Origin: Pseudolabrys sp.
GTDB lineage: Bacteria; Pseudomonadota; Alphaproteobacteria; Rhizobiales; Xanthobacteraceae
Assembly: GCA_026125895.1 (NCBI GenBank)
Contig: JAHCKG010000009.1
Location: 86,603-150,602, forward strand
Length of the DNA: 64,000 nucleotides
Reading direction: 5' to 3'
Shown: positions 1 to 64,000 of the stretch, piece by piece
How the letters are laid out: each line of letters begins with the position of its first letter
Position numbering within the stretch: the stretch's first letter is position 1
Notes under the pieces: model-generated
What the model was told of the DNA's origin: nothing
The model's input: the letters and a program-made list of their open reading frames with translations, nothing else
The model's database searches: none
Made by a program: the position numbers and the translations under genes

Positions 1-576
1 CTGTCGGTGCCGGACGTGCTGAACCCGCGTTACTCCTATGGCGGCGGCAAGCTCATCAGCGAACTCATGGCCATCAATTACGGCCGCAAGTATTTCGAGC
101 GCGTGCTGATCTTCCGCCCGCACAATGTCTACGGCCCTGACATGGGCTGGGAGCATGTCGTGCCGCAATTCGCCATGCGCCTGAAGACGCTCGCCGGCGC
201 GCAGCCGCAAGGTCGATTGCGCTTCGACATCCAGGGCACCGGCGAGGAGACGCGCTCGTTCTGCTATGTCGATGATCTCGTCGCCGGCGTCATGATCATG
301 CGCGACAAGGGCGAGCATCTCGGCATCTACCACGTCGGCACCACCGAGGAACTGTCGATCGCCGATGTGGCGCGCATGGTGGCGGCGCAGGCTGGCCGCG
401 AGATCGAGATCGTGCCGGGCAAATTGCAGGCCGGCGGCACGCCGCGCCGCTGCCCCGATATTTCCAAGCTCGGCGCGCTCGGCTACAAGCCCGCCGTGCT
501 GCTCAAGGACGGCCTCAAGCCGACTTTGGACTGGTACTGGAAGAACGCCGATCTGGCGCCGGCGCCGAAGAATTAG
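1..576 (+). CDS. NAD-dependent epimerase/dehydratase (C-terminal part, cut by window start)
   Basis: This is the distal part of an extended short-chain dehydrogenase/reductase of the nucleotide-sugar epimerase type. The frame is open from base 1, so the Rossmann NAD-binding half lies upstream of the window. The visible part begins just before the catalytic Y-x3-K motif (SYGGGK), followed by RPHNVYGPDMG, the substrate-binding loop typical of UDP-/GDP-sugar epimerases. A second sugar-specificity segment (GTGEETRSFCYVDDL) follows. The next gene encodes a sugar C-methyltransferase-like protein, so a role in making an O-antigen or exopolysaccharide sugar is likely. The substrate cannot be told from this fragment. 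Confidence 0.85.
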   Translation: MSVPDVLNPRYSYGGGKLISELMAINYGRKYFERVLIFRPHNVYGPDMGWEHVVPQFAMRLKTLAGAQPQGRLRFDIQGTGEETRSFCYVDDLVAGVMIMRDKGEHLGIYHVGTTEELSIADVARMVAAQAGREIEIVPGKLQAGGTPRRCPDISKLGALGYKPAVLLKDGLKPTLDWYWKNADLAPAPKN

Positions 577-583
577 CTCAACC

Positions 584-703
584 CGTCACCCTGAGGCGCC
601 CGGCCAAAGGCCGGGCCTCGAAGGGCGACGGCCCGCAATGCCTTGGCCGCTCATCCTTCGAGGCTCCCTCCGCGTTCGCGGAGGTCGCACCTCAGGATGA
701 CGG
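584..703. repeat. REP-type palindromic repeat, family A copy 1
   Basis: The unit starts CCGTCACCCTGAGG and ends CCTCAGGATGACGG, so its ends are near-perfect inverted repeats. Inside are CCTCGAAGGGCGACGG and its mirrored partner CATCCTTCGAGG. It makes two hairpins in head-to-head arrangement (REPIN-like). Close relatives lie at 2018-2131 and 28574-28683. It fills the gap between the epimerase and methyltransferase genes, and an in-frame ATG at 697 falls inside it. Confidence 0.8.
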
Positions 704-723
704 AATTATCGAAGGAGAATGTC

Positions 724-1995
724 TTGGTAGGCCCCACCAAAATCGCGCGCGGCGCCGGCACCGGCGGCAGCGTCCCGGTCGAGCAGTGCCAAATCTGCGG
801 CTCCGAGAAGCTCGATTACGTGCTGTCGCTCGGCTACATGCCGCCGGTGAACCAGATGGTGCCGATCGGTCAGGTGCCGCGGCAGCAGCCGTGGTTTCCG
901 ACCGACCTGCTGCATTGCCGGCAGTGCGACCTGGTGCAGCTCGGCCTCGCCGTCGATCCGGTCATCATCTTCCCGCCGGAATATCCCTACACCTCGGGCA
1001 CCACCAAACTGTTGCGCGACAACTTCGCCGATTTGCAGCGCGAGAGCTGGGAACTGATGGGCCTGACCGCGAAGGATTTCGTGGTCGATATCGGCTCCAA
1101 CGACGGCACGCTGATTTCGAACTTCCAGAAAGCCGGCAACCGCATCCTCGGCATCGAACCGACCGACGTCGGCGATATCGCCAATGCGCGCGGCATCCCG
1201 ACCATCAAGCGCTATTTCGGCAAGGCGGCGGCGCAGGAAGTCGTCGCCTCGCATGGCAAGGCCAAGGTCATCACCGCGGCGAACTGCTTTGCCCATATCG
1301 AGGACGTGCATGCGATCGTCGAGGGCATTCTGGAAATGCTCGACGACGACGGCGCCTTCATCTCGGAATCGCACTACCTCATTCCGCTGCTCGACACGCT
1401 GCAATACGACACGGTCTATCACGAGCACTTGCGTTACTATTCGCTGCACAGCCTCAAGTACCTGCTGGAAATGCACGGCCTCGAAGTCTTCCACGCGCGG
1501 CCGATCCCGAGCCATGGCGGCTCGATCCGCGTTTATGCCGCGCGCAAGGGCAAGCGGCCGGTGCAGGACAGCGTCGCCAAGATGCTCGCCGCCGAGCCCA
1601 AGGGCGAAGCGATGGCCAAGCGCCTCGTCAAGTTCAAGCACGACGTGCTGCTGACCAAGCTGCGGCTGCTGTCGATGTTGCGCGACCTGAAGGAACAGAA
1701 CGCCCGCGTCGTCGGCATCTCGGCGCCGTCGCGCGCCTCGACCTTGTTCAACTATGTCGGCCTCGACGACGGCATCATCGATTATGTCTGCGAGATCCAG
1801 GGCTCGCTGAAGATCGGCAAATGCATGCCCGGCACTTCCATTCCCGTCGTCGACGAAGAGCGTCTGTTCAAGGATCAGCCGGAAGCGGCGATCATCTTCT
1901 CCTGGCACATCGCCGACGAACTGGCGCCGAAGCTGCGCGCCAAGGGCTACAAGGGCAAGCTGATCACGCCGCTGCCCGAGCCGCGGTATTTGTAG
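724..1995 (+). CDS. Class I SAM-dependent methyltransferase, NDP-sugar C-methyltransferase type
   Basis: The protein has the three-part layout of sugar C-methyltransferases (NovU/TylC3-like). A zinc-binding N-terminal domain carries Cys pairs (CQIC near residue 22 and CRQC about 45 residues later). A SAM-binding Rossmann domain has motif I VDIGSNDGTL, and a C-terminal Methyltransf_14-like domain contains GISAPSRASTLFNY. I place the start at the TTG at 724 because AAGGAG sits 6 bases upstream. The in-frame ATG at 697 lies inside a repeat and has no good ribosome site. With the upstream epimerase it probably modifies a surface-polysaccharide sugar. The family is clear; the substrate is unknown. 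Confidence 0.85.
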   Translation: MVGPTKIARGAGTGGSVPVEQCQICGSEKLDYVLSLGYMPPVNQMVPIGQVPRQQPWFPTDLLHCRQCDLVQLGLAVDPVIIFPPEYPYTSGTTKLLRDNFADLQRESWELMGLTAKDFVVDIGSNDGTLISNFQKAGNRILGIEPTDVGDIANARGIPTIKRYFGKAAAQEVVASHGKAKVITAANCFAHIEDVHAIVEGILEMLDDDGAFISESHYLIPLLDTLQYDTVYHEHLRYYSLHSLKYLLEMHGLEVFHARPIPSHGGSIRVYAARKGKRPVQDSVAKMLAAEPKGEAMAKRLVKFKHDVLLTKLRLLSMLRDLKEQNARVVGISAPSRASTLFNYVGLDDGIIDYVCEIQGSLKIGKCMPGTSIPVVDEERLFKDQPEAAIIFSWHIADELAPKLRAKGYKGKLITPLPEPRYL

Positions 1996-2017
1996 GCCTA
2001 GCCTTCGCCAGGATTAT

Positions 2018-2131
2018 CCGTCATCCTGAGGTGCGAGGGCGAAGCCCGAGCCTCGAAGGATGGCGGCCACGGAATCGCGGGCCTTCACCCTTCGAGGCTC
2101 GCGCAAGAGCGCTCGCACCTCAGGGTGACGG
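2018..2131. repeat. REP-type palindromic repeat, family A copy 2
   Basis: This copy begins CCGTCATCCTGAGGTGCGAG and ends CGCACCTCAGGGTGACGG. The internal CCTCGAAGGATGG and CACCCTTCGAGGCTCG blocks are inverted. It fills the space between the methyltransferase stop and the NUDIX start, and could also fold as a transcript hairpin there. It has the same architecture as the copies at 584-703 and 28574-28683. Confidence 0.8.
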
Positions 2132-2138
2132 AGCCAAT

Positions 2139-2699
2139 ATGGGCGAATACCCGAAGATCAGATCCCGCCGCGAGATCGACATCTCACCGTGGATGAAGGT
2201 GATCGAGCGCGAGGTCGAGTTTCGCGCCGGCGCCAAACCCGAGCTTTACCACGCCATCGGCCAGCAGGATTACATCGCCATCGTCGCGCTGACGCCGGAC
2301 GGCCGCATTCCGATCGTTCAGCAGTATCGCCCCGCGGTCGAGCGCAAGACCTGGGAACTGCCCGCCGGCATGACCGAGCCCGGCGAGGATCCGGCGCGCA
2401 CCTGCGAACGCGAGCTGATCGAGGAGACCGGCTATCCGGCCAAGGCGGTGCACGCGCTCGGCTCCTTCGCGCCGTGCACGGCGCGATTGTCGAACATGGT
2501 GCACACCTTCTTCGTCGAAACCGACTGGCGGCCGCCGGGCGCCGGCGTCGAGGCCGGCCTCGAACTCAACCTGGTGAGCCCGGCCGAACTCGGCGCCATG
2601 ATCTATTCCGGCGAGTTCTCGCTCCAGCTCCACATCGGCGCGCTGATGCTCGCCGGCATGCGCGGCTTCCTCAACCTCGCCGACTTCCAGGCGCGCTAG
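2139..2699 (+). CDS. NUDIX hydrolase
   Basis: A 186-residue NUDIX pyrophosphohydrolase. The NUDIX box is complete: G-x5-E-x7-REL-x-EE-x-GY, running GMTEPGEDPARTCEREL then IEETGY, which binds the catalytic metal. Features after the box (GSFAPCTARLSNMVHTFFVE) resemble ADP-ribose/nucleoside-diphosphate-sugar hydrolases, so the substrate may be a nucleotide sugar, but this is inference. The ATG at 2139 follows directly on a REP repeat; longer in-frame openings upstream are read-through of the methyltransferase in the wrong frame. The stop codon overlaps the stop of the convergent sigma-factor gene by two bases. Confidence 0.88.
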   Translation: MGEYPKIRSRREIDISPWMKVIEREVEFRAGAKPELYHAIGQQDYIAIVALTPDGRIPIVQQYRPAVERKTWELPAGMTEPGEDPARTCERELIEETGYPAKAVHALGSFAPCTARLSNMVHTFFVETDWRPPGAGVEAGLELNLVSPAELGAMIYSGEFSLQLHIGALMLAGMRGFLNLADFQAR

Positions 2700-3568
2700 A
2701 GCGCCTCGGTCGCCAGACCGTCGACGATGTACGGCGCGTAGAGGAAGTCGCGGATGCTCGCGACCTTGTCGCCCGCCCAGCCCAGCAGCACGACGTAGCG
2801 CAGTTCGCCGCTGTCCGGCGCGCTGACGAGCAGCGCCGGCTGGCCTTCCGCAAAACCCAGCGCAAAGCGCCACGGCGCCGCCGACGCATAGCGCGTGAAG
2901 TACACCGAGACGTCGCGGCGGCCATTGAGCCGCGTGCGATTGACGAGGTCGAGCCGCACGTCCTCCGCCAGCAGATCGCGCAGCGCGTCGAACTCGCGCG
3001 CGTTGAACAGATCGGCATAGTGGCGCAGCCGCGCCTTTTCCGCCTCGCCGATCGCGAGGCGCACGACAGGCGCCTCCCGCTGCGCCTTCAGCTTCTCGCG
3101 GCCGCGATGCAGGTCAGTTTTGACGGCGGCCACGGTCGTCTCGAGAATCTCGGCCGTCTCCGCATTGGCATAGCCGAGCACGTCCGACAGTACGACGCTC
3201 GCGCGCTGCGCCGGCGGCAAGGCGAGGAAGACCGCGAAGCTGCCGGCGCTGTCGACGCGCGCCGCGGCATTCGCTGCGGGGTCTTCGACGGACGCCAGCT
3301 CCACCCCGCTCTGCCGCTCGGCCTGCCGCTTGCGGCGGCGCAAGGCATCGAGCGCGGTGTTGTGCGCGATGCGGAATAGCCAGCGCTCCGGATTGTCGAG
3401 ATGGCCGGCCTCCGGCAGCGCCTCGATGGCCTTGGCCATCGCGTCCTGCACCACGTCCTCACCCTCGAAAGCGGAGCCGAGCATGCGCGCGCAGTAGCGA
3501 TGCAGGCGCGGCCGCGTCTGCGACAGCAATTGCCCGAAGGCATCGGGAGTCATGACGGTGTCGATCAT
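2696..3568 (-). CDS. ECF-type sigma-70 factor with C-terminal SnoaL-like domain
   Basis: A 290-residue extracytoplasmic-function sigma factor of the SigJ/ECF41-like class. Region 2 is seen in RYCARMLGSAFEGEDVVQDA and WLFRIAHNTALDALRRR. Region 4 is seen in LPPAQRASVVLSDVLGY followed by a helix-turn-helix ending TDLHRGREKL. About 115 further residues (LRHYADLFNAREFDALRDLL onward) form a SnoaL/NTF2-like domain, which in this class replaces or supplements an anti-sigma factor. The start at 3568 is preceded by AAAGAGG at suitable spacing. The gene is divergent from a small gene at 3733, a possible target. In this class the C-terminal domain is known to modulate activity; the signal is unknown. Confidence 0.88.
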   Translation of the reverse strand: MIDTVMTPDAFGQLLSQTRPRLHRYCARMLGSAFEGEDVVQDAMAKAIEALPEAGHLDNPERWLFRIAHNTALDALRRRKRQAERQSGVELASVEDPAANAAARVDSAGSFAVFLALPPAQRASVVLSDVLGYANAETAEILETTVAAVKTDLHRGREKLKAQREAPVVRLAIGEAEKARLRHYADLFNAREFDALRDLLAEDVRLDLVNRTRLNGRRDVSVYFTRYASAAPWRFALGFAEGQPALLVSAPDSGELRYVVLLGWAGDKVASIRDFLYAPYIVDGLATEAL

Positions 3569-3732
3569 GGTCGCCTCTTTCCGGTGGTCCTGCCATCTGG
3601 ACGAACCGTCAAGACAAAAGGATTCGGCCCGGCAAAAAATTTCCCGGCTGGCGAATCCTTGGCCGCTGCCGCCGCGTCCTTTCCAACATGGGCGCGGGCA
3701 TGGGGCCCCGCCGAGTCGCAAGGAGCCTTGTC

Positions 3733-4044
3733 ATGGGCCGAGTCACGATGGTTCGCTACACCACCAAGCCGGAACGCGCGGACGAGAACGAAGCACTGTC
3801 GCGCGCCGTGTTTTCCGAATTGCACGAGAAAAAGCCGGCCGGCATCGCCTACGGCCTGTTCAAAGAGCCGGACGGCGTCAGCTTCGTCCACGTCTTCATC
3901 AATCTTGCGGACGACAATTCCGACGCCGTTACCGAGCTGCCGACCTTCAAGGCCTTCGAGAAGACGATCCGTGAGCGCTGCGCCACGCCGCCGACGCCGG
4001 CCCGGGTGAGCGCCGAATTGATCGACAGCTACGGGCTGAAATAG
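3733..4044 (+). CDS. Conserved hypothetical protein, possible dimeric alpha-beta barrel
   Basis: A 103-residue cytoplasmic protein (MGRVTMVRYTTKPERADENE). Its beta-alpha-beta pattern, with a central SFVHVFINL strand and a helix rich in KAFEKTIRERC, looks like the ferredoxin-like fold of the antibiotic-biosynthesis-monooxygenase/dimeric alpha-beta barrel proteins. That is a fold impression, not a recognised family. AGGAG lies 7 bases before the ATG. The gene is divergent from the ECF sigma gene, which makes it a candidate member of that regulon. A strong hairpin follows it. Confidence 0.6.
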   Translation: MGRVTMVRYTTKPERADENEALSRAVFSELHEKKPAGIAYGLFKEPDGVSFVHVFINLADDNSDAVTELPTFKAFEKTIRERCATPPTPARVSAELIDSYGLK

Positions 4045-4059
4045 CCCGGCTTCACGATG

Positions 4060-4086
4060 AACCTTCCCGGCCCCGCCGGGGAGGTT
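4060..4086 (+). terminator. Hairpin terminator after the 3733 gene
   Basis: A 12-bp stem (AACCTTCCCGGC pairing with GCCGGGGAGGTT, one G-T pair) closes a 3-base CCC loop. Only a short TTT follows a few bases later, so it is a GC-rich terminator-like hairpin rather than a textbook one. It separates the small gene from hemA. Confidence 0.6.
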
Positions 4087-4200
4087 CCGCTTTGACCTCG
4101 CTCAATACCGCTAACCTGGATTTGTACCACTCTCGTCTCGACAAGCGGGCTGGAACCCCTCTAAAAAGACCCGACCCTGGGGCGAGAAAGTAGAATTTCC

Positions 4201-5430
4201 ATGGATTACAACGCGTTCTTCGTGTCCGCCCTGGACCAGCTCCGCCAGGAGCGCCGCTACCGGGTCTTCGCCGATCTCGAGCGCATCGCCGGCCGCTTTC
4301 CCTACGCCTACTGGCACGCGCCAGAGGGCAAGCGGGAAGTCGTGATCTGGTGCTCCAACGACTATCTCGGCATGGCCCAGCATCCGCAGGTGATCGGCGC
4401 CATGGTCGACGTCGCGGCGCGCATGGGCACCGGCGCCGGCGGCACCCGCAACATCGCCGGCACCAATCACCCGCTGGTCGAGTTGGAGCGCGAGCTCGCC
4501 GACCTGCACGGCAAGGAAGCCGCCCTCATTTTCACCTCCGGCTACGTCTCGAACCAGACCGGCATCCCGACCATCGCCAAGCTGCTGCCGAACTGCCTGA
4601 TCCTGTCGGACGCGCTGAACCACAATTCGATGATCGAGGGCGTGCGCCAGTCCGGCTGCGACAAGGTGGTCTGGCGCCACAACGACCTCGGCCATCTCGA
4701 GGAACTGCTCAAGGCCGCCGATCCGGCGCGGCCGAAGATCATTTTGTTCGAGAGCCTCTATTCGATGGACGGCGACGTCGCGCCGCTGCATGCGATCTGC
4801 GATCTCGCCGACAAGTACAACGCCATGACCTATGTCGACGAGGTCCACGCCGTTGGCATGTACGGCCCGCGCGGCGGCGGCGTCACCGAACGCGACCAGG
4901 CCGCCCACCGCATCGACGTCATCGAGGGTACGCTCGCCAAGGCGTTCGGCTGCCTCGGCGGCTACATCACCGGTTCCGTGGCGATGATCGACGCCGTGCG
5001 CTCCTACGCGCCAGGCTTCATCTTCACCACCGCGCTGCCGCCGGCGATCTGCGCCGCCGCGACTGCAGCGATCCGTCATCTGAAGACCTCACAGTGGGAA
5101 CGCGACCGCCATCAGGACCGCGCTGCGCGCGTCAAGGCCGTGCTCAATGCCGCCGGCCTGCCGGTGATGGCGTCGGATACCCATATCGTGCCGGTGCTGG
5201 TCGGCGATCCGGAAAAAGTCAAGATCGCAAGCGACCTGCTGCTGACCGAGCACAACATCTACATCCAGCCGATCAACTACCCGACCGTGCCGCGCGGCCT
5301 CGAACGTCTGCGCATCACGCCGTCGCCCTATCACGACGACGCGCTGATTGATCATCTCGCCGAAGCGCTGATCGATGTCTGGGACCGGCTGCAATTGCCG
5401 AAGAACCGCCAGCAGATGGCGGCGGAGTAG
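4201..5430 (+). CDS. hemA: 5-aminolevulinate synthase
   Basis: It condenses glycine with succinyl-CoA to 5-aminolevulinate, the first step of heme and corrin synthesis by the C4 pathway, in the cytoplasm. It is 409 residues, the usual alphaproteobacterial length. It is a PLP fold-type I enzyme: glycine-rich [15 protein letters not shown] near residues 76-90, [12 protein letters not shown] at 211-222 (D213 and H216 contact the cofactor), and the Schiff-base lysine K247 in EGTLAKAFG. The gene stands alone behind a hairpin. I see no FNR/FixK box in the 150 bases upstream, although such boxes often control hemA in relatives. Confidence 0.96.
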
Positions 5431-5469
5431 TTTCTTCTCCCTCCCCGCTTGCGGGGGTGGGACAAGCAC

Positions 5470-6609
5470 TCAATCATCAATCGCGTCCGCCGATGGCTTG
5501 ACGGTCGGGCCCTTGTCGACGCCGCGCGCCCGCAGCCGCACCACGAAGGGCGTTATCATCATCACGAAGAAGATGCGCACCAGGTGGTGCGTGCCGACGT
5601 AAACCGGGTCGAAGTGCAGGGCCAGAGCCAGCAGCAGCATGGCATCGACCGCGCCGGGCGCGTAGGCGACCATGACTTCGGCGATGGGAATGTCGAGCAG
5701 GCCGAGCAGCAGCACGGCGAAGCCGCCGCTGATCACGATGGCTACGGCGAAGACGCCGAAGGCGGCCCCGGTGTATTGCAGCAGCAACCTGAGCGGCGTG
5801 CCGGCAAAGCGCGCGCCGCTCACCGCGCCGAAAGCGATCATCACCACATAGGACAGCCACCACGGCATGACGACGCGCAAGGTGTCGGTGCCATGCAGGG
5901 CCGCCGAGGCCAGCATGGCGCCGAACAGCAGGCCGCCGGGCACGCGCAGTTTCTGCGCGATGATCGCGATCGCGGCGGAGACGACGACCAGGATCGCGAG
6001 TTCGTCGAACTGCGACGGCGAGAAGCCGGCTTTCGTTGCACCGGAGGCGTGATCGACGAGGCCCAGCCCGGCGAACAGCGCCGGCAGCCCGACCGACAGG
6101 ATGATGATGCGCACCGTCTGTACGATCGCGACCGCGCGCACATCGGCCTTGAACTCGATGGCCAGCGCCATGACCTGCGACAGCCCGCCCGGCACCGAGG
6201 CGAGATAGGCGGTCAACTGGTCCCAGCCATGGACGACGCGCAGATAAGCCGTGCCGGCAATGACGATGACGATGGTCGCCGCCAGCAGCACGGCGATGCT
6301 GAGCGGATAGCTGGCGACGCCGCGCAAGGTTTCCGGCGTGACCACCGCACCCAGCGAAATGCCGATCATCACGACAAGGACGCGCATCATCGCCATCGGC
6401 ACCTGCATCGGCCTCCCCGCCAGCGCGGCGATGGCCACGGCGAGGATGGAACCCGACAGGTAACCGGCCGGCATGCCGAGAAGACCGAGCGTCAGCCCGC
6501 CGATGGCGGCGAACATCATGGTCTCCGCCACATTGCGGAACGCAGCTGTGCGGAAGATGAAAGGCAAAGCAGGCAATAGGGGACGACTTTCGAGGACGGT
6601 CCGGGCCAC
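5470..6609 (-). CDS. AbrB-family integral membrane protein (putative ammonia monooxygenase/transporter annotation)
   Basis: A 379-residue, very hydrophobic protein with about 10 membrane segments. It shows the internal duplication typical of COG3180 AbrB membrane proteins: an early GLTLGLLGMPAGYLSGSILA and a later RVPGGLLFGAMLASAAL repeat the same glycine/proline pattern. Also present are SVPGGLSQVMALAIEFKAD and AYAPGAVDAMLLLALALHFD, the two recurring loops of the family. Despite the name it is not the AbrB DNA-binding regulator, and the old label ammonia monooxygenase is unsupported. A GTG at 6609 gives the full length; an ATG near MMFAAIGG is an alternative. Its substrate is unknown. Confidence 0.8.
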   Translation of the reverse strand: MARTVLESRPLLPALPFIFRTAAFRNVAETMMFAAIGGLTLGLLGMPAGYLSGSILAVAIAALAGRPMQVPMAMMRVLVVMIGISLGAVVTPETLRGVASYPLSIAVLLAATIVIVIAGTAYLRVVHGWDQLTAYLASVPGGLSQVMALAIEFKADVRAVAIVQTVRIIILSVGLPALFAGLGLVDHASGATKAGFSPSQFDELAILVVVSAAIAIIAQKLRVPGGLLFGAMLASAALHGTDTLRVVMPWWLSYVVMIAFGAVSGARFAGTPLRLLLQYTGAAFGVFAVAIVISGGFAVLLLGLLDIPIAEVMVAYAPGAVDAMLLLALALHFDPVYVGTHHLVRIFFVMMITPFVVRLRARGVDKGPTVKPSADAIDD

Positions 6610-6673
6610 CAGGCGCCGGCCTTTCCGCGCGCATCAATGCCCCGCTTCCGGGAGCGGCGTCAAATCATGGCTC

Positions 6674-8803
6674 CTAGTACAGAAGCTCGCGCGTCAGCGT
6701 GTCGAGATGCTTCACGGCGCCGAGCGCCTCGCTGAGGCGTTCGCGATCCTGCGGGTTCAAGCGCTTCACCTCGACCTTGTTGCCCGCCGGCAGACCGGCG
6801 CGGATATCGGCCAACTGCTGTCGGACGATGAGATCGAGGAAGGTCTCCTGCGCGCCGATCAGTGCTTCGAGATCGACGACACTCCGGTTCAAGGTTGCGA
6901 TCGCCGCTCGCAGGCGGGCCGGCGTACCACGCTCGACGAGGTGATGCCGAATTGCCAGCACCCGAGCCAGCGTGACGATGCCAAACAGCCCGGCGCGCTT
7001 GAGATCGATGCGGCCGTTCTCGGTGCGAATGCCGCCGAGCAGCGTGAAGCTGTGCGGCATCTCGCCGGCCGCTTCCGCGAGCAGTTTGGCAAAGGCGACA
7101 TGGCCTTGCGCCAGGTCGAAGCCGGCGCGCCAGACGTCATTGGCGAGCCGCGCATCGCCATGGACCGCGAGCAGGTCGAAGAAGATATCGACCGCCATCA
7201 GGTCTTCGGGCTTCGAGCGCGCGACCCAGGAGGCCAGCCGCGCCTGCCAGGTAGCGACCGAACCGCGCCAGGCTTCGTTTCTCGCCATGACGCCGCCCGT
7301 ACAATACGGCACGCCGACTTCGTGCAGGATGTCGGCGACGACGGCGCCGAAAGCGGCGAACCACTGGTCGTTGGCGCCGCCCGGCTCGCCCTCGGCGAAG
7401 ACGAGGGCGTTGTCCTGATCGAGCGCCAGCAGACTCTCGCCCCGGCCCGCCGACCCGAGCACACAAAGCGCATAGGCACAGGGCGGCGCGCCCCTGCCCT
7501 CGTCCCGCATGCGTTGTTCCGCCAGCACGCCGGCGCGGCGGGTCAGCGCGCCGAGTTCGCGAGAAATGACGGCGGCGATATCGCGGCCGCCGACGTTCTC
7601 GGCCACGAGGCCTTCCGCGGCCCGAGGCAGGCGAGCCCAGGCGGCGCCGAGTTCGGGGACGTCGCCGGCGCCGTCGACGGCGTCGCCGAGGATGGCAGCC
7701 TCCTGCGCGCGCAGCCGCAGCAGGTCACGCGAACTGACGATGCCGCAGACATGGCCCTCGCCGTCCTCGACGACGAGATGGCGCAGTTTGTGGCGGCTCA
7801 TGCGGCCGAGCGCGCGATAAACGAAGGCGGCGGACGGCAAGGCAACAACCGGGCTGCTGGCGAATGTGCCGACGGCGGCATCGAGCGCCGCCGCGCCGCG
7901 TTCGTTCATCGCGCGCATCACATCGCGTTCGGTGATGATGGCGGCATCGGCGATGCGCAACGGCGTGCCGGCCGCCTCGCCCGTCGGCGACACCAGCAAC
8001 GACGAGATCTTGTCGCGCGCCATGATGCCAAGCGCCTCGCGCAACGGCACAGCCGCGGCGATGGTCTTCGCCGGCGCCGTCATCACGTCCGCGATGCGAT
8101 GCCGGTACGGATAAGTATCGATGCGGCCGAGCGCCTGCTCAGCCCGCGCGCGTGCCGGCGCGACGGCTTCGTGCCAGCCGGCGCGATGCTGCTCGTCGAG
8201 CACATTGCTCAAGGCGAGACAGGCCTTCTCGGCTTCGGCCAGCGTGCGGATGCTGCCTTCGCGCAGCTTCGGCAGCAGCGCGAGGAAGATGCGCGCCGTC
8301 AGCAGGGCATCGCCCAGCGCCGAATGACGGTCGGACACCGCGATGCCGAGCCAGCTCGCCAGATGTTCGAGCGAATAGCCGCCGAGACGCGGCTCAACCA
8401 CCTGCGCCAGCAGATTGGTGTCGAGCGTTCGCGGCTGCTGCCAGCTCACACCGGCCCGCTCGCATTCGCGCTTGAGCACGGCGAGATCGAATCCGACGGT
8501 ATGGCCGATGACGACCGCACCTGTCATGCGCCCGGCGAGCGCCGGCCAGACGCCGGCAAAGTCCGCCGCGCCGGCGACCGAAGCGTCGTCGATATGGTGG
8601 ATGCGGGTCGATGCCTCCGGAATCGGCTCACCGGGGTTGACCAGTTCACGCCATGCACCACCCTCGACGAGTTTGCCGCCCTTGAGGGGAACCGCGCCGA
8701 TCTCGATCACCCGCGCTTTGGCGGGATCGAGCCCGGTGGTCTCGGTGTCGATGACGATTGCGTCCAGCGATATCAGCGGCATCGCACTGCCGATGATCGC
8801 CAT
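6674..8803 (-). CDS. DnaQ-like exonuclease - CBS pair - DUF294 nucleotidyltransferase-like fusion protein
   Basis: A 709-residue multidomain protein. Residues 1-185 are a DEDDh 3'-5' exonuclease (D19-x-E21 in IDTETTGLD, GHTVGFDL, and RHSALGDAL supplying the His/Asp). Residues about 230-366 hold two CBS modules (HRIADVMTAP; HKLRHLVVEDGEGHVCGIVS). From about 400 is a GlnD/KNTase-like domain with GSAGRGE near 447 and the metal motif DQDNA, followed by DUF294_C. The ATG at 8803 has GGAGGGGGAG upstream. In other proteobacteria the nuclease and the CBS-DUF294 protein are often separate genes near the acetate symporter. Here they are fused, and the gene is divergent from the CrbS-like kinase. The function is probably regulatory in carbon uptake, but unproven. 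Confidence 0.88.
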   Translation of the reverse strand: MAIIGSAMPLISLDAIVIDTETTGLDPAKARVIEIGAVPLKGGKLVEGGAWRELVNPGEPIPEASTRIHHIDDASVAGAADFAGVWPALAGRMTGAVVIGHTVGFDLAVLKRECERAGVSWQQPRTLDTNLLAQVVEPRLGGYSLEHLASWLGIAVSDRHSALGDALLTARIFLALLPKLREGSIRTLAEAEKACLALSNVLDEQHRAGWHEAVAPARARAEQALGRIDTYPYRHRIADVMTAPAKTIAAAVPLREALGIMARDKISSLLVSPTGEAAGTPLRIADAAIITERDVMRAMNERGAAALDAAVGTFASSPVVALPSAAFVYRALGRMSRHKLRHLVVEDGEGHVCGIVSSRDLLRLRAQEAAILGDAVDGAGDVPELGAAWARLPRAAEGLVAENVGGRDIAAVISRELGALTRRAGVLAEQRMRDEGRGAPPCAYALCVLGSAGRGESLLALDQDNALVFAEGEPGGANDQWFAAFGAVVADILHEVGVPYCTGGVMARNEAWRGSVATWQARLASWVARSKPEDLMAVDIFFDLLAVHGDARLANDVWRAGFDLAQGHVAFAKLLAEAAGEMPHSFTLLGGIRTENGRIDLKRAGLFGIVTLARVLAIRHHLVERGTPARLRAAIATLNRSVVDLEALIGAQETFLDLIVRQQLADIRAGLPAGNKVEVKRLNPQDRERLSEALGAVKHLDTLTRELLY

Positions 8804-9001
8804 GCTCCCCCTCCCGTCGCCTGCGCCAGAAGCTTCCTTCGTGACCGCAGGCGAGAGCCTAGAGCGTCGCGCGCGGCTTGCACGAGGCCGCATTGCCGCA
8901 CCATACGGATACCGGTGGTCGTCGAAGTGCTATCAATCGTCGCCCCGGGGCGATAAAATACCAATAAATCGCTGGGGCTTAGCCCCCTTCCGGAGCCGGG
9001 A

Positions 9002-12000
9002 ATGCTGCAAGGCTGGGTCGTCATCGCCGTCGCGCTGGGCTACATCGGCCTGCTGTTCCTGGTCGCCAGCTATGGCGACCGGCTGCGCGGCCGCAATCGC
9101 GCGCCCGGCCTTGCCACCGCCCAGGGCAGCGGGGGCGTTGCGCAGACCGGTCTCGGACGCAGCGGTCGCGCCCGGCTGATGATCTACCCGCTATCGCTGG
9201 CGATCTACTGCACGTCCTGGACCTTCTTCGGCTCGGTCGGCTCGGCCTCGCGCACCGGCTACGACTTCCTCACCATCTATATCGGCCCGGTTCTGATGCT
9301 GGCGCTGTTCGCGCCGCTCATCATTCGCATCGTCCGCCTCGCCAAGGCTCAGAACATCACCTCGATCGCCGACTTCATCGCCGCGCGCTACGGCAAGGGC
9401 CAGGCGGTGGCGGCGACGGTGGCGCTGATCGCCATCATCGGCACCATCCCCTACATCGCGCTGCAGCTCAAAGCGGTGTCCGCCTCGCTCGAGACCATCC
9501 TCGCGCATGTGACGCCGTCCGACGATCTGTCGCGACCGCTGCTCGGCGACATCGCGCTGTTCGTCGCGCTGTCGATGGCGACCTTCGCCGTGCTGTTCGG
9601 CACGCGCCACATCGACGCCACCGAACACCAGGACGGCCTGATGCTGGCGATCGCTACCGAGTCGCTGGTCAAGCTGTTCGCCTTCCTCGCCGTCGGCACC
9701 TACATCACCTTCTGGATGTTCGGCGGTCCGGGGGCTCTGCTCGAGGCGGCGCAGCAACTACCGCAGGCCGCCAGCCTGTTCACGCGGCAGCCGGCGCTCG
9801 ACACATTCCTGGCGACGACGCTGCTGTCGTTCTTCGCCATCATTTTGCTGCCGCGTCAGTTCCACGTCGCCGTGGTCGAGAACAACAACGAGGACGAGAT
9901 CAAGCGTGCGGCCTGGCTGTTTCCGCTGTATCTCGTGCTGATCAACCTGTTCGTCGTGCCGATCGCGATTGCGGGCCTGCTCACCTTCAAGGGCGACGCC
10001 GTCGATGGCGACATGTTCGTGCTGGCGCTGCCGCTGCAGTCCGGCTCCTACGTGCTGACGATCGCCGCGTTTGTCGGCGGCCTGTCGGCGGCGACCGCGA
10101 TGGTGATCGTGGAATCGGTGGCGCTGTCGATCATGATCTCCAACGACCTCATCATGCCGCTGGTGCTGCAGCGACGTGAGACGCTGATCTCCGGCAAGGA
10201 AAATGTCGGCTCGATGCTGTTGACCGTGCGCCGGCTGTCGATCTTCGGCATCCTCATCCTCGCTTATCTCTATTACCGCGCCGCGGGCCCGTCGCAGCTC
10301 GCCTCGATCGGTCTCCTGTCCTTCGCCGCCATCGCGCAACTCGCGCCGGCTTTCTTCGGCGGCATGTTCTGGCGGCGCGCCACCGCCACCGGCGCCATCG
10401 CCGGCATGGTCGCCGGCATCCTGATGTGGGGCTACACGCTGCTGCTGCCGACCTTCGCCGATATCGGCGTCATCGGTCAGCGCGTGCTCACCGAAGGTCC
10501 CTGGGGCATCGGCCTGCTGCGGCCGCAGAATCTTCTCGGCCTCAACATGGCGCCGCTGGTGCATGGCGTGTTGTGGAGCTTCTTCGTCAACATCGTCTGC
10601 TATATCGGCTTCTCGCTGCGCCGCGAACCGTCGCCGATCGAACGGCTGCAGGCTAACACCTTCGTGCCGACGACCTTGGCGCCGATCGCGCCGACCTTCC
10701 GCCTGTGGCGCTCCGCGGTGACGGTCGAGGAACTCAGCGGCACGGTGGCGCGCTATCTCGGCGAAGAGCGCACGCGCAACGCCTTCGAGAATTTCGCCAC
10801 CACGCACCGCATTAGCCTCGATCCCAAGGACGAGGCCGACTTCCGCCTGGTTCGGCACGCCGAGCATATCCTCGCCTCGGCGATCGGCGGCGCCTCTTCG
10901 CGCCTGGTGCTGTCGCTCTTGCTGCGCAAGCGCACCGTGACGACCAAGGCGGCGCTGAAGCTGCTCGACGACGCCTCCGCGGCGATCCAGTACAACCGCG
11001 AAATCCTGCAGACCGCGCTCGACCACGTGCGACAGGGCATTGCCGTGTTCGATCGCGACCTGCAACTGATCTGCTGGAACCGCCAGTTCGGCGAACTTCT
11101 CGATCTACCGCCGAACCTCATCCGCGTCGGCATCGACCTCGCCGAAATCCTGCGCTTCAACCTGCGGCGCGCCGACGTCGACGCCAAACGCGCCGAGGAC
11201 CTGGTGCGCGAGCAGATCGAGCGCTACCTGTCCGGCAAGGACGTGTTCATGGAGCGCTTCGCCGAAGGCTCCATGGTCATCGAAGTGCGCGCCAACCACA
11301 TGCCGGACGGCGGCATTGTCACCACCTTCACCGACATCACCGCCAGCGTCGAGGCCGCCGAGGCGCTGGAGCGTTCCAACGAAACGCTGGAGCGCCGCGT
11401 GCGCGAGCGCACCGAGGAGCTCGAGGCGCTCAACGCCGAGCTCGCCCATGCCAAGGGCGAAGCTGACGCCGCCAATATCTCGAAGACCAAGTTTCTCGCC
11501 GCCGCCAGCCACGACATCCTGCAGCCGCTCAACGCGGCGCGGCTCTACGTCACGAGCCTGATCGAGCGCGGCGCCCATGACGACCGCAAGCTCGCCGACA
11601 ACATCGACGCCTCGCTGGAAGCGGTCGAGGAGATTTTCAGCGCGCTGCTCGACATGTCGCGGCTCGACACCGGCTCGATGCGGCCGGAATATTCATCGTT
11701 CCGCATCGACGACGTGATGCGGCAGATCGAACTGGAGTTCGCGCCGCTCGCCGCCGCCAAGGGCATCGAACTCAAATACGTGCCCTGTTCGCTGGTGGTG
11801 CGGTCCGACCGGCGGCTGCTGCGCCGCATGGTGCAGAACCTCGTCTCCAACGCCATCAAATATACGCCGGCCGGCAAGGTGCTGATCGGCTGCCGCCGCC
11901 GCGGCCACGAACTGCGCATCGACGTCTACGACACCGGCGTCGGCATTCCGGCATCGAAGCGCCGCGATATCTTCATCGAATTCCACCGCCTCGATCAGGG

Positions 12001-12577
12001 CGCCAAGATCGCGCGCGGCCTCGGTCTCGGTCTGTCGATCGTCGAACGCATCGGCCGCATCCTGGCGCTCGCCGTCGATGTCGACGGCACGCGCGGCGGC
12101 GGCTCGCACTTCGCCGTCACGGTGCCGCGCTCCAGCGCCAAACCGGTCGAACTGCCGGCCCGCGATCAGAGCCGCGCCGATCCCGGCCAACTCGCCGGCA
12201 CCACGGCGATCTGCATCGACAACGAGCCCGCCGTGCTCGACGGCATGGAGATCCTGCTGCGCGGCTGGGGCTGCGAGGTGCTCAAGGCGCCGGACCTCGA
12301 GCAGGCGCTGATGGCGGTCGCGGCGAGCGCGACGCCGCCCAACGGCCTCCTGGTCGACTATCATCTCGACCACGGCAACGGCATCGACGCCATCATCGCG
12401 CTGCGCCAGCAGTGCGGCCCGCTGCCGGCGATCCTGATCACCGCCGACCGCTCGCCGGCGGTGCGCGAACGCGCCCGCGCCGAAGACATTCAACTGCTGA
12501 ACAAGCCGCTGAAGCCGGCGGCCTTGCGCGCGCTGCTGGCGCAATGGCGCGTGCTGCGGGTGGCGGCGGCGGAGTAA
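9002..12577 (+). CDS. SSF-domain hybrid histidine kinase (CrbS-like)
   Basis: A 1191-residue membrane sensor. Residues 1 to about 560 form a sodium:solute symporter (SLC5/SSF) domain with about 13 helices (SLAIYCTSWTFFGSVGSASR, then ITSIADFIAARYGK). Then come a PAS domain (about 660-770), a short coiled coil, a HisKA domain with phospho-acceptor H837 in AASHDILQPLNAAR, an HATPase domain (N-box near 940, GVGIP near 978, GLGLGLS near 1006), and a receiver domain with D1119 in LLVDYHLDHGNG. This order is that of CrbS, which with CrbR controls acetate utilisation genes in Vibrio and Pseudomonas. The convergent LuxR regulator and the downstream DUF4212/SSF symporter fit that role. GGAG precedes the ATG. 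Confidence 0.9.
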   Translation: MLQGWVVIAVALGYIGLLFLVASYGDRLRGRNRAPGLATAQGSGGVAQTGLGRSGRARLMIYPLSLAIYCTSWTFFGSVGSASRTGYDFLTIYIGPVLMLALFAPLIIRIVRLAKAQNITSIADFIAARYGKGQAVAATVALIAIIGTIPYIALQLKAVSASLETILAHVTPSDDLSRPLLGDIALFVALSMATFAVLFGTRHIDATEHQDGLMLAIATESLVKLFAFLAVGTYITFWMFGGPGALLEAAQQLPQAASLFTRQPALDTFLATTLLSFFAIILLPRQFHVAVVENNNEDEIKRAAWLFPLYLVLINLFVVPIAIAGLLTFKGDAVDGDMFVLALPLQSGSYVLTIAAFVGGLSAATAMVIVESVALSIMISNDLIMPLVLQRRETLISGKENVGSMLLTVRRLSIFGILILAYLYYRAAGPSQLASIGLLSFAAIAQLAPAFFGGMFWRRATATGAIAGMVAGILMWGYTLLLPTFADIGVIGQRVLTEGPWGIGLLRPQNLLGLNMAPLVHGVLWSFFVNIVCYIGFSLRREPSPIERLQANTFVPTTLAPIAPTFRLWRSAVTVEELSGTVARYLGEERTRNAFENFATTHRISLDPKDEADFRLVRHAEHILASAIGGASSRLVLSLLLRKRTVTTKAALKLLDDASAAIQYNREILQTALDHVRQGIAVFDRDLQLICWNRQFGELLDLPPNLIRVGIDLAEILRFNLRRADVDAKRAEDLVREQIERYLSGKDVFMERFAEGSMVIEVRANHMPDGGIVTTFTDITASVEAAEALERSNETLERRVRERTEELEALNAELAHAKGEADAANISKTKFLAAASHDILQPLNAARLYVTSLIERGAHDDRKLADNIDASLEAVEEIFSALLDMSRLDTGSMRPEYSSFRIDDVMRQIELEFAPLAAAKGIELKYVPCSLVVRSDRRLLRRMVQNLVSNAIKYTPAGKVLIGCRRRGHELRIDVYDTGVGIPASKRRDIFIEFHRLDQGAKIARGLGLGLSIVERIGRILALAVDVDGTRGGGSHFAVTVPRSSAKPVELPARDQSRADPGQLAGTTAICIDNEPAVLDGMEILLRGWGCEVLKAPDLEQALMAVAASATPPNGLLVDYHLDHGNGIDAIIALRQQCGPLPAILITADRSPAVRERARAEDIQLLNKPLKPAALRALLAQWRVLRVAAAE

Positions 12578-12614
12578 GGCTTTTTGCTTATCCCTCCCCG
12601 TCTTCGGGGACCTC

Positions 12615-12650
12615 GTAGGGTGGGCTAAGGCGCGCAGCGCCGTGCCCACC
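12615..12650. repeat. REP palindrome flanking the RAYT gene (3' side)
   Basis: A 36-bp element beginning GTAGGGTGGGC and ending GCCGTGCCCACC; its core GGCGCGCAGCGCC folds as a hairpin. It lies two bases beyond the RAYT stop codon. An inverted copy lies at 13211-13250. The two share the GTAGGGTGGGC arm and CCGTGCCCACC end, while the stem bases differ in a compensated way. Confidence 0.85.
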
Positions 12651-12652
12651 AC

Positions 12653-13183
12653 CTATTCACCAAATTTCGTGCTCGGCGTATCGCCAACGTCGCCACCCCA
12701 ATCTGCGGGCAGATCGCCACGCTTGACGTAGCGATGAAAGCTGCTGTGCGGCCACTGCGCCACCGCCGATACCAGGCCGTGCTTCACCGGGTTCAAGTGA
12801 ATGTAATCGACGTGGCGAACCAGATCGATTTCGTCGCGGATGAGATGCTCCCAGTAGCGACGCTGCCAAATTCCCTTCTCTCGCTTGACGATCTGGCTCA
12901 CGGAACGCGACACAGAAGATTGGCCCCGGGAAAAGCCGCTCTTGATCAGAGACCACCGCTTCGCAAAATCATCATCGCCGACCGGCAATGACCAGATTGC
13001 GTGCAGGTGATCCGGCAGTACGCAAATGGCAACGGTTTCAAAAGGGAGCCGCTTGACCACATCGGCATAGGCACGGCGCAACCGGCCGATCTCCTTGATC
13101 AAGAGATCGCTTTTGCGGTCTGCGAGAGTCACCGTGAAAAAATAGGTTCCACCCGCGACTTTGGCGCGCCGATAGTTTGGCAT
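12653..13183 (-). CDS. REP-associated tyrosine transposase (RAYT, Y1_Tnp family)
   Basis: A 176-residue IS200/IS605-related single-strand transposase of the RAYT group, thought to mobilise or domesticate REP sequences by nicking with a tyrosine. The N-terminus MPNYRRAKVAGGTYFFTV is characteristic. The metal-binding HUH motif is H59-L-H61 in LPDHLHAIW. The likely nucleophile is Y127 in HVDYIHLNPVKHG. A longer GTG opening at 13219 exists, but family members begin at MPNYRR. The gene is framed by two inverted REP copies and sits between the convergent CrbS-like kinase and LuxR regulator genes, so it is probably an insertion there. The frame looks intact. Confidence 0.93.
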   Translation of the reverse strand: MPNYRRAKVAGGTYFFTVTLADRKSDLLIKEIGRLRRAYADVVKRLPFETVAICVLPDHLHAIWSLPVGDDDFAKRWSLIKSGFSRGQSSVSRSVSQIVKREKGIWQRRYWEHLIRDEIDLVRHVDYIHLNPVKHGLVSAVAQWPHSSFHRYVKRGDLPADWGGDVGDTPSTKFGE

Positions 13184-13210
13184 CGGCGCATTATAGCGCT
13201 CCGAATGCCC

Positions 13211-13250
13211 GGTGGGCACGGCACGCTGCGCGTGCCTTTGCCCACCCTAC
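13211..13250. repeat. REP palindrome flanking the RAYT gene (5' side, inverted)
   Basis: Reads GGTGGGCACGGCACGC then GTGCCTTTGCCCACCCTAC; its reverse complement matches the element at 12615-12650, with a hairpin two base pairs longer (GGCACGCGCAGCGTGCC). It lies just upstream of the RAYT coding region and forms the second arm of the RAYT-REP unit. Confidence 0.85.
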
Positions 13251-13276
13251 GAAAACTATGCGCGGGCCGCGTAGCC

Positions 13277-13954
13277 CTACCCCTCGAGCCCGGCGCCTTG
13301 CGACCACTGGCCGGTTTCGATCTTGGCCGCGGCGATCACGGCCTGCGTGCGGCTTTCGACGCCGAGCTTCTGCAGGATCGCCGAGACATGCGCCTTCACC
13401 GTCGCTTCGGAGACGCCGAGTTGATAGGCGATCTGCTTGTTGAGCAGCCCTTCCGACAGCATCATCAGAACGCGCACCTGCTGCGGCGTCAGCGTCGCCA
13501 TGCGCGCCATCAGCGCCGCCGTCTCGGCGTCGGAGCCCGCGGTGAGATCGACATCGTTCGGTGTCCAGACGCCGCCCTTGAGGATGCCGGAGATCGCCGT
13601 GCGCATTTCCTCGACCGACAGCGTCTTGGGAATGAAGCCGGAGGCGCCTAGCTCCATGCAGCGGCGGATCGCCGCCGGGTCGTCGTTGGCCGACACCACG
13701 ATCACCGGCACGGCCGGATACTGCGCGCGGATGTACATCAGGCCGGAGAAGCCGCGCGCGCCAGGCATGCTCAGGTCGAGCATCACGAGATCGGTGTCGC
13801 CGCCTTTGTCGAGCAGCGAAACCACGTCGTCGAAGGTTCCGGCCTCCTGGATGTCGGCCCCGTCGAGAAGACCGACCACCGCCTCGCGCAGCGCGCCGCG
13901 GAACAGCGGGTGGTCGTCGGCAATTACGAGCTTGTAGGTCTCAGGCTTATCCAC
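13277..13954 (-). CDS. NarL/LuxR-family response regulator (CrbR-like)
   Basis: A 225-residue two-domain regulator. The receiver domain has the acidic pair in VIADDHPLFRGAL, the phospho-acceptor Asp in DLVMLDLSMPGARG, and the conserved Lys in SGFIPKTLSVEEM. The output domain is a GerE/LuxR helix-turn-helix (LTPQQVRVLMMLSEGLLNKQIAYQLGVSEATVKAHVSAILQKLGV). I prefer the GTG at 13954 (MDKPETYKLVIADD), since family members start close to the receiver and GGAG lies upstream; an ATG at 14005 gives 17 more residues. It is convergent with the SSF-histidine kinase and is its likely partner, controlling acetate-switch genes such as the symporter at 15080-17345. Confidence 0.85.
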   Translation of the reverse strand: MDKPETYKLVIADDHPLFRGALREAVVGLLDGADIQEAGTFDDVVSLLDKGGDTDLVMLDLSMPGARGFSGLMYIRAQYPAVPVIVVSANDDPAAIRRCMELGASGFIPKTLSVEEMRTAISGILKGGVWTPNDVDLTAGSDAETAALMARMATLTPQQVRVLMMLSEGLLNKQIAYQLGVSEATVKAHVSAILQKLGVESRTQAVIAAAKIETGQWSQGAGLEG

Positions 13955-14180
13955 CGTGCAAACTTTCTCCGGCTCGGCCTCTTTCGCTGCGCCAACCGCG
14001 AGCATCAGCCGTTGCTTGAATGCGGCAATGGCCCCCGCGTTGGCGTGTAGCGTGCCTTCGCCCCGTAGGCCAAGGCTTAATGCGGCCCGCCGGCACAAGG
14101 GCTCCCATGCCGGATTCGCCCGCCCCCGCTGCAGAACATAGCGGGAATACGTTTTAATTCAATGCAGTAGCCCTCGGGCC

Positions 14181-14786
14181 TCAGGACGCCTGCGCCATTT
14201 CCGGCAGGCTGAAGCCGCCGCTGCTACGCGTCATTTCATCGTGAATGTTGCACAGCGTGACCTTGAGATAGTTGCGCGTCGTCTCGAGATCGCGGCCGCG
14301 CAGCTGCTCGTGGATCGGCATCAGGTCGAAATAGAGCTTGGCGTAAGGCTCGGGGATATCCATCGCGCGCTTGGGCGGATGCAGTGCCAGCATCCTGAGC
14401 CGTTCGGCTAGCTCGGCGCGCAATTGGCGCCAGGCGGCATCGCCGAGAGCTTGCGGCGCAGGGTAGCGGTCGAAAACCGACAGTACGACATCGCCGATGG
14501 CCCCAATCTGTCCGGCGCTCAGGCGACGCTCGGCGCCGAACACCGAATAGGCGACCTCCGCCACCATCGCCAGTCCGAGCGGAAAGGCGCGCCAGCGCGA
14601 GACTTCGACGGCGCTGTGGAATCCGGGCTCCTTGAACAGCACCTTGGCGTAATGCCCGGCGCGGGCACGCGCATATTCGTAGATCGCCTTCTGCACCAGG
14701 AAGGCGGCGTGGCGGTCGATGAAATCGGCCAGCGCTTCACGGTCGTCGATCCGGATGCGGCGGCGGAACAGGTCCGAAAACTTCAT
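14181..14786 (-). CDS. Conserved hypothetical protein
   Basis: A 201-residue soluble, mostly helical protein that I do not recognise. It opens MKFSDLFRRRIRIDDREALA and contains FIDRHAAFLVQKAIYEYARARAG, and an aromatic/charged segment RWRAFPLGLAMVAEVAYSVF. There is no signal peptide or clear membrane segment. It sits between the CrbR-like regulator and the divergent DUF4212/symporter operon, across an AT-rich control region. A role connected with the acetate locus is a guess from position only. Confidence 0.6.
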   Translation of the reverse strand: MKFSDLFRRRIRIDDREALADFIDRHAAFLVQKAIYEYARARAGHYAKVLFKEPGFHSAVEVSRWRAFPLGLAMVAEVAYSVFGAERRLSAGQIGAIGDVVLSVFDRYPAPQALGDAAWRQLRAELAERLRMLALHPPKRAMDIPEPYAKLYFDLMPIHEQLRGRDLETTRNYLKVTLCNIHDEMTRSSGGFSLPEMAQAS

Positions 14787-15079
14787 CGATGTCGCTTCTC
14801 AAAGCCGGAGGAGAAGTTGTTTATTTCGCGGTTGCGAACAAACATTATAACGAAAAAACTCAATGAATTCAAAGACCAAAATCCACTGGATAGTTCTAAA
14901 GTATTAGACAGACTCGCTAAGTCTCGGTGTTAGCTTTGTTTTACGGCAAATCCGCCGGCAAGAAGCGGATTGCGGGCGGCATTGGGGGGATGCCGCGTTT
15001 CCTGTCACGGCTCCCCTCAGATCTCAGCAACACCGATCCGCCTCGCGGCGGACGGCCATCGAGGGAGGGTCAACGACCC
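14787..15079. promoter_or_regulatory. AT-rich intergenic region upstream of the symporter operon
   Basis: A gene-free stretch in which about 14815-14940 is strikingly AT-rich compared with the surrounding DNA (ACATTATAACG, CTAAAGTATTAGACAG). It separates the divergent hypothetical gene from the DUF4212 gene and must hold the promoter of the symporter operon. I could not fix a convincing -35/-10 pair. It is the natural place for CrbR-like binding. Confidence 0.45.
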
Positions 15080-15361
15080 ATGTCTCCAACACCTGAATCG
15101 TCCGAGGCGAATAACACCGCCCACTGGGACCGCACGACCCGGCTGATGCTCACGCATCTCGGCGCGTGGTTCTTCTTCGGCTACGTGGTCCACTTCTTTG
15201 TGGTGCCACTCAACAAGATCACCATCCCGCTCCTCAACTTCCCGCTCGGCTTCTACATGGCCGCGCAGGGCTCGCTGATCGCCTTCGTGGTCATCCTTTT
15301 CCTGTTCGCCAAGCAGCAGGATGCCATCGATCGCGAATTCGGCGTCGCCGAAGACGAATGA
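15080..15361 (+). CDS. DUF4212 small subunit of SSF symporter
   Basis: A 93-residue membrane protein with two hydrophobic helices (LMLTHLGAWFFFGYVVHFFVV and FPLGFYMAAQGSLIAFVVILF). It has the DUF4212 pattern found only next to a specific subfamily of sodium:solute symporters, where it is regarded as a small partner subunit. The ATG at 15080 follows GAGGGAGGG. The gene ends 10 bases before the symporter start, so the two are co-transcribed. Longer openings back to 14927 run through the AT-rich control region and are not coding. Confidence 0.88.
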   Translation: MSPTPESSEANNTAHWDRTTRLMLTHLGAWFFFGYVVHFFVVPLNKITIPLLNFPLGFYMAAQGSLIAFVVILFLFAKQQDAIDREFGVAEDE

Positions 15362-15371
15362 GGGGACGTCC

Positions 15372-17345
15372 ATGACCACAGCAACGGGCGGAAGCTCGGA
15401 TTTCATCAAGAACCTCGGCCGAATGTACGCCACCTACACCGGCGGCTTTCTGGCATTCATCATTCTGCTCGCCATCCTCGAACAGGTCGGCGTGCCGAAC
15501 AAGATTCTCGGCTATCTCTTCGTCGGCTTCACGATCGCGGTCTACGCCGTGATCGGCGTCATGTCGCGCACCGCCGAAGTGTCCGAGTATTACGTCGCCG
15601 GCCGCCGCGTGCCGGCGCTGTACAACGGCATGGCGACCGGCGCCGACTGGATGTCGGCGGCTTCCTTCGTCGGTATGGCCGGCACTTTGTTCCTGCTCGG
15701 CTATGACGGCCTGGCCTGGGTGCTCGGCTGGACCGGCGGCTTCGTGCTCGTGTCCATCCTCATCGGCCCCTACCTGCGCAAGTTCGGCGCCTATACCGTG
15801 CCGGACTTCATGGCGTTCCGCTTCGGCGGCAACACCGCGCGCATGATCGCGGTGATCGTGCTGGTGTGCTGCTCGTTCACCTACGTGACCGCGCAGATCT
15901 ACGGCACCGGCATCATCGCCTCGCGCTTCCTCGGCATGCAGTTCGAGATTGCGGTGTTTGCGGGCCTGGCCGGCATTTTGCTCTGCTCCATGCTAGGCGG
16001 CATGCGCGCGGTGACCTGGACGCAGATCGCCCAGTACATCGTGCTCATCATCGCCTACCTGACACCGATCATCATCCTGTCGACGAAGAAGTACGGCATT
16101 CCGATCCCGGAGCTGACCTACGGCAGCGCGATTGCCGAAATCACGGCACGGGAACAGCAGATGCTGGCCTCGGGACTGGCCACCGCGACCGGTCTCAAGC
16201 CGCATATCCAGCCGTTCCTCAACTACACGCCGCTGAACTTCTTCGGCATCGTGATCTGCATGATGATCGGCACGGCGTCGCTGCCGCACATCCTGATGCG
16301 CTACTTCACCACGCCTACCGTGCGTGAGGCGCGCCAGTCGGTCGCCTGGTCGTTGCTGTTCATCTTCCTGCTTTATTTCTCGGCGCCCGCTTACGCCGCG
16401 TTCTCGAAGCTGGAGGTGTACACCAACATCATCGGCCGCGATCTGACGCAGGTCCGTCCCTGGATGTTCACCTGGGGCGAACTCGGCCTGATCCAGATCT
16501 GCGGCAAGAACGCCGCCTCGATCGATGCCATCGTCGCTGCCTGTAAGAGCATCGCCGGGCATCCGGGCGTCGTCCGATTGCAGGACTTCGTGATCAATAC
16601 GGACGTCATCGTACTCTCCACGCCGGAGATCGCGGGCCTGCCGTACGTGATCTCGGGCCTGGTCGCCGCCGGCGGTCTCGCCGCCGCGCTGTCGACCGCC
16701 GACGGCCTGCTGCTCGCCATCGCCAACGCGCTCTCGCACGACGTCTACTACAAGATGGTCGATCCGAGCGCGCCGACGGTGCGCCGCCTGCTCGTCGCCC
16801 GCATCCTGCTGCTCGTCGTCGCCGTGGCCGCCGCCTGGACCGCTTCGACGCGGCCGGGCGACATCCTCGCGATGGTCGGATGGGCGTTCTCGCTCGCCAT
16901 GGCCGGCAACTTCCCGGCGCTCGTCATGGGCGTCTGGTGGAAGCGGACCACGGCGGCCGGTGCGGTCTGGGGCATGATCGCGGGCTTCGGCCTGTGCGTG
17001 TTCTACCTGGTCGTGACCCGTTACTTCCCGGGCTACGGCGTGGCGTACTTCGGTATGTCCTCGCTCGCCAACCCGGCCACGGGCGCGCCGCTGGTCGACA
17101 TCGCCAAGGCGATGGCCGCTCCGAACGCGATGGAGACCTGGGTCACCGTCGCGCATCCGATGGCCAGCAAGGTCGGCTGGTTCGGCCTCAACAACATCGC
17201 GGCGGGCCTGCTCGGCATGCCGGTCGGCTTCCTGGTCATCTACGTGGTCAGCAAGCTCGGCGCCGAGCCGTCCAAGGAGATGCAGGCTTACGTCGACGAG
17301 ATCCGCAAGCCCCGTGGGCGCACGGTTCTCCAGGAAAAGACCTGA
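15372..17345 (+). CDS. Sodium:solute symporter of the DUF4212-linked (acetate symporter-like) subfamily
   Basis: A 657-residue inner-membrane transporter with about 13 membrane helices. SSF signatures include ADWMSAASFVGMAGTLFLLG, TVPDFMAFRFGGNTARMIAV and AGGLAAALSTADGLLLAIANAL, the latter holding the helix-8 serine/threonine sodium site. It is related to ActP but belongs to the branch paired with DUF4212 instead of DUF485. It probably imports acetate or a similar short carboxylate with Na+; the substrate is inferred from the CrbSR-like regulators next door. A large periplasmic loop with CGKNAASIDAIVAACK lies in the middle. A strong terminator follows. Confidence 0.9.
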   Translation: MTTATGGSSDFIKNLGRMYATYTGGFLAFIILLAILEQVGVPNKILGYLFVGFTIAVYAVIGVMSRTAEVSEYYVAGRRVPALYNGMATGADWMSAASFVGMAGTLFLLGYDGLAWVLGWTGGFVLVSILIGPYLRKFGAYTVPDFMAFRFGGNTARMIAVIVLVCCSFTYVTAQIYGTGIIASRFLGMQFEIAVFAGLAGILLCSMLGGMRAVTWTQIAQYIVLIIAYLTPIIILSTKKYGIPIPELTYGSAIAEITAREQQMLASGLATATGLKPHIQPFLNYTPLNFFGIVICMMIGTASLPHILMRYFTTPTVREARQSVAWSLLFIFLLYFSAPAYAAFSKLEVYTNIIGRDLTQVRPWMFTWGELGLIQICGKNAASIDAIVAACKSIAGHPGVVRLQDFVINTDVIVLSTPEIAGLPYVISGLVAAGGLAAALSTADGLLLAIANALSHDVYYKMVDPSAPTVRRLLVARILLLVVAVAAAWTASTRPGDILAMVGWAFSLAMAGNFPALVMGVWWKRTTAAGAVWGMIAGFGLCVFYLVVTRYFPGYGVAYFGMSSLANPATGAPLVDIAKAMAAPNAMETWVTVAHPMASKVGWFGLNNIAAGLLGMPVGFLVIYVVSKLGAEPSKEMQAYVDEIRKPRGRTVLQEKT

Positions 17346-17369
17346 TCGCCGCATGCGGTAACAACTACA

Positions 17370-17398
17370 GCGGGGCCCTTCGGGGCCCCGCTTCTTCT
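17370..17398 (+). terminator. Rho-independent terminator of the symporter operon
   Basis: A perfect 9-bp GC stem (GCGGGGCCC with GGGCCCCGC) around a TTCG tetraloop, followed by TTCTTCT. TTCG is a very stable loop. It ends the DUF4212-symporter transcript 25 bases after the stop codon. Confidence 0.85.
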
Positions 17399-17456
17399 GC
17401 GGTTGCCGATCACTGCGCCGCTTGCCATTCTGTCCATCCGCCGCAGGGTCGCCGCC

Positions 17457-17768
17457 GTGAATCCGAACAGCCTGTCGTTCTGGGTCTATCAGATACCGAA
17501 CTTCGCGCTCGCCGTGGTGATGTACACCATGCTCGGCCGCGTGCTGCTCGGCCTGTTCGTCGACGCCGACTCGCCTAATTACATCTGGCGCTTCTTCTGC
17601 CGCCTCACCGATCCGTTCGTCGCGCTGTTTGCGCTCGTGACGCCGAAGGCGGCGCCGCCGGTGATCGTCTGGCTGTTCGCCTTCGTCTGGCTGTTCTGGC
17701 TGCGCGTCGGGCTGCTTTATTTATTCCTGCTGCTCGGCGCCATTCCGAAGTCGGGCGTCGCGTCATGA
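17457..17768 (+). CDS. Small membrane protein, YggT-like pattern
   Basis: A 103-residue protein with two or three membrane segments (FALAVVMYTMLGRVLLGLFV and PPVIVWLFAFVWLFWLRVGL). The middle RLTDPFVALFALVTP resembles the YggT family loop, so a YggT-like protein is possible but not certain. I chose the GTG at 17457 with a weak AGGG upstream; a start at 17403 would run into the terminator region. Its TGA overlaps the ATG of the next gene (ATGA), indicating translational coupling. Confidence 0.65.
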   Translation: MNPNSLSFWVYQIPNFALAVVMYTMLGRVLLGLFVDADSPNYIWRFFCRLTDPFVALFALVTPKAAPPVIVWLFAFVWLFWLRVGLLYLFLLLGAIPKSGVAS

Positions 17769-18091
17769 ACAAGAACCATTTCTACATCGCCATCGCCTTC
17801 TTCGGCATGATCAACGGCATCTTCAATCAGATCGCCCTGCTGTTCGCGCTGATCCATGTGCAGATCCTGGCGCCGGCGCTGCTGTTCGGCTCGACCGGGC
17901 TGACGCTGATGTTCTCCTCGCTGATGGTCTCGACGGCGACCATCATTCTCGCCGGCATCCCGGCGGCGCTCTACGAGCGCTATGCCGGTATCAAGGACGA
18001 ATCCTCGCCGGTCTCGCTGTGGATCTGGCTCGCCGGTACGGCCATCCTGACGCTCCCGGCCATGGCCAATTTCTTCGAATACGGCCTCTGA
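17765..18091 (+). CDS. Small hypothetical membrane protein
   Basis: A 108-residue protein with three predicted helices (IAIAFFGMINGIFNQIALLFAL, STGLTLMFSSLMVSTATIIL, LWIWLAGTAILTLPAMANFF). No known family is recognised. It is translationally coupled to the preceding gene through an ATGA overlap, so the two products probably work together in the membrane. Confidence 0.65.
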   Translation: MNKNHFYIAIAFFGMINGIFNQIALLFALIHVQILAPALLFGSTGLTLMFSSLMVSTATIILAGIPAALYERYAGIKDESSPVSLWIWLAGTAILTLPAMANFFEYGL

Positions 18092-18178
18092 ACCGGCGGC
18101 CGGTAAAGGCGTCGGCCGCGGAACTGCCTACCGTTCACGGGGTTGTGCATGACGGCGCCCGCCCGGCAACTTGTTTGC

Positions 18179-18194
18179 TGGCACGCCATTTGCT
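18179..18194 (+). promoter_or_regulatory. Sigma-54 (RpoN) promoter
   Basis: TGGCACGCCATTTGCT matches the RpoN consensus TGGCAC-N5-TTGCW at every invariant base. The -24 GG is at 18180-18181, the -12 GC at 18192-18193, with exactly 10 bases between. A T-tract follows. The predicted start near 18205 leaves about 40 bases before the ATG at 18246. No NifA-type TGT-N10-ACA activator site was seen in the 90 bases upstream, so the activator is unknown. Confidence 0.8.
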
Positions 18195-18245
18195 TTTTTT
18201 GCCGGATGAAATGGTCGCAAACGGGGGATCGGAAAGGAGACCGCC

Positions 18246-18626
18246 ATGATCCCATGTGAGCGCTATGCCCAATACACGCTGCTGCGCGATGCGAGCTTTT
18301 TTGCTGTCGCCGCCGTGACCTTGATGATCGGCTTCAGTTTCATTCCGGCACTCGCGCTCGACATCGGCGCCTCGGTGGCGCTCGTCTTCGCGGTGGTTCA
18401 ACTCTTCCGCGTGTCACGGCTGACCGAAGAGCGCTTCATGCAGGGCGAAGTCTGGCTGTCGCTACGCGCCGATGAGCGGCCTGCGGGCGAGCAAGGCGTT
18501 CGTGTCGCCTTCGCCGCGACGCAGGATTTGATGCTGCGCTTCGCCAGAAGCGCGGCCGGCGCCGCCATCGTGATGTTCGGCTTCGGTCTCGCCCTGTCGG
18601 CGACGATCGGCCACGACGGTTTGTGA
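18246..18626 (+). CDS. Hypothetical membrane protein, first of a paralogous pair
   Basis: A 126-residue protein with three membrane segments (about 15-35, 38-55 and 100-120). It opens MIPCERYAQYTLLRDASFFA and has a central cytoplasmic-looking loop with GEVWLSLRADERPAGEQ. The ATG has an excellent AAGGAG site. The start codon of the following gene overlaps its stop (GTGA). The two proteins share layout and motifs: MIGFSF with MIGMSF, and EVWLSL with EMWLYL. The sigma-54 promoter lies 52 bases upstream. Function is unknown; RpoN control suggests a nitrogen-, carbon- or stress-linked role. Confidence 0.75.
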   Translation: MIPCERYAQYTLLRDASFFAVAAVTLMIGFSFIPALALDIGASVALVFAVVQLFRVSRLTEERFMQGEVWLSLRADERPAGEQGVRVAFAATQDLMLRFARSAAGAAIVMFGFGLALSATIGHDGL

Positions 18627-19006
18627 CGGGCGCGCCGATGGAGCCGATGCGGCAAGTGGCCTACGAAGTCGTGCAGCGCGCCTGCTTGTTCGGCTCGCTG
18701 GCGATCTTCTGCGTCATGATCGGCATGTCGTTCGATGGCCGGCTCGCCTTCCAGGCCGGCGGCACACTGACCGCGATGATGGCGATGGTCCTGATCTACA
18801 AGGCGCGCGAGGCCGTGACCAAGCCCTACAAGAAGACCGAGATGTGGCTGTACCTGCCGGAAGAGCTGCGCCCGCCGCCGGCGCAGGCGCAATGGGCGAG
18901 CGCCACGGTGCTGCGCGAGACCTATCTGACTTTCGCGCAATGGACCGCGGCGATCTCCGTGGCCATGTGGATCGCCGCCTTGCTGTTCCGGCTGTTCGGC
19001 GCCTGA
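18623..19006 (+). CDS. Hypothetical membrane protein, second of a paralogous pair
   Basis: A 127-residue membrane protein homologous to its upstream neighbour: two N-terminal helices (ACLFGSLAIFCVMIGMSF; GGTLTAMMAMVLIY), a loop with the shared motif KKTEMWLYLPEELRPPP, and a C-terminal helix (TAAISVAMWIAALLFRLF). The GTG at 18623 overlaps the previous stop codon; an internal ATG at 18638 is the alternative start. Co-transcription from the sigma-54 promoter is very likely. The pair probably arose by tandem duplication and may form a hetero-oligomer. Confidence 0.72.
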   Translation: MTGAPMEPMRQVAYEVVQRACLFGSLAIFCVMIGMSFDGRLAFQAGGTLTAMMAMVLIYKAREAVTKPYKKTEMWLYLPEELRPPPAQAQWASATVLRETYLTFAQWTAAISVAMWIAALLFRLFGA

Positions 19007-19009
19007 GGT

Positions 19010-19471
19010 TCAGCGCCGGCTGCCGATGAACTGGAAGATCACCTCGCGGGCGTGCGGCGCGCGGCGGTGTTCGACCAGATAGAGCCCCTGCCAGGTGCCG
19101 AGCGTCAGCGCGCCGTCCCTGACCGGAATGTGCAGCGACACGCCGTTGAGCATCGCCTTCACATGCGCCGGCATGTCGTCGGGACCTTCGACCGTGTGGA
19201 CCCACGGCGCCGCCTCCGGCGCCAGCCGTTCCAGCGCCGCCGTCAGATCGGTCTGCACGTCCGGATCGGCGTTCTCCTGGATGGTCAGCGACGCCGAAGT
19301 GTGGCGCAGGAAGGCAAGGAAGACGCCATCGCCGGCCTTGGCGCGCTCGATGAAGTCGCGCGCCCCGCCGGAGATCTCGGTGAAGCCGATGCCGCGCGTC
19401 TCGACGCGCAATGTCGCCGAGACGATCGTCTGCGGCTCGGTTTCGCTGAGCGGCGAGAGACGGGCGGTCAT
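19010..19471 (-). CDS. YjbQ-family (UPF0047) secondary thiamine-phosphate synthase-like protein
   Basis: A 153-residue YjbQ/UPF0047 protein. The signature run includes FLRHTSASLTIQENADPDVQ, HTVEGPDDMPAHVKAML and LTLGTWQGLYLVEHR, containing the conserved histidines and acidic residues of the active-site cleft. Some members show weak thiamine-phosphate synthase activity, but the physiological role is uncertain. The ATG at 19471 lies 14 bases after the stop of the secreted-protein gene, so both are probably in one operon. It meets the convergent membrane-protein gene with a 3-base gap. Confidence 0.88.
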   Translation of the reverse strand: MTARLSPLSETEPQTIVSATLRVETRGIGFTEISGGARDFIERAKAGDGVFLAFLRHTSASLTIQENADPDVQTDLTAALERLAPEAAPWVHTVEGPDDMPAHVKAMLNGVSLHIPVRDGALTLGTWQGLYLVEHRRAPHAREVIFQFIGSRR

Positions 19472-19485
19472 GGCAGAGATCGAGC

Positions 19486-20052
19486 CTAGTTCTTCTTCGT
19501 CAGATCTTTCTGGAACTCGGAGATCATGTCGACGAGGTGCTGCCAGGCGCGCTCCAGCGCCGTCCGCGCCCGCTCCATCTCCTCGCGGCTCGGGAATCGG
19601 AGCTTGGCGTCGCCCTCGGCCTGGGCCTGGTTTTGGTCCTGGCCGGCCTGCGGCGGGATATCGCCCGGCGGCCGCGGCGGCTGTGGCGGCAACTGGGCCT
19701 TGGCGATCTCGTCCTTCAGCTTGCCGAGTTCCCGCTGCAGGCGGGCGATCTCGGCGTCGAGCGCGGCGCGGTCTTCCGGTACGGCCTGGCACGCCCAGCC
19801 GACCGTGTGCGGGCTGCAGAAACTCATATGCCCGGTAACGCTATCGAGGCGGAGGAAACCGCCCTCGACACGCGAAAGGCTGAAGCGGCCCGCCGGCTGC
19901 GGCACAATGTCCTTGGGCGTCTCCGGAGCCGCCGCCGGCGGCGATACCGGCGCCGGATCCTGCGCCTTCGGCGAAACCTGATCCTGCGCCCACGCGCCGC
20001 CGAGCGCGGCGAGGACGATGGCGGTCGCTACAGCGAGATTGGCGGATCGCAT
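19486..20052 (-). CDS. Secreted proline-rich/coiled-coil hypothetical protein
   Basis: A 188-residue exported protein. A Sec signal peptide (MRSANLAVATAIVLAALGGAWA) is cut before QDQVSPK. A Pro/Ala-rich linker and a compact region with two cysteines (HMSFCSPHTVGWACQAV) follow. The C-terminal half has charged heptads (DRAALDAEIARLQRELGKL; RARTALERAWQHLVDMISEF), suggesting a coiled coil. The overall pattern recurs in Hyphomicrobiales periplasmic proteins of unknown role. GGAAGGAAGAAGG precedes the ATG. Confidence 0.7.
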   Translation of the reverse strand: MRSANLAVATAIVLAALGGAWAQDQVSPKAQDPAPVSPPAAAPETPKDIVPQPAGRFSLSRVEGGFLRLDSVTGHMSFCSPHTVGWACQAVPEDRAALDAEIARLQRELGKLKDEIAKAQLPPQPPRPPGDIPPQAGQDQNQAQAEGDAKLRFPSREEMERARTALERAWQHLVDMISEFQKDLTKKN

Positions 20053-20238
20053 GACCTTCTTCCTTCCCGGTTTCGGCGTGGCGCGGCGAGTTTAGCACCC
20101 TCGCCGAGGCGCCTGACACCGCGACAACGCCGAACCTGTTGAGAGGGCTCCCGCAGCGCACGCGCGAGCCACCGCGAGCGTTCCAAAAACCGAACTTTTC
20201 CCATTGGAATCATATGCTTAAATCAGCAAGCCGCTTTC

Positions 20239-20267
20239 TTGACTCACACCGGCACCGCCAGTATGGT
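20239..20267 (+). promoter_or_regulatory. Sigma-70 promoter of the F0 ATP synthase operon
   Basis: TTGACT (20239-20244) and TATGGT (20262-20267) are separated by 17 bases, close to the housekeeping consensus. It lies about 60 bases before the atpI start, with no other gene between, so it is the likely promoter of atpI-B-E-b'-b. Confidence 0.6.
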
Positions 20268-20328
20268 CCGCGCGGCTTTTAGGGCGGCGGGACATTGCGG
20301 AGCCTTTTAAACCACGCAGGTCGAAAGC

Positions 20329-20688
20329 ATGGCTGACGGCAAGCGCGGCGACAAAGACCACAACAATCCGCCGGACGACGAAGCAGCTCTCTCCGCGAGG
20401 CTCGAGCGTCTGGGCAAACGGATCGCCACGGCGAACCGGCATCCCGATCACGACGGTGACGCTCGACCGAATCAGGCTTCGGCCTATGCGCGCGGATTCC
20501 GCATGTCGACCGAACTTGTCGCCGGCGTGCTGGTAGGGGGAGGATTGGGCTGGCTTTTGGATCGCTGGCTCGGTATCTCGCCGTGGGGGCTCATCGTTTT
20601 CCTGATGCTCGGCTTTGCGGCCGGAGTTCTCAACGTCATGCGGGCGGCGGGTGTCGTTCGTGAGCAGTCTGACCGATTAGAGCGATAG
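20329..20688 (+). CDS. atpI: ATP synthase protein I (AtpI)
   Basis: A 119-residue membrane protein with a charged N-terminal tail (MADGKRGDKDHNNPPDDEAA) and two helices (ELVAGVLVGGGLGWLLDRWLG and WGLIVFLMLGFAAGVLNVM), as in alphaproteobacterial AtpI. The family helps assemble the c-ring and may aid Mg2+ uptake; it is not part of the final enzyme. It is the first gene of the F0 operon and is followed 35 bases later by atpB. The ATG at 20329 is the only reasonable start. Confidence 0.85.
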   Translation: MADGKRGDKDHNNPPDDEAALSARLERLGKRIATANRHPDHDGDARPNQASAYARGFRMSTELVAGVLVGGGLGWLLDRWLGISPWGLIVFLMLGFAAGVLNVMRAAGVVREQSDRLER

Positions 20689-20723
20689 AGTTCGACCCCT
20701 CCAGAATGAAGTTCGAGAATTAA

Positions 20724-21485
20724 ATGGCCGCCGCTAACGATCCAATCCACCAGTTCCAGATCATCGATCTCTTCCCGGTCGCCAAGATCGGAAGCGCCAA
20801 TATCGTCTTCACGAATTCGGCCGCTTTCATGTTCCTGGCGGTCATCGTCATCACCGCCTTCCTGGTCATCGGCACCTCGAAGCGCGCGCTGGTGCCGACG
20901 CGCCTGCAATCGGCCGCGGAACTCGCCTACGAATTCGTCGCGACGACGGTGCGCTCGACCGCCGGTTCCGAAGGCATGCGGTTCTTCCCGTTCGTCTTCA
21001 CGATCTTCATGTTCATCCTGACGCTGAACTTCATCGGCCTCGTGCCCTATGCGTTCACCGTCACCAGCCACATCATCATCACGGTGGCGCTGGCGATCAC
21101 GGTGTTCCTCACCGTGCTGATCTACGGCCTGATGCGTCACGGCCTGCACTTCTTCAATCTCTTCGTGCCGAAGGGCGTGCCGGTCTACATCCTGCCGCTC
21201 ATCGTTTTCATCGAAGTCCTGTCCTTCATTTCGCGGCCGATCTCGCACTCGGTTCGTCTGTTCGCCAACATGCTGGCCGGCCACATCACGCTGAAGGTGT
21301 TCGCCGGCTTCATCGTCCTGATGGGCGGCGCGCTCGGCGCCGTCGGCTGGGCGGGCGGCATCCTGCCCTTCGCGATGATCGTCATTCTCACCGCGCTCGA
21401 AACGCTGGTGGCGTTCTTGCAGGCCTATGTGTTTGCAATTCTCACCTGCATCTACCTCAACGACGCTATTCACCCGGGCCACTAA
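20724..21485 (+). CDS. atpB: F0 ATP synthase subunit a
   Basis: A 253-residue inner-membrane subunit that forms the proton half-channels against the c-ring. The essential arginine is R178 in [14 protein letters not shown]. Other conserved segments are [16 protein letters not shown] and [21 protein letters not shown] near the C-terminus. The length is normal for alphaproteobacteria. It lies between atpI and atpE in the split F0 operon. Confidence 0.96.
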
Positions 21486-21523
21486 GGGCTCGGGGTCAGC
21501 AAAAACCAAGAAGGAGTTTGGCT

Positions 21524-21751
21524 ATGGATCCAGTGGCAGCGAAGTACATCGGCGCGGGCATCGCGGCGATCGGCATGGGCGGCGCGGGCGTCGGCGTCGG
21601 CATCATTTTCGGCAACTACCTGGCGGCGGCGATCCGCAATCCGTCGGCGGCCCAGGGCCAGTTCGGCAACCTGATTTTCGGCTTCGCCATCACCGAAGCG
21701 CTCGGCATCTTCTCGCTGCTGATCGCGCTGCTGCTGCTGTTCGCCCTCTAA
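21524..21751 (+). CDS. atpE: F0 ATP synthase subunit c
   Basis: A 75-residue hairpin of two membrane helices that makes the rotating c-ring. Helix 1 has the glycine pattern [17 protein letters not shown], the polar loop is [11 protein letters not shown], and the proton-carrying carboxylate is E58 in [11 protein letters not shown]. The ATG at 21524 has AAGGAG 7 bases upstream; a TTG two codons earlier is less likely because it lies almost on the ribosome site. Confidence 0.96.
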
Positions 21752-21789
21752 GACTAGGCGTGCGCACAAGGCGCTGGAGCTGAAAGACG

Positions 21790-22338
21790 ATGGCAGAACC
21801 ACAGCACACGACGAGCACCGAGCACGTCCCGGCGGGCGAACATTCGGGCGGCTTTCCGCCGTTCCAGTCGCACACCTACGCCTCGCAGCTCGTCTGGCTC
21901 GCTATCGCTTTCGTCCTGCTCTATGCGCTGATGGCGAAATGGGCGCTGCCGCGAGTCGGCGGCGTCATCGAAAATCGCCAGAACAAGATCGATGGCGACA
22001 TCGCCGAAGCCGGCAAGCTCAAGGAGCAGTCGGACGCGGCGGTGGCGGCCTACGAGAAGGCGCTGGCGGACGCCCGCGCCAACGCCCAGGCGATCGCCAA
22101 CGAAACCCGCGACAAGCAGGCGGCGGAAGCTGAAACCCGCCGCAAGGCGCTGGAAGATGAGCTCAACGTCAAGCTGACGGACGCCGAGAAGACCATCGCG
22201 GCGACCAAGCAGTCGGCGATGAGCAACGTCCGCGGCATTGCCGAGGACGCGACCCGCGCCATCGTCGAGCGTCTGATCGGCAAGGCGCCGAGCGAACAGG
22301 CGGTTTCGACCGCCGTCGCCGACGCGCTCAAGCGTTAA
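21790..22338 (+). CDS. atpG: F0 ATP synthase subunit b'
   Basis: A 182-residue peripheral-stalk subunit. A longer N-terminal tail precedes one membrane helix (LVWLAIAFVLLYALMAKWALP), then a long charged helix rich in Ala, Glu and Lys. The motif LPRVGGVIENRQNKIDGDI marks the b' form. It pairs with subunit b, encoded 12 bases downstream, as a heterodimer, as usual in photosynthetic-lineage and alphaproteobacterial ATP synthases. The symbol atpG for b' follows Hyphomicrobiales use and is elsewhere given to gamma. Confidence 0.93.
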   Translation: MAEPQHTTSTEHVPAGEHSGGFPPFQSHTYASQLVWLAIAFVLLYALMAKWALPRVGGVIENRQNKIDGDIAEAGKLKEQSDAAVAAYEKALADARANAQAIANETRDKQAAEAETRRKALEDELNVKLTDAEKTIAATKQSAMSNVRGIAEDATRAIVERLIGKAPSEQAVSTAVADALKR

Positions 22339-22350
22339 GGAAGCGACCCG

Positions 22351-22836
22351 ATGCTGATGGAAGCTGAAACCTGGGTCGCGCTGGCCTTCGTCGTCTTCGT
22401 GGCGGGGCTGCTCTATATCGGGGTCCACAAGATGCTGGCCAAGTCGCTCGACGACCGCGCCGCCCGCATCAAGGCGGAACTCGACGAGGCCCGCAAGCTG
22501 AAGGAAGAGGCTGCCGCCGTGCTGGCCGAGTATCAGCGCAAGCGTGCCGCCGCCGAATCCGAGGCGCAGAGCATCGTCGCCGGCGCCAAGGAAGACGCCG
22601 CCCGCATGGCGGTCGAAGCCAAGGCGAAGATCGAGGAATTCGTCGCCCGCCGCACCAGGATGGCCGAGGTGAAGATCGCCCAGGCCGAGGCCCAGGCCGC
22701 GGCCGACGTCCGCGCTGCTGCCGCCGAGGCCGCCGTTGCTGCCGCCGAGAAAATCCTCTCGGCCGAAGCCAAAGGCGCATTGGCCGGCGAACTGATCACC
22801 AAGGGCATCGAGGACGTTCGCAAGAAGCTGAACTGA
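22351..22836 (+). CDS. atpF: F0 ATP synthase subunit b
   Basis: A 161-residue peripheral-stalk subunit: a membrane helix at residues 7-25 (WVALAFVVFVAGLLYIGVH), then the DDRAARIKAELDEARKLKEE segment and a long alanine/charged helix that forms a right-handed coiled coil with b'. It is the last gene of the F0 operon. The F1 genes (delta, alpha, gamma, beta, epsilon) are absent, as expected for alphaproteobacteria where they form a separate operon. Confidence 0.94.
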   Translation: MLMEAETWVALAFVVFVAGLLYIGVHKMLAKSLDDRAARIKAELDEARKLKEEAAAVLAEYQRKRAAAESEAQSIVAGAKEDAARMAVEAKAKIEEFVARRTRMAEVKIAQAEAQAAADVRAAAAEAAVAAAEKILSAEAKGALAGELITKGIEDVRKKLN

Positions 22837-22873
22837 GGCCTGAACGGCTCAGTCCGTGGCAACGAAAGACAAC

Positions 22874-22905
22874 AAAGGCTGGCCGGTTGGCCGGCCTTTT
22901 TCTTT
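22874..22905 (+). terminator. Rho-independent terminator of the atp F0 operon
   Basis: An 11-bp stem (AAAGGCTGGCC with GGCCGGCCTTT, one G-T pair) around a GGTT loop, continuing into TTCTTT. It lies 38 bases after the atpF stop codon. Confidence 0.85.
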
Positions 22906-23122
22906 GCGCGGGCGGTATCAGATTCCTCTGGAGGGGGCCGTCAGCCGGGTTGAAAACGGCGGGTTTGCAGGTGGTCCTTGCATACCGATTCGGCCGGACT
23001 AAGCTCGCACTTAGCGATTCGTTTGTAAGAGTGGCGTTGCGGTCGAGCCGACCGCCCATTCGTAAGCGTTGCATCCAACAATCAGACCAAGCCGGCAATT
23101 CCGGCCACGGATCGGGGGACTC

Positions 23123-23779
23123 GTGGTCATCTTCGATTGCAACGGCGTGCTTGTCGACAGCGAGCCGCTGGCAACTTCGATCGTATCGCAGGAGTTCATG
23201 CGCGCCGGCTTCGCGCTGACGCCGGACCTTGTCGCGCGCTATTTCACCGGCCGCCGCCAGACCGACATGTTTGCCGAGGTCGAGATCGCCGCCGGGCGCA
23301 AGCTGCCGCAGGGCTTCGCCGAGACGGTGACGCTGGCCACCTTGCGCAAATTCCGCGCCGAGCTGCGCGCCACCGCCCATGCGGCGCATGCGCTGTCGTG
23401 GCTGCGCGGACCCAAATGCGTCGCCTCCTCGTCGTCGCTCGATCGCATCCGCGTCAGCTTAGAGACCACCGACCTGTTGCGCTTCTTCGAGCCGAACCTG
23501 TTCTCCGCCGGCGACGTGCCGAACGGCAAGCCGGCGCCCGACCTGTTCCTTCACGTGGCGCGGCAGATGCGGGTCGAGCCGGCGCATTGTCTGGTGGTCG
23601 AGGATTCGCCAGCCGGCGTCACCGCGGCGGTCGCGGCCGGCATGACCGTGATCGGCTTCGTCGGCGGCAGCCACGCCGGTTCGACGCTCGGCATGCAGCT
23701 TGGCGAGGCCGGCGCCCGCGCCGTGATTTCGGACCTCCGCGCGCTCAAGAGCACGGTGATCGATCTCAGGGGCTGGTAA
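23123..23779 (+). CDS. HAD-superfamily hydrolase with an Asp-to-Asn change in motif I
   Basis: A 218-residue HAD protein of the beta-phosphoglucomutase/phosphoglycolate phosphatase-like group. Motif I reads FDCNGVLVDSEP: the nucleophile D5 is present, but the usual second Asp, the general acid/base, is Asn at position 7. Motif II is SSSSLDR, the motif III lysine is in GKPAPDLFL, and motif IV is VVEDSPAGVTAA. Either activity is altered or catalysis is supported differently. The GTG at 23123 gives the standard N-terminus; a TTG at 23069 is a longer option. It stands alone after the atp terminator. Confidence 0.85.
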   Translation: MVIFDCNGVLVDSEPLATSIVSQEFMRAGFALTPDLVARYFTGRRQTDMFAEVEIAAGRKLPQGFAETVTLATLRKFRAELRATAHAAHALSWLRGPKCVASSSSLDRIRVSLETTDLLRFFEPNLFSAGDVPNGKPAPDLFLHVARQMRVEPAHCLVVEDSPAGVTAAVAAGMTVIGFVGGSHAGSTLGMQLGEAGARAVISDLRALKSTVIDLRGW

Positions 23780-23791
23780 TTTAGCCTGCCG

Positions 23792-24451
23792 CTACCGCCT
23801 CTTCCGCGCCGCCGGCTTCCGGTTCTGCTGCTGCGCGGCCAAGGTATCGAAGCCGATATAGACCACATAATTGTCGAGCAGGCTTGCCGGGCTTGGGATC
23901 GGGAAGGTCACGCCTTCCTCGATATGCGTGAAGGTGACGCGGTCCACCGCCGAAGTGATTTCCACCGGCACGATCGTGAATTTCGAGACGATCGCTTTCG
24001 GCGCTACGCCTTCCTGCACCACCGCCATGCGCAACGGCACATCGACCTTGCCGGGACCGCCGGCCGGGCCGGTGATGACGCGGCCTTCGATGCCGACGCG
24101 CATGGTCATGACACCGGCATTGATGTGACATTCGCGCGCGTAGCGGATGATGGTGCCCTGATAGCGCAGGTTGAGCGCCGCCGGCTCATCGGGTTTGCCG
24201 CCGCCGCCGATCATCAAAGTCGCGGCGCCGGTGCGGACCTGAACCGCCGGACAATCGAGATCGTCATTGTTCAGATTGCCGACACCGCCGCTTTCGGCCG
24301 GGGCGTCGTTGGTCGCCTTGTTGGAATCGAGCAGGTTCAGCGATGACAGACTGGTGCCGCAGCCGGCGAGCAGCAGCGCCAGCACTGGCGCTGTCCAGGC
24401 CATCGACCAGCGCTGCGGCTGCTTCGGTTGCTCAACTTGTTTCCCGGTCAT
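23792..24451 (-). CDS. Putative outer-membrane lipoprotein, hypothetical
   Basis: A 219-residue protein with a lipoprotein signal: a hydrophobic stretch ending in the lipobox LLAGC (cysteine about residue 31). The mature part contains DLDCPAVQVRTGAATLMIGG, YQGTIIRYARECHINAGVMT, a beta-rich region and VVYIGFD near the end, then a basic tail RKPAARKRR. This looks like a conserved hypothetical lipoprotein of Hyphomicrobiales; no enzymatic motif is seen. It is convergent with the HAD gene. Confidence 0.72.
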   Translation of the reverse strand: MTGKQVEQPKQPQRWSMAWTAPVLALLLAGCGTSLSSLNLLDSNKATNDAPAESGGVGNLNNDDLDCPAVQVRTGAATLMIGGGGKPDEPAALNLRYQGTIIRYARECHINAGVMTMRVGIEGRVITGPAGGPGKVDVPLRMAVVQEGVAPKAIVSKFTIVPVEITSAVDRVTFTHIEEGVTFPIPSPASLLDNYVVYIGFDTLAAQQQNRKPAARKRR

Positions 24452-24554
24452 ACGTCCACTCGCAATTCGTCAAATATGGGATGGGCTGGCTAAATCGCTG
24501 GGCCTTATAGCAAAACAAGCATGGCAGGCCCAAGGCAAGAAGCTTTCCTGCCGC

Positions 24555-25136
24555 TCAGGGGTCGTCGGCCAGGCGGGCAAAAAGCAGATGATCCTGCCAT
24601 ATGCCATTGATGCAGAGGTAGCGGCGGGCATAGCCCTCGCGTTGAAAGCCTGTCTTCTCCAGCAGGCCGATCGAGGGCGCATTGGTCGGAATGCAGGCGG
24701 CTTCGACCCGGTGCAGCCGCAGCGTGCCGAAGCTGTGCAGCAGCAGCGCCCGCACCGCCGCGCTCATATAGCCGCGGCGGGCAAACGGCGCGCCGGCCCA
24801 GTAGCCGAGGCTGCCGGCCTGGGCCACGCCGCGCCGGATATTGGCCAAAGTCAGCCCGCCGATCAGGGCATGGTCACCGTCGCGAAACACCAGGAAGGCG
24901 TAGGCCAGATCGTTGCGCTGGTCTTCGTTGTAGCGCCGCAGCCGGCGGCGGAAAGAACTGCGGGTCAGATCGTCGGACGGCCAGGTCGGCTCCCACGGCG
25001 TCAGGAACTCCCGGCTGAGTTCACGCAAGGTCGCCCAGGCCGCGAAGTCGCCCGGCTGCGGCGCGCGCAGATAGACGCCCTCGCCGGCTATGACCGGCTC
25101 TGCATCGGCGAAACCGACGGTACGGAAAAACGCCAT
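24555..25136 (-). CDS. GNAT N-acetyltransferase, RimJ/RimL type
   Basis: A 193-residue acetyltransferase. The N-terminal VYLRAPQPGDFAAWATLRE and FLVFRDGDHALIGGLTLANI, the acetyl-CoA loop region GSLGYWAGAPFARRGYMSAAVRALL, and the end CIPTNAPSIGLLEKTGFQREG are the standard RimJ-like elements (N-terminal acetylation of ribosomal proteins in the named enzymes). It starts 30 bases after the M16 peptidase stop, making a thrC-M16-GNAT operon. The substrate is unknown. Confidence 0.88.
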   Translation of the reverse strand: MAFFRTVGFADAEPVIAGEGVYLRAPQPGDFAAWATLRELSREFLTPWEPTWPSDDLTRSSFRRRLRRYNEDQRNDLAYAFLVFRDGDHALIGGLTLANIRRGVAQAGSLGYWAGAPFARRGYMSAAVRALLLHSFGTLRLHRVEAACIPTNAPSIGLLEKTGFQREGYARRYLCINGIWQDHLLFARLADDP

Positions 25137-25166
25137 GGCCCAAAACCTGCCCGGCGGTCATGAAGC

Positions 25167-26438
25167 TCAGGCGGCCGGACGGACGAGACTCTCCGCAATC
25201 GCGGCGGTGCTTTCAAGCCCGTTGCCCGGCCCCAGCGCCGCGATGGCCGGACGGCCGCGGGCGACTAGCGCCCGTCCGGCGGCCCGCGCGCTCTCGACCG
25301 TCACCGCTTCGACCTTGGCGACGATCTCCTCGAGCGGCACCGGACGGCCATAGGCGAGCATCTGCCGCGCCATCTGGCCGAGGCGGGCCTCCGAACTCTC
25401 CAGCGCCATCAGCAGACCGGCCTTCATCTGCGCCTTGGCGCGGTTGATCTCAGCCTCGGTCAGCGTCTCGGTGGCGTTGCCGATCTGGTCGATGACGACG
25501 CGCATCAATTCCGGCGCATCGGCTTCGTCGGTTCCGGCGTAGAGCCCGAACAGCCCGGTGTCGGAATACGGCATGTGGAAGGCCTGGATCGTGTAGCAGA
25601 GGCCGCGGATCTCGCGCACTTCCTGGAACAGGCGCGAGGACATGCCGCCGCCGAGCACGCTGGTGAACACCTGCAGGCTGTAGAGCTGCGCGTCCTTGAC
25701 CGGCACGCCTTCGAGCGCCAGCGCGATGTGCACCTGCTCGAGGTCGCGCGATTCCACCTTGGTGCCGCCGCCGAAGCGCGCCGGCTGATGCGCCGGAGCG
25801 TCGGGCCCGTTGAAGCCGGCGAAGCGCTTCTCCGCCTCGGCGACGATCTGCGCATGATCGACGGCGCCGGCCGCCGCGACCAGCATGTTCGGCGCGCGAT
25901 AATTGCGATTGAGATAGGCGCGCAGGCTCTTGGCGCTGAACGAGCGCACCGTCTCCGGCGTGCCGAGAATCGAGCGGCCGATCGGCTGGCCGGGGAACGC
26001 GGTCTCCTGCAAACGATCGAACACCAGATCGTCCGGCGCATCTTCGGTGGCGCCGATCTCCTGCGTGATGACGTTCTGCTCGCGGCGCAGTTCTTCCGGA
26101 TCGAACGCCGGCTCGGACAGAATGTCCGCCAGCACGTCGAGCGCCAGCGGTACGTCGGCCTTGAGCACGCGCGCGAAGTAGCCCGTGTTCTCCACCGAGG
26201 TCGCGGCGTTGAGATCGCCGCCGACCGCCTCGATGGTCTCGGCGATCTGCCGCGCCGTGCGGCGCTTGGTGCCCTTGAAGGCCATGTGCTCGAGCAGATG
26301 CGAAATGCCGTGCTCGTCCGGCGCTTCGTCGCGGCTGCCGCTGCCTGCCCAGACGCCGAGCGACGCCGATTGCAGATGCGGCATGCTGTCGGTCACCACC
26401 GACAGGCCGGACGGCAGCTTGGTCACTTCAACGGTCAT
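25167..26438 (-). CDS. M16-family zinc metallopeptidase (processing-peptidase-like)
   Basis: A 423-residue inverzincin, the bacterial relative of mitochondrial processing peptidase. The zinc site is the inverted motif H47-L-L-E50-H51 in DEHGISHLLEHMAFKGT. The distal zinc ligand is probably one of the glutamates in FDPEELRREQNVITQEI. The C-terminal GGGMSSRLFQEVREIRGLCY is the conserved substrate-binding region. Its ATG overlaps the thrC stop codon (ATGA), so the two are translationally coupled. This gene order is common in the group, although no metabolic link to threonine synthesis is known. Confidence 0.92.
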   Translation of the reverse strand: MTVEVTKLPSGLSVVTDSMPHLQSASLGVWAGSGSRDEAPDEHGISHLLEHMAFKGTKRRTARQIAETIEAVGGDLNAATSVENTGYFARVLKADVPLALDVLADILSEPAFDPEELRREQNVITQEIGATEDAPDDLVFDRLQETAFPGQPIGRSILGTPETVRSFSAKSLRAYLNRNYRAPNMLVAAAGAVDHAQIVAEAEKRFAGFNGPDAPAHQPARFGGGTKVESRDLEQVHIALALEGVPVKDAQLYSLQVFTSVLGGGMSSRLFQEVREIRGLCYTIQAFHMPYSDTGLFGLYAGTDEADAPELMRVVIDQIGNATETLTEAEINRAKAQMKAGLLMALESSEARLGQMARQMLAYGRPVPLEEIVAKVEAVTVESARAAGRALVARGRPAIAALGPGNGLESTAAIAESLVRPAA

Positions 26439-27850
26439 ACGCCAACTCCCTCGCGCGCCGCACGCGACGCGTTCGCAACGAATGTCTCGATTTTGCCCTG
26501 GTCGGCCGGGAGCACGGTAAAGCGCTCCGCCTTCTTCGGCAGGTCAGACAGCCAATCTGGGAGCCCGGGGTTCACACCGCAAGCCGCCTTGACCGCGTCC
26601 GGGAACTTGGCCGGATGCGCCGTGGACAGCACCACCATCGGTACCTTGGGGTCGCGCGTCTCTTTCTCGGCGACGGCCAGCGCCACCGCGGTGTGCGGAT
26701 CGGCGCAGTAGGACGCCTCTTTCATCCAGGCGCGCATTTCGGCATCGACCTCCGCCTCGTCGGCGCGATCGGCGCCGAACAGCGCGCGCATGGCCTTGAG
26801 CGCGTCGCCCGGCACGGTGAAGCGGCCGGATTGAGCGAGCGAGCCCATCAGCGCGTTGACCTTGGCGGCATCGCGGCCGCAGGTCTCGAACAACAGACGC
26901 TCGAAATTGGACGACACCTGAATGTCCATCGATGGCGACGAGGTCGCCATCACTTGGCGCGTTTCGTAATCGCCGGTGGCGAAGGTGCGGGCGAGGATGT
27001 CGTTGACGTTGGTGGCGACGACGAGGCGATCGACCGGCAGGCCCATCTTGCTGGCGACGTAGCCGGCATAGACGTCGCCGAAATTGCCGGTCGGCACCGT
27101 GAAGGCGATCTTGCGATGCGGCGCGCCGAGCGCCACGGCCGACGTGAAGTAATAAACCGCCTGCGCGACGATGCGCCCCCAGTTGATCGAATTGACGCCG
27201 GACAGATGCACGCGATCGCGGAAGGCATGATGGTTGAACATCGCCTTCACCAACGCCTGGCAATCGTCAAACGTGCCCTCGACGGCGACGGCGTGCACGT
27301 TGCTGTCGGTCGGCGTCGTCATCATCCAGCGCTGCACGTCGGAGATGCGGCCATGCGGATAGAGCGCGACGACATCGACCTGATCGCGGCCGCGGAAGGC
27401 TTCGACCGCGGCGCCGCCGGTGTCGCCCGATGTGGCGACGACAATGGTGGTGCGCTCGCCGCGCTTCTTGAGCACGTGGTCCATCAGCCGCGCCACGAGC
27501 TGCATGGCGAGGTCCTTGAAGGCGAGCGTCGGGCCGTGGAAGAGCTCGAGGACGAACAGGTTGTCGCCAAGCTGCACCAGCGGCGCCACCGCCGGATGGC
27601 GGAAGGTGCCGTAGGCCTCGTGGGCGATGCGGGCGAGATCGGCCTCGGCGATGGCGTCACCGACGAAGGGCTTGAGCACCTCGACCGCGACCTCGGCATA
27701 GGGCCGGCCGGCAAAGCCGGCGATGGTCGAGGGCGACAGGCTGGGCCAGGTCGTCGGCACGTACAGCCCGCCGTCGCGCGCCAGGCCCGCCAGCATCACT
27801 TCAACGAAATCGAGCTGGGCCGTCGCGCCCCGGGTTGAGATGTAACGCAT
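26435..27850 (-). CDS. thrC: Threonine synthase
   Basis: A 471-residue PLP enzyme converting O-phosphohomoserine to threonine, the last step of threonine synthesis. It has the long, fungal/enterobacterial-type architecture (MRYISTRG start). The PLP-binding lysine is K112 in GPTLAFKDLAMQLV. The phosphate-binding loop ATSGDTGGAAVEAF and the segment TVPTGNFGDVYAGYVASKMG are present. It is the first gene of a thrC-M16-GNAT operon; a nested inverted repeat lies just upstream. Confidence 0.95.
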   Translation of the reverse strand: MRYISTRGATAQLDFVEVMLAGLARDGGLYVPTTWPSLSPSTIAGFAGRPYAEVAVEVLKPFVGDAIAEADLARIAHEAYGTFRHPAVAPLVQLGDNLFVLELFHGPTLAFKDLAMQLVARLMDHVLKKRGERTTIVVATSGDTGGAAVEAFRGRDQVDVVALYPHGRISDVQRWMMTTPTDSNVHAVAVEGTFDDCQALVKAMFNHHAFRDRVHLSGVNSINWGRIVAQAVYYFTSAVALGAPHRKIAFTVPTGNFGDVYAGYVASKMGLPVDRLVVATNVNDILARTFATGDYETRQVMATSSPSMDIQVSSNFERLLFETCGRDAAKVNALMGSLAQSGRFTVPGDALKAMRALFGADRADEAEVDAEMRAWMKEASYCADPHTAVALAVAEKETRDPKVPMVVLSTAHPAKFPDAVKAACGVNPGLPDWLSDLPKKAERFTVLPADQGKIETFVANASRAAREGVGV

Positions 27851-27857
27851 TGATATT

Positions 27858-27889
27858 GTTGACTGTCTCGGAAAACAGGGATTGTCAAC
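27858..27889 (-). promoter_or_regulatory. Nested inverted repeat in the thrC leader
   Basis: GTTGAC and GTCAAC form the outer arms, and CTGT/ACAG an inner pair, across 32 bases beginning 8 bases upstream of the thrC start. On the coding strand, TTGACA is present in the outer arm but no good -10 lies at the right distance. It may be an operator or a leader hairpin. This is a weak call. Confidence 0.3.
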
Positions 27890-28091
27890 GGCACCCTAGC
27901 CTTGGCCCGGCCCGAGCACAAGAAAGGGACGGCAAAGGCCGCTCAGGGTCCGGGAACCGCCGCTCTCTGGACCCGCATCGCGTCAGCGCCGCCGCGGCCG
28001 GGAATTTTCTTCACAAGCACTGTGCCGAGCCGCCGCTTCGCGGCCCGATCGCCTCTGGCTAAATGATCGTCGATCAATCGACGAGGTGCCG

Positions 28092-28475
28092 ATGTCCGCA
28101 GATCAGTCCAAATTCATGGTGTCCTATGCCAAGGATGCCAGCTTCGAGCCGCAAGGCCTGTGGTCGCACTTCGAATATCGCAACCTCGGCATCGCCAAAG
28201 CGACTGGCGGCCGCTTCGGCGCGCATGTCATCCGCGCCAAGGAAGCGCGCGAGGGCGGCTTCAAGCGGCACAAGCACGACCTCGACTTCCAGATGATCTA
28301 CATCCTGAAAGGCTGGTTCAAGATCGAAGCCGGCGGCGAGGTCATCACCGCGAAGGCCGGCGACAGCGTGTACCAGCCGTCCGGCGTGCCACATGTCACG
28401 ATCGCCTGCTCTGACGATCTGGAACTGATCGAGATCACCTCGCCGGCGGAATTCCCGACGATCGATGTGGAGTGA
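28092..28475 (+). CDS. Cupin-domain protein
   Basis: A 127-residue single-domain cupin. Motif 1 is seen as FKRHKHDLDFQMIYILKG and motif 2 as AGDSVYQPSGVPHVTI, giving His/Glu-type metal ligands (H in RHKH, H in VPH). An enzymatic role (dioxygenase, isomerase) or ligand binding cannot be told apart. The ATG at 28092 has GAGG five bases upstream; an upstream in-frame GTG at 28086 coincides with that site. Confidence 0.82.
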   Translation: MSADQSKFMVSYAKDASFEPQGLWSHFEYRNLGIAKATGGRFGAHVIRAKEAREGGFKRHKHDLDFQMIYILKGWFKIEAGGEVITAKAGDSVYQPSGVPHVTIACSDDLELIEITSPAEFPTIDVE

Positions 28476-28482
28476 CGCCGTC

Positions 28483-28563
28483 GTAGCCCGGATGGAGCGA
28501 AGCGCAATCCGGGAGCGGCGTTAGACAAGACCCGTGTTTCGCTTCGCACCACCCGGGATACGA
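28483..28563. repeat. REP-type palindromic repeat, GTAGCCCGGATGG family
   Basis: Left unit GTAGCCCGGATGGAGCGAAG, continuing into CGCAATCCGGG, folds on its own (CCCGGAT/ATCCGGG). A mirrored unit (TTCGCTTCGCACCACCCGGG then ATACG) follows about 35 bases on, forming a REPIN-like pair. This motif is one of the widespread extragenic palindromes of Hyphomicrobiales. It sits directly before a family A repeat. Confidence 0.7.
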
Positions 28564-28573
28564 TTGCCTGAAT

Positions 28574-28683
28574 CCGTCACCCTGAGGTGGCCGCGCAGCG
28601 GCCCTCGAAGGGCGACGGCCGCAGCCTCTCGGGCCGTCGTCCTTCGAGGCTCGGCCTATCGGCCTCGCTCCTCAGGATGACGG
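28574..28683. repeat. REP-type palindromic repeat, family A copy 3
   Basis: Starts CCGTCACCCTGAGGTGG and ends TCCTCAGGATGACGG, with inverted CCTCGAAGGGCGACGG and CGTCCTTCGAGG blocks. It has the same plan as copies 1 and 2. It lies between the convergent cupin and epimerase genes. Confidence 0.8.
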
Positions 28684-28696
28684 ATCGAGCGACGGA

Positions 28697-29617
28697 TTAA
28701 GCTTTGGCGGCTGACTGGCTTTCCCGATACGAGCCGTGCTCGATGTCCTCGAGCAGGGCCACGCCCTTAGGCTGCCAGTCGAGCATCTTGCGCGCCTTGA
28801 GGGCGCTGACGCGGCTGTTCGAGGCGAAGGTGGCGTGCGCCGAAATGCCCCATTCCTTCAGCGCTTCCGCCATCGGCCAGCTTTCGGTCTTCCCGCCATA
28901 GCCGAGCAAGCGGCTGATCGCCTGCGCCACCGCACGCATGCTGCACTCGCCGTTCTCGGCATAGAACAGCGAACCCGGCGGCGCCTTCTCCAGGATGAGC
29001 AGATAAAGGTCGGTGACGTCATCGATGTGCACGTTCGACCAGATGTTCTCGCCGGCGCCGATGTGCAGCGCCTTGCCCTTGCTGATGGCGAGGTCGAGCA
29101 TGCGCGGCACCTGGATGCTTTTCTTGTGCAGCCCGAGGCCGGTGCCGTAGATGAGCGTCGGCCGGATGACGCAGGTGCGCACGCCGCGCTGCCCGTAGGA
29201 CAGCACGAGCTGCTCGACCGCGAGACGGCCCTGCCGCTCCGGCAGCGACCTGTACGGCGTATCTTCATGGAAGACGAGATCGCTGGCGTTGCCCGCGCCG
29301 CGGTCGGCGATGATGCTGGAACCGCTGGTGTGAATGAAGGACTTGCCGGTTCCCTCGAGCGCGGGAAGGATGGCCTCGACGGCGAAGGGGTCGTCCGAAT
29401 TGGCGGCGTTGATCACCGCATCGACGCCGCGCGCAGCCACCGCCAAAAGGTCGAGGCTGATCAGCGATCCGACCAGAGGCTCGATGCCCAGCGCCTTGAG
29501 CTTGGCCGCACCGTCGTCGCTGCGCGTCAGGCCGACAACGCGGTGGCCCGCGGCCAGTAGCTTGGCCGCCACCGACCCGCCGATGTACCCCGTCGCACCT
29601 GTCACCAGTATCTTCAT
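28697..29617 (-). CDS. NAD(P)-dependent epimerase/reductase of the extended SDR family
   Basis: A 306-residue SDR. The Rossmann motif GATGYIGGSVA is at residues 6-16. The active-site region is degenerate: HEDTPYRSLPERQGRLAVEQ has no standard Y-x3-K, so it belongs to an atypical group (NmrA/dihydroflavonol-reductase-like). The substrate loop VIRPTLIYGTG is present. The ATG at 29617 has AAGGA upstream. It is divergent from a LysR-type regulator only 120 bases away, so that regulator probably controls it. Confidence 0.82.
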   Translation of the reverse strand: MKILVTGATGYIGGSVAAKLLAAGHRVVGLTRSDDGAAKLKALGIEPLVGSLISLDLLAVAARGVDAVINAANSDDPFAVEAILPALEGTGKSFIHTSGSSIIADRGAGNASDLVFHEDTPYRSLPERQGRLAVEQLVLSYGQRGVRTCVIRPTLIYGTGLGLHKKSIQVPRMLDLAISKGKALHIGAGENIWSNVHIDDVTDLYLLILEKAPPGSLFYAENGECSMRAVAQAISRLLGYGGKTESWPMAEALKEWGISAHATFASNSRVSALKARKMLDWQPKGVALLEDIEHGSYRESQSAAKA

Positions 29618-29736
29618 TCGCCAGTCCTTCCCGTGCGCGCGGCCGCGTTCCGTCATCAAGGCCATATCATTGATGAGGCGGAGAAAGCGGCATAGGATTT
29701 ATGATCGCTGGTCACAGAACGGGAGCCAGGCGTCAA

Positions 29737-30699
29737 ATGGCCGACAAATCGGGGGAAATGGAGTTTTTCGTCCGCGCCGTCGCCCTCGGCAGCTTCTCCA
29801 ATGCCGCCCGCACGCTGCTCGTCACGCCCTCCGCCGTCAGCAAAGCGATCGGCCGCCTCGAAGACCGCCTCGGCGTGCAACTGCTCGACCGTTCGACCCG
29901 CAGCATCCGTCTGACCGCCGAGGGCCAGGTTTATTACCGCGAATGCCTGCGGCTCACGGACGAGATCGACGAACTGGAACGCACCCTGGCATCGCGCCGC
30001 AACGTGCCGCACGGGCGGCTGCGCGTGAACTCGTCGGTTTCCATCGCGCGCCAGCACCTGCTGCCGATTCTGCCGAAGTTTCTCGAACGCTATCCGGAAA
30101 TCGAGATCGACCTCTCGCTGTCCGATGAAGTGGTGGACCTCGTCAGCGGCCAGGCCGACGTCGCCGTGCGCATCGGGCCGCTGCAGGATTCCTCGCTGCG
30201 CGCCCGCAAGGTGCTCGATTTTCGCCGCATCGTCGTCGCCGCCCCGGCCTATCTCGCGCGCCACCCGGCACCGCGCACCCCAGCCGATCTCGCATCGCAC
30301 AATTGCCTCGGCTTCAACATCAAGGCAAGCCTGAACGAATGGCCTTTCATCGAGAACGGGCGTTCCTTTACCCAGCCGGTGTCGGGGAATTTCCGCGCCA
30401 ATAACGGCGATACCTTGCGCGAATCCGTGCTGGCCGGCATCGGCGTCGCCCGCCTCGGCAGCTTCATGGTCGATGACGATATCCGCGCCGGACGGCTCGT
30501 TCCGCTGCTCGAAAATTACCATCCCAACGACACGCTCAGCGTCTTCGCCGTGTTCTTCCGGCAGAAATACATGCCGGCGCGCATCCGTTGTTTCGTCGAC
30601 TTCCTGATCGACGGGCTCGGCCACATCTCCGCCTCGGAGATCCAGAGCGGAACGCCACGCAGCAGCGTGCAGCCGTCGTCCCCGGCGTCGATGGCCTGA
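29737..30699 (+). CDS. LysR-family transcriptional regulator
   Basis: A 320-residue LTTR. The winged helix (MEFFVRAVALGSFSNAARTLLVTPSAVSKAIGRLEDRLGVQLLDR) is at about residues 9-55. The effector domain is of the CrgA/AaeR-like type (VRIGPLQDSSLRARKV; FIDGLGHI near the C-terminus). The ATG at 29737 with GGGAG upstream is preferred over the codon at 29701. It is divergent from the SDR gene, the usual arrangement of an LTTR and its target. The inducer is unknown. Confidence 0.9.
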   Translation: MADKSGEMEFFVRAVALGSFSNAARTLLVTPSAVSKAIGRLEDRLGVQLLDRSTRSIRLTAEGQVYYRECLRLTDEIDELERTLASRRNVPHGRLRVNSSVSIARQHLLPILPKFLERYPEIEIDLSLSDEVVDLVSGQADVAVRIGPLQDSSLRARKVLDFRRIVVAAPAYLARHPAPRTPADLASHNCLGFNIKASLNEWPFIENGRSFTQPVSGNFRANNGDTLRESVLAGIGVARLGSFMVDDDIRAGRLVPLLENYHPNDTLSVFAVFFRQKYMPARIRCFVDFLIDGLGHISASEIQSGTPRSSVQPSSPASMA

Positions 30700-30847
30700 G
30701 CCGTCCGCGCCGCGCGATCTGTTCCCCATCGGCAAAGATGCTGTGACCGTCAGGCGTTCGGGCGGCTGTTACACTCACGCCCACGCCGGCCGTTTCAAAC
30801 ACGGCGGTTTGCAAAGACAAAACAACAAATATTCAGGCGAGGGACAG

Positions 30848-31825
30848 ATGCGTCAGGGATGGAAAGCTTGGGCAGGCGGGCTTGCAGCGCTCGCATTGAT
30901 GGTCACGGGGTCGGCCATGCCGGCAGCCGCGTTTCCGGAGCGCCCGATCACATTGATCGTACCGTGGGCGGCCGGCGGCGGCACCGATGCGGTGGCCCGC
31001 ATGGTCGCCGGTTTGCTGGAGAAGGATTTCGGCCAGCCCATCAATGTCGTCAACCGCACCGGCGGCAGCGGCGTGATCGGCCATCAGGCCATCGCGACGG
31101 CGAAGCCCGACGGCTACACGATCGGTCTGATCACGCTCGAGATCAACATGATGCACTGGGTCGGGTTGACCGATCTCGACTACAAGGGCTTCACGCCGCT
31201 GGCGCTGATGAACACCGATCCGGCGGCGATCCACGTTCGGACCGACTCCAAGTACAAGACGATCAGCGAGCTGCTCGACGACATCAAGGCCAACCCGAAC
31301 AAGTTCAAGGCTTCCGGCACCGGCCAGGGCGGCAGCTGGCATCTGGCGCTCGGCGGACTTTTGAAGTCCAAGGGCATCGATCCCAAGAGCGTCGGCTGGG
31401 TGCCGTCGACCGGTGCGGCGACCGCATTGACCGACCTTGCCAGCGGCGGCATCGATTTCGTCTCATGCTCGCTGCCGGAAGCGGAAGGCCTGACCAAGGC
31501 CGGGCGCGTTCGCACACTGGTCTACATGGACAGCAAGCGGTCGAAAGTGGCCCCCGATATTCCGACCGTGAAGGAAGCCACCGGTTCGGACTGGACCATG
31601 GTGCTGTGGCGCGCGATGGCGGCGCCGAAGGGTCTGCCGGCCGACATCACCGCAAAGTACGAAGCGGCGTTCAAGAAGGTCTATGACAGCAAGGAATATC
31701 AGGACTTCATGAACAACCGCGGCTTCGGCGCGGTCTGGGGCGGTTCGGCCGAACTGGGGACGTTCCTCGCCAAGAACGACAAGGAGCTCGGCGAGAGCCT
31801 CAAGGATCTCGGCCTGGCGAAGTAA
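30848..31825 (+). CDS. Tripartite tricarboxylate transporter substrate-binding protein (Bug/TctC family)
   Basis: A 325-residue periplasmic binding protein. A signal peptide (WKAWAGGLAALALMVTGSAMPAAA) precedes FPERPITLIVPWAAGGGTDA, the Bug-family N-terminal signature. The beta-alpha fold then binds carboxylates between two lobes. No membrane TctA/TctB genes are nearby, so it is an orphan receptor that may serve a transporter encoded elsewhere. The ATG at 30848 follows GAGGGA. Confidence 0.92.
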   Translation: MRQGWKAWAGGLAALALMVTGSAMPAAAFPERPITLIVPWAAGGGTDAVARMVAGLLEKDFGQPINVVNRTGGSGVIGHQAIATAKPDGYTIGLITLEINMMHWVGLTDLDYKGFTPLALMNTDPAAIHVRTDSKYKTISELLDDIKANPNKFKASGTGQGGSWHLALGGLLKSKGIDPKSVGWVPSTGAATALTDLASGGIDFVSCSLPEAEGLTKAGRVRTLVYMDSKRSKVAPDIPTVKEATGSDWTMVLWRAMAAPKGLPADITAKYEAAFKKVYDSKEYQDFMNNRGFGAVWGGSAELGTFLAKNDKELGESLKDLGLAK

Positions 31826-31893
31826 GCGCCGTCTCGCCGATTGATGAGATGTCAGACGGGCCGGACGTTCAGTGCGTCCGGTCCGTTTGCGTT

Positions 31894-32655
31894 TCAGGGC
31901 GCGGTGCGCCGCCGCAGGCGCCCTGTGAGCCAGGCGCCGTAAACCGCGATGAGCGCCAGCGCCAGCCCGTACCAGGTCAGCGCGTATTGCCAGTGGTTGT
32001 TCGGCAGTTGCACCTCGATCTTGCCCGGCTTGGGCAGGCCGCCGGGCGGCACCGGCGCTTCCTGATCGATGTAGAACGGCGCGTCGAGCTGCCAGCGATG
32101 CGCCGCCGCCATGGCGTCGGGATCGCGGGTGAAATAGAGGTTCGCCTTGGTGTCGTCCGCCGGCGCGAACAGGCCATGCTCTTCCGGCCAGCGCAGATAG
32201 CCGACGATCTCGACGGGGCCGGATGTCATGCCCGGCGCGCGCGTCGCCTGGTCCTTGCGGTCGGTCGGCACGAAGCCGCGGTTGACCAGCACCACACCGC
32301 CATCGGCGAGCCGCGCCGGCGCGAAGACCCAGAAGCCCTGGCTGTTGACGTCCGGACGGAGCGACGAGCCCGCGGTGTAGACATAGGCTTCATCCGCCAA
32401 AAAGGTCGCGGTGAATTTGACGTGGGTGTATTCGCCTTCGGCGGGGTTCAGGGCCAGCCACCGCTCGCGCGGCAGCAGCGGCTGCGGCACCTGGGTGATG
32501 CGGCCGGTCACCGTGGCGATCAGGTTTTCCTTCCAGGCCTTGCGCTGGAGCTGCCAGGTGCCGAGACCGAGCAGGAGCGCGACGCCGGCCACCGTGGCGA
32601 TGGTCGCGGTGAAAACGCCGCGCGGGCCGGCGCCGGTTTCCGTGACCGCGTTCAC
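31894..32655 (-). CDS. SURF1-family cytochrome c oxidase assembly protein
   Basis: A 253-residue membrane protein needed for heme a insertion into cytochrome oxidase. Two terminal helices (TIATVAGVALLLGLGTWQLQR and WQYALTWYGLALALIAVYGAWL) flank a periplasmic domain. SURF1 signatures include GLGTWQLQRKAWKE, VNRGFVP and NNHWQYALTWYGLA. The GTG start at 32655 overlaps the DUF983 stop codon (GTGA). It is the last gene of the aa3 oxidase operon. Confidence 0.93.
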   Translation of the reverse strand: MNAVTETGAGPRGVFTATIATVAGVALLLGLGTWQLQRKAWKENLIATVTGRITQVPQPLLPRERWLALNPAEGEYTHVKFTATFLADEAYVYTAGSSLRPDVNSQGFWVFAPARLADGGVVLVNRGFVPTDRKDQATRAPGMTSGPVEIVGYLRWPEEHGLFAPADDTKANLYFTRDPDAMAAAHRWQLDAPFYIDQEAPVPPGGLPKPGKIEVQLPNNHWQYALTWYGLALALIAVYGAWLTGRLRRRTAP

Positions 32656-33035
32656 GCGTCGCCCTTGCGCTGCAACTGACCGGGCGCCGCCTTGTGGTGA
32701 TACTGCAGCGCGATCAGCAGCCCCTTGAGCATGCGCAGCGGGGCCAGCGTAACGAGGAGGATGAGCGGCACCCACAGCACCGCGTGCACCCAGTAGGGCG
32801 GCTGGTACACCACCTCGGTGAACAGCGCCGCCAGCACGACCAGCGCGCCGCCGATCAGGATGACGAACACCGCCGGACCGTCGCCGGCATCGGCGAAGGA
32901 ATAGTCCAGCCCACATTTGTCGCAGGCCGGCCGCAAGGTCAGGAAACCGTCGAACAACCTGCCCTCGCCGCAGCGCGGGCAATGGCCGAGCAGCCCGCGG
33001 CGGATGGGCAAACCTGTCAAAGCAGGTCCGGACAT
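32652..33035 (-). CDS. DUF983 membrane protein of the oxidase operon
   Basis: A 127-residue protein with a zinc-ribbon-like N-terminus (CPRCGEGRLF and CDKCGLDY) and two helices (PAVFVILIGGALVVLAALF; VHAVLWVPLILLVTLAPL). DUF983 genes are regularly found between coxC and surf1 in alphaproteobacteria, and a role in oxidase assembly is likely but unproven. GGAGG lies 7 bases before the ATG at 33035. It is translationally coupled to surf1. Confidence 0.9.
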   Translation of the reverse strand: MSGPALTGLPIRRGLLGHCPRCGEGRLFDGFLTLRPACDKCGLDYSFADAGDGPAVFVILIGGALVVLAALFTEVVYQPPYWVHAVLWVPLILLVTLAPLRMLKGLLIALQYHHKAAPGQLQRKGDA

Positions 33036-33052
33036 CACGTTACCTCCAAACA

Positions 33053-33080
33053 AAAAGGGCGGCGTTGCCGCCGCCCTTTT
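33053..33080 (-). terminator. Hairpin terminator between coxC and DUF983
   Basis: A perfect 12-bp stem (AAAAGGGCGGCG with CGCCGCCCTTTT) around a 4-base loop, followed on the minus strand by TTTG. It may attenuate rather than fully end the coxC transcript, since DUF983 and surf1 follow in the same direction. Confidence 0.75.
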
Positions 33081-33099
33081 GTCACATCAATGCGGCGAC

Positions 33100-33957
33100 T
33101 TAATGCGCGGCCGCGGCGACGTGCTCGCCGCCCGAACCCCACACATAGATGCAGGCAAACAGGAACAGCCAGACGACGTCGACGAAATGCCAGTACCAGG
33201 CGGCGAACTCGAAGCCGAGATGGTGCGTCGGCGTGAAGTGGCCACGCAGCGCGCGCACCAGGCAGACGATCAGGAAGACCGTGCCGATCAGGACGTGCGC
33301 GCCGTGGAAGCCCGTCGCCATGAAGAACGCGGCGCCATACATGTTGCCGCTGAAGGCGAAGGCGGCGTGCATGTACTCGAAGGCCTGCACGCAGGTGAAG
33401 GTGCCGCCGAGCAGGATGGTGAGGATGAGACCCCACTTGAGGCCCTGCCGGTCGTTCTCCAGCAGCGCATGGTGCGCCCAGGTTACCGTGGTGCCCGAGG
33501 TCAGCAGGATCAGCGTATTGAGGAGCGGCAGGTGCCACGGGTCGAAGGTCTCGATGCCCTTCGGCGGCCAGACGCCGCCGGTGAAGGCGACGCGGGCGAC
33601 TTCATGCGCGTCGCCGGGAAACAGCGCCGTGTTGAAGTAGGCCCAGAACCAGGCGACGAAGAACATCACTTCCGAGGCGATGAACAGGATCATGCCGTAG
33701 CGGTGCGAAATCTGCACGACGCGGGTGTGATCGCCCTTGTGCTCCGCCTCGTTGATGACGTCACGCCACCAGCCGATGAAGGTGTAGAGCACGCCGAGCA
33801 CGCCGGCGCCGAACACCAGCGGCGCCGCAGAGAACATGTGGTGCATCCAGGTGATGGCGCCGAAGGCCATCACGAACGCGGCAAACGAGCCGACCGCCGG
33901 CCACGGGCTCGGATCGACCAGATGGTAGTCGTGATGCTTTGCGTGTGCCTCGGCCAT
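33100..33957 (-). CDS. coxC: Cytochrome c oxidase subunit III
   Basis: A 285-residue inner-membrane subunit with seven helices. Conserved segments are [48 protein letters not shown] and [14 protein letters not shown], ending with the HF then [19 protein letters not shown] block. It stabilises subunit I and its proton-uptake path. It follows ctaG in the operon. Confidence 0.97.
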
Positions 33958-34016
33958 TGTCGTCTCCGTTCAAGTCCGTCGGTTTGCAATGGGCGCCAGC
34001 GCGCCCCCCAGTTCCA

Positions 34017-34616
34017 TTACAGTTTTTTCGATGCCTTCGTCTCCGCGTCGGCGACCGGCTTCTGCGGCGCGTCCACGGGGAAGAAGGTATAAGAGAGCGT
34101 GATCGTGTTCAGCGGATCCTGGTCGCTGTCCTTGACGATCGAGGGATCGACATAGAACACCACGGCCATCTCGCGCGTTTCGCCGGCCTTCATGGTCTGC
34201 TCGGTGAAACAGAAGCAGTTGATCTTGTGGAAGTAGAGCCCCACTTGCGGCGGCGTCACGTTGTAGCCGGCCTGCGCGGTGATATCCCGCGCCGCCATAT
34301 TGATGACCTTGTAATAGACGGTCTTGACCTCGCCGATGCGGACCTGAACCGTGTTCTGCTCCGGTACGAAGCGCCACGGCAGGCCGGGGGCAACATTGGA
34401 ATCGAAGCGGATGGTCAGGGTGCGGTCGAGCACCTGGCCGGGCGCGGCCTCGGCCACCTGGGTGGTGCCGCCAAATCCGGTGGTGCGGCAGAACCAGTTG
34501 TAGAGCGGCACCGAGGCGAAGGCCGCCCCGACCATGCCGGCAGCGACGACGCCGCAGGTCGCTGCGACAACGACGTCGCGCTTCAGCTTGCGTTTGGTGA
34601 CGGGGGGCTGGGTCAT
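34017..34616 (-). CDS. ctaG: Cytochrome c oxidase assembly protein CtaG/Cox11
   Basis: A 199-residue single-span copper chaperone that delivers Cu to the CuB site of subunit I. The membrane helix is [20 protein letters not shown], followed by the periplasmic Cox11 fold with [32 protein letters not shown] and the copper motif NCFCFTEQ. Its ATG overlaps the stop of the upstream small gene (TAATG). Confidence 0.96.
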
Positions 34617-34795
34617 TACGGCCGCACCAGCACGCCGGGACCCTTCACCAGGGTCATGATGAAGAACAGGACGACCAGCGCCCCGAGCGCCAGCGCGATC
34701 GCAATCGACCGCGAACGCTGCGCGCGCTTCTGCGCTTCGGTGAGCACGATGCCACCGGGATCCTTCTGTCCCTCGCGGGTCTGTTTGTCGTCCAT
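34616..34795 (-). CDS. Small oxidase-operon membrane protein (CoxF-like)
   Basis: A 59-residue protein: a charged N-terminus ([20 protein letters not shown]), one membrane helix ([20 protein letters not shown]) and a short tail. Small genes of this kind, called coxF or ctaK, sit between ctaB and ctaG in many alphaproteobacterial aa3 operons. The ATG at 34795 has GGAG six bases upstream, better placed than the ATG at 34801. Its stop is coupled to ctaG. Confidence 0.85.
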
Positions 34796-34809
34796 GGTCA
34801 TCTCCGCGA

Positions 34810-35778
34810 TCACGCGGCCACCCTGGCGATCAGTCCGCCCCAGCCGCGATCCACCAGCAGCACCGCGTAGAGCAGGAACAAATAGAGGATCGAGAAGGCG
34901 AAAAGATGCCGGCAGGCGCGATCGGCCGGCGACACTTCGCGATAGACCTGCACCGCCAGCGCCACCATGGCAGCGCCCGTCGCCACCGCGACCGCGCCGT
35001 ACAGCGCACTGGTGTAGCCGAGCGCCCAGGGCGCGACGCCGAGCGGCACCAGGATCAGCGTGTAGAGCAGGATCTGCAGGCGGGTATGCGCGTCGCCGGC
35101 GACATTCGGCAGCATCGGCACGCCGGCGCGGCCGTAATCGCTCTTCTTGTAGATGGCCAGCGCCCAGAAGTGCGGCGGGGTCCAGAAGAAGATGATGGCG
35201 AACAGCAACAGCGATTCGACCGACACCGTGCCGGTGACCGCCGCCCAGCCGATCATCGGCGGGAAGGCGCCGGCGGCGCCGCCGATGACGATGTTCTGCG
35301 GCGTCGAGCGCTTCAGCCACATCGTGTAGATGACGGCATAGAAGAAAATGGTGAAGGCGAGCAGCGCCGCCGACAACAGGTTCACCATCAGGCCGAGCAC
35401 GACGACGGCGAACACCGACAAGGTCAGGCCGAAGGCCAGCGCCTCGCCGGGGCGCACGCGGCCGGCCGGGACCGGACGGCGCTGCGTGCGCGTCATCAGC
35501 GCGTCGATATCGGCGTCGAACCACATGTTCAGCGCGCCGGAAGCGCCGGCGCCGACCGCGATGCAGAGCAGCGCGGTGAAGGCCACGAACGGATGGATCG
35601 AACCCGGCGCGACGGCAAGACCCACCAGCGCCGTGAAGACCACGAGCGACATCACCCGTGGCTTCAGCAGCGCGATGTAGTCGCCGACTTCGGCATTGCT
35701 CGGCTCGTAGAGGCTCGCGTCCACGAGCCTCGCCCCGCCGGGAGCACCGACATTCGCGCCTTCGCTGATGAGCGACAT
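34810..35778 (-). CDS. ctaB: Protoheme IX farnesyltransferase (heme O synthase)
   Basis: A 322-residue UbiA-superfamily membrane enzyme that farnesylates heme b to heme o, the precursor of heme a. The catalytic aspartate-rich motif is in [21 protein letters not shown]. The second conserved region is [24 protein letters not shown]. About nine helices are visible. It lies in the oxidase operon, 30 bases downstream of coxA. Confidence 0.96.
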
Positions 35779-35808
35779 TGCCCGGTTACGCCCTTCTCAG
35801 GTCGCGCA

Positions 35809-37446
<1,638 letters not shown>

Positions 37447-37489
37447 TCAGTTGTCGCCCGCGTAGTGTATTCAGATTCCACTATGTGTG

Positions 37490-38338
37490 TCACTTGACGC
37501 TGGCGGACTCCACCGCGGCGACGGCGTTCTTGGGCGCATCGTCGCTGGTGGCAAATTTCTTCTTCGCGGCCTCGAGCCAGGCGGCGTAGTCCTGCTCGCT
37601 CATGACCTGGACGGCGATCGGCATGAAGGCGTGGTCGCGGCCGCAAAGCTGCGAGCACTGGCCGTAGTACATGCCTTCCTTCTCGGCCTTGAACCAGGTT
37701 TCGTTGACGCGGCCCGGGATGGCGTCGATCTTCACACCGAAGGACGGGACCGCCCAGGAGTGGATGACGTCGGCGCCGGTGGTGATGACGCGGACCACCT
37801 TGTTGACCGGGACGACCATGGTGTTGTCCACGGCCAGCAGGCGCGGTTCGCCCGGCTTGAGGTCCTTGGCCTGCTTCATCAGCGAGTCGAATTCGATCTT
37901 GGCGTCCGGATAAGCGTAGCTCCAGAACCACTGCTTGCCGGTGGCCTTCACGGTCACGTCGGCGGCCGGCACCTTGAGCTGATAGAAGAGGAGGCGGAAC
38001 GACGGCACCGCGATCGCGACCAGGATGAGGACCGGAACCACGGTCCAGACCACTTCGATCAGGGTGTTGTGCGTGGTGCGCGACGGCACCGGGTTGCTCT
38101 TGGCGTTGAACTTCACCACCACGATGATGAGGAGCGCCAGCACGAACAGCGTGATGATCGCGATGATCCAGAGCAGGAAGTCGTGGAACCAGACGATGTC
38201 TTCCATGACCGGGGTGACGGCCGTCTGCAGGCCAACTTCCCAGGGGTGCGGTTGACCGGAGGCAGCGAGCGCCGGACCGGCGAACACGAAGGCCAAGCTT
38301 GAGGCCAGGAAAGCGATCAACCGCTTGAGCACGAGCAT
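37490..38338 (-). CDS. coxB: Cytochrome c oxidase subunit II
   Basis: A 282-residue subunit that accepts electrons from cytochrome c through CuA. It has a signal peptide (LIAFLASSLAFVFAGPALAA), two membrane helices, and a periplasmic cupredoxin domain whose CuA motif is CSQLCGRDHAFMPI, plus the aromatic QWFWSYAYPD electron-entry patch. The start is at the ATG at 38338 with GAGGAG upstream; a longer opening to 38440 is not typical. It is the first gene of the coxB-A-ctaB-coxF-ctaG-coxC-DUF983-surf1 series. Confidence 0.96.
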   Translation of the reverse strand: MLVLKRLIAFLASSLAFVFAGPALAASGQPHPWEVGLQTAVTPVMEDIVWFHDFLLWIIAIITLFVLALLIIVVVKFNAKSNPVPSRTTHNTLIEVVWTVVPVLILVAIAVPSFRLLFYQLKVPAADVTVKATGKQWFWSYAYPDAKIEFDSLMKQAKDLKPGEPRLLAVDNTMVVPVNKVVRVITTGADVIHSWAVPSFGVKIDAIPGRVNETWFKAEKEGMYYGQCSQLCGRDHAFMPIAVQVMSEQDYAAWLEAAKKKFATSDDAPKNAVAAVESASVK

Positions 38339-38780
38339 TTTCTTATGCGCTCCTCGACGAGAAAAACGGCCCTTGCTTAGGCCCCTTCTTGGCCCCCTGG
38401 TCGCCGCGCGCACGTTTTTTGGACGGACGGCGGCCCTCACGGCATTGGGGCCACTGGCGTGGCCGGTTTTGCGATGCAGTGAGCCGGGGGGTACCCCGGC
38501 TTCTCAAACCACAATTCCGTGCCTGCCGCAATCCGCCTCATTAGAACACTTCTGCGACGGAAGGCTTATCCTCAAACCCTTGCAGAATGCCGTATTTCCG
38601 CCAAGGCAAAGGCGTTCACGAAAGGCGAATGTGGCCGGTTTGCCCCGGCCGTCCGGAGCCCCGCGCCGGGGCGTGGCAGGCATGTCCAGACTCGACCGTC
38701 TAGAATGAGTCCCGGCCAGTGATTCGGAAGTCCGGCGCGCCCTCGACGGCTGCTATTGGTTTGCACTAAGGGATTGAACG
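38339..38780. other. 442-bp intergenic region upstream of coxB and ialB-like gene
   Basis: There is no convincing gene here. It separates the divergent oxidase operon and IalB-family gene and must carry both promoters. A GC hairpin (GCCCCG near 38659 with CGGGGC) is visible. No FNR box and no sigma-54 promoter was found. I could not assign a -35/-10 pair. Confidence 0.5.
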
Positions 38781-39350
38781 ATGAGCAATTTCAGGCATCG
38801 CTGGCACCGGGACCGCACCTGCGGCGGCATCGCGCCCGCGGCAGGACGCGGTATCAGAGGATTTTGCGTCGCGGTGACGATGGTCGCGATGGGTCTGGCA
38901 ACGAGCGGCGCCGCCTTCGCCCAGGGCGCGGTCAAGTCGGTGCACAAGGACTGGCAGATCCGCTGCGACACCCCGCCGGGGGCCAAATCCGAGCAGTGTG
39001 CGCTGATCCAGAGCGTCACCGCCGAGGATCGCGCCAATGTCGGTCTCACCGTGATCGTGCTCAAGACCGCCGATCAGAAGAGCAAGTTGATGCGCGTCGT
39101 GGCGCCGCTCGGGGTGCTGCTGCCCTCCGGGCTCGGCCTCAAGATCGACAATGCCGACATCGGCCGAGCCGGCTTCGTGCGCTGCCTGCCCAACGGCTGC
39201 ATCGCCGAGGTGGTGATGGACGACGAATTGCTCAAGAAATTGCGCACCGGCAAGACGGCGACCTTCATCATCTACCAGACGCCCGAGGAAGGCATCGGCT
39301 TCCCCATGTCGCTCGCCGGCTTCGGCGAGGGCTACGACAAGCTGCCGTAG
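38781..39350 (+). CDS. Invasion-associated locus B (IalB) family protein
   Basis: A 189-residue exported protein. A signal peptide (CVAVTMVAMGLATSGAAFA) is followed by HKDWQIRCDTPPGAKSEQCA, then the IalB core with APLGVLLPSGLGLKIDN, RCLPNGCIAEVVMDDEL and FPMSLAGFGEGYDKL. IalB helps red-cell invasion in Bartonella, but the family is widespread in free-living Hyphomicrobiales, where it probably has an envelope role. Cysteine pairs suggest disulfides. Confidence 0.9.
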   Translation: MSNFRHRWHRDRTCGGIAPAAGRGIRGFCVAVTMVAMGLATSGAAFAQGAVKSVHKDWQIRCDTPPGAKSEQCALIQSVTAEDRANVGLTVIVLKTADQKSKLMRVVAPLGVLLPSGLGLKIDNADIGRAGFVRCLPNGCIAEVVMDDELLKKLRTGKTATFIIYQTPEEGIGFPMSLAGFGEGYDKLP

Positions 39351-39389
39351 CGCCTGACAGCCCGGAGCCGAGCCATACTGAGGCAAGAT

Positions 39390-39938
39390 ATGGCCAAGGA
39401 CCTGCTGATTCTCACCACCGGCGGCACTTTCGACAAGCGCTACCCGGAGGGTCAGTGGGTGACGGAGTTCACCTTCCCGCCCGGGCAGGAATCGGCGGTC
39501 ACCGAGATCCTCAAGCGCGGCCGCATCGATCCGGCGAACTTTGCCTGCGAGTGGCTGTTCGCCGAGGACTCGACGCGGATCACCGACGCCCAGCGCGACA
39601 TCATCGCCGATCGCTGCGCCAGCGCGACGCAGCGGCGAATCGTCGTCACCCACGGCACCGACACCATGACCCGGCGCATCGACCCGGCGACCGGAACGGT
39701 TTCGACGACGCCCAACACGGCGCAGACCATCGCCGGGCGCCACCTCGACAAGACCATCGTGCTGACCGGCGCGGCACAGCCGGCGGTGCTGCGCGATAGC
39801 GACACCGACTTCAATCTCGGCCTCGCCATCGGCGCGGCGCTGATCGCGCCGCCCGGCGTCTATGTCGCCATGCACGGCCTGGTTGCTCCTTGGGATCAGG
39901 TCGTGAAGAATGTCGATGGCAGTTTCCGCCGTTTGTAA
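39390..39938 (+). CDS. Stand-alone asparaginase-like domain protein
   Basis: A 182-residue protein equal to the N-terminal catalytic domain of L-asparaginases. It has TTGGTFDK (first catalytic Thr motif) and VVTHGTDTM (second Thr/Asp motif), then TIVLTGAAQPA. The C-terminal domain of typical enzymes (about 330 residues) is missing, and the next gene starts right after the stop codon, so this is not a frameshift. Similar single-domain proteins exist in proteobacteria. It heads a three-gene operon with a PLP dehydratase and a hydratase. Confidence 0.8.
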   Translation: MAKDLLILTTGGTFDKRYPEGQWVTEFTFPPGQESAVTEILKRGRIDPANFACEWLFAEDSTRITDAQRDIIADRCASATQRRIVVTHGTDTMTRRIDPATGTVSTTPNTAQTIAGRHLDKTIVLTGAAQPAVLRDSDTDFNLGLAIGAALIAPPGVYVAMHGLVAPWDQVVKNVDGSFRRL

Positions 39939-40913
39939 GTGAAGGCGTTCGACGTGGCCCTGTTCGCTATCGACGAGATCGAAGACGCGGCCCGCCTCGT
40001 CTACCGGCAGATGCAGCCGACCCCGCAATATGTCTGGCCGCTGCTCGGCGAGCGCGCCGGCGCGACCGTCTGGGTCAAGCACGAGAACCACACGCCGACC
40101 GGCGCCTTCAAGGTGCGCGGCGGCATCACCTTCATCGACTGGCTCAAGCGCACACATCCGGACGTGCCCGGCATCGTCACGGCGACACGCGGCAATCACG
40201 GCCAGAGCCAGGCCCGCGCCGCCACGGCGGCGGGACTGAAGGCCAAGATTCTGGTGCCGTTCGGCAATTCGGTCGAGAAGAACGCCGCCATGCGCGCCTT
40301 CGGCGCCGACCTCATCGAGTTCGGCAGCGACTTTGACGAGGCCCGCCTCGAGGCGATGCGGCTGGCCGACGTCGAGGGCCTGTTCCCAGTGCCGCCGTTC
40401 CATCGCGAACTGGCGCGCGGCGTCGCCACTTATGCCCTGGAGCTGTTCACGGCGGCGCGCGACCTCGACACCGTCTATGTCCCGATCGGCTGCGGCTCCG
40501 GCATCTGCGGCACCATCGCCGTGCGTGACGCGCTCGGGCTCGAAACGGAAGTGGTCGGCGTGGTCTCGACCGAAGCCGCCGGCGCCAAGCTGTCCGTCGA
40601 GGCCGGCAAGCTGATCGAGACCAACTCCGCCAACACCATCGCCGACGGCATGGCCGTGCGCGTGCCGGTCAGGGAAGCCTTCGACATCTATTCAAAGGGC
40701 GTCAGCCGCATCGTCGCCGTCAGCGATGACGAGATCGGCGCGGCGATGCGCATCCTCTACCGCGACACGCATAATCTCGCCGAGGGTGCCGGTGCTGCCG
40801 GTCTTGCCGCCCTGCTCCAGGAAAAGCAGCGAATGCGCGGCAAAAAGGTCGGCATCATCCTGTCGGGTGGCAATGTCGATATGCCGCTCTATGCGAAGAT
40901 ACTCGCCGGCTGA
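39939..40913 (+). CDS. Threonine/serine dehydratase-like PLP enzyme
   Basis: A 324-residue fold-type II PLP protein. The cofactor lysine is in HTPTGAFKVRGG, the glycine-rich phosphate loop is GCGSGICGTIAV, and the C-terminal SGGNVDMP is typical of threonine dehydratases. There is no ACT regulatory domain, so this is the catabolic, unregulated form. It starts with GTG directly after the preceding stop codon. With the asparaginase-like and hydratase genes it may break down an amino-acid-derived compound; the substrate is unknown. Confidence 0.86.
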   Translation: MKAFDVALFAIDEIEDAARLVYRQMQPTPQYVWPLLGERAGATVWVKHENHTPTGAFKVRGGITFIDWLKRTHPDVPGIVTATRGNHGQSQARAATAAGLKAKILVPFGNSVEKNAAMRAFGADLIEFGSDFDEARLEAMRLADVEGLFPVPPFHRELARGVATYALELFTAARDLDTVYVPIGCGSGICGTIAVRDALGLETEVVGVVSTEAAGAKLSVEAGKLIETNSANTIADGMAVRVPVREAFDIYSKGVSRIVAVSDDEIGAAMRILYRDTHNLAEGAGAAGLAALLQEKQRMRGKKVGIILSGGNVDMPLYAKILAG

Positions 40914-40934
40914 GACATTCAAGGAGACGCGCCG

Positions 40935-41642
40935 ATGAAGGCCTTCGAGCATCCGCTCATCAAGAAGGGCATGCCGCTGCAGCTCGCCGCGCGGCGGGCG
41001 CGCATCGCCGCCGGCGACAAGCCGCTCGGCTGGAAGGTCGGGCTCGGCGCGCCGGCGCTGATGCAGAAGGTCGGCATCGCCGCGCCGATCGTCGGTTTCC
41101 TGATGCAGAGCGCGCAGATCAGGTCCGGCGGCAGCGTATCGCTGAAGGGTTATGTGCGGCCGGTGGCCGAGCCTGAGATCGCCGTGCGCATGGCGGCGAC
41201 GCCCGCGCCCGGCGCCTCGGCCGATGCGCTGCGTGCCGCGATCCGCGAGATCATGCCGGCCATCGAGATCGCCGACATGGACCCGGTGCCGACGCCGGAC
41301 AATCTCGATGCCGTTCTGGAAGGCGACGTGTTCCAGCGTCATGTCGTGATCGGCGAGACGCCGCGCGCCGGCGGCAGCCTCGACGGCCTCACTTCGCGCG
41401 TCACCCGGCGCGGTGCGCTCATCAACACCACGACCGATCCGGAGGCGCTCACCGGCAAGGCGGTCGATATCGTGGCTCATGTCGCGGCGACGCTCGCCGC
41501 TTATGGCGAGACGCTACTGCCGGGCGACATCGTCATCACCGGCTCGATCACGCCGCCGCAAATGCTGGAGGCGGACGACACCGCCTTCGTCCACGCGCTT
41601 GATCCGGCCGGTGAGGTGTCGATCCGCTTCGCCTGGACCTGA
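40935..41642 (+). CDS. 2-keto-4-pentenoate hydratase-like protein (FAH superfamily)
   Basis: A 235-residue member of the hydratase/decarboxylase family (MhpD/XylJ-like). Visible are GWKVGLGAPALMQKVG near the N-terminus, the metal-ligand glutamates in VRPVAEPEIAVRM and MPAIEIADMD, and the end LLPGDIVITGSITPP. It would hydrate a 2-oxo-4-enoate or an analogue. It follows the PLP dehydratase by 21 bases with a good AAGGAGACG site. Confidence 0.85.
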   Translation: MKAFEHPLIKKGMPLQLAARRARIAAGDKPLGWKVGLGAPALMQKVGIAAPIVGFLMQSAQIRSGGSVSLKGYVRPVAEPEIAVRMAATPAPGASADALRAAIREIMPAIEIADMDPVPTPDNLDAVLEGDVFQRHVVIGETPRAGGSLDGLTSRVTRRGALINTTTDPEALTGKAVDIVAHVAATLAAYGETLLPGDIVITGSITPPQMLEADDTAFVHALDPAGEVSIRFAWT

Positions 41643-41709
41643 CGCAAAGCGGCAAACCCCGGAGCGCTTCGCCGCCCCGGGGCTCGCCATCGGTTCGTCC
41701 GGCGGCCGC

Positions 41710-42798
41710 TCAGCTGCGCGCGCGCATCCTGATCTGGAAGCTGTCAAAGCCGAGCTCAGCCACCTGCAGCCAGGCGTAGGAGTTCGAGCGGAACGGCACC
41801 AGGCTTTCGTACATCTTCTTGAAATGCGGATTGGTCTTCGACAGTTCGTCGTAGATCGCGTTCGCCGCCTTGTAGCAGTCCTCGAGCACCGGCTGCGGGA
41901 AGGCCCGAAGCTGCGCCCCCGCCCCGACGAGCCGCAGCAAAGCCTGCGGATTGACGGCATCGTATTTCGACAGCGTCCAGACCCACGCATCGTTCGACGC
42001 GGTAATGATCGCCGACTGGTAGTGTTTCGGCAGCTCGTTCCACTTCGCCATGTTGATGAGGTTATGAGCCTGGCCGCAACCTTCCCACCAGCCGGGATAG
42101 TAATAGTACTTCGCGACCTTCACGAAGCCGAGCTTCTCGTCGTCATAAGGCCCAACCCATTCGGCGGCGTCGATCGTGCCTTTCTCGAGCGCCGGATAAA
42201 TGTCGCCGGCGGCGATCTGCTGCGGCACGGTGCCGAGCTTCGACAGGATCAAGCCCGCGAAACCGCCGACGCGGAATTTCAATCCCTTGAGATCGTCGGT
42301 GGTGTTGATCTCCTTGCGGAACCAGCCGCCCATCTGCGCACCGGTGTTGCCGGCGGCAAAGCCGATGCAGTTGAACTCCTTCAAGAGATCGTTGAGCATT
42401 TCCTCGCCGCCGCCGTGCCGCACCCACGAGATCATCATGCGCGGGTTGAGGCCGAATGGCAGCGCCGTCCCGAAAGTGAAGGCCGGGTTCTTGCCGAAGT
42501 AATAATAGAGCGCGGTGTTGCCCATCTCCACCGTGCCGTTCTGCACGGCATCGAGCACCTGGAGACCCGGGACGATTTCACCGGCGGCAAACGGCTGCAC
42601 CTGGAATTTCTGGTCGGTGATCTCGCCGATGCGCTTGGCGAAATACTCGCAACCACCATACAGCGTATCGAGTGACTTCGGCCAACTGGCGGTGAGACGC
42701 CATTTGATCGTTGGCGACGATTGAGCGATTGCCGGCGCGGCAATGGCCGAGCCGGCGAGACCGGCGCCGGCCGCTTTCAGGAATTGACGACGTTTCAT
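41710..42798 (-). CDS. TRAP transporter solute-binding protein (DctP family), Tat-exported
   Basis: A 362-residue periplasmic binding protein. The N-terminus MKRRQFLKAAGAGLAGSAIA is a twin-arginine signal. The mature protein starts IKWRLTASWPKSLDTLYGG and contains the DctP strand region GLKFRVGGFAGLILSKLG, whose Arg binds the ligand carboxylate, and PGWWEGCGQAHNLINM. It resembles the 2-oxo-acid-binding TakP group. No TRAP membrane subunits are in the window. It is convergent with the catabolic operon, whose substrate it may supply. Confidence 0.9.
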   Translation of the reverse strand: MKRRQFLKAAGAGLAGSAIAAPAIAQSSPTIKWRLTASWPKSLDTLYGGCEYFAKRIGEITDQKFQVQPFAAGEIVPGLQVLDAVQNGTVEMGNTALYYYFGKNPAFTFGTALPFGLNPRMMISWVRHGGGEEMLNDLLKEFNCIGFAAGNTGAQMGGWFRKEINTTDDLKGLKFRVGGFAGLILSKLGTVPQQIAAGDIYPALEKGTIDAAEWVGPYDDEKLGFVKVAKYYYYPGWWEGCGQAHNLINMAKWNELPKHYQSAIITASNDAWVWTLSKYDAVNPQALLRLVGAGAQLRAFPQPVLEDCYKAANAIYDELSKTNPHFKKMYESLVPFRSNSYAWLQVAELGFDSFQIRMRARS

Positions 42799-43125
42799 GG
42801 CGTTCCCCCTCTGTTGCATCGGTCCGCCGACCCGAAGAGATTTCAGCCGTGAATGTCAGTCTTTCTGATCGTTCTCGCCGTTCTGCTTAGTTAAATTCGA
42901 CGTCTGTTCGATTTATTCTGCTTATTGTTCTTCTTATTCACTATTCCGATATTCCGACTTTCGCAGTCCCCTACGTGCCGGCGTCGACGGGCCGATCTTA
43001 GCCGTTTTCCGGCAAAGCGAAAGTGCCGCGTTGGCGCCACGCTCCATCACCTGAGGTCGTTGATCTCGATCAACCACCGGCGCCACCCCGCCGAATACCT
43101 TCGCCTCCAAAGCGAGGACGGAGCG
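42799..43125. other. 327-bp intergenic region with an AT-rich core
   Basis: No gene was found. The part 42885-42960 is AT-rich (TTATTGTTCTTCTTATTCAC) and probably carries the promoter of the minus-strand TRAP binding protein. The right part carries the FNR/FixK box described separately. Confidence 0.5.
43060..43073 (+). promoter_or_regulatory. FNR/FixK-type binding site
   Basis: TTGATCTCGATCAA is a perfect match to the palindromic consensus TTGAT-N4-ATCAA used by FNR, FixK and related anaerobic regulators. Its centre is 59 bases before the AhpD-like start; a class II start site 41-42 bases downstream would leave an 18-base leader. Both fit activation of that gene under low oxygen. Confidence 0.75.
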
Positions 43126-43467
43126 ATGATGCAGTGGACGGAACACCTCAACGAGATCAAGGCGCTGATGCGCACTCTGCGAGGCGACAAGCCCGACGTG
43201 ATGAAAGCCTTCTCCGGTCTGGCACAGGCGGCGCTGGCGCCGCAGGCGCTCGACGTCAAGACCAAGGAACTGATCGCGCTCGGCATCTCGGTAGCGATCC
43301 GTTGCGACGAGTGCATTGGCTTCCATATCAAGGCCGCGCTCGACCAAGGCGCGACGCGCGAGGAAATCATCGAGACGCTCGGCATGGCGATCTACATGGG
43401 CGCCGGTCCGTCGGTGATGTATGCCACACATGCGCTCGAAGCCTACGAGCAGCTCAAAGCGGTATAA
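43126..43467 (+). CDS. Carboxymuconolactone decarboxylase/AhpD-like protein
   Basis: A 113-residue all-helical protein. The family motif E-x-x-x-[redox CxxC]-x-x-H is seen in RCDECIGFHIKAALDQGA, preceded by KTKELIALGISVA. The CxxC marks an AhpD-like thiol disulfide protein rather than a true decarboxylase, and many such proteins are stress-linked. The ATG at 43126 or 43129 follows GGAG. It is a single gene downstream of an FNR/FixK site, suggesting micro-oxic induction. Confidence 0.88.
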   Translation: MMQWTEHLNEIKALMRTLRGDKPDVMKAFSGLAQAALAPQALDVKTKELIALGISVAIRCDECIGFHIKAALDQGATREEIIETLGMAIYMGAGPSVMYATHALEAYEQLKAV

Positions 43468-43587
43468 CCGCGCTGCGTCAGGCACCTTTTTTAAACCGAC
43501 TATAGTCGCGCCACGCTGTGCGTTGCGTATTCCGATCGAGGCCCCATCTGCGAAAGGGGCATGTTCAGTCAAGCGATCGGAAACATC

Positions 43588-44673
43588 ATGTCGCTCTTTT
43601 CGAAGGCCTCACTGGGGCCGCTGACGCTGCAAAATCATCTTGTGATGGCGCCGCTCACCCGCAGCCGCGCCATCGGCAACGTGCCGAACGACCTGATGGC
43701 TGATTATTACGCGCAGCGCGCGGGCCTCGGTCTTCTCATCACCGAAGGCACTTCGCCGTCGCCGAACGGTGTCGGCTATGCGCGCATTCCCGGGATCTAC
43801 TCCGCCGAACAGGTCGTCGGCTGGAAGAAGGTCACCGACGCCGTGCACGCCAAGGGCGCGAAGATCTTCGTGCAGTTGATGCACACCGGACGCATCGCGC
43901 ATCCGCTCAATCTGCCGGCCGGTGCCAAGGTCGTCGCGCCATCGGCCGTTGCCGCCGCCGGCCAGATGTACACCGATGCCGAAGGCATGAAGGACCATCC
44001 GGTGCCGCAAGCTCTGACCGCGGCCGAACTCGTGGCCACGCGCGAAGAATATGTCACCGCGGCGAAGAACGCCGTCGCCGCCGGTTTCGACGGCGTCGAG
44101 CTGCACGCGGCCAACGGTTATCTGCTCGAGCAGTTCATTCGCCCGAACTCGAATATCCGCACCGATAAATACGGCGGCTCGATCGAAAACCGCGCCCGCT
44201 TCGTCATCGAGGTCGCGGAAGCGACCGCCGCCGCGATCGGCAAGGACAAGGTCGGCATCCGCCTGTCGCCTTACGGGGTGTTCAACGACATGCCGCTCTA
44301 TCCGGAAATGGAAGCCGATTACACCTATCTCGCCGGCAAACTCAACGAAGTCGGCCTCGTCTATGTGCATCTCGTCGATCATTCGCCGCAGGGCGCGCCG
44401 GAAGTGCCAGCCTCGATCAAGCGGACGTTCCGCAACAAGTTCAAGCGCACGCTGATCCTGTCGGGCGGCTATGACGCCAAGAGCGCCGAAGCCGATCTCG
44501 CCACCGGCAAGGCCGACCTGATCGCAGTCGGCCGGCCGATCCTTTCCAACCCGGACCTGATCGAACGCTGGAAGTCCGACGCGGCGCTGAATGTGCCGGA
44601 CGCCAGCACCTTCTACACGCCGGGACCGAAGGGCTACACCGACTATCCGACCCTGGCCAAGCAAGCAGCCTGA
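43588..44673 (+). CDS. Old Yellow Enzyme-family alkene reductase
   Basis: A 361-residue FMN-dependent NAD(P)H ene-reductase (NemA-like). The TIM-barrel starts SLFSKASLGPLTLQNHLVMA. The substrate-binding pair is H173 and N176 in ELHAANGYLLEQF. The FMN-binding end is GRPILSNPDLIERW. It reduces activated C=C bonds of enals, enones or nitro compounds. The ATG at 43588 is chosen; an ATG at 43561 with AAGGGG upstream would add nine residues. A long hairpin follows. Confidence 0.93.
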   Translation: MSLFSKASLGPLTLQNHLVMAPLTRSRAIGNVPNDLMADYYAQRAGLGLLITEGTSPSPNGVGYARIPGIYSAEQVVGWKKVTDAVHAKGAKIFVQLMHTGRIAHPLNLPAGAKVVAPSAVAAAGQMYTDAEGMKDHPVPQALTAAELVATREEYVTAAKNAVAAGFDGVELHAANGYLLEQFIRPNSNIRTDKYGGSIENRARFVIEVAEATAAAIGKDKVGIRLSPYGVFNDMPLYPEMEADYTYLAGKLNEVGLVYVHLVDHSPQGAPEVPASIKRTFRNKFKRTLILSGGYDAKSAEADLATGKADLIAVGRPILSNPDLIERWKSDAALNVPDASTFYTPGPKGYTDYPTLAKQAA

Positions 44674-44709
44674 CCGTCACGTCGGACTGGTCAACATGAA
44701 GCATCCGCG

Positions 44710-44756
44710 CCCTGGGCCCCGGCTTTGATGAGCGAAGCCGGGGTCCAGGGTTTTCC
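44710..44756 (+). terminator. Long hairpin terminator/REP-like palindrome after the OYE gene
   Basis: A 16-bp stem (CCCTGGGCCCCGGCTT with AAGCCGGGGTCCAGGG, one G-T pair) closes a 9-base loop and runs into TTTTCCTT. The CCCCGGCTT core is a known extragenic palindrome in these genomes, so it may be a repeat that also acts as a terminator. Confidence 0.75.
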
Positions 44757-44849
44757 TTGGACACGTTTTATTCACGCGAACCGGTATCAACTTCGCTCGA
44801 AAACGCTGTAAAAGCGCGGATGCTTTTTTGTTAGCGAGAGACGACGCGC

Positions 44850-45527
44850 GTGCTGCCCTGGAAAGTGCTCGATACCGCCCCGGTTCCCGGCGGCCGCAAA
44901 GAACTGCGCCTCAAGCAGCGCGGCAAGGAATTCGTCATCATGCTCGACAAGCAAGAGCTGATGAGCAGCTACCTGAGCGTCACCGAAAAGGCGCTGGCGA
45001 CGTTCGGCTGCGAGACCATCAAGACGCGCGAGAAACCGCGCGTGCTGATCGGCGGCCTCGGCATGGGCTACACCTTGCAGGCAACGCTGAAGGTTCTCGG
45101 CGACAAGGCCGAGGTCCTCGTCGCCGAACTCGTGCCGGCTGTCGTCAAATGGGCGCGCGGCCCGCTGGCGCACATCACCGATGGCAGCCTGGACGATCCG
45201 CGCGTCGCCGTTCACGAGATCGATGTCGGCGAACTGATCCGCGGCAAGAAGTCGGCGTATGACGCCATCCTGCTCGATGTCGATAACGGGCCCGACGGGC
45301 TGACCCGCAGCGCCAATGACGCGCTCTACGACATGGCCGGCCTCGCCGCGGCGCATCAGGCCTTGCGCAAGGGCGGCGTGCTGGCGGTGTGGTCGTCCAC
45401 GCCCGATGCCAAATTCACGGCGCGGCTGAAGAAGGCCGGCTTTACGGTGAAGGAATTTCCCTTGCGCGCCAACGGCCCGCATGGCGGCGCCAAGCACTTC
45501 ATCTGGACGGCCACAAAAGCCGGCTAG
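44850..45527 (+). CDS. Spermidine-synthase-like protein (class I methyltransferase fold)
   Basis: A 225-residue Rossmann-fold protein of the spermine/spermidine synthase family. The cofactor loop is LIGGLGMGYTLQATL, the acidic end of strand 2 is VAELVPAVVKWARG, and the active-site strand reads YDAILLDVDNGPDGLT, with acidic residues placed as in aminopropyltransferases. It is shorter than true SpeE (about 280 residues) and lacks its N-terminal beta domain, so the reaction is uncertain. It starts with GTG. Confidence 0.75.
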   Translation: MLPWKVLDTAPVPGGRKELRLKQRGKEFVIMLDKQELMSSYLSVTEKALATFGCETIKTREKPRVLIGGLGMGYTLQATLKVLGDKAEVLVAELVPAVVKWARGPLAHITDGSLDDPRVAVHEIDVGELIRGKKSAYDAILLDVDNGPDGLTRSANDALYDMAGLAAAHQALRKGGVLAVWSSTPDAKFTARLKKAGFTVKEFPLRANGPHGGAKHFIWTATKAG

Positions 45528-45623
45528 GCCTGCGACCCGCCACCCTCGCCAAATCGCCTTATTGTGCCTATCTCTTGGGGGCCTGCTCCCCTTCGATGCG
45601 GGCCTTCCCAGGAGATTTTCGCC

Positions 45624-47045
45624 ATGGATCCAGCCGCTTCCTCCCTGATCGACCGCGCCGGGCTCGATAAATCCAAGGTGCGCGAACTGGTCGGCCGCGG
45701 CCTGGAAGGCGCGGACGATGGCGAACTGTTCCTCGAATACAAGCAGACCGAGGCACTCGCCTTCGACAACGGCCGCCTCAAGCAGGCGACCTATGACACC
45801 ACGCAGGGCTTCGGCCTGCGCGCGGTGAAGGACGAGGCGGTCGGCTATGCCCACGCCTCCGACCTGTCGGAAGGCGCGCTGGCACGCGCCGCCGACGCCG
45901 TGCGCGCGGTCAAGGGCGGCTACAGCGGCCAGTATGCCGAGGCCCCCGGCCGCACCAATCGCAAGCTCTATGACGATGTGAACCCACTCGGCACGCCGGC
46001 CTTCGAACAGAAGGTCAAGCTGCTCGAGACCATCGATGCCTATGCCCGCGCCAAGGACCCGCGCGTGCGGCAGGTCACCGCCTCGATCGCCGCGACCTGG
46101 CAGGTCGTCGAAATCCTGCGCAGCGACGGCGAGACCTATCGCGATATCCGCCCGCTGGTGCGCCTCAACGTCTCGGTCGTGGCCGGCGACGGCGACCGTC
46201 AGGAAACCGGCAGCTATGGCGTCGGCGGGCGCGAAGGTTACGAGCGTTTCATCGAGCCGTCGATGTGGCAGCACGCGGTCGATGAGGCCGTGCGTCAGGC
46301 CATGGTCAACCTCACCGCCGTCGCCGCGCCGGCCGGCGAAATGGATGTCGTGCTCGCCTCTGGCTGGCCGGGCGTGATGCTTCACGAAGCCGTCGGCCAT
46401 GGTCTCGAAGGCGACTTCAACCGCAAGAAGACCTCCGCCTTCGCCGGCCTGATGGGCCAGCAGGTGGCCGCCAAGGGCGTCACCGTCATCGACGACGGCA
46501 CCGTGCAGCAGCGCCGCGGCTCGCTCACCATCGATGACGAAGGTACGCCGACCAACCGCACGGTGCTGATCGAGGACGGCATCCTCGTCGGCTACATGCA
46601 GGACCGCCAGAACGCGCGGCTCATGGGCATGAAGCCGACCGGCAACGGCCGGCGTGAATCGCACGCTCATGTGCCGATGCCGCGCATGACCAACACCGCG
46701 ATGCTCGCGGGTGCACACGAGCCGGCCGAGATCATCGCTTCGGTGAAGAACGGCCTCTATGCCGTCAACTTCGGCGGCGGTCAGGTCGATATCACCTCGG
46801 GCAAGTACGTGTTCCAGTGCACCGAGGCCTACAAGATCGAGAACGGCAAGATCACCGCGCCGGTGAAGGGCGCCATGCTGATCGGCAACGGCCCGACCGA
46901 CCTGCATCGCATCACCATGATCGGCAACGACTTCGCGCTCGATCCGGGCATCGGCACCTGCGGCAAGAACGGCCAGGGCGTGCCGGTCGGCGTCGGCCAG
47001 CCGAGCCTGCGCATGGACAAGATCACTGTGGGCGGGACGGCCTAA
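45624..47045 (+). CDS. tldD: TldD metalloprotease
   Basis: A 473-residue subunit of the TldD/TldE (PmbA) zinc protease, which degrades unfolded peptides and processes microcin/CcdA in E. coli. The catalytic HExxH-like motif is H254-E-A-V-G-H259 in LHEAVGHGLEGDFNRK. The C-terminal barrel has a conserved cysteine in GTCGKNGQGVPVG. The partner gene pmbA is not adjacent. AGGAG lies upstream of the ATG. Confidence 0.94.
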   Translation: MDPAASSLIDRAGLDKSKVRELVGRGLEGADDGELFLEYKQTEALAFDNGRLKQATYDTTQGFGLRAVKDEAVGYAHASDLSEGALARAADAVRAVKGGYSGQYAEAPGRTNRKLYDDVNPLGTPAFEQKVKLLETIDAYARAKDPRVRQVTASIAATWQVVEILRSDGETYRDIRPLVRLNVSVVAGDGDRQETGSYGVGGREGYERFIEPSMWQHAVDEAVRQAMVNLTAVAAPAGEMDVVLASGWPGVMLHEAVGHGLEGDFNRKKTSAFAGLMGQQVAAKGVTVIDDGTVQQRRGSLTIDDEGTPTNRTVLIEDGILVGYMQDRQNARLMGMKPTGNGRRESHAHVPMPRMTNTAMLAGAHEPAEIIASVKNGLYAVNFGGGQVDITSGKYVFQCTEAYKIENGKITAPVKGAMLIGNGPTDLHRITMIGNDFALDPGIGTCGKNGQGVPVGVGQPSLRMDKITVGGTA

Positions 47046-47046
47046 G

Positions 47047-47093
47047 CGCATGGTCCCGAAAAGTGGGAACCGGTTTTCGGATCAGACCATGCG
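47047..47093. repeat. Extragenic palindrome (CCGAAAA...TTTTCGG family)
   Basis: The outer arms CGCATGGTC and GACCATGCG are a perfect 9-bp inverted repeat, and inner CCGAAAA and TTTTCGG continue the stem around GTGGGAACCGG. It lies in the 61-base tldD-lepB gap and belongs to a very common Hyphomicrobiales intergenic repeat type. In frame it would add residues to LepB, but the ribosome site lies after it. Confidence 0.75.
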
Positions 47094-47106
47094 TCAGGAA
47101 GAAACA

Positions 47107-47886
47107 ATGACCAGCGAGACCACTCCCGCGAGCAAATCGCGCACGCGCCTGCGCAGCATCGGCAAGGGCGTCGTCGATATCGTGTCGATCGTGCTGGCGG
47201 TGACCATCGCCAAGACGGCGCTCGCCGAGCCGTTCTATGTGCCGTCCGGCTCGATGGAGCCGACGCTGCTGATCGGCGACGAACTGCTGGCGACCAAATT
47301 CGCCTACGGCTATTCGACCGCGTCGCTGCCTGCGGTCATCACGCTGCCGCAGAGCGAGCGGCTGTTCGGCGCGCTGCCCAAGCGCGGCGACGTCGTCGTG
47401 TTCCGCTGGCCAGGCGATCGCTCGCAGGTCTGGGTCAAGCGCGTCATCGGCCTGCCCGGCGATCACATCAAGCTCGAGAACGGCGTCGTCTCCATCAACG
47501 GCGAGGCTGCGGCGCAGACGCGGGAAGGCATCGGCGAGGCCGAGAACGAAGACGGCTCGCAGGCCAAGGCCGCGCGTTTCATCGAAACGCTGCCGGGCGG
47601 GCGCAAGCACACGATCTTCAAACTCGCCGGCTACGACCCGCTCGACAACATGCCGGACACGGTGGTGCCTGCCGGCCATGTCTTCGTCATGGGCGACAAC
47701 CGCGACAACTCCGCCGACTCGCGCGTGCCGCTGCGCGCCGGCGGCGTCGGCATGCTGCCGACCGCCGACCTCATCGGCCGGGTCGATGCCATCGTCGGCT
47801 CGTGGGATCTCGGCATGAAAGACCAGCCCATTTGGACCTGGCCGAAGGGATTGCGGCTGTCGCGGTTTTTTAGCGGCGTGCAGTAA
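47107..47886 (+). CDS. lepB: Signal peptidase I
   Basis: A 259-residue membrane serine-lysine protease that removes Sec and Tat signal peptides. The N-terminal anchor is VVDIVSIVLAVTIAKTAL. The catalytic serine is S49 in PSGSMEPTLL and the general-base lysine K111 in VWVKRVIGLPGD. Box E GDNRDNSADSR is present. The ATG at 47107 with AGGAAG upstream is preferred over 47089, which lies inside the repeat. It is followed by a long inverted repeat. Confidence 0.94.
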   Translation: MTSETTPASKSRTRLRSIGKGVVDIVSIVLAVTIAKTALAEPFYVPSGSMEPTLLIGDELLATKFAYGYSTASLPAVITLPQSERLFGALPKRGDVVVFRWPGDRSQVWVKRVIGLPGDHIKLENGVVSINGEAAAQTREGIGEAENEDGSQAKAARFIETLPGGRKHTIFKLAGYDPLDNMPDTVVPAGHVFVMGDNRDNSADSRVPLRAGGVGMLPTADLIGRVDAIVGSWDLGMKDQPIWTWPKGLRLSRFFSGVQ

Positions 47887-47900
47887 GACTCTTTCTTTCA

Positions 47901-48032
47901 ACCCTCCCCCTTGTGGGGAGGGTCGGCGAACAAAGTGAGCCGGGGTGGGGGTAGCGGCGAATAGCAATCACCCCCACCCCGACTGCTTTCGCTATCGCTC
48001 GAGCAGTCGACCCTCCCCACAAGGGGGAGGGT
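47901..48032. repeat. Long nested inverted repeat, family C
   Basis: Perfect 25-bp terminal inverted repeats (47901-47925 starting ACCCTCCCCCTTGTGGGG, and 48008-48032 ending CAAGGGGGAGGGT) enclose a second inverted pair (GCCGGGGTGGGGGT with ACCCCCACCCCGAC). Each end also folds on itself. It lies between lepB and the PAN gene. The C-rich arms resemble the copies framing the DUF559 gene at 61.4-61.9 kb. Confidence 0.85.
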
Positions 48033-48039
48033 GAAGACC

Positions 48040-48609
48040 TCACCGCACCACGCCGGAAATGCAGCACGGCTTTTGCCGCGGCCGGGTGATCCTGTCCTTC
48101 AGAAAGCAGCGCGCCGGCGCGCCGATATAACCCGGCCGCAAATAGGTCCAGGCCCGGCACTTGTTGTCGTCGCCGCAGGCTTTGCCACAGGCGGCGCCGG
48201 TCGGGTCCGGCGGCAGTTCGAAATTGCGATAGTCGCCGCCGAAACGGTCGATGGAAAATTCGGTTTCGCCGATACGCGGCTCGATGACGCCGGCGCCGCG
48301 CACGCCGGAGACGCAGCAGTCGTCGGGGCCGCGCGGCGGCACCTTGTTCTTGAGCCAGCAGAAGGCCTGCGCGTCGGCGGTGCGCGGATAGGAGAAACTC
48401 CAGGCCCGGCAGCGAGAGTCGCGCTCGCAGCGCGCCGCGCATACCGCCGGGTCGCCGCTCTTGACCTCGAATTTCGAATAGTCGCCGCCACGGCGGTCGA
48501 ACCCGGTTTGGGCCTGAGCCACCCCCGCCACCAGGGTCAAACCCACCAGCAGGGCGCTAAGGCCGGCGACCCGTCGCATCATTCCGGCAAGATCGACGCT
48601 CAATCGCAT
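48040..48609 (-). CDS. Exported protein with two PAN/Apple domains
   Basis: A 189-residue protein with a signal peptide (VAGLSALLVGLTLVAGVAQA) and two tandem PAN-type repeats. Each has GGDYSKFEV or GGDYRNFEL, a CAARCERDSRCRAWSF or CGKACGDDNKCRAWTY block, and a CCxSGV end with further cysteines (disulfide pattern). PAN domains bind proteins or carbohydrates; the target is unknown. Several starts are possible (48627, 48609, 48582); 48609 gives a good signal peptide. Confidence 0.82.
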   Translation of the reverse strand: MRLSVDLAGMMRRVAGLSALLVGLTLVAGVAQAQTGFDRRGGDYSKFEVKSGDPAVCAARCERDSRCRAWSFSYPRTADAQAFCWLKNKVPPRGPDDCCVSGVRGAGVIEPRIGETEFSIDRFGGDYRNFELPPDPTGAACGKACGDDNKCRAWTYLRPGYIGAPARCFLKDRITRPRQKPCCISGVVR

Positions 48610-48866
48610 TCCGGCCCGCCATTCCATTGCGGCCCCGGCTTTCAACCGAGGATCGCGATACGTCGCCCTCACGCTTTTCGCTCGCGCAGATGGAGCATGA
48701 CAGAGGCGACGGAACAAGACAAAATCCACGGCGACAAGATAGGGAGGGCCGCCTGCCGGGGAGCCTGCCTGTCGCCGCGGCCCGATGACACGGCCGGACC
48801 TTGCGAACCAACGCAGGGCCGACATTTCATCTGGCGCCACGGCGTATCCCCGACAAGCACACAACG

Positions 48867-50537
48867 ATGTCTGCCGGTTTTTCGAGCGCATGGCCGCGCG
48901 CCGCGACACGCCTTGCTGCGCGCCTGCGTCAGCGTGTCGCCGCCAGCGATCGGTACGACGTCGCTGCGATGGCGGCGTTTGCCGGGCTCGTGGCCCTGGT
49001 GACGCTGACGTTCCAGGCCTACGCCATCACCAACGACGAACCGGTCCAGCAGCGCTATGGCGAACTGATCGTCGCCTATTACGCCAGCGGCCTCAAAGAC
49101 CAGGCGCTGTTTCATTTCGTCAACCTGTATCTCTATGGCGGGCTGTTCGACAGCATTGCCGTCCTGATCCAGCGCGCCCTGCCGATGGTCGATCCTTATG
49201 CCATCCGGCATCTGCTCTGTGCCTTCATCGGGCTTGCCGGCATCGTCGCCGCCTGGGGCACCGCGCGGCTGGTCGCCGGTTCACGCGCCGCGGCGATTGC
49301 GGCTTACGCGCTGATGGTCTGCGGGCCGTGGTACGGCTCGATGTTCAACCATACCAAGGACATCCCGTTCGCCGCGGCGATGATGGCGGCCGTCTATTTC
49401 CTGCTGCGCGCCAGCCGCGATCTGCCGCGCCCGCGCTGGCGTCACGTCATCGGCTTCGGCCTGTTGTTCGGCGCCGCGCTCGGCATTCGTGTTCTCGGCC
49501 TGCTGATGGTGGGCTACGTGGCGCTGGCGATCTTTCTTTCCGGTCCGGCGTGGCGGAACAACCTCGGCAACGCCGTCGAATTCTTCGCCCGCTCGGTGAA
49601 GGCGCTGCTGCCGGCCCTCATCATCGCCTATCTCGTCATGATCGTGGCCTGGCCGTGGTCGGCGCTGTCGCCGCTTAATCCGGTCCGTGGCCTGCTCGAC
49701 TTCGGGCAATTTCACTATCAGATCCGCACGCTGCTCGGCGGCCACATTTACGAAATGGCCAATGTGCCGCGCTGGTACGTGCCGGCCTATCTTCTGTTCA
49801 AGCTGCCTCTGATCATCCTCGCCGGTGCGCTCGTGTCGGTGGTTTTCATCGCCTGGCCTCGCCGTGCGGCGGGTGCGGAGCAGTTGCGCAAGCGCAACGA
49901 GACGCTGCTGCTCGGCGTGATCGCAGCCTTTCCGGTCATTTGCGAGGTGATCGACGGTGGCCCGGCCTTCACCGGGTTGCGGCATTTCCTTTTCGTCGTA
50001 CCGGTCTTCGCGGTGCTGGCTGGCATAGGCTTCGACGCGATACTGACGCTTTGCGCCGCAGTGCGGATCTGGCTATCGCGCGCCGCGGCCCTGGCGATCG
50101 TGGCGACGCTCGGCTTCAACGCCGGCATTCTGATCGCGCTGCATCCCTACGAGTACCTCTATTACAACCCGCTCGTCGGCGGCCTGTCCGGCGCCTCGGG
50201 GCGCTATGTCGGCGACTATTGGGTGACGATCATGCCCGAGGCGGTTGAAGACCTCGAAGCCTATGTCGCCAAGCTCGACGCCAAGGGCCACCGTACGCAC
50301 CGCTATACGGTCGCGGTCTGCGGCGAGCGCCTGCCCTTCGAGAAAGAAGCCAATGCACGCCTGCAATGGGTGTCGGACTGGAGCAAGGCCGAGTTCTTCA
50401 TCGCGCCCACCCACATGAACTGCGATCGCGCGCTGGGAGGACGGGAGATTTCGCGGATCACCCGGCTCGGCGTGAAGATCGGCGTCGTCAAGGATCGTCG
50501 CGCGCTGCTGACGCCGGAAGTCGCCGGCATGCCGTGA
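48867..50537 (+). CDS. Membrane glycosyltransferase-like protein (GT39/ArnT-like)
   Basis: A 556-residue polytopic protein with about ten helices. The first loop carries the acidic motif TNDEPVQQRYGE, as in lipid-linked GT-C glycosyltransferases, where an Asp/Glu pair binds the sugar phosphate. FNHTKDIPFAAAMMAAVYF and GLRHFLFVVPVFAVLAGIG are the recurring family segments. A C-terminal periplasmic tail follows. It may add a sugar to an envelope polymer. The ATG at 48867 is chosen over an upstream opening overlapping the divergent gene region. Confidence 0.75.
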   Translation: MSAGFSSAWPRAATRLAARLRQRVAASDRYDVAAMAAFAGLVALVTLTFQAYAITNDEPVQQRYGELIVAYYASGLKDQALFHFVNLYLYGGLFDSIAVLIQRALPMVDPYAIRHLLCAFIGLAGIVAAWGTARLVAGSRAAAIAAYALMVCGPWYGSMFNHTKDIPFAAAMMAAVYFLLRASRDLPRPRWRHVIGFGLLFGAALGIRVLGLLMVGYVALAIFLSGPAWRNNLGNAVEFFARSVKALLPALIIAYLVMIVAWPWSALSPLNPVRGLLDFGQFHYQIRTLLGGHIYEMANVPRWYVPAYLLFKLPLIILAGALVSVVFIAWPRRAAGAEQLRKRNETLLLGVIAAFPVICEVIDGGPAFTGLRHFLFVVPVFAVLAGIGFDAILTLCAAVRIWLSRAAALAIVATLGFNAGILIALHPYEYLYYNPLVGGLSGASGRYVGDYWVTIMPEAVEDLEAYVAKLDAKGHRTHRYTVAVCGERLPFEKEANARLQWVSDWSKAEFFIAPTHMNCDRALGGREISRITRLGVKIGVVKDRRALLTPEVAGMP

Positions 50538-50560
50538 CGCAGCCCAGGCCCCAAAAATTA

Positions 50561-50591
50561 AAGCGCCCGCTGGAGGGGCCAGCGGGCGCTT
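50561..50591. terminator. Bidirectional hairpin terminator
   Basis: A perfect 13-bp stem (AAGCGCCCGCTGG with CCAGCGGGCGCTT) closes a 5-base loop. The minus strand then reads TAATTTTTGG, a good T-run for the DUF1127 gene; on the plus strand TGTTG follows. It serves both convergent genes. Confidence 0.8.
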
Positions 50592-50676
50592 GTTGATCCG
50601 GGCGCGAGAGGGGAATTTCGCTGATGCTCGGATCATCGCGGCCGATGAGAGGGATCGGCCGTTTTCTTGAAGATCG

Positions 50677-51036
50677 TCAAACCGTCTGCCGGGCCGGCCG
50701 GTTGGTCGCGGGCCGCCGGAAGGTCTTGGTGTCGTCATCCCACGCCACGACGCGGGTGCGGGCGCGGTTCATGCGCCGCTCGATGGCGCGTTCCTTCAGC
50801 AGCGCCGTCGGATCCGCCCACAGCGGCTCCGAGAAGGCGTCCTGGATATCGGACTGCGTCAGGCCGATATCGGCGAGCATGCGGCCGTCGAGCCCGGCGA
50901 GCATTTGCGCGTCGCGGCGGTGGCGGACGGCGCGGGCAACGGATTTGACCGAAATAAAGACCACGTTGATGGCGGCGCCCAGGACCCGGGTCAGGGTACC
51001 GGCAGCGAGCGGCAGAACGGGATAGGCGGTGGTCAT
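50677..51036 (-). CDS. DUF1127 domain protein
   Basis: A 119-residue basic protein. The DUF1127 (YjiS-like) motif is RRDAQMLAGLDGRMLADIGLTQSDI, followed by a tail rich in Arg (RAIERRMNRARTRV). The N-terminal part has a hydrophobic stretch (LPLAAGTLTRVLGAAINVVF). DUF1127 proteins act in phosphate/carbon or RNA-related regulation in some Rhizobiales, often as very small proteins; this one is longer. The ATG at 51036 with GGAG six bases upstream is preferred over TTG 51048. It is divergent from a LysR regulator. Confidence 0.85.
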   Translation of the reverse strand: MTTAYPVLPLAAGTLTRVLGAAINVVFISVKSVARAVRHRRDAQMLAGLDGRMLADIGLTQSDIQDAFSEPLWADPTALLKERAIERRMNRARTRVVAWDDDTKTFRRPATNRPARQTV

Positions 51037-51248
51037 GGTCATCTCCAATTTTGATGCAAAACCAGGGCCTTATGCGCTGATTTTGGCCGGCCGGAGCCTG
51101 TATCACCACGTCCGATTCCGTCGCCGACGCTGTCTATATGCGCTTGCGGTATTGATTAGTGAAACGAATGTTTTTAATCTGACCAATCAGGAATGCTGAT
51201 ATGAGCCCTTGCCCGGCGCGACACGCGCGGGAGCGACAGGAGTAGCCC

Positions 51249-52130
51249 ATGACCGCACTGCTCGACGCCGACCAGCTCCGCACCTTCATCGCCATCGCCG
51301 AGACCGGCAGCTTCACCAAAGCCGCCGAGGTCGTGAACAAGACGCAGTCTGCGGTATCGATGCAGATGAAGCGGCTGGAAGAACGCCTCGACCGCCCGGT
51401 GTTCGTACGCGACGGCCGCGCCTCCAAGCTCACCGAAGACGGTCAGCGCCTGCTCGATTACGCCCGGCGCATCATCAAGCTGAATCTCGAGACGATCGCG
51501 GCGTTCGGCGACGAGGAATTGTCCGGCCGCGTCCGGCTTGGCGTGCCGGACGATTACGCCGACCGTTACCTCCCGGAAATCATGGCGCGGTTCTCGCGCG
51601 CCTATCCCGGCGTCGAATTGTCGGTGACCTGCGAACCGTCATCCGACCTGTGGGAGCGCATCGACGGCAACGAGATCGATCTGGCCATCGTCACCAATTG
51701 CGATTCGCATCGCGCGGCCGAAACCTTCCGCCGCGAGCGGCTGCTGTGGGTGACCTCGAACCGTCACAGCGCGCATAGCGAAGAGACCGTGCCGCTGGCG
51801 CTCGGCCGCCCGACCTGTGCGTGGCGGCGCACCGCGATCGAACGGCTCGATACGATGGGCCGCCCGTATCGCCTGCTCTATTCGAGTTCGAATGCCGGCG
51901 CGGTCGCTGCCGCGGTGCTGTCGGGTCTCGCCGTATCGGTGCTCGCCGAATCGGGGCTGCGGCCCGGCATGCGCGTGCTGACCCCGGCCGACGGCTACCC
52001 GGACCTGCCGAGCTGCCAGATCGGCCTGGTGCGCAACGCGCATGAGAGTTCGACGCTGGCCAATGCGCTGGCCGAGCACATTATCTGCTCGCTCGACAAC
52101 TTGTCGGAAGCGGCGATCGCGGCGGAGTAG
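51249..52130 (+). CDS. LysR-family transcriptional regulator
   Basis: A 293-residue LTTR. The helix-turn-helix (LRTFIAIAETGSFTKAAEVVNKTQSAVSMQMKRLEERL) is at residues 8-48. The effector domain starts GRVRLGVPDDYADRYLPEIM, similar to the LrhA/Lrp-like LTTR branch paired with DUF1127 genes in alphaproteobacteria. AGGAG lies 7 bases before the ATG. The 212-base shared gap contains TTGATTAGTG and CTGACCAATCAGG, a possible LTTR palindrome. It probably represses or activates the divergent DUF1127 gene. Confidence 0.9.
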   Translation: MTALLDADQLRTFIAIAETGSFTKAAEVVNKTQSAVSMQMKRLEERLDRPVFVRDGRASKLTEDGQRLLDYARRIIKLNLETIAAFGDEELSGRVRLGVPDDYADRYLPEIMARFSRAYPGVELSVTCEPSSDLWERIDGNEIDLAIVTNCDSHRAAETFRRERLLWVTSNRHSAHSEETVPLALGRPTCAWRRTAIERLDTMGRPYRLLYSSSNAGAVAAAVLSGLAVSVLAESGLRPGMRVLTPADGYPDLPSCQIGLVRNAHESSTLANALAEHIICSLDNLSEAAIAAE

Positions 52131-52148
52131 CCGACGCGTTCGCGCCCG

Positions 52149-53084
52149 TTATTTTTGGGGCGTCCGCAGGATCAGCACGTTGCCGAGCAACACGGCGGCG
52201 AGGCCCAATGCGGCCAGCAGACTCCAGCGATAGTCTTCGGCGAAGGTCGAAACCATGAGCGCCACCACAGGATACATCACGGTGGTGTATCCCGTGCGCG
52301 CCGCACCGATGCGGCCGAGCAGCGTGAAGTAGATGGCGAAGGCCATGAAGGAACCGCAGATCGACAGGTAGGCAAGGCCGCCCAGATAAGCGGGGCTCCA
52401 GTCGATCGTGAAGGTCTGGCCCCTCGCCACCGCCACCAGCGTCACGAAACAGATGCCGTAGACCATGCCCCACGCCGCCGAGGCGAAGACCGGCAGGCGG
52501 CGACGCTGCGCCGCCACCGAAATCATGTTGGCGATGCAGAACGACAAGGTGCCACCGAGCGCCAGCAAAAGGCCGAGCATTGCCGAGCCGCTCAGATCGA
52601 GCCCGTTCAGTTCCGGATAGAACATCGCCGCGACGCCGGCGACGCCGAGGATGCCGCCGGCGACGGCGCGGCGTTCGATGCGCGCGCGGAAGATGAGCGC
52701 GCTGAGAACGATATTGCCGACCGAGGCCAGCGAGAAGGCGATGGACAGCAGCCCGGACGCCACGTGCTGCGCGGCGTGATAGAACAGAATGAAATTGGTC
52801 GAGAAGATTGCCGCGCCGAGGCCGATGAAATAGCGGTGATCGCCGAGCGGGAACCGCAGGCGCTCGCCACGCGCCGCGGCCAGCATGAACATCAGCGGCG
52901 CGGCGACGACGAAGCGCCAGACCACCGACACCTCGGGCGCGACCTTGCCGACCTGATAGTGCATGGCGATCCAGGACAGCCCCCAGATCAGCACTGAAAC
53001 GGCGTAAAGGCCGTAATCGAGCGGCGCCATCGCGCGCGCATTCGGCTCGCGGTCGGCTGCGGGTTTGTCGGCTTTCTGCGGCAT
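52149..53084 (-). CDS. EamA/DMT-family transporter
   Basis: A 311-residue membrane protein with ten helices made of two EamA repeats (IWGLSWIAMHYQVGKVAPEVSVVWRF in the first; GLAYLSICGSFMAFAIYFTLLGRIGAART in the second). The family exports metabolites or amino acids. The ATG at 53084 (MPQKADKPAAD) gives a short hydrophilic N-terminus. The substrate is unknown. Confidence 0.88.
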   Translation of the reverse strand: MPQKADKPAADREPNARAMAPLDYGLYAVSVLIWGLSWIAMHYQVGKVAPEVSVVWRFVVAAPLMFMLAAARGERLRFPLGDHRYFIGLGAAIFSTNFILFYHAAQHVASGLLSIAFSLASVGNIVLSALIFRARIERRAVAGGILGVAGVAAMFYPELNGLDLSGSAMLGLLLALGGTLSFCIANMISVAAQRRRLPVFASAAWGMVYGICFVTLVAVARGQTFTIDWSPAYLGGLAYLSICGSFMAFAIYFTLLGRIGAARTGYTTVMYPVVALMVSTFAEDYRWSLLAALGLAAVLLGNVLILRTPQK

Positions 53085-53179
53085 GCCGGGCGGTTTCGAT
53101 CTCGTGACTGCGTGAGCGGCGCTTGTGCCCGTGCGGAGGCCGCCGCACAACCCGGTTTCCGGGATGGAGCCTATTCGTC

Positions 53180-53650
53180 TCAGCAAATCTCGGCCGCAAC
53201 GGCGCCGAGGACATTCACTAAATCCGCCGGTTTAAGTTCGACCTGCAGGCCGCGGCGGCCGCCATTGCACAAGATGGTCGGGAAAACCAGCGCCGCTTGT
53301 TCGATGAAGACGCGGGCGCGCTTTTTCTGGCCGAACGGCGAGATACCGCCGACATGGTAACCGGTGATGCGCTCGGCTTCGGCGGCGCCCAGCATGGCCG
53401 CGCTCTTGGCGCCGGCCGCCGCGGCGAGCCGCTTGAGGTTCACTTCGCGGTCGGACGGCGCCAGCACACAGACGACCTCGGTGCCGGCCTTGGCCATCAA
53501 CGTCTTGAGCAGCCGCGCCGGCTCGATGCCGAGCGCCTCGGCCGCCTGCATGCCGATGCGCTCGGCATTCGGGTCGTATTCGTATTCGTGCAGTGTGAAG
53601 GCGACCTTGGCCTTCTCGAGCGCGACTGTTGCGGGCGTGGATTTGGCCAT
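53180..53650 (-). CDS. ybaK: Cys-tRNA(Pro)/Cys-tRNA deacylase YbaK
   Basis: A 156-residue trans-editing enzyme that removes cysteine from mischarged tRNA(Pro). Visible signatures are FTLHEYEYDPNAERIGMQAA, the conserved lysine in LLKTLMAK, CVLAPSDREVNLKRLA, and GYHVGGISPFGQKKRARVFIE near the active site. The length matches the family. It is followed by the EamA gene; a family B repeat lies upstream. Confidence 0.93.
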   Translation of the reverse strand: MAKSTPATVALEKAKVAFTLHEYEYDPNAERIGMQAAEALGIEPARLLKTLMAKAGTEVVCVLAPSDREVNLKRLAAAAGAKSAAMLGAAEAERITGYHVGGISPFGQKKRARVFIEQAALVFPTILCNGGRRGLQVELKPADLVNVLGAVAAEIC

Positions 53651-53661
53651 GCTGGTTCTCG

Positions 53662-53755
53662 GTCGTCCCCGCGAAGGCGGGGACCCATACGCCGTGTCCT
53701 CTCGATAGCACGGTGGCTATGGGTCCCGGGTCTCGCTACGCTCGCCCGGGACGAC
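53662..53755. repeat. REP-type palindromic repeat, family B copy 1
   Basis: Starts GTCGTCCCCGCGAAGGCGGGG with ACCCATA following, and ends GGCTATGGGTCCCGGG plus CCCGGGACGAC. The two outer units are mirrored (GTCGTCCC with GGGACGAC; GGGACCCATA with TATGGGTCCC). It lies between ybaK and the gshA stop. Other copies are at 57297, 58580 and 63160, all in the same orientation. Confidence 0.85.
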
Positions 53756-53763
53756 ACTAGATT

Positions 53764-55134
53764 CTAATACATATACTCATCGTAAATGCGGTCGACGTTG
53801 CCGCCCCACTCGCCGTGGAATTTCTCGAGCAATTCCTCGGCCGGCGTGATGCCGCGCGCGATCGATTCCTCGAGCGGCCGCAGATAGCGCGTTTCGTCGC
53901 GGCCGTTGCGGTCGAGCCGCTTGCGGCGGGCAAGGCCCTTGGCCGAGACGCGCAACGTCTCCTGCGCCAAGGTCAGCACGTTGCGGCCGCGGATTTCGGC
54001 CTTGAAACCGAGCTTGGGCACGTCGTCGCGCAGCTTCTGCCGCTCGGCGGCGGTCCAGTCCTTGACCATCTGCCAGCAGGCATCGAGCGCGTCGTCGTCG
54101 TAGAAGATGCCGACCCAGTAGGCGGACAGCGACGGCAGACGGCGCCACGGGCCGCCGTCGGCGCCGCGCATTTCGAGGTACCGCTTGAGCCGCACCTCGG
54201 GGAAAATCGTCGACAGGTGATTGGCCCAGTCCGACAAGGTCGGCCGCTCGCCCGGCATGATGTCGAGCTTGCCGGCAAAGAAATCGCGGAACGACTTGCC
54301 GGAGGCGTCGATGTACTGATCGCCGCGCTTGATGAAATACATCGGCACGTCGAGCGCATAGTCGACATAACGCTCGAAGCCCATGCCGTCCTCGAAAGCA
54401 AAAGGCAGCATGCCGGCGCGGTTGTTGTCGGTGTCGCGCCAGATTTCCGAGCGCGCCGACAGGTAACCGTTGGGCCGGCGTTCGGTGAACGGCGAATTGG
54501 CGAACAGCGCGGTGGCGACCGGCTGCAGCGCCAGCGACACGCGCAGCTTCTTGACCATGTCGGCTTCGGAGGAGAAGTCGAGGTTCGCCTGCACCGTACA
54601 GGTGCGATACATCATGTCGAGGCCGCGCGTGCCGACCTTCGGCATGTAGTTCGTCATGATCTTGTAGCGGCCCTTCGGCATCACCGGCATGTCGGCGCGG
54701 GACCAGCTCGGCGTCATGCCGAGGCCGAGGAAGCCGAGGCCAAGGGGCTTGGCCACTTCACGCACCTGCGCCAGATGCGCGAACAGTTCGGCCGCTGTCT
54801 GGTGCACATTGTCGAACGGAGCGCCCGACAGTTCGAACTGGCCGCCCGGTTCCAGCGAGATGGCGCCGCCGCCGGTGACGTCGAACATGCCGATGATGTT
54901 CTCGCCCTCCATGATCGGCTCCCAGCCGAGCAGGCCGTGCATGCCGTCGAGCAGCGCGCGGATCGACTGCCGGCCGGCATAGGGCACCGGCTTGTGATCC
55001 TTGAGGGTGAAGACGAATTTCTCGTGCTCGGTGCCGACGCGCCATTGCGACTTCGGCTTGCAGCCCGCTTCGAACCAGGCGACGAGCTCGTCGCGGGTCT
55101 CCAACGGGGTCATATCGATCTGGTCGCGCGCCAT
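53764..55134 (-). CDS. gshA: Glutamate-cysteine ligase, plant/alphaproteobacterial type
   Basis: A 456-residue ATP-dependent enzyme making gamma-glutamylcysteine, the first step of glutathione synthesis. It belongs to the GCS2 group shared by plants and alphaproteobacteria. Conserved parts include WRVGTEHEKFVF, FDVTGGGAISLEPGGQFELSGA, MYRTCTVQANLDFSSE, and RLKRYLEMRGADGGPW. It sits alone upstream of ybaK. The ATG at 55134 is standard. Confidence 0.95.
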   Translation of the reverse strand: MARDQIDMTPLETRDELVAWFEAGCKPKSQWRVGTEHEKFVFTLKDHKPVPYAGRQSIRALLDGMHGLLGWEPIMEGENIIGMFDVTGGGAISLEPGGQFELSGAPFDNVHQTAAELFAHLAQVREVAKPLGLGFLGLGMTPSWSRADMPVMPKGRYKIMTNYMPKVGTRGLDMMYRTCTVQANLDFSSEADMVKKLRVSLALQPVATALFANSPFTERRPNGYLSARSEIWRDTDNNRAGMLPFAFEDGMGFERYVDYALDVPMYFIKRGDQYIDASGKSFRDFFAGKLDIMPGERPTLSDWANHLSTIFPEVRLKRYLEMRGADGGPWRRLPSLSAYWVGIFYDDDALDACWQMVKDWTAAERQKLRDDVPKLGFKAEIRGRNVLTLAQETLRVSAKGLARRKRLDRNGRDETRYLRPLEESIARGITPAEELLEKFHGEWGGNVDRIYDEYMY

Positions 55135-55245
55135 GCGAATTGAGGTCCGGCAAAATCGGGCCGCGACCTAAACATGGGTCGCGGCAAAGGGCAATCCGGA
55201 TCGCGAAGAGGAGTTATGCGGGCTGAATGGGCCGCAATGCCGGTA

Positions 55246-56301
55246 TCAAGACCTCGTGATCGCGGCGGAATCGGCGCGCGTACCGCGCTCGTACCAGCCG
55301 CGGCTGCGGTTGACGATGGCGACCACGGTGAGCATGACCGGGACCTCGATGAGAACGCCGACCACCGTCGCCAGCGCCGCGCCGGAATTGAAGCCGAACA
55401 GGCTGATCGCCGCCGCCACCGCCAACTCGAAGAAATTGCTCGCCCCGATCAGCGCCGAGGGACCGGCGACGCAATGCTGCTCGCCGGCGATGCGGTTGAG
55501 GACATAGGCCAGCCCGGCGTTGAAATAGACCTGGATCAGAATCGGCACCGCGAGCAGCGCGATGACCAGAGGCTGCGCCAGGATTTGTTCGCCCTGGAAA
55601 CCGAACAGCATCACGAGGGTCGCGAGCAGCGCCACGAGCGACAAAGGTTGCAGCCGTGCCAGCAGACGCTCGAGCGCCGCCCTGCCTCCCGATGCCAGCA
55701 GGCGCCGGCGCAGCAACTGCGCCGCGGCGACGGGCACGACGATGTAGAGCACGACCGACAGTACCAGAGTGTCCCACGGCACCGTGATCGCCGACAGGCC
55801 GAGCAGCAAGCCGACGATCGGCGCGAAGGCGAAGACCATGATGGTGTCGTTGAGCGCGACCTGCGACAGCGTGAAATGCGGCTCGCCTTTCGTGAGGTTG
55901 CTCCAGACGAACACCATCGCCGTGCACGGCGCGGCGGCAAGCAGGATCAGCCCGGCGATGTAGGAGTTGATCTGGTCGGCCGGCAGATAGGACCGGAACA
56001 GGGTGCCGACGAACAGCCAGCCAAGCGCCGCCATCGAGAACGGCTTGACCGCCCAGTTGATGAACAAAGTGACGCCGATGCCGCGCCAGTGCTCCTTGAC
56101 CTGCGCCAGCGCGGCGAAGTCGATCTTGATCAGCATCGGCACGATCATCAGCCAGACCAGCACCGCGACCGGCAGGTTGACGCGTGCGATTTCCGCGGAG
56201 CCGATGGCGTGAAACACCGCCGGCATCAGATGGCCGAGCGCGACGCCGGCGACGATGCACAGCGCGACCCAGAGCGTCAGATAGCGTTCAAACTTCGACA
56301 C
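55246..56301 (-). CDS. arsB: Arsenite efflux transporter, ACR3 family
   Basis: A 351-residue, ten-helix permease that expels arsenite. The essential cysteine is in LLAAAPCTAMVFVWSNLT, and the second conserved region is PSALIGASNFFELAVAAAISLFG. This is the ACR3-type carrier, not the ArsB NhaD-type, although both are often called arsB. Its start overlaps the end of arsC by 14 bases, so the operon is arsR-arsC-acr3. Confidence 0.94.
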   Translation of the reverse strand: MSKFERYLTLWVALCIVAGVALGHLMPAVFHAIGSAEIARVNLPVAVLVWLMIVPMLIKIDFAALAQVKEHWRGIGVTLFINWAVKPFSMAALGWLFVGTLFRSYLPADQINSYIAGLILLAAAPCTAMVFVWSNLTKGEPHFTLSQVALNDTIMVFAFAPIVGLLLGLSAITVPWDTLVLSVVLYIVVPVAAAQLLRRRLLASGGRAALERLLARLQPLSLVALLATLVMLFGFQGEQILAQPLVIALLAVPILIQVYFNAGLAYVLNRIAGEQHCVAGPSALIGASNFFELAVAAAISLFGFNSGAALATVVGVLIEVPVMLTVVAIVNRSRGWYERGTRADSAAITRS

Positions 56302-56821
56302 GGCCAGACGCCAATGCGGTCGCGCCTTCGGAAGCGCCGATATCCTTGAGCTTCTTGTGCAGCACCAGCTTGTCGAGCTTGGCCATCGGCAGCGCCAGGA
56401 ACAGATCGAGGCGGCGCGAGAGCATGCGATAGGCCTCGTCGAAGGCGAGCGCGATCGTGACCTCGCTGCCGGTCGCGGCCGCCGGATCGGGAATACCCCA
56501 ATGCGCCGTCATCGGCTGGCCCGGCCACACCGGACAGGCTTCGCCCGCCGCGTCGTCGCAGACGGTGAAGACGAAATCCATCTGCGGCGCGCCGGCCTGC
56601 GCGAATTCGGTCCAGCTCTTGGAGCGGAAATGCGAGACGTCGTAACCGAGGGTGCGCAGCAACGTCAGCGTATGCGGATTGACGGCGCCCTTCGGTTGGC
56701 TGCCGGCGCTGAAGGCGCGGAAGCGGCCCTTGCCGTCGCGGTTGAGGATCGCTTCGGCGATCACCGAGCGCGCCGAATTGCCGGTGCAGAGAAACAGCAC
56801 ATTGTAGATGCGGTCGGACAT
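56288..56821 (-). CDS. arsC: Arsenate reductase, low-MW phosphatase type
   Basis: A 177-residue LMW-protein-tyrosine-phosphatase-fold enzyme reducing arsenate to arsenite. The P-loop is C12-x5-R18 in LCTGNSARS. Two further cysteines (C88 and C96 in VCDDAAGEACPVWPG) provide the resolving thiols used in the thioredoxin-coupled mechanism. The C-terminal tail is longer than usual (about 140 residues is typical). It is between arsR and acr3. Confidence 0.93.
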   Translation of the reverse strand: MSDRIYNVLFLCTGNSARSVIAEAILNRDGKGRFRAFSAGSQPKGAVNPHTLTLLRTLGYDVSHFRSKSWTEFAQAGAPQMDFVFTVCDDAAGEACPVWPGQPMTAHWGIPDPAAATGSEVTIALAFDEAYRMLSRRLDLFLALPMAKLDKLVLHKKLKDIGASEGATALASGRVEV

Positions 56822-56831
56822 AAGTTGCTCG

Positions 56832-57182
56832 CTAGGCTGACTGTTTCAAACGCTTCGCTGAAGGCTTGCAGGCTTTCGCCGGCGCGCATTGCGCAGGGTT
56901 GCCGCCGCAGCAATTGTCGGTGAGATAGCCGATCAGCGTGTTCATGGTGTCGAAGCGCGCGCTGTAGATCATCGAGCGGCCGTCGCGGCGCACATCGACG
57001 AGACCCGCCGCGCGCAGACGGTCGAAGTGAAACGTCAGCGTGTTCGGCGCGAGGCCAAGCTTGTCGGCGATCGCACCGGCCGGCAGACCGTCCGGACCCG
57101 CCTGCACCAAGAGGCGATAGACATCGAGGCGATTGTCCTGCGCCAGAGCGGCCAGCGCGGCGACGGCGTCTGTTTGTTCCAT
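56832..57182 (-). CDS. arsR: ArsR-family metalloregulator
   Basis: A 116-residue winged-helix repressor. The HTH region is GAIADKLGLAPNTLTFHFDRLRAAGLV and the wing VRRDGRSMIYSA. A C-terminal cysteine cluster (NCCGGNPAQCAPAKAC) is the probable As(III)-binding site, of the type found in At/Cg-like ArsR proteins rather than the helix-4 site of R773. It is the first gene of the ars operon, with an operator just upstream. Confidence 0.92.
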   Translation of the reverse strand: MEQTDAVAALAALAQDNRLDVYRLLVQAGPDGLPAGAIADKLGLAPNTLTFHFDRLRAAGLVDVRRDGRSMIYSARFDTMNTLIGYLTDNCCGGNPAQCAPAKACKPSAKRLKQSA

Positions 57183-57202
57183 ATTTCTACGATTATTGAA
57201 AT
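57183..57202 (-). promoter_or_regulatory. Putative ArsR operator
   Basis: ATTTCTACGATTATTGAAAT carries ATTTC and GAAAT as inverted 5-bp arms, directly upstream of the arsR start codon. Autorepression by binding at the leader is usual for ArsR. The central half is imperfect. Confidence 0.5.
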
Positions 57203-57296
57203 GTTAGAGCGGAGTCAACCGTCTCGTTGGGCGCGTGGACGAGCGGACACGCGGAGAGAATTGAGAATATATGCTGACACTTTGTTCCTGCCTCGC

Positions 57297-57391
57297 GTCG
57301 TGCCCGCGCAGGCGGGGACCCATAGCCTCTGGCCCCACGATGGCGCGGTGGTTATGGGTCCCGGGCCTCGCTATCGCTTGCCCGGGACGAC
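57297..57391. repeat. REP-type palindromic repeat, family B copy 2
   Basis: Starts GTCGTGCCCGCGCAGGCGGGG and ends GCCCGGGACGAC with internal ACCCATA and TATGGGTCCCGGG. Same orientation as the other family B copies. It lies between arsR and the helicase. Confidence 0.85.
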
Positions 57392-57452
57392 AGAAAAATT
57401 GGGTTGCCAATTTGTTCTTTGCCATCCGCGCCGCATGCTCTATTCATCCCGC

Positions 57453-58571
57453 ATGCAATTCACGCCCCATCAGGATGACGCCCTGAAAGCCGTCGCCGAC
57501 TGGCTCAAGGCCAAGCCCGGCACCGGCGGAACGCCACAGATTTTCCGCCTGTTCGGCTATGCCGGCACCGGCAAGACCACGCTCGCCACCCACCTGGCCG
57601 AAGCGGTGGACGGCGAGGTGAAGTTCGCCGCCTTCACCGGTAAGGCGGCCTCGGTCATGCGCGGCAAGGGCTGCCGCGGCGCCACCACCATCCACTCGCT
57701 GATCTATCGCGCCCGCGAGAGCGGCGAGGAAATCCCCAGCTTCGACCTGTGGGATGAGGCGCCGGCCTCCAAGGCCTCGCTGATCATCATCGACGAATGC
57801 TCGATGGTCGATGCCGAGCTCGGCAAGGACCTGTTGTCGTTCGGCGTGCCGCTGCTGGTGCTGGGCGATCCGGCGCAGTTGCCGCCGATCACCACCGGCT
57901 CGAACGGCGGCGGCTTTTTCACCGAGCACGACCCGGACATCATGCTCACCGAGGTGCATCGCCAGGCGCAGGACAATCCGATCATCCGCCTGTCGATGGA
58001 TATCCGCGCCGGCGAATATCTCGAGCCCGGCCGCTACGGCGAGACCGAGGTGGTGCCGAAGGGCGAACTCGATCCGCAGCGCGTGCTCGACGCCGACCAG
58101 GTGCTGGTCGGCCGCAACAATACGCGGCGCGCCTACAACATGCGTATGCGCGAGCGCCGCGGCTTCAAGGACCCGATGCCGGAGTCGGGCGACAAGCTGG
58201 TGTGCCTGCGCAACAACCGCAAGAAGGGCCTGTTCAACGGCGGCCTGTGGAGCGTGAAGGAACGCGGCGGCCGCAAGACCGGCATCATGACGCTGCGGCT
58301 GCTGCCGGACGACGAGACGGCGACGCGCGGCGTCAAGGTGTCGGTGCGGCCGGAATGCTTCGCCGGCGGCCTCGAGCAGATCGACTGGCAGCGCCGCAAG
58401 CCCTACGACGAGTTCGACTATGGCTACGTGCTCACCGTGCACAAGGCGCAGGGCTCGCAATGGGACGACGTCGTACTGTTCGACGAGTCGTTCGCGTTTC
58501 AGGAAAGCCGCCAGCGCTGGCTCTATACCGGCATCACCCGCGCCGCCAAGCGGCTGACGGTGGTGGTGTAG
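57453..58571 (+). CDS. RecD/Dda-like ATP-dependent DNA helicase (superfamily 1B)
   Basis: A 372-residue single-protein helicase. Walker A is FGYAGTGKTTLA, Walker B is LIIIDECSMVD, motif III includes LVLGDPAQLPPI, and the C-terminal UvrD_C_2 part has YVLTVHKAQGSQWDDVVLFDE and LYTGITRAAKRL. It is much shorter than RecD2 and resembles phage Dda-like helicases of alphaproteobacteria. It lies between two direct copies of family B repeats. The ATG at 57453 is chosen; 57435 is possible. Confidence 0.88.
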   Translation: MQFTPHQDDALKAVADWLKAKPGTGGTPQIFRLFGYAGTGKTTLATHLAEAVDGEVKFAAFTGKAASVMRGKGCRGATTIHSLIYRARESGEEIPSFDLWDEAPASKASLIIIDECSMVDAELGKDLLSFGVPLLVLGDPAQLPPITTGSNGGGFFTEHDPDIMLTEVHRQAQDNPIIRLSMDIRAGEYLEPGRYGETEVVPKGELDPQRVLDADQVLVGRNNTRRAYNMRMRERRGFKDPMPESGDKLVCLRNNRKKGLFNGGLWSVKERGGRKTGIMTLRLLPDDETATRGVKVSVRPECFAGGLEQIDWQRRKPYDEFDYGYVLTVHKAQGSQWDDVVLFDESFAFQESRQRWLYTGITRAAKRLTVVV

Positions 58572-58579
58572 CTACACTT

Positions 58580-58674
58580 GTCGTCCCCGCGAAAGCGGGG
58601 ACCCATAATCCCCGCGCTCTCGACGGCGCGGTGGCTATGGGTCCCGGGCCTCGCATCCGCTCGCCCGGGACGAC
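58580..58674. repeat. REP-type palindromic repeat, family B copy 3
   Basis: Starts GTCGTCCCCGCGAAAGCGGGG and ends TCGCCCGGGACGAC, with the internal ACCCATA and TATGGGTCCCGGG. It fills the gap between the convergent helicase and fadJ-like genes. Confidence 0.85.
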
Positions 58675-58683
58675 GATCGATGA

Positions 58684-60894
58684 TTACGCCGCCTTCTTCT
58701 TCGGGGCGAATTTGGTGTGGAAGCTCTCGCCCTTCGCCGCCATCTCGATCAGCAGCTTCGGCGGCGTGAAGCGCTCGCCGTATTTCTTCACGAACCGGTT
58801 GCACAGCTCGACGAACTTCTTCGTCCCCATCATGTCGATGTAAGAGAGCGTGCCGCCGGTGAACGGCGCGAAGCCGAAGCCGAGGATCGAGCCGACATCG
58901 GCCTCGCGCACGTCGGTGACGACATGCTCCTCGAAGGTGCGCGCGGCCTCGACCGCCTGAACGACGAGGAAGCGCTGCTTCAATTCATTGACGTCGAGCG
59001 CTTCGATCTCCTCGCGCGTCAGCTTTTTCGGCAGCAGGTCGGCAAGGCCCGGCCACAACTTCTTCGGCTGGCCCGGGGTATAATCGTAGAAGCCCTTGCC
59101 GTTCTTGCGGCCGAAGCGCTGGTTCTTCTCGACCATGTCCTCGAGCAACTTCTTCATACCCGGGTCGACGGCCTCGGGCCCAAGATCCGCCTCGGTGGCG
59201 CGCACGATCTTGAGGCCGAGATCGAGCGCGGTCTCGTCGTTGAGCGACAACGGCCCGACCGGCATGCCGGCCATGCGCGCGGTGTTCTCGATCATCGCCG
59301 CCGGGATGCCCTCCTGCAGCATCAGGTGGCCTTCGCGGATGTAATTGAGCACGCAGCGATTGGCGTAGAAACCGCGCGTGTCGTTCACGACAATAGGAGT
59401 CTTGCGGATGGCGCGGATGAAATCGAGCGCGGCGGCGAGCGCCGGATCGCCGGTCTCCTTGCCCATGATGACCTCGACCAGCATCATCAGCGCCACCGGC
59501 GAGAAGAAGTGGATGCCGATGAAGCGCTTCGGCTCCTTGAACTCGGCGGCGAGCGAAGTGATCGGCAGGGTCGAGGTGTTGGAAGCGAAAGTGGCGTCGT
59601 CGCGGATGACGGCGGCGACCTTCTTGATGACGTCGGTCTTGACCTTGCGGTCCTCGAACACGGCTTCGACGATGATGTCGCAATCCTTCAGCGCGTCGTA
59701 GTCGGCGGTCGTCGCGATCTTTTCCAAGAGACTGTCGCGCTCGGCCGATTTCATGCGGCCCTTGGCGACGCGATCGGACAGCGATTTGTGCAGCCCGGCC
59801 TTGCCCTTGTCGGCGGTCTCCTGATCGCGATCGATCAGCACCACGGACAGCCCGGCGGCGGCCGACACCTGGGCGATGCCGGCGCCCATGAAGCCGGCGC
59901 CGATGATGCCGACCTTCTTGATGTTGGTCGGCGGCACGCCGGCCGGGCGGCGCGCGCCCTTGTTGAGGTCCTGCATGTTGACGAAGAGCGTGCGGATCAT
60001 CGCCGCCGCTTCCGGCGAGCGCAGGATCTTGGCGAAGTGCCGCGACTCGATGCGCAGCGCGGTGTCGATATCGACCTGCAGGCCCTCATAGACGACCTGG
60101 AGGATGGCGCGCGCCGCCGGATAATTGTCGTAGGTCTCGCGGCGATAGATGGCGTTGGCCGGCGGGAAGGTCATCATGCCGGCCTTCGAATAAACAAGGC
60201 CGCCGGGGAATTTGTAGCCCTTGACGTCCCACGGCTGCTCGCCCTTGCCGCCGCCCTTGATCCAGGCCTTCGCCGTCTCGATCAGTCTGTCCTGCGGCAC
60301 CACCTCGTCGATCAGCTTCATCGCCTTGGCGCGATCGACTTTCAGCTGATCGCCCTTGAGCAGGAACTGCAGCGCATCGGCCGGCATCATCATGCGCACG
60401 ACGCGCTGCGTGCCGCCGGCGCCGGGGAACAGACCGACCTTGATCTCGGGCAGGCCGAGCCGCGTCTTCGCATTGTCCGACGCAATGCGGCGGTGACAGG
60501 CGAGCGCCAGTTCGAAGCCGCCGCCCATCGCCGTACCGTTGAGCGCGCAGACCCACGGCTTGCCGCTCTTCTCCAGGCGCCGGTAGAGCTGCGACAGCTT
60601 GGAGCTCTCCTCGTAGACGTATTTCGCCGCGGCCTCTTCGCCTTCTTGTCTCACCTTGTCGGCGTAGATGCCGCCCATGCTCTCGAGCATGGTCAGGTCG
60701 GCGCCGCCGCAGAAGGCTTTCTTGCCCGAGGTGATGACCGCGCCCTTGATGGCGGCGTCGTTGGTCACCTTGTCGACGAGGCCGGACAGTTCGGCGATGA
60801 CGTCCATCGTGATGACGTTCATCGACCGGCCTTCCATGTCCCAGGTGATGAGCGCGATGCCGTCGGCGTCGATGTCGAGCTTGAAAGCGGTCAT
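58684..60894 (-). CDS. fadJ: Multifunctional enoyl-CoA hydratase/3-hydroxyacyl-CoA dehydrogenase (FadJ/FadB-like)
   Basis: A 736-residue bifunctional beta-oxidation enzyme. The N-terminal crotonase domain has GKKAFCGGADLTMLE and NGTAMGGGFELALACHRRIA, the oxyanion-hole region. The middle is the NAD-binding 3HCDH domain VGIIGAGFMGAGIAQVSAA, and the C-terminal 3HCDH domains contain DTRGFYANRCVLNYIREG and GFAPFTGGTLSYIDMMG. It works with the thiolase and acyl-CoA dehydrogenase encoded further upstream on the same strand. The choice between fadJ and fadB names is conventional. Confidence 0.93.
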   Translation of the reverse strand: MTAFKLDIDADGIALITWDMEGRSMNVITMDVIAELSGLVDKVTNDAAIKGAVITSGKKAFCGGADLTMLESMGGIYADKVRQEGEEAAAKYVYEESSKLSQLYRRLEKSGKPWVCALNGTAMGGGFELALACHRRIASDNAKTRLGLPEIKVGLFPGAGGTQRVVRMMMPADALQFLLKGDQLKVDRAKAMKLIDEVVPQDRLIETAKAWIKGGGKGEQPWDVKGYKFPGGLVYSKAGMMTFPPANAIYRRETYDNYPAARAILQVVYEGLQVDIDTALRIESRHFAKILRSPEAAAMIRTLFVNMQDLNKGARRPAGVPPTNIKKVGIIGAGFMGAGIAQVSAAAGLSVVLIDRDQETADKGKAGLHKSLSDRVAKGRMKSAERDSLLEKIATTADYDALKDCDIIVEAVFEDRKVKTDVIKKVAAVIRDDATFASNTSTLPITSLAAEFKEPKRFIGIHFFSPVALMMLVEVIMGKETGDPALAAALDFIRAIRKTPIVVNDTRGFYANRCVLNYIREGHLMLQEGIPAAMIENTARMAGMPVGPLSLNDETALDLGLKIVRATEADLGPEAVDPGMKKLLEDMVEKNQRFGRKNGKGFYDYTPGQPKKLWPGLADLLPKKLTREEIEALDVNELKQRFLVVQAVEAARTFEEHVVTDVREADVGSILGFGFAPFTGGTLSYIDMMGTKKFVELCNRFVKKYGERFTPPKLLIEMAAKGESFHTKFAPKKKAA

Positions 60895-60931
60895 GAACGG
60901 TTCCTCTCGGTGTTCTTTAACGGGCGCGCCC

Positions 60932-61393
60932 TCACCAGGGCGTGCCGTCGCGATGCAGGACGCGCAACGTGGTGCCGTCGCGCTCGAATCTCAGATCCTC
61001 GCCGGGGTAATGCGCGCGCTCGACCGGCGCGCGGGTGCCGACCTCGATCAGCACGACGTCGCCTTGCGAGCGGTTGACGATGGTGTGGGCGTTCGGCACG
61101 CCGGCCTTGAAGCCGGCGGCGTCGCCCGCCTTGAGGATGGTCTCGCCGTCGTTCTCGATCAGCACGCATTCGCCCATCAGGATGAAGACGAATTCGTCCT
61201 CGTTCTCGTGCCAGTGCCGCACGGAGGTGGCGGCGCCCGGTTCGAGCCGCGTCAGGTTGACGCCGAACTGCGTGATGCCGGCGATGTTGCCGAGCGGCGT
61301 CTTGTGACGCCCGGCGCAAACCGGCTGAAACGCCGGCGGGTAATTCGGCGAACCCTGGCGGCTCGGCAGCTTGCTGACGTCGATCCTGGGCAT
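60932..61393 (-). CDS. Cupin-domain protein
   Basis: A 153-residue single cupin. Motif 1 is VRHWHENEDEFVFILMGE (His, His, Glu ligands) and motif 2 is AGDAAGFKAGVPNAHTIVNRS. This type, near amino-acid/fatty-acid genes, is often annotated as cupin without known function. It lies between fadJ and the DUF559 gene, 37 bases upstream of fadJ on the same strand. Confidence 0.85.
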   Translation of the reverse strand: MPRIDVSKLPSRQGSPNYPPAFQPVCAGRHKTPLGNIAGITQFGVNLTRLEPGAATSVRHWHENEDEFVFILMGECVLIENDGETILKAGDAAGFKAGVPNAHTIVNRSQGDVVLIEVGTRAPVERAHYPGEDLRFERDGTTLRVLHRDGTPW

Positions 61394-61396
61394 TGA

Positions 61397-61846
61397 TCAG
61401 TTCTCCGCCGAGCCATTCCCCTCCCCCCGCGCGCTCTTGCGCGTGGTGGGGAGGGGTAAGGGGTGGGGGGCTGATCGGGCAGCAAGCGCCTCGTGGATCA
61501 ATGTCATCACGCCCTCTGTATTGGTCAGGACATCGGTATTCCAGAAGCGGAGAACTTCGTAGCCGAGAGTTGCGAGATAGCGTGTCCGCGCGGAATCCTT
61601 CGCAGCGGTTTGCGCCTCCATGTGAGCGCTGCCGTCGAGCTCGATAACAAGCCTGGCTTGATGATGGGCGAAATCGGCGAAATACGGTCCGATGGTCGCC
61701 TGACGGCGGAAATGTCCTTCGCCAACGCGCAGGCGGCGCAAATGCCACCACAGCCGATGCTCGGCTTCGGTCATGTCACGGCGCAACGAACGCGCGCGCG
61801 GCACGCGCCGGTCAGCTTTCCGCTTCTGCCGCTCGCCGCGAAGCAT
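61397..61846 (-). CDS. DUF559 endonuclease-like protein framed by inverted palindromes
   Basis: A 149-residue protein of the DUF559 group, related to the Vsr/PD-(D/E)XK nuclease fold. The likely metal site is D58 (in IGPYFADFAHH), E69-L-D71 (LVIELDGSAH) and H75. The N-terminal MTEAEHRLWWHLRRLR helix is also typical. The C-terminal 24 residues (from APHPLPLP) are encoded by the palindrome at 61415-61471, and the start codon lies at the edge of the opposite copy. DUF559 proteins are thought to be nicking or mismatch-type nucleases; no activity is proven here. It separates the thiolase gene from the cupin/fadJ genes. Confidence 0.85.
   Translation of the reverse strand: MLRGERQKRKADRRVPRARSLRRDMTEAEHRLWWHLRRLRVGEGHFRRQATIGPYFADFAHHQARLVIELDGSAHMEAQTAAKDSARTRYLATLGYEVLRFWNTDVLTNTEGVMTLIHEALAARSAPHPLPLPTTRKSARGEGNGSAEN
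61415..61471. repeat. Family C palindrome, 3' side of the DUF559 gene
   Basis: Reads ATTCCCCTCCCCCCGCGCGC, then a short loop, then GCGTGGTGGGGAGGGG and TAAGGGGTGGGGGGC. The arms fold as a hairpin. Its inverted partner is at 61847-61894; the first 16 bases and the last 20 match nearly exactly. The copy overlaps the 3' end of the coding region. Confidence 0.9.
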
Positions 61847-61894
61847 GCCCCCCACCCCTGACCCCTCCCCGCCGCTTCGCGGGGGGAGGGGAAT
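61847..61894. repeat. Family C palindrome, 5' side of the DUF559 gene (inverted)
   Basis: Reads GCCCCCCACCCCTGACCCC, then TCCCCGCCGCTTCGCGGGG and GGAGGGGAAT. Its reverse complement has the same ATTCCCCTCCCCCCGCG start and GGGGTGGGGGGC end as 61415-61471, with a shorter hairpin loop. It begins at the base after the start codon on the minus strand. Confidence 0.9.
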
Positions 61895-61929
61895 AGATAC
61901 GCCGTGCGTCATTCGATGCACGCGCAGAA

Positions 61930-63138
61930 TCACACCCGCTCGATGATCGTTGCCGTGCCCATGCCGGCGCCGATGCAGAGCGTGACCAAAGCCGTTTCCT
62001 TGCCCGAGCGCTCGAGTTCGTCGAGCACGGTGCCGAGGATCATGGCGCCGGTGGCGCCCAGCGGATGGCCCATGGCGATGGCGCCGCCATTGACGTTGAT
62101 CTTGTCGTGCGGAATGTCGAAGGCCTGCATGTAGCGCAGCACCACGGAGGCGAAGGCCTCGTTGAGCTCGAACAGATCGATATCGCCGATCGACATGCCG
62201 GCCTTCTTCAGCACCTTCTCGGTCACCGGCACCGGGCCCGTGAGCATGATCGACGGCTCGGAGCCGATATTGGCGAAGGCCTTGATGCGCGCGCGCGGCT
62301 TCAGGCCCGCCTTCTTGCCGGCCTCGGCGTTGCCGATCAGCACCGCGGCCGCGCCATCGACGATGCCGGAGGAATTGCCCGGCGTGTGCACATGGCTGAT
62401 CGATTCCAGTTCGGGATAGCGCTGGATGGCGACCGCGTCGAAGCCGCCCATCTCGCCCATCTGCACGAAGGACGGGTTGAGCGCGGCCAAAGTCTGCATC
62501 GTCGTCGACGGACGCATGTGCTCGTCCTTGTCGAGGATGGTGATGCCGTTGACGTCCTTGACCGCGACCACCGAGTTCTTGAAGCGGCCCTCGTCCCAGG
62601 AACGGCCGGCGCGCTTCTGGCTTTCGACGGCGTAGGCATCGACGTCGTCACGCGAGAAGCCGTATTTCGTCGCGATCATGTCGGCGGAGATGCCCTGCGG
62701 CACGAAATAGGATTTCAGCGCGATCGACGGGTCCATCGGCCAGGCGCCGCCCGAAGCGCCGATGCCGACGCGGCTCATGGATTCGACGCCACCGCCGATG
62801 GTCATGTCGTGCTGGCCGGACATGACTTCCGCCGCGGCGAAGTTCACCGCGTCGAGGCCCGAGGCGCAGAAGCGGTTGAGCTGGATGCCGGGCACCTTCT
62901 CGCCATAGCCGGCCATGATCGCCGCGACGCGGGCGATGTCACCGCCGGCCTCGCCGACCGGATCGACGCAGCCGAGCACGACATCGTCGACCAGCTCGGG
63001 CTCGAGCTTGTTGCGCGCCTTGATGGCGCCGAGCGCCTGCGACGCGAGATTGAGCGCGGTGACCTCGTGCAGCGCGCCGTCGGCCTTGCCGCGGCCGCGC
63101 GGGGTGCGGACGGCGTCGTAGATGAATGCGTCGGGCAT
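61930..63138 (-). CDS. Acetyl-CoA C-acetyltransferase (thiolase)
   Basis: A 402-residue thiolase. The nucleophilic cysteine is in [14 protein letters not shown], the second region [10 protein letters not shown] is present, and the C-terminal histidine and cysteine are in [19 protein letters not shown] and [15 protein letters not shown]. It closes the beta-oxidation cycle by splitting 3-ketoacyl-CoA. The ATG at 63138 has GGAGGG upstream. A family B repeat lies between it and the acyl-CoA dehydrogenase gene. Confidence 0.95.
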
Positions 63139-63159
63139 CGTGAAATCCCTCCAAGCTGC

Positions 63160-63258
63160 GTCGTCCCCGCGAAGGCGGGGACCCATACGCCGTGCGCTCT
63201 CGATGGCACGGTGGCTATGGGTCCCGGGGTCTCGCGCTGCGCGCTCGCCCGGGACGAC
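63160..63258. repeat. REP-type palindromic repeat, family B copy 4
   Basis: Starts GTCGTCCCCGCGAAGGCGGGG and ends CGCCCGGGACGAC; very close to copy 1 (shared ACCCATACGCCGTG and GCACGGTGGCTATGGG). It occupies the gap between the acyl-CoA dehydrogenase and thiolase genes. Confidence 0.85.
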
Positions 63259-63265
63259 AGGAAAA

Positions 63266-64000
63266 CTACAAACTCCGCGCGATCAGCATCTTCATGATCT
63301 CGTTCGTCCCGGCATAGATACGCAGCACCCGGGCATCCCGGTAGAGGCGCGAGATCGGATATTCGTCCATGAAACCATAGCCGCCGAACAGTTGCAGGCA
63401 GCGGTCGAGGATGGTGCCGAGCGTGTCGGTCAGGCGATATTTGGCCATCGAGGCGGTCACGGTGTCGAGCTTGCCCTCGACGTGCTGGCCGATGCAGTGG
63501 TCGAGGAACACCTTGGCGATGGTGGCGTCGGTCTTGACCGCGGCGAGTTCGAACTGGGTGTTCTGGAATTCGATGATCGCTTTGCCGAAGGCCTTGCGCT
63601 GCTTGACGTAATCGGCGGTCAGCGCCAGCGCCCGCTCCATCATGGCCACGGCGTGGATCGCGACGATCAGCCGCTCCTGCGGCAGCTCCTTCATCAACTG
63701 ATAGAAGCCCTGCCCTTCCTCGGTGCCGAGCAGGTTCTCGGCCGGCAGCTTCACGTCGTCGAAAAACAGTTCGGACGTGTCGGCCGAATCCATGCCGAGC
63801 TTCTTGAGCTTGCGGCCGCGGCGGAACCCCGGCGCGTCGTCGGTCTCGACCACGAACAGCGACACGCCCTTGGCGCCCTGCTTGGGATCGGTCTTGGCGA
63901 CGACGACGATCAGGTTGGCGTGCTGGCCGTTGGTGATGAAGGTCTTGGCGCCGTTGAGGATGTAGCCGTTGCCGGATTTCTCCGCCTTGGTGCGCACGCC
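63266..64000 (-). CDS. Acyl-CoA dehydrogenase (C-terminal part, cut by window end)
   Basis: About 245 C-terminal residues of an acyl-CoA dehydrogenase; the N-terminus lies beyond base 64000. Visible are the middle beta domain ([20 protein letters not shown]), the FAD/dimer helix region ([19 protein letters not shown]), the FAD-binding [24 protein letters not shown] and the catalytic-region end [12 protein letters not shown]. It makes 2-enoyl-CoA in the first beta-oxidation step and is the first gene of the acd-thiolase-fadJ group on this strand. Confidence 0.93.

Follow-up and report, generated by a model that had tools for sequence, protein, structure and literature searches.

Short DUF559 nuclease genes recurrently sit between paired copies of an intrastrand triplex motif (TM), and our survey confirms that this observation is real and general. 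The repeat was known and so was the protein family; what appears to be new is the link between them, which suggests DUF559 as the missing partner of the TM repeat family. We consider it probable, at roughly 60%, that a repeat-associated element in two parts underlies this: a cassette composed of one such gene and two TMs would be its autonomous form, and gene-less TM doublets its miniature. By analogy, the best reading would be a system laid out like REPIN/RAYT whose enzyme and DNA structure are both of unrelated kinds. The window, that is, the whole 64,000-nt stretch of Pseudolabrys sp. DNA analysed here, contains the following features:

61397..61846, minus strand: DUF559 (Vsr-like PD-(D/E)XK) nuclease gene, from a PF04480 profile match
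61418..61470, plus strand: TM at the 3′ end of the gene, from inverted-match search, block reading and folding
61848..61891, minus strand: TM at the 5′ end of the gene, from inverted-match search, block reading and folding
47902..48031, no strand assigned: gene-less inward TM doublet with 25-nt arms, 100% complementary

The window cassette and the three-block rule

Read from the ATG at 61846, the window gene encodes 149 amino acids and ends at 61397, and its DUF559 domain spans about 61488-61804. The open reading frame, taken from an upstream GTG, matches PF04480 (DUF559) at E 1.1e-34 with 119 bits, which exceeds the curated cut-off of 20.6. Six residues of the aligned domain (E15, D44, E55, D57, H61 and D70) do not vary among 19 sequences and are taken, as in the family, to be catalytic. 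Pfam labels DUF559 as being of unknown function; judged from its sequence, the window protein is a putative Vsr-like PD-(D/E)XK nuclease. Short DUF559 nucleases are under purifying selection, with dN/dS of 0.05-0.21 in 12 of the 14 pairs compared (two pairs were saturated). Besides DUF559 no gene, and in particular no transposase gene, was recognised inside the window unit. A reading of the cassette as a defence system was discarded, PADLOC having yielded weak partial matches only.

TMs follow one plan: a pyrimidine (Y) arm, a loop, a complementary purine (R) arm, 3 nt and a G-rich third block that mirrors the purine arm, with G answering to G and A either kept or replaced by T. The pairing rule of purine-motif triplexes is G.GC, A.AT and T.AT, and the TM repeat family has been known for decades. 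At the 3′ end of the window gene, the Y arm lies at 61418-61426, the R arm at 61448-61456, the linker at 61457-61459 and the third block at 61460-61470, the letters being CCCCTCCCC ... GGGGAGGGG TAA GGGGTGGGGGG. The same blocks recur at the 5′ end (Y arm 61891-61883, R arm 61870-61862, linker 61861-61859, third block 61858-61848), with the linker TCA instead of TAA, and both third blocks point at the gene. The initial annotation had described two inverted copies of a palindrome of about 50 bp that bracket the gene, one encoding its last 24 residues and the other lying one base from the start codon. The inverted copies are indeed there, matching over 27 nt at 93% (61445-61471/61847-61873) and over 17 nt at 100% (61415-61431/61878-61894), and so is this arrangement: the 3′-end TM doubles as coding sequence for the C-terminal tail of the nuclease, and the 5′-end TM stops one base before the ATG at 61846. 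What had to be given up is the plain palindrome, in whose place there is a three-block TM. By its blocks the window repeat is assigned to an already known class, the intrastrand triplex motif, also called TM, PIT or BoxC (PMC4666352). For the E. coli version of the motif, triplex folding in vitro is reported, and the same work describes no stable triplex in vivo (PMC4666352). As single strands the two window TMs both folded better than their shuffles, with z-scores of -4.56 and -2.25, in a program that has no triplex model.

The mirror rule can be followed across loci. Within the genus, a perfect third block is found on the inward side of 121 of 125 hairpins, versus the outward side of 6 of 126. 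Where the arms are asymmetric, mirroring beats direct repetition by 76:8 in the genus (88 ties) and by 110:36 in a wider set (148 ties), the wide-set ratio being diluted by strands without a third block, as hairpins were scored on both strands. The wide-set comparison rules out direct repetition as the rule, and Watson-Crick complementarity was rejected in the same comparison of blocks. A perfect mirror third block is present in 87 of 172 genus cases, compared with 1.3 when the downstream sequence is shuffled and 34.6 when it is exchanged; swapped third blocks still fit perfectly in one fifth of cases because TM subtypes resemble one another. The letters of the blocks vary by group (CCTTCTCCC with GGATGAGGG, CCTTCCCCC with GGATGGGGG, CCCCCTT with GGGGGAT), the mirror relation being constant. 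Outward-pointing third blocks were seen in Deinococcus and Synechocystis and at a number of Gastranaerophilales loci.

Could the flanking TMs be expression signals only, with the third block serving as ribosome-binding site and the hairpins as terminators? The single base that separates a third block from the window ATG would suit this idea, as would the third blocks seen by eye near an ATG in some other cassettes. It accounts poorly for the presence of the same motif, inverted, on both sides, for gene-less doublets and for the occurrence of both orientations across groups, and PIT elements reportedly act neither as promoters nor as terminators (PMC4666352). We regard this explanation as very improbable.

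Triplex motifs beside short DUF559 genes

To count, a perfect three-block TM had to lie within 260 nt of a gene for which both flanks were present. The genus set was made of 60 short DUF559 loci and the five of the window genome, followed by 44 more, and covers 109 of about 122 matches; the figure of 122 is the genus matches minus one long-family match per listing genome, and the remainder were fragments or not listed. Both 260-nt flanks were present at 61 of the 65 loci of the first batch, all 61 of which had a TM on at least one side and 53 an inverted inward pair. The corresponding numbers in the second batch were 37 of 44 loci, with a TM at 35 and a pair at 25. The expectation that related DUF559 genes would carry such flanks above chance was thereby borne out: in total, a perfect TM lies beside 96 of 98 short genes of the genus, with an inward inverted pair in 78, versus any TM in 3 of 228 shifted control windows and no pairs. 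Read by eye, the two genes without a perfect TM (2 of the 37) are flanked on either side by an imperfect copy, and five of the seven second-batch loci dropped for incomplete flanks show a TM on the available side. Twenty loci of the ~400-aa DUF559 family in the same genomes served as control, and a TM was found at one of them; an association of TMs with DUF559 in general is therefore rejected.

Among 80 named relatives chosen by protein similarity, which according to their record titles are mainly Alpha-, Beta- and Gammaproteobacteria but also Chloroflexi, Gastranaerophilales and others, 72 had both flanks. Any TM was found at 65 of these and an inverted pair at 40 (third blocks inward in 35 and outward in 7, two loci showing both), seven having no perfect TM; their shifted controls gave any TM in 19 of 674 and no pairs. 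In a class sample, from whose motif reading one of 29 loci (L280) was left out by the motif filter, 24 of 28 genes had a TM, 11 a pair and four no perfect TM, versus 1 of 56 controls with a TM and none with a pair. Nine of 28 plasmid matches were hand-picked to add Deinococcus and cyanobacteria; six have a TM by the strict rule, and two of the three that lack a perfect TM show pure C/G/G blocks with arms of five or six. One Neisseria match was read apart. At this Neisseria gonorrhoeae locus (L391), where the DUF559 gene encodes a protein that agrees with PDB 3hrl over the part aligned, the flanking TM copies are direct, not inverted, by eye.

The best inverted flank-to-flank match has a median of 33.8 at 62 loci, versus 15 in 236 control windows. 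All five DUF559 genes of the window genome have inverted motif flanks, in several motif variants, and together with the flank matches and the shifted controls this rules out chance palindromes. One of these five copies (L005 1501-1815) carries an in-frame TAG and is apparently decaying.

The two ends of a cassette match each other and follow the protein. Both ends belong to one TM subtype in 47 of 55 cassettes, compared with a chance mean of 10.3 and a maximum of 21 in 10,000 trials, and to different subtypes in the other eight; ten of 65 cassettes had one scored end only. On a tree of 30 non-syntenic DUF559 proteins, one per syntenic cluster, TM subtype requires 10 changes, when shuffling gives a mean of 19.3 and reaches so low a number in 0 of 200 trials; support for this tree is modest, with 7 of 27 inner branches starred. 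TM subtype and nuclease co-diversify. That the repeats belong to the unit rather than being separate neighbours, as had been proposed, is upheld by flanks that occur in most short DUF559 relatives and not as a rule in the controls, and by ends that co-vary with the protein.

Gene-less doublets, motif numbers and orthologous sites

The window doublet (47902-48031) would be a non-autonomous, REPIN-like form of the unit. In the genome to which it belongs the motif pattern finds 123 TMs and the backwards control pattern none, and most of the 123 are away from the five DUF559 genes, in gene-less doublets or alone. Among the 100 listed of these 123, there are 31 inward pairs (62 TMs) with members 15-60 nt apart, and no outward or tandem neighbours under 500 nt. 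Among 62 listed of the 90 TMs of another genus genome, G004, 12 inward neighbour pairs have gaps of either 18-27 (eight pairs) or 343-401 (four pairs), and all four wide pairs enclose its four short DUF559 genes. Stem-loops of the window genome's doublets are identical to those of its own cassettes in 23 of 41 cases, compared with at most 12 for the cassettes of any of 21 other genomes; the remaining 18 have no exact match to any own cassette. The initial proposal of a RAYT/REP-like layout around a nuclease that is not a RAYT is supported by the flank surveys, by the co-varying ends and by the cassette-less orthologous sites described below.

Motif numbers rise with gene numbers. Across 43 genus genomes, the TM count correlates with the count of short DUF559 genes with a rho of 0.84, phylogeny not corrected for, and the value is 0.83 given genome size and 0.78 once two TMs are deducted for each cassette. 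The eight genomes that lack a short gene hold 0-21 TMs (median 1.5), versus a median of 45 in the 35 genomes with one. G030 is an exception, with 21 TMs and no short DUF559 gene; G061 has a short gene and no TM by the pattern, and there the flank scan finds one beside the gene (L396).

A RAYT or another Y1 transposase might mobilise TMs as it does REPs, an idea for which the layout, shared with REPIN/RAYT (PMC3116915), would speak. A PF01797 (Y1_Tnp) match at E<=0.001 exists in five of the 43 genus genomes, among them, as a weak match, TM-rich G025. None was obtained at this threshold in the other 38, which include the window genome and the TM-rich genomes G000, G011, G022, G002, G004 and G010; this absence largely refutes a RAYT as mobiliser in the genus and leaves the idea highly unlikely.

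The initial annotation had pointed to a comparison of orthologous loci with and without the cassette. Cassette-less sites do exist, but not all are clean, as some hold a lone hairpin or a TM whose subtype is different. The thiolase-cupin junction of the window was matched in 42 of 43 genus genomes (30 loci read) and has the cassette in the window genome, G032 and G009. By eye, no repeat separates the two genes at 15 of these 30 loci, where the distance between them is less than about 90 nt. A single TM of a different subtype is present in G028, the closest relative, and a gene-less doublet in G004; two genomes have a lone hairpin and six have unrelated repeats. Ten cassette sites were further sought in six genomes, the L002 site being left out of the reading. 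Clean empty junctions were found for L093 (5 of 5 genomes), L072 (4 of 5), L066 (two), L111 (at least three), L004 (1 of 3) and L005 (one). Hairpins without a third block occur at the sites of L087 (three) and L001 (two) and, in another subtype, of L005 (three). The L001 site in G004 retains a decayed gene end, and a decayed DUF559 remnant at one site with a tail-less hairpin (L370, read by eye) points to loss. Tail-less hairpins might be footprints of excision by the nuclease, but they are explained by simple recombination of one palindrome with the other.

At the six sites compared, in genomes that have diverged, none showed a clear target-site duplication, and no case of recent transposition was caught among the sites compared. 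Many cassettes share their flanks between genomes and have therefore been inherited in place. One cassette is inverted in place (L100 versus the syntenic L093, L095 and L096), and the hpa operon shared by two Deinococcus plasmids holds cassettes at junctions that differ. In a survey of doublet sites, 12 of 20 doublets were queried in four genomes and 30 loci read. At least two further, unrelated repeat families occupy TM or cassette junctions (L146, L147, L150, L162, L158, L161, L305), so these intergenic spots accept many repeats. At L356, G004 has an unrelated ORF where G032 holds a DUF559 cassette. Another dispersed repeat of about 95 nt (GTCGTCCCCGCGAAGGCGGGGACCCATA...) has four copies in the window, at 53662-53756, 57297-57391, 58580-58674 and 63160-63254.

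The sharing of junctions with unrelated repeats, and the excess of 123 TMs over five DUF559 genes that most of them do not adjoin, would be expected if TMs were self-spreading or recombinogenic repeats moved by another agent, with DUF559 merely often caught between two of them. A passenger gene, however, should not be enclosed by every one of the cassette-sized inward pairs listed in G004, nor should its protein co-vary with TM subtype or its absence go with so few TMs. We consider this account improbable.

A proposed TM-bounded nuclease element, its relatives and E. coli

How might such a unit spread? In the two-part element that we favour, the unit would consist of a TM, a gene for a small Vsr-like DUF559 nuclease and an inverted TM, and the gene-less inward doublets would be its miniature, non-autonomous form. 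When a single strand of the TM is exposed during replication or repair, it would fold into a hairpin or triplex; the nuclease would recognise its cognate TM subtype and then nick, and this may have two consequences: i) host repair or recombination would copy or move the TM-bounded unit, or ii) it would convert other TM sites. The two palindromes are direct repeats of each other, and a deletion from one to the other would leave a hairpin without third block. Since a hydrolytic nuclease cannot join strands, spread would be homing-like or repair-like rather than classical transposition. Should the nuclease indeed read this fold of three strands, triplex DNA would have a biological reader, and repeats could spread without a transposase. 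A bolder version, whose odds we put somewhat short of even, holds that BoxC, PIT and TM repeats across phyla are the ends and miniatures of one ancient family of selfish nuclease elements, in which each DUF559 nuclease would recognise its own subtype by the fold of three strands and nick-induced repair would copy the TM-bounded unit. Were it true, this would be a new class of mobile element with neither transposase nor recombinase and with triplex DNA as recognition signal.

The known system most like the cassette is REPIN/RAYT (PMC3116915), in which a small enzyme gene is likewise flanked by palindromic repeats of the genome, inverted gene-less doublets occur, the counterpart here being TM pairs 15-60 nt apart, and several repeat types per genome are each tied to an enzyme and inherited mainly vertically. 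The cassette is nevertheless not a member: its enzyme is of the DUF559/Vsr-like PD-(D/E)XK type whereas RAYT is a Y1 HUH transposase, no Y1 enzyme is present in the unit or matched in 38 of 43 genomes, and its repeat is a three-block triplex motif whereas REP is a simple palindrome. Insertion sequences and MITEs also have inverted ends around one gene and short gene-less forms; the cassette differs in having no transposase and, at the six sites compared, no clear target duplication, and its ends are triplex motifs. A precedent for a selfish nuclease of the Vsr fold is PDB 3r3p, a homing endonuclease titled 'mobile intron protein' and a distant sequence relative (E 0.0013), which presumably has the Vsr fold and belongs to the family named EDxHD; the cassette differs from it in lacking an intron or intein.

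With TM/PIT/BoxC elements (PMC4666352) the window repeats share the arms, the mirror third block, the intergenic position and the inverted pairs; the difference is that these are known as orphan repeats, for which a nuclease partner is proposed here. In that paper the origin of the motif is called unclear and no mobility genes are reported nearby, and its main text has no match for DUF, nuclease, endonuclease or ycjD. Searches of an open-access library, bioRxiv not included, found no report of a link between DUF559 and triplex repeats. YcjD (PMC1189080), VsrA (PMC12907096) and PDB 3hrl are of the same family and share its conserved acidic, Arg, Gln and His residues; the cited passages on the first two present them as nucleases of PD-(D/E)XK or mismatch-repair type rather than as repeat partners. 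Caulobacter VsrA, a DUF559 protein, is described as required for the SOS response of cells without cytosine methylase and is proposed to be a mismatch-repair nuclease (PMC12907096). A role in the DNA-damage response supports an active nuclease, but it also supports a rival in host repair.

In this rival the protein is a domesticated repair or maintenance enzyme that resolves or nicks TM structures or mismatches, the TMs keep or control the gene, and nothing spreads. Strong purifying selection and the many cassettes inherited in place agree with it, as do the VsrA results and single genes such as ycjD of E. coli, whose region has a coverage of 80% or more in 3364 of 5426 E. coli genomes. Against it speak several element-like features: a genome may hold a number of dissimilar copies whose TM subtypes differ, gene-less doublets match cassettes, TM number rises with gene number and orthologous sites can be cleanly empty. 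We judge it unlikely, though by no means negligible.

Joining TM and DUF559 makes both testable in E. coli K-12. This strain is reported to have 23 such motifs, and in Table 1 of the same paper four of five TM pairs are inward with gaps of 16-27 nt, the fifth being outward with a gap of 59 (PMC4666352). TM no. 9 (1351239-1351204) lies 167 nt downstream of ycjD (1351407-1351760, minus strand), a DUF559 gene that has an intact TM downstream only, plus a decayed copy in its own 3′ end. In 39 genomes spread evenly over the ranking of 5365 records (one plasmid record dropped), the median number of query-matching places is 14 in the 25 with the ycjD region versus 2 in the 14 without it, a difference that may reflect lineage. 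In the best places of the genomes without the region the TM part alone is covered. Just upstream of ycjD, where a second TM would be expected, lies a different, near-perfect palindrome (L283 2240-2310).
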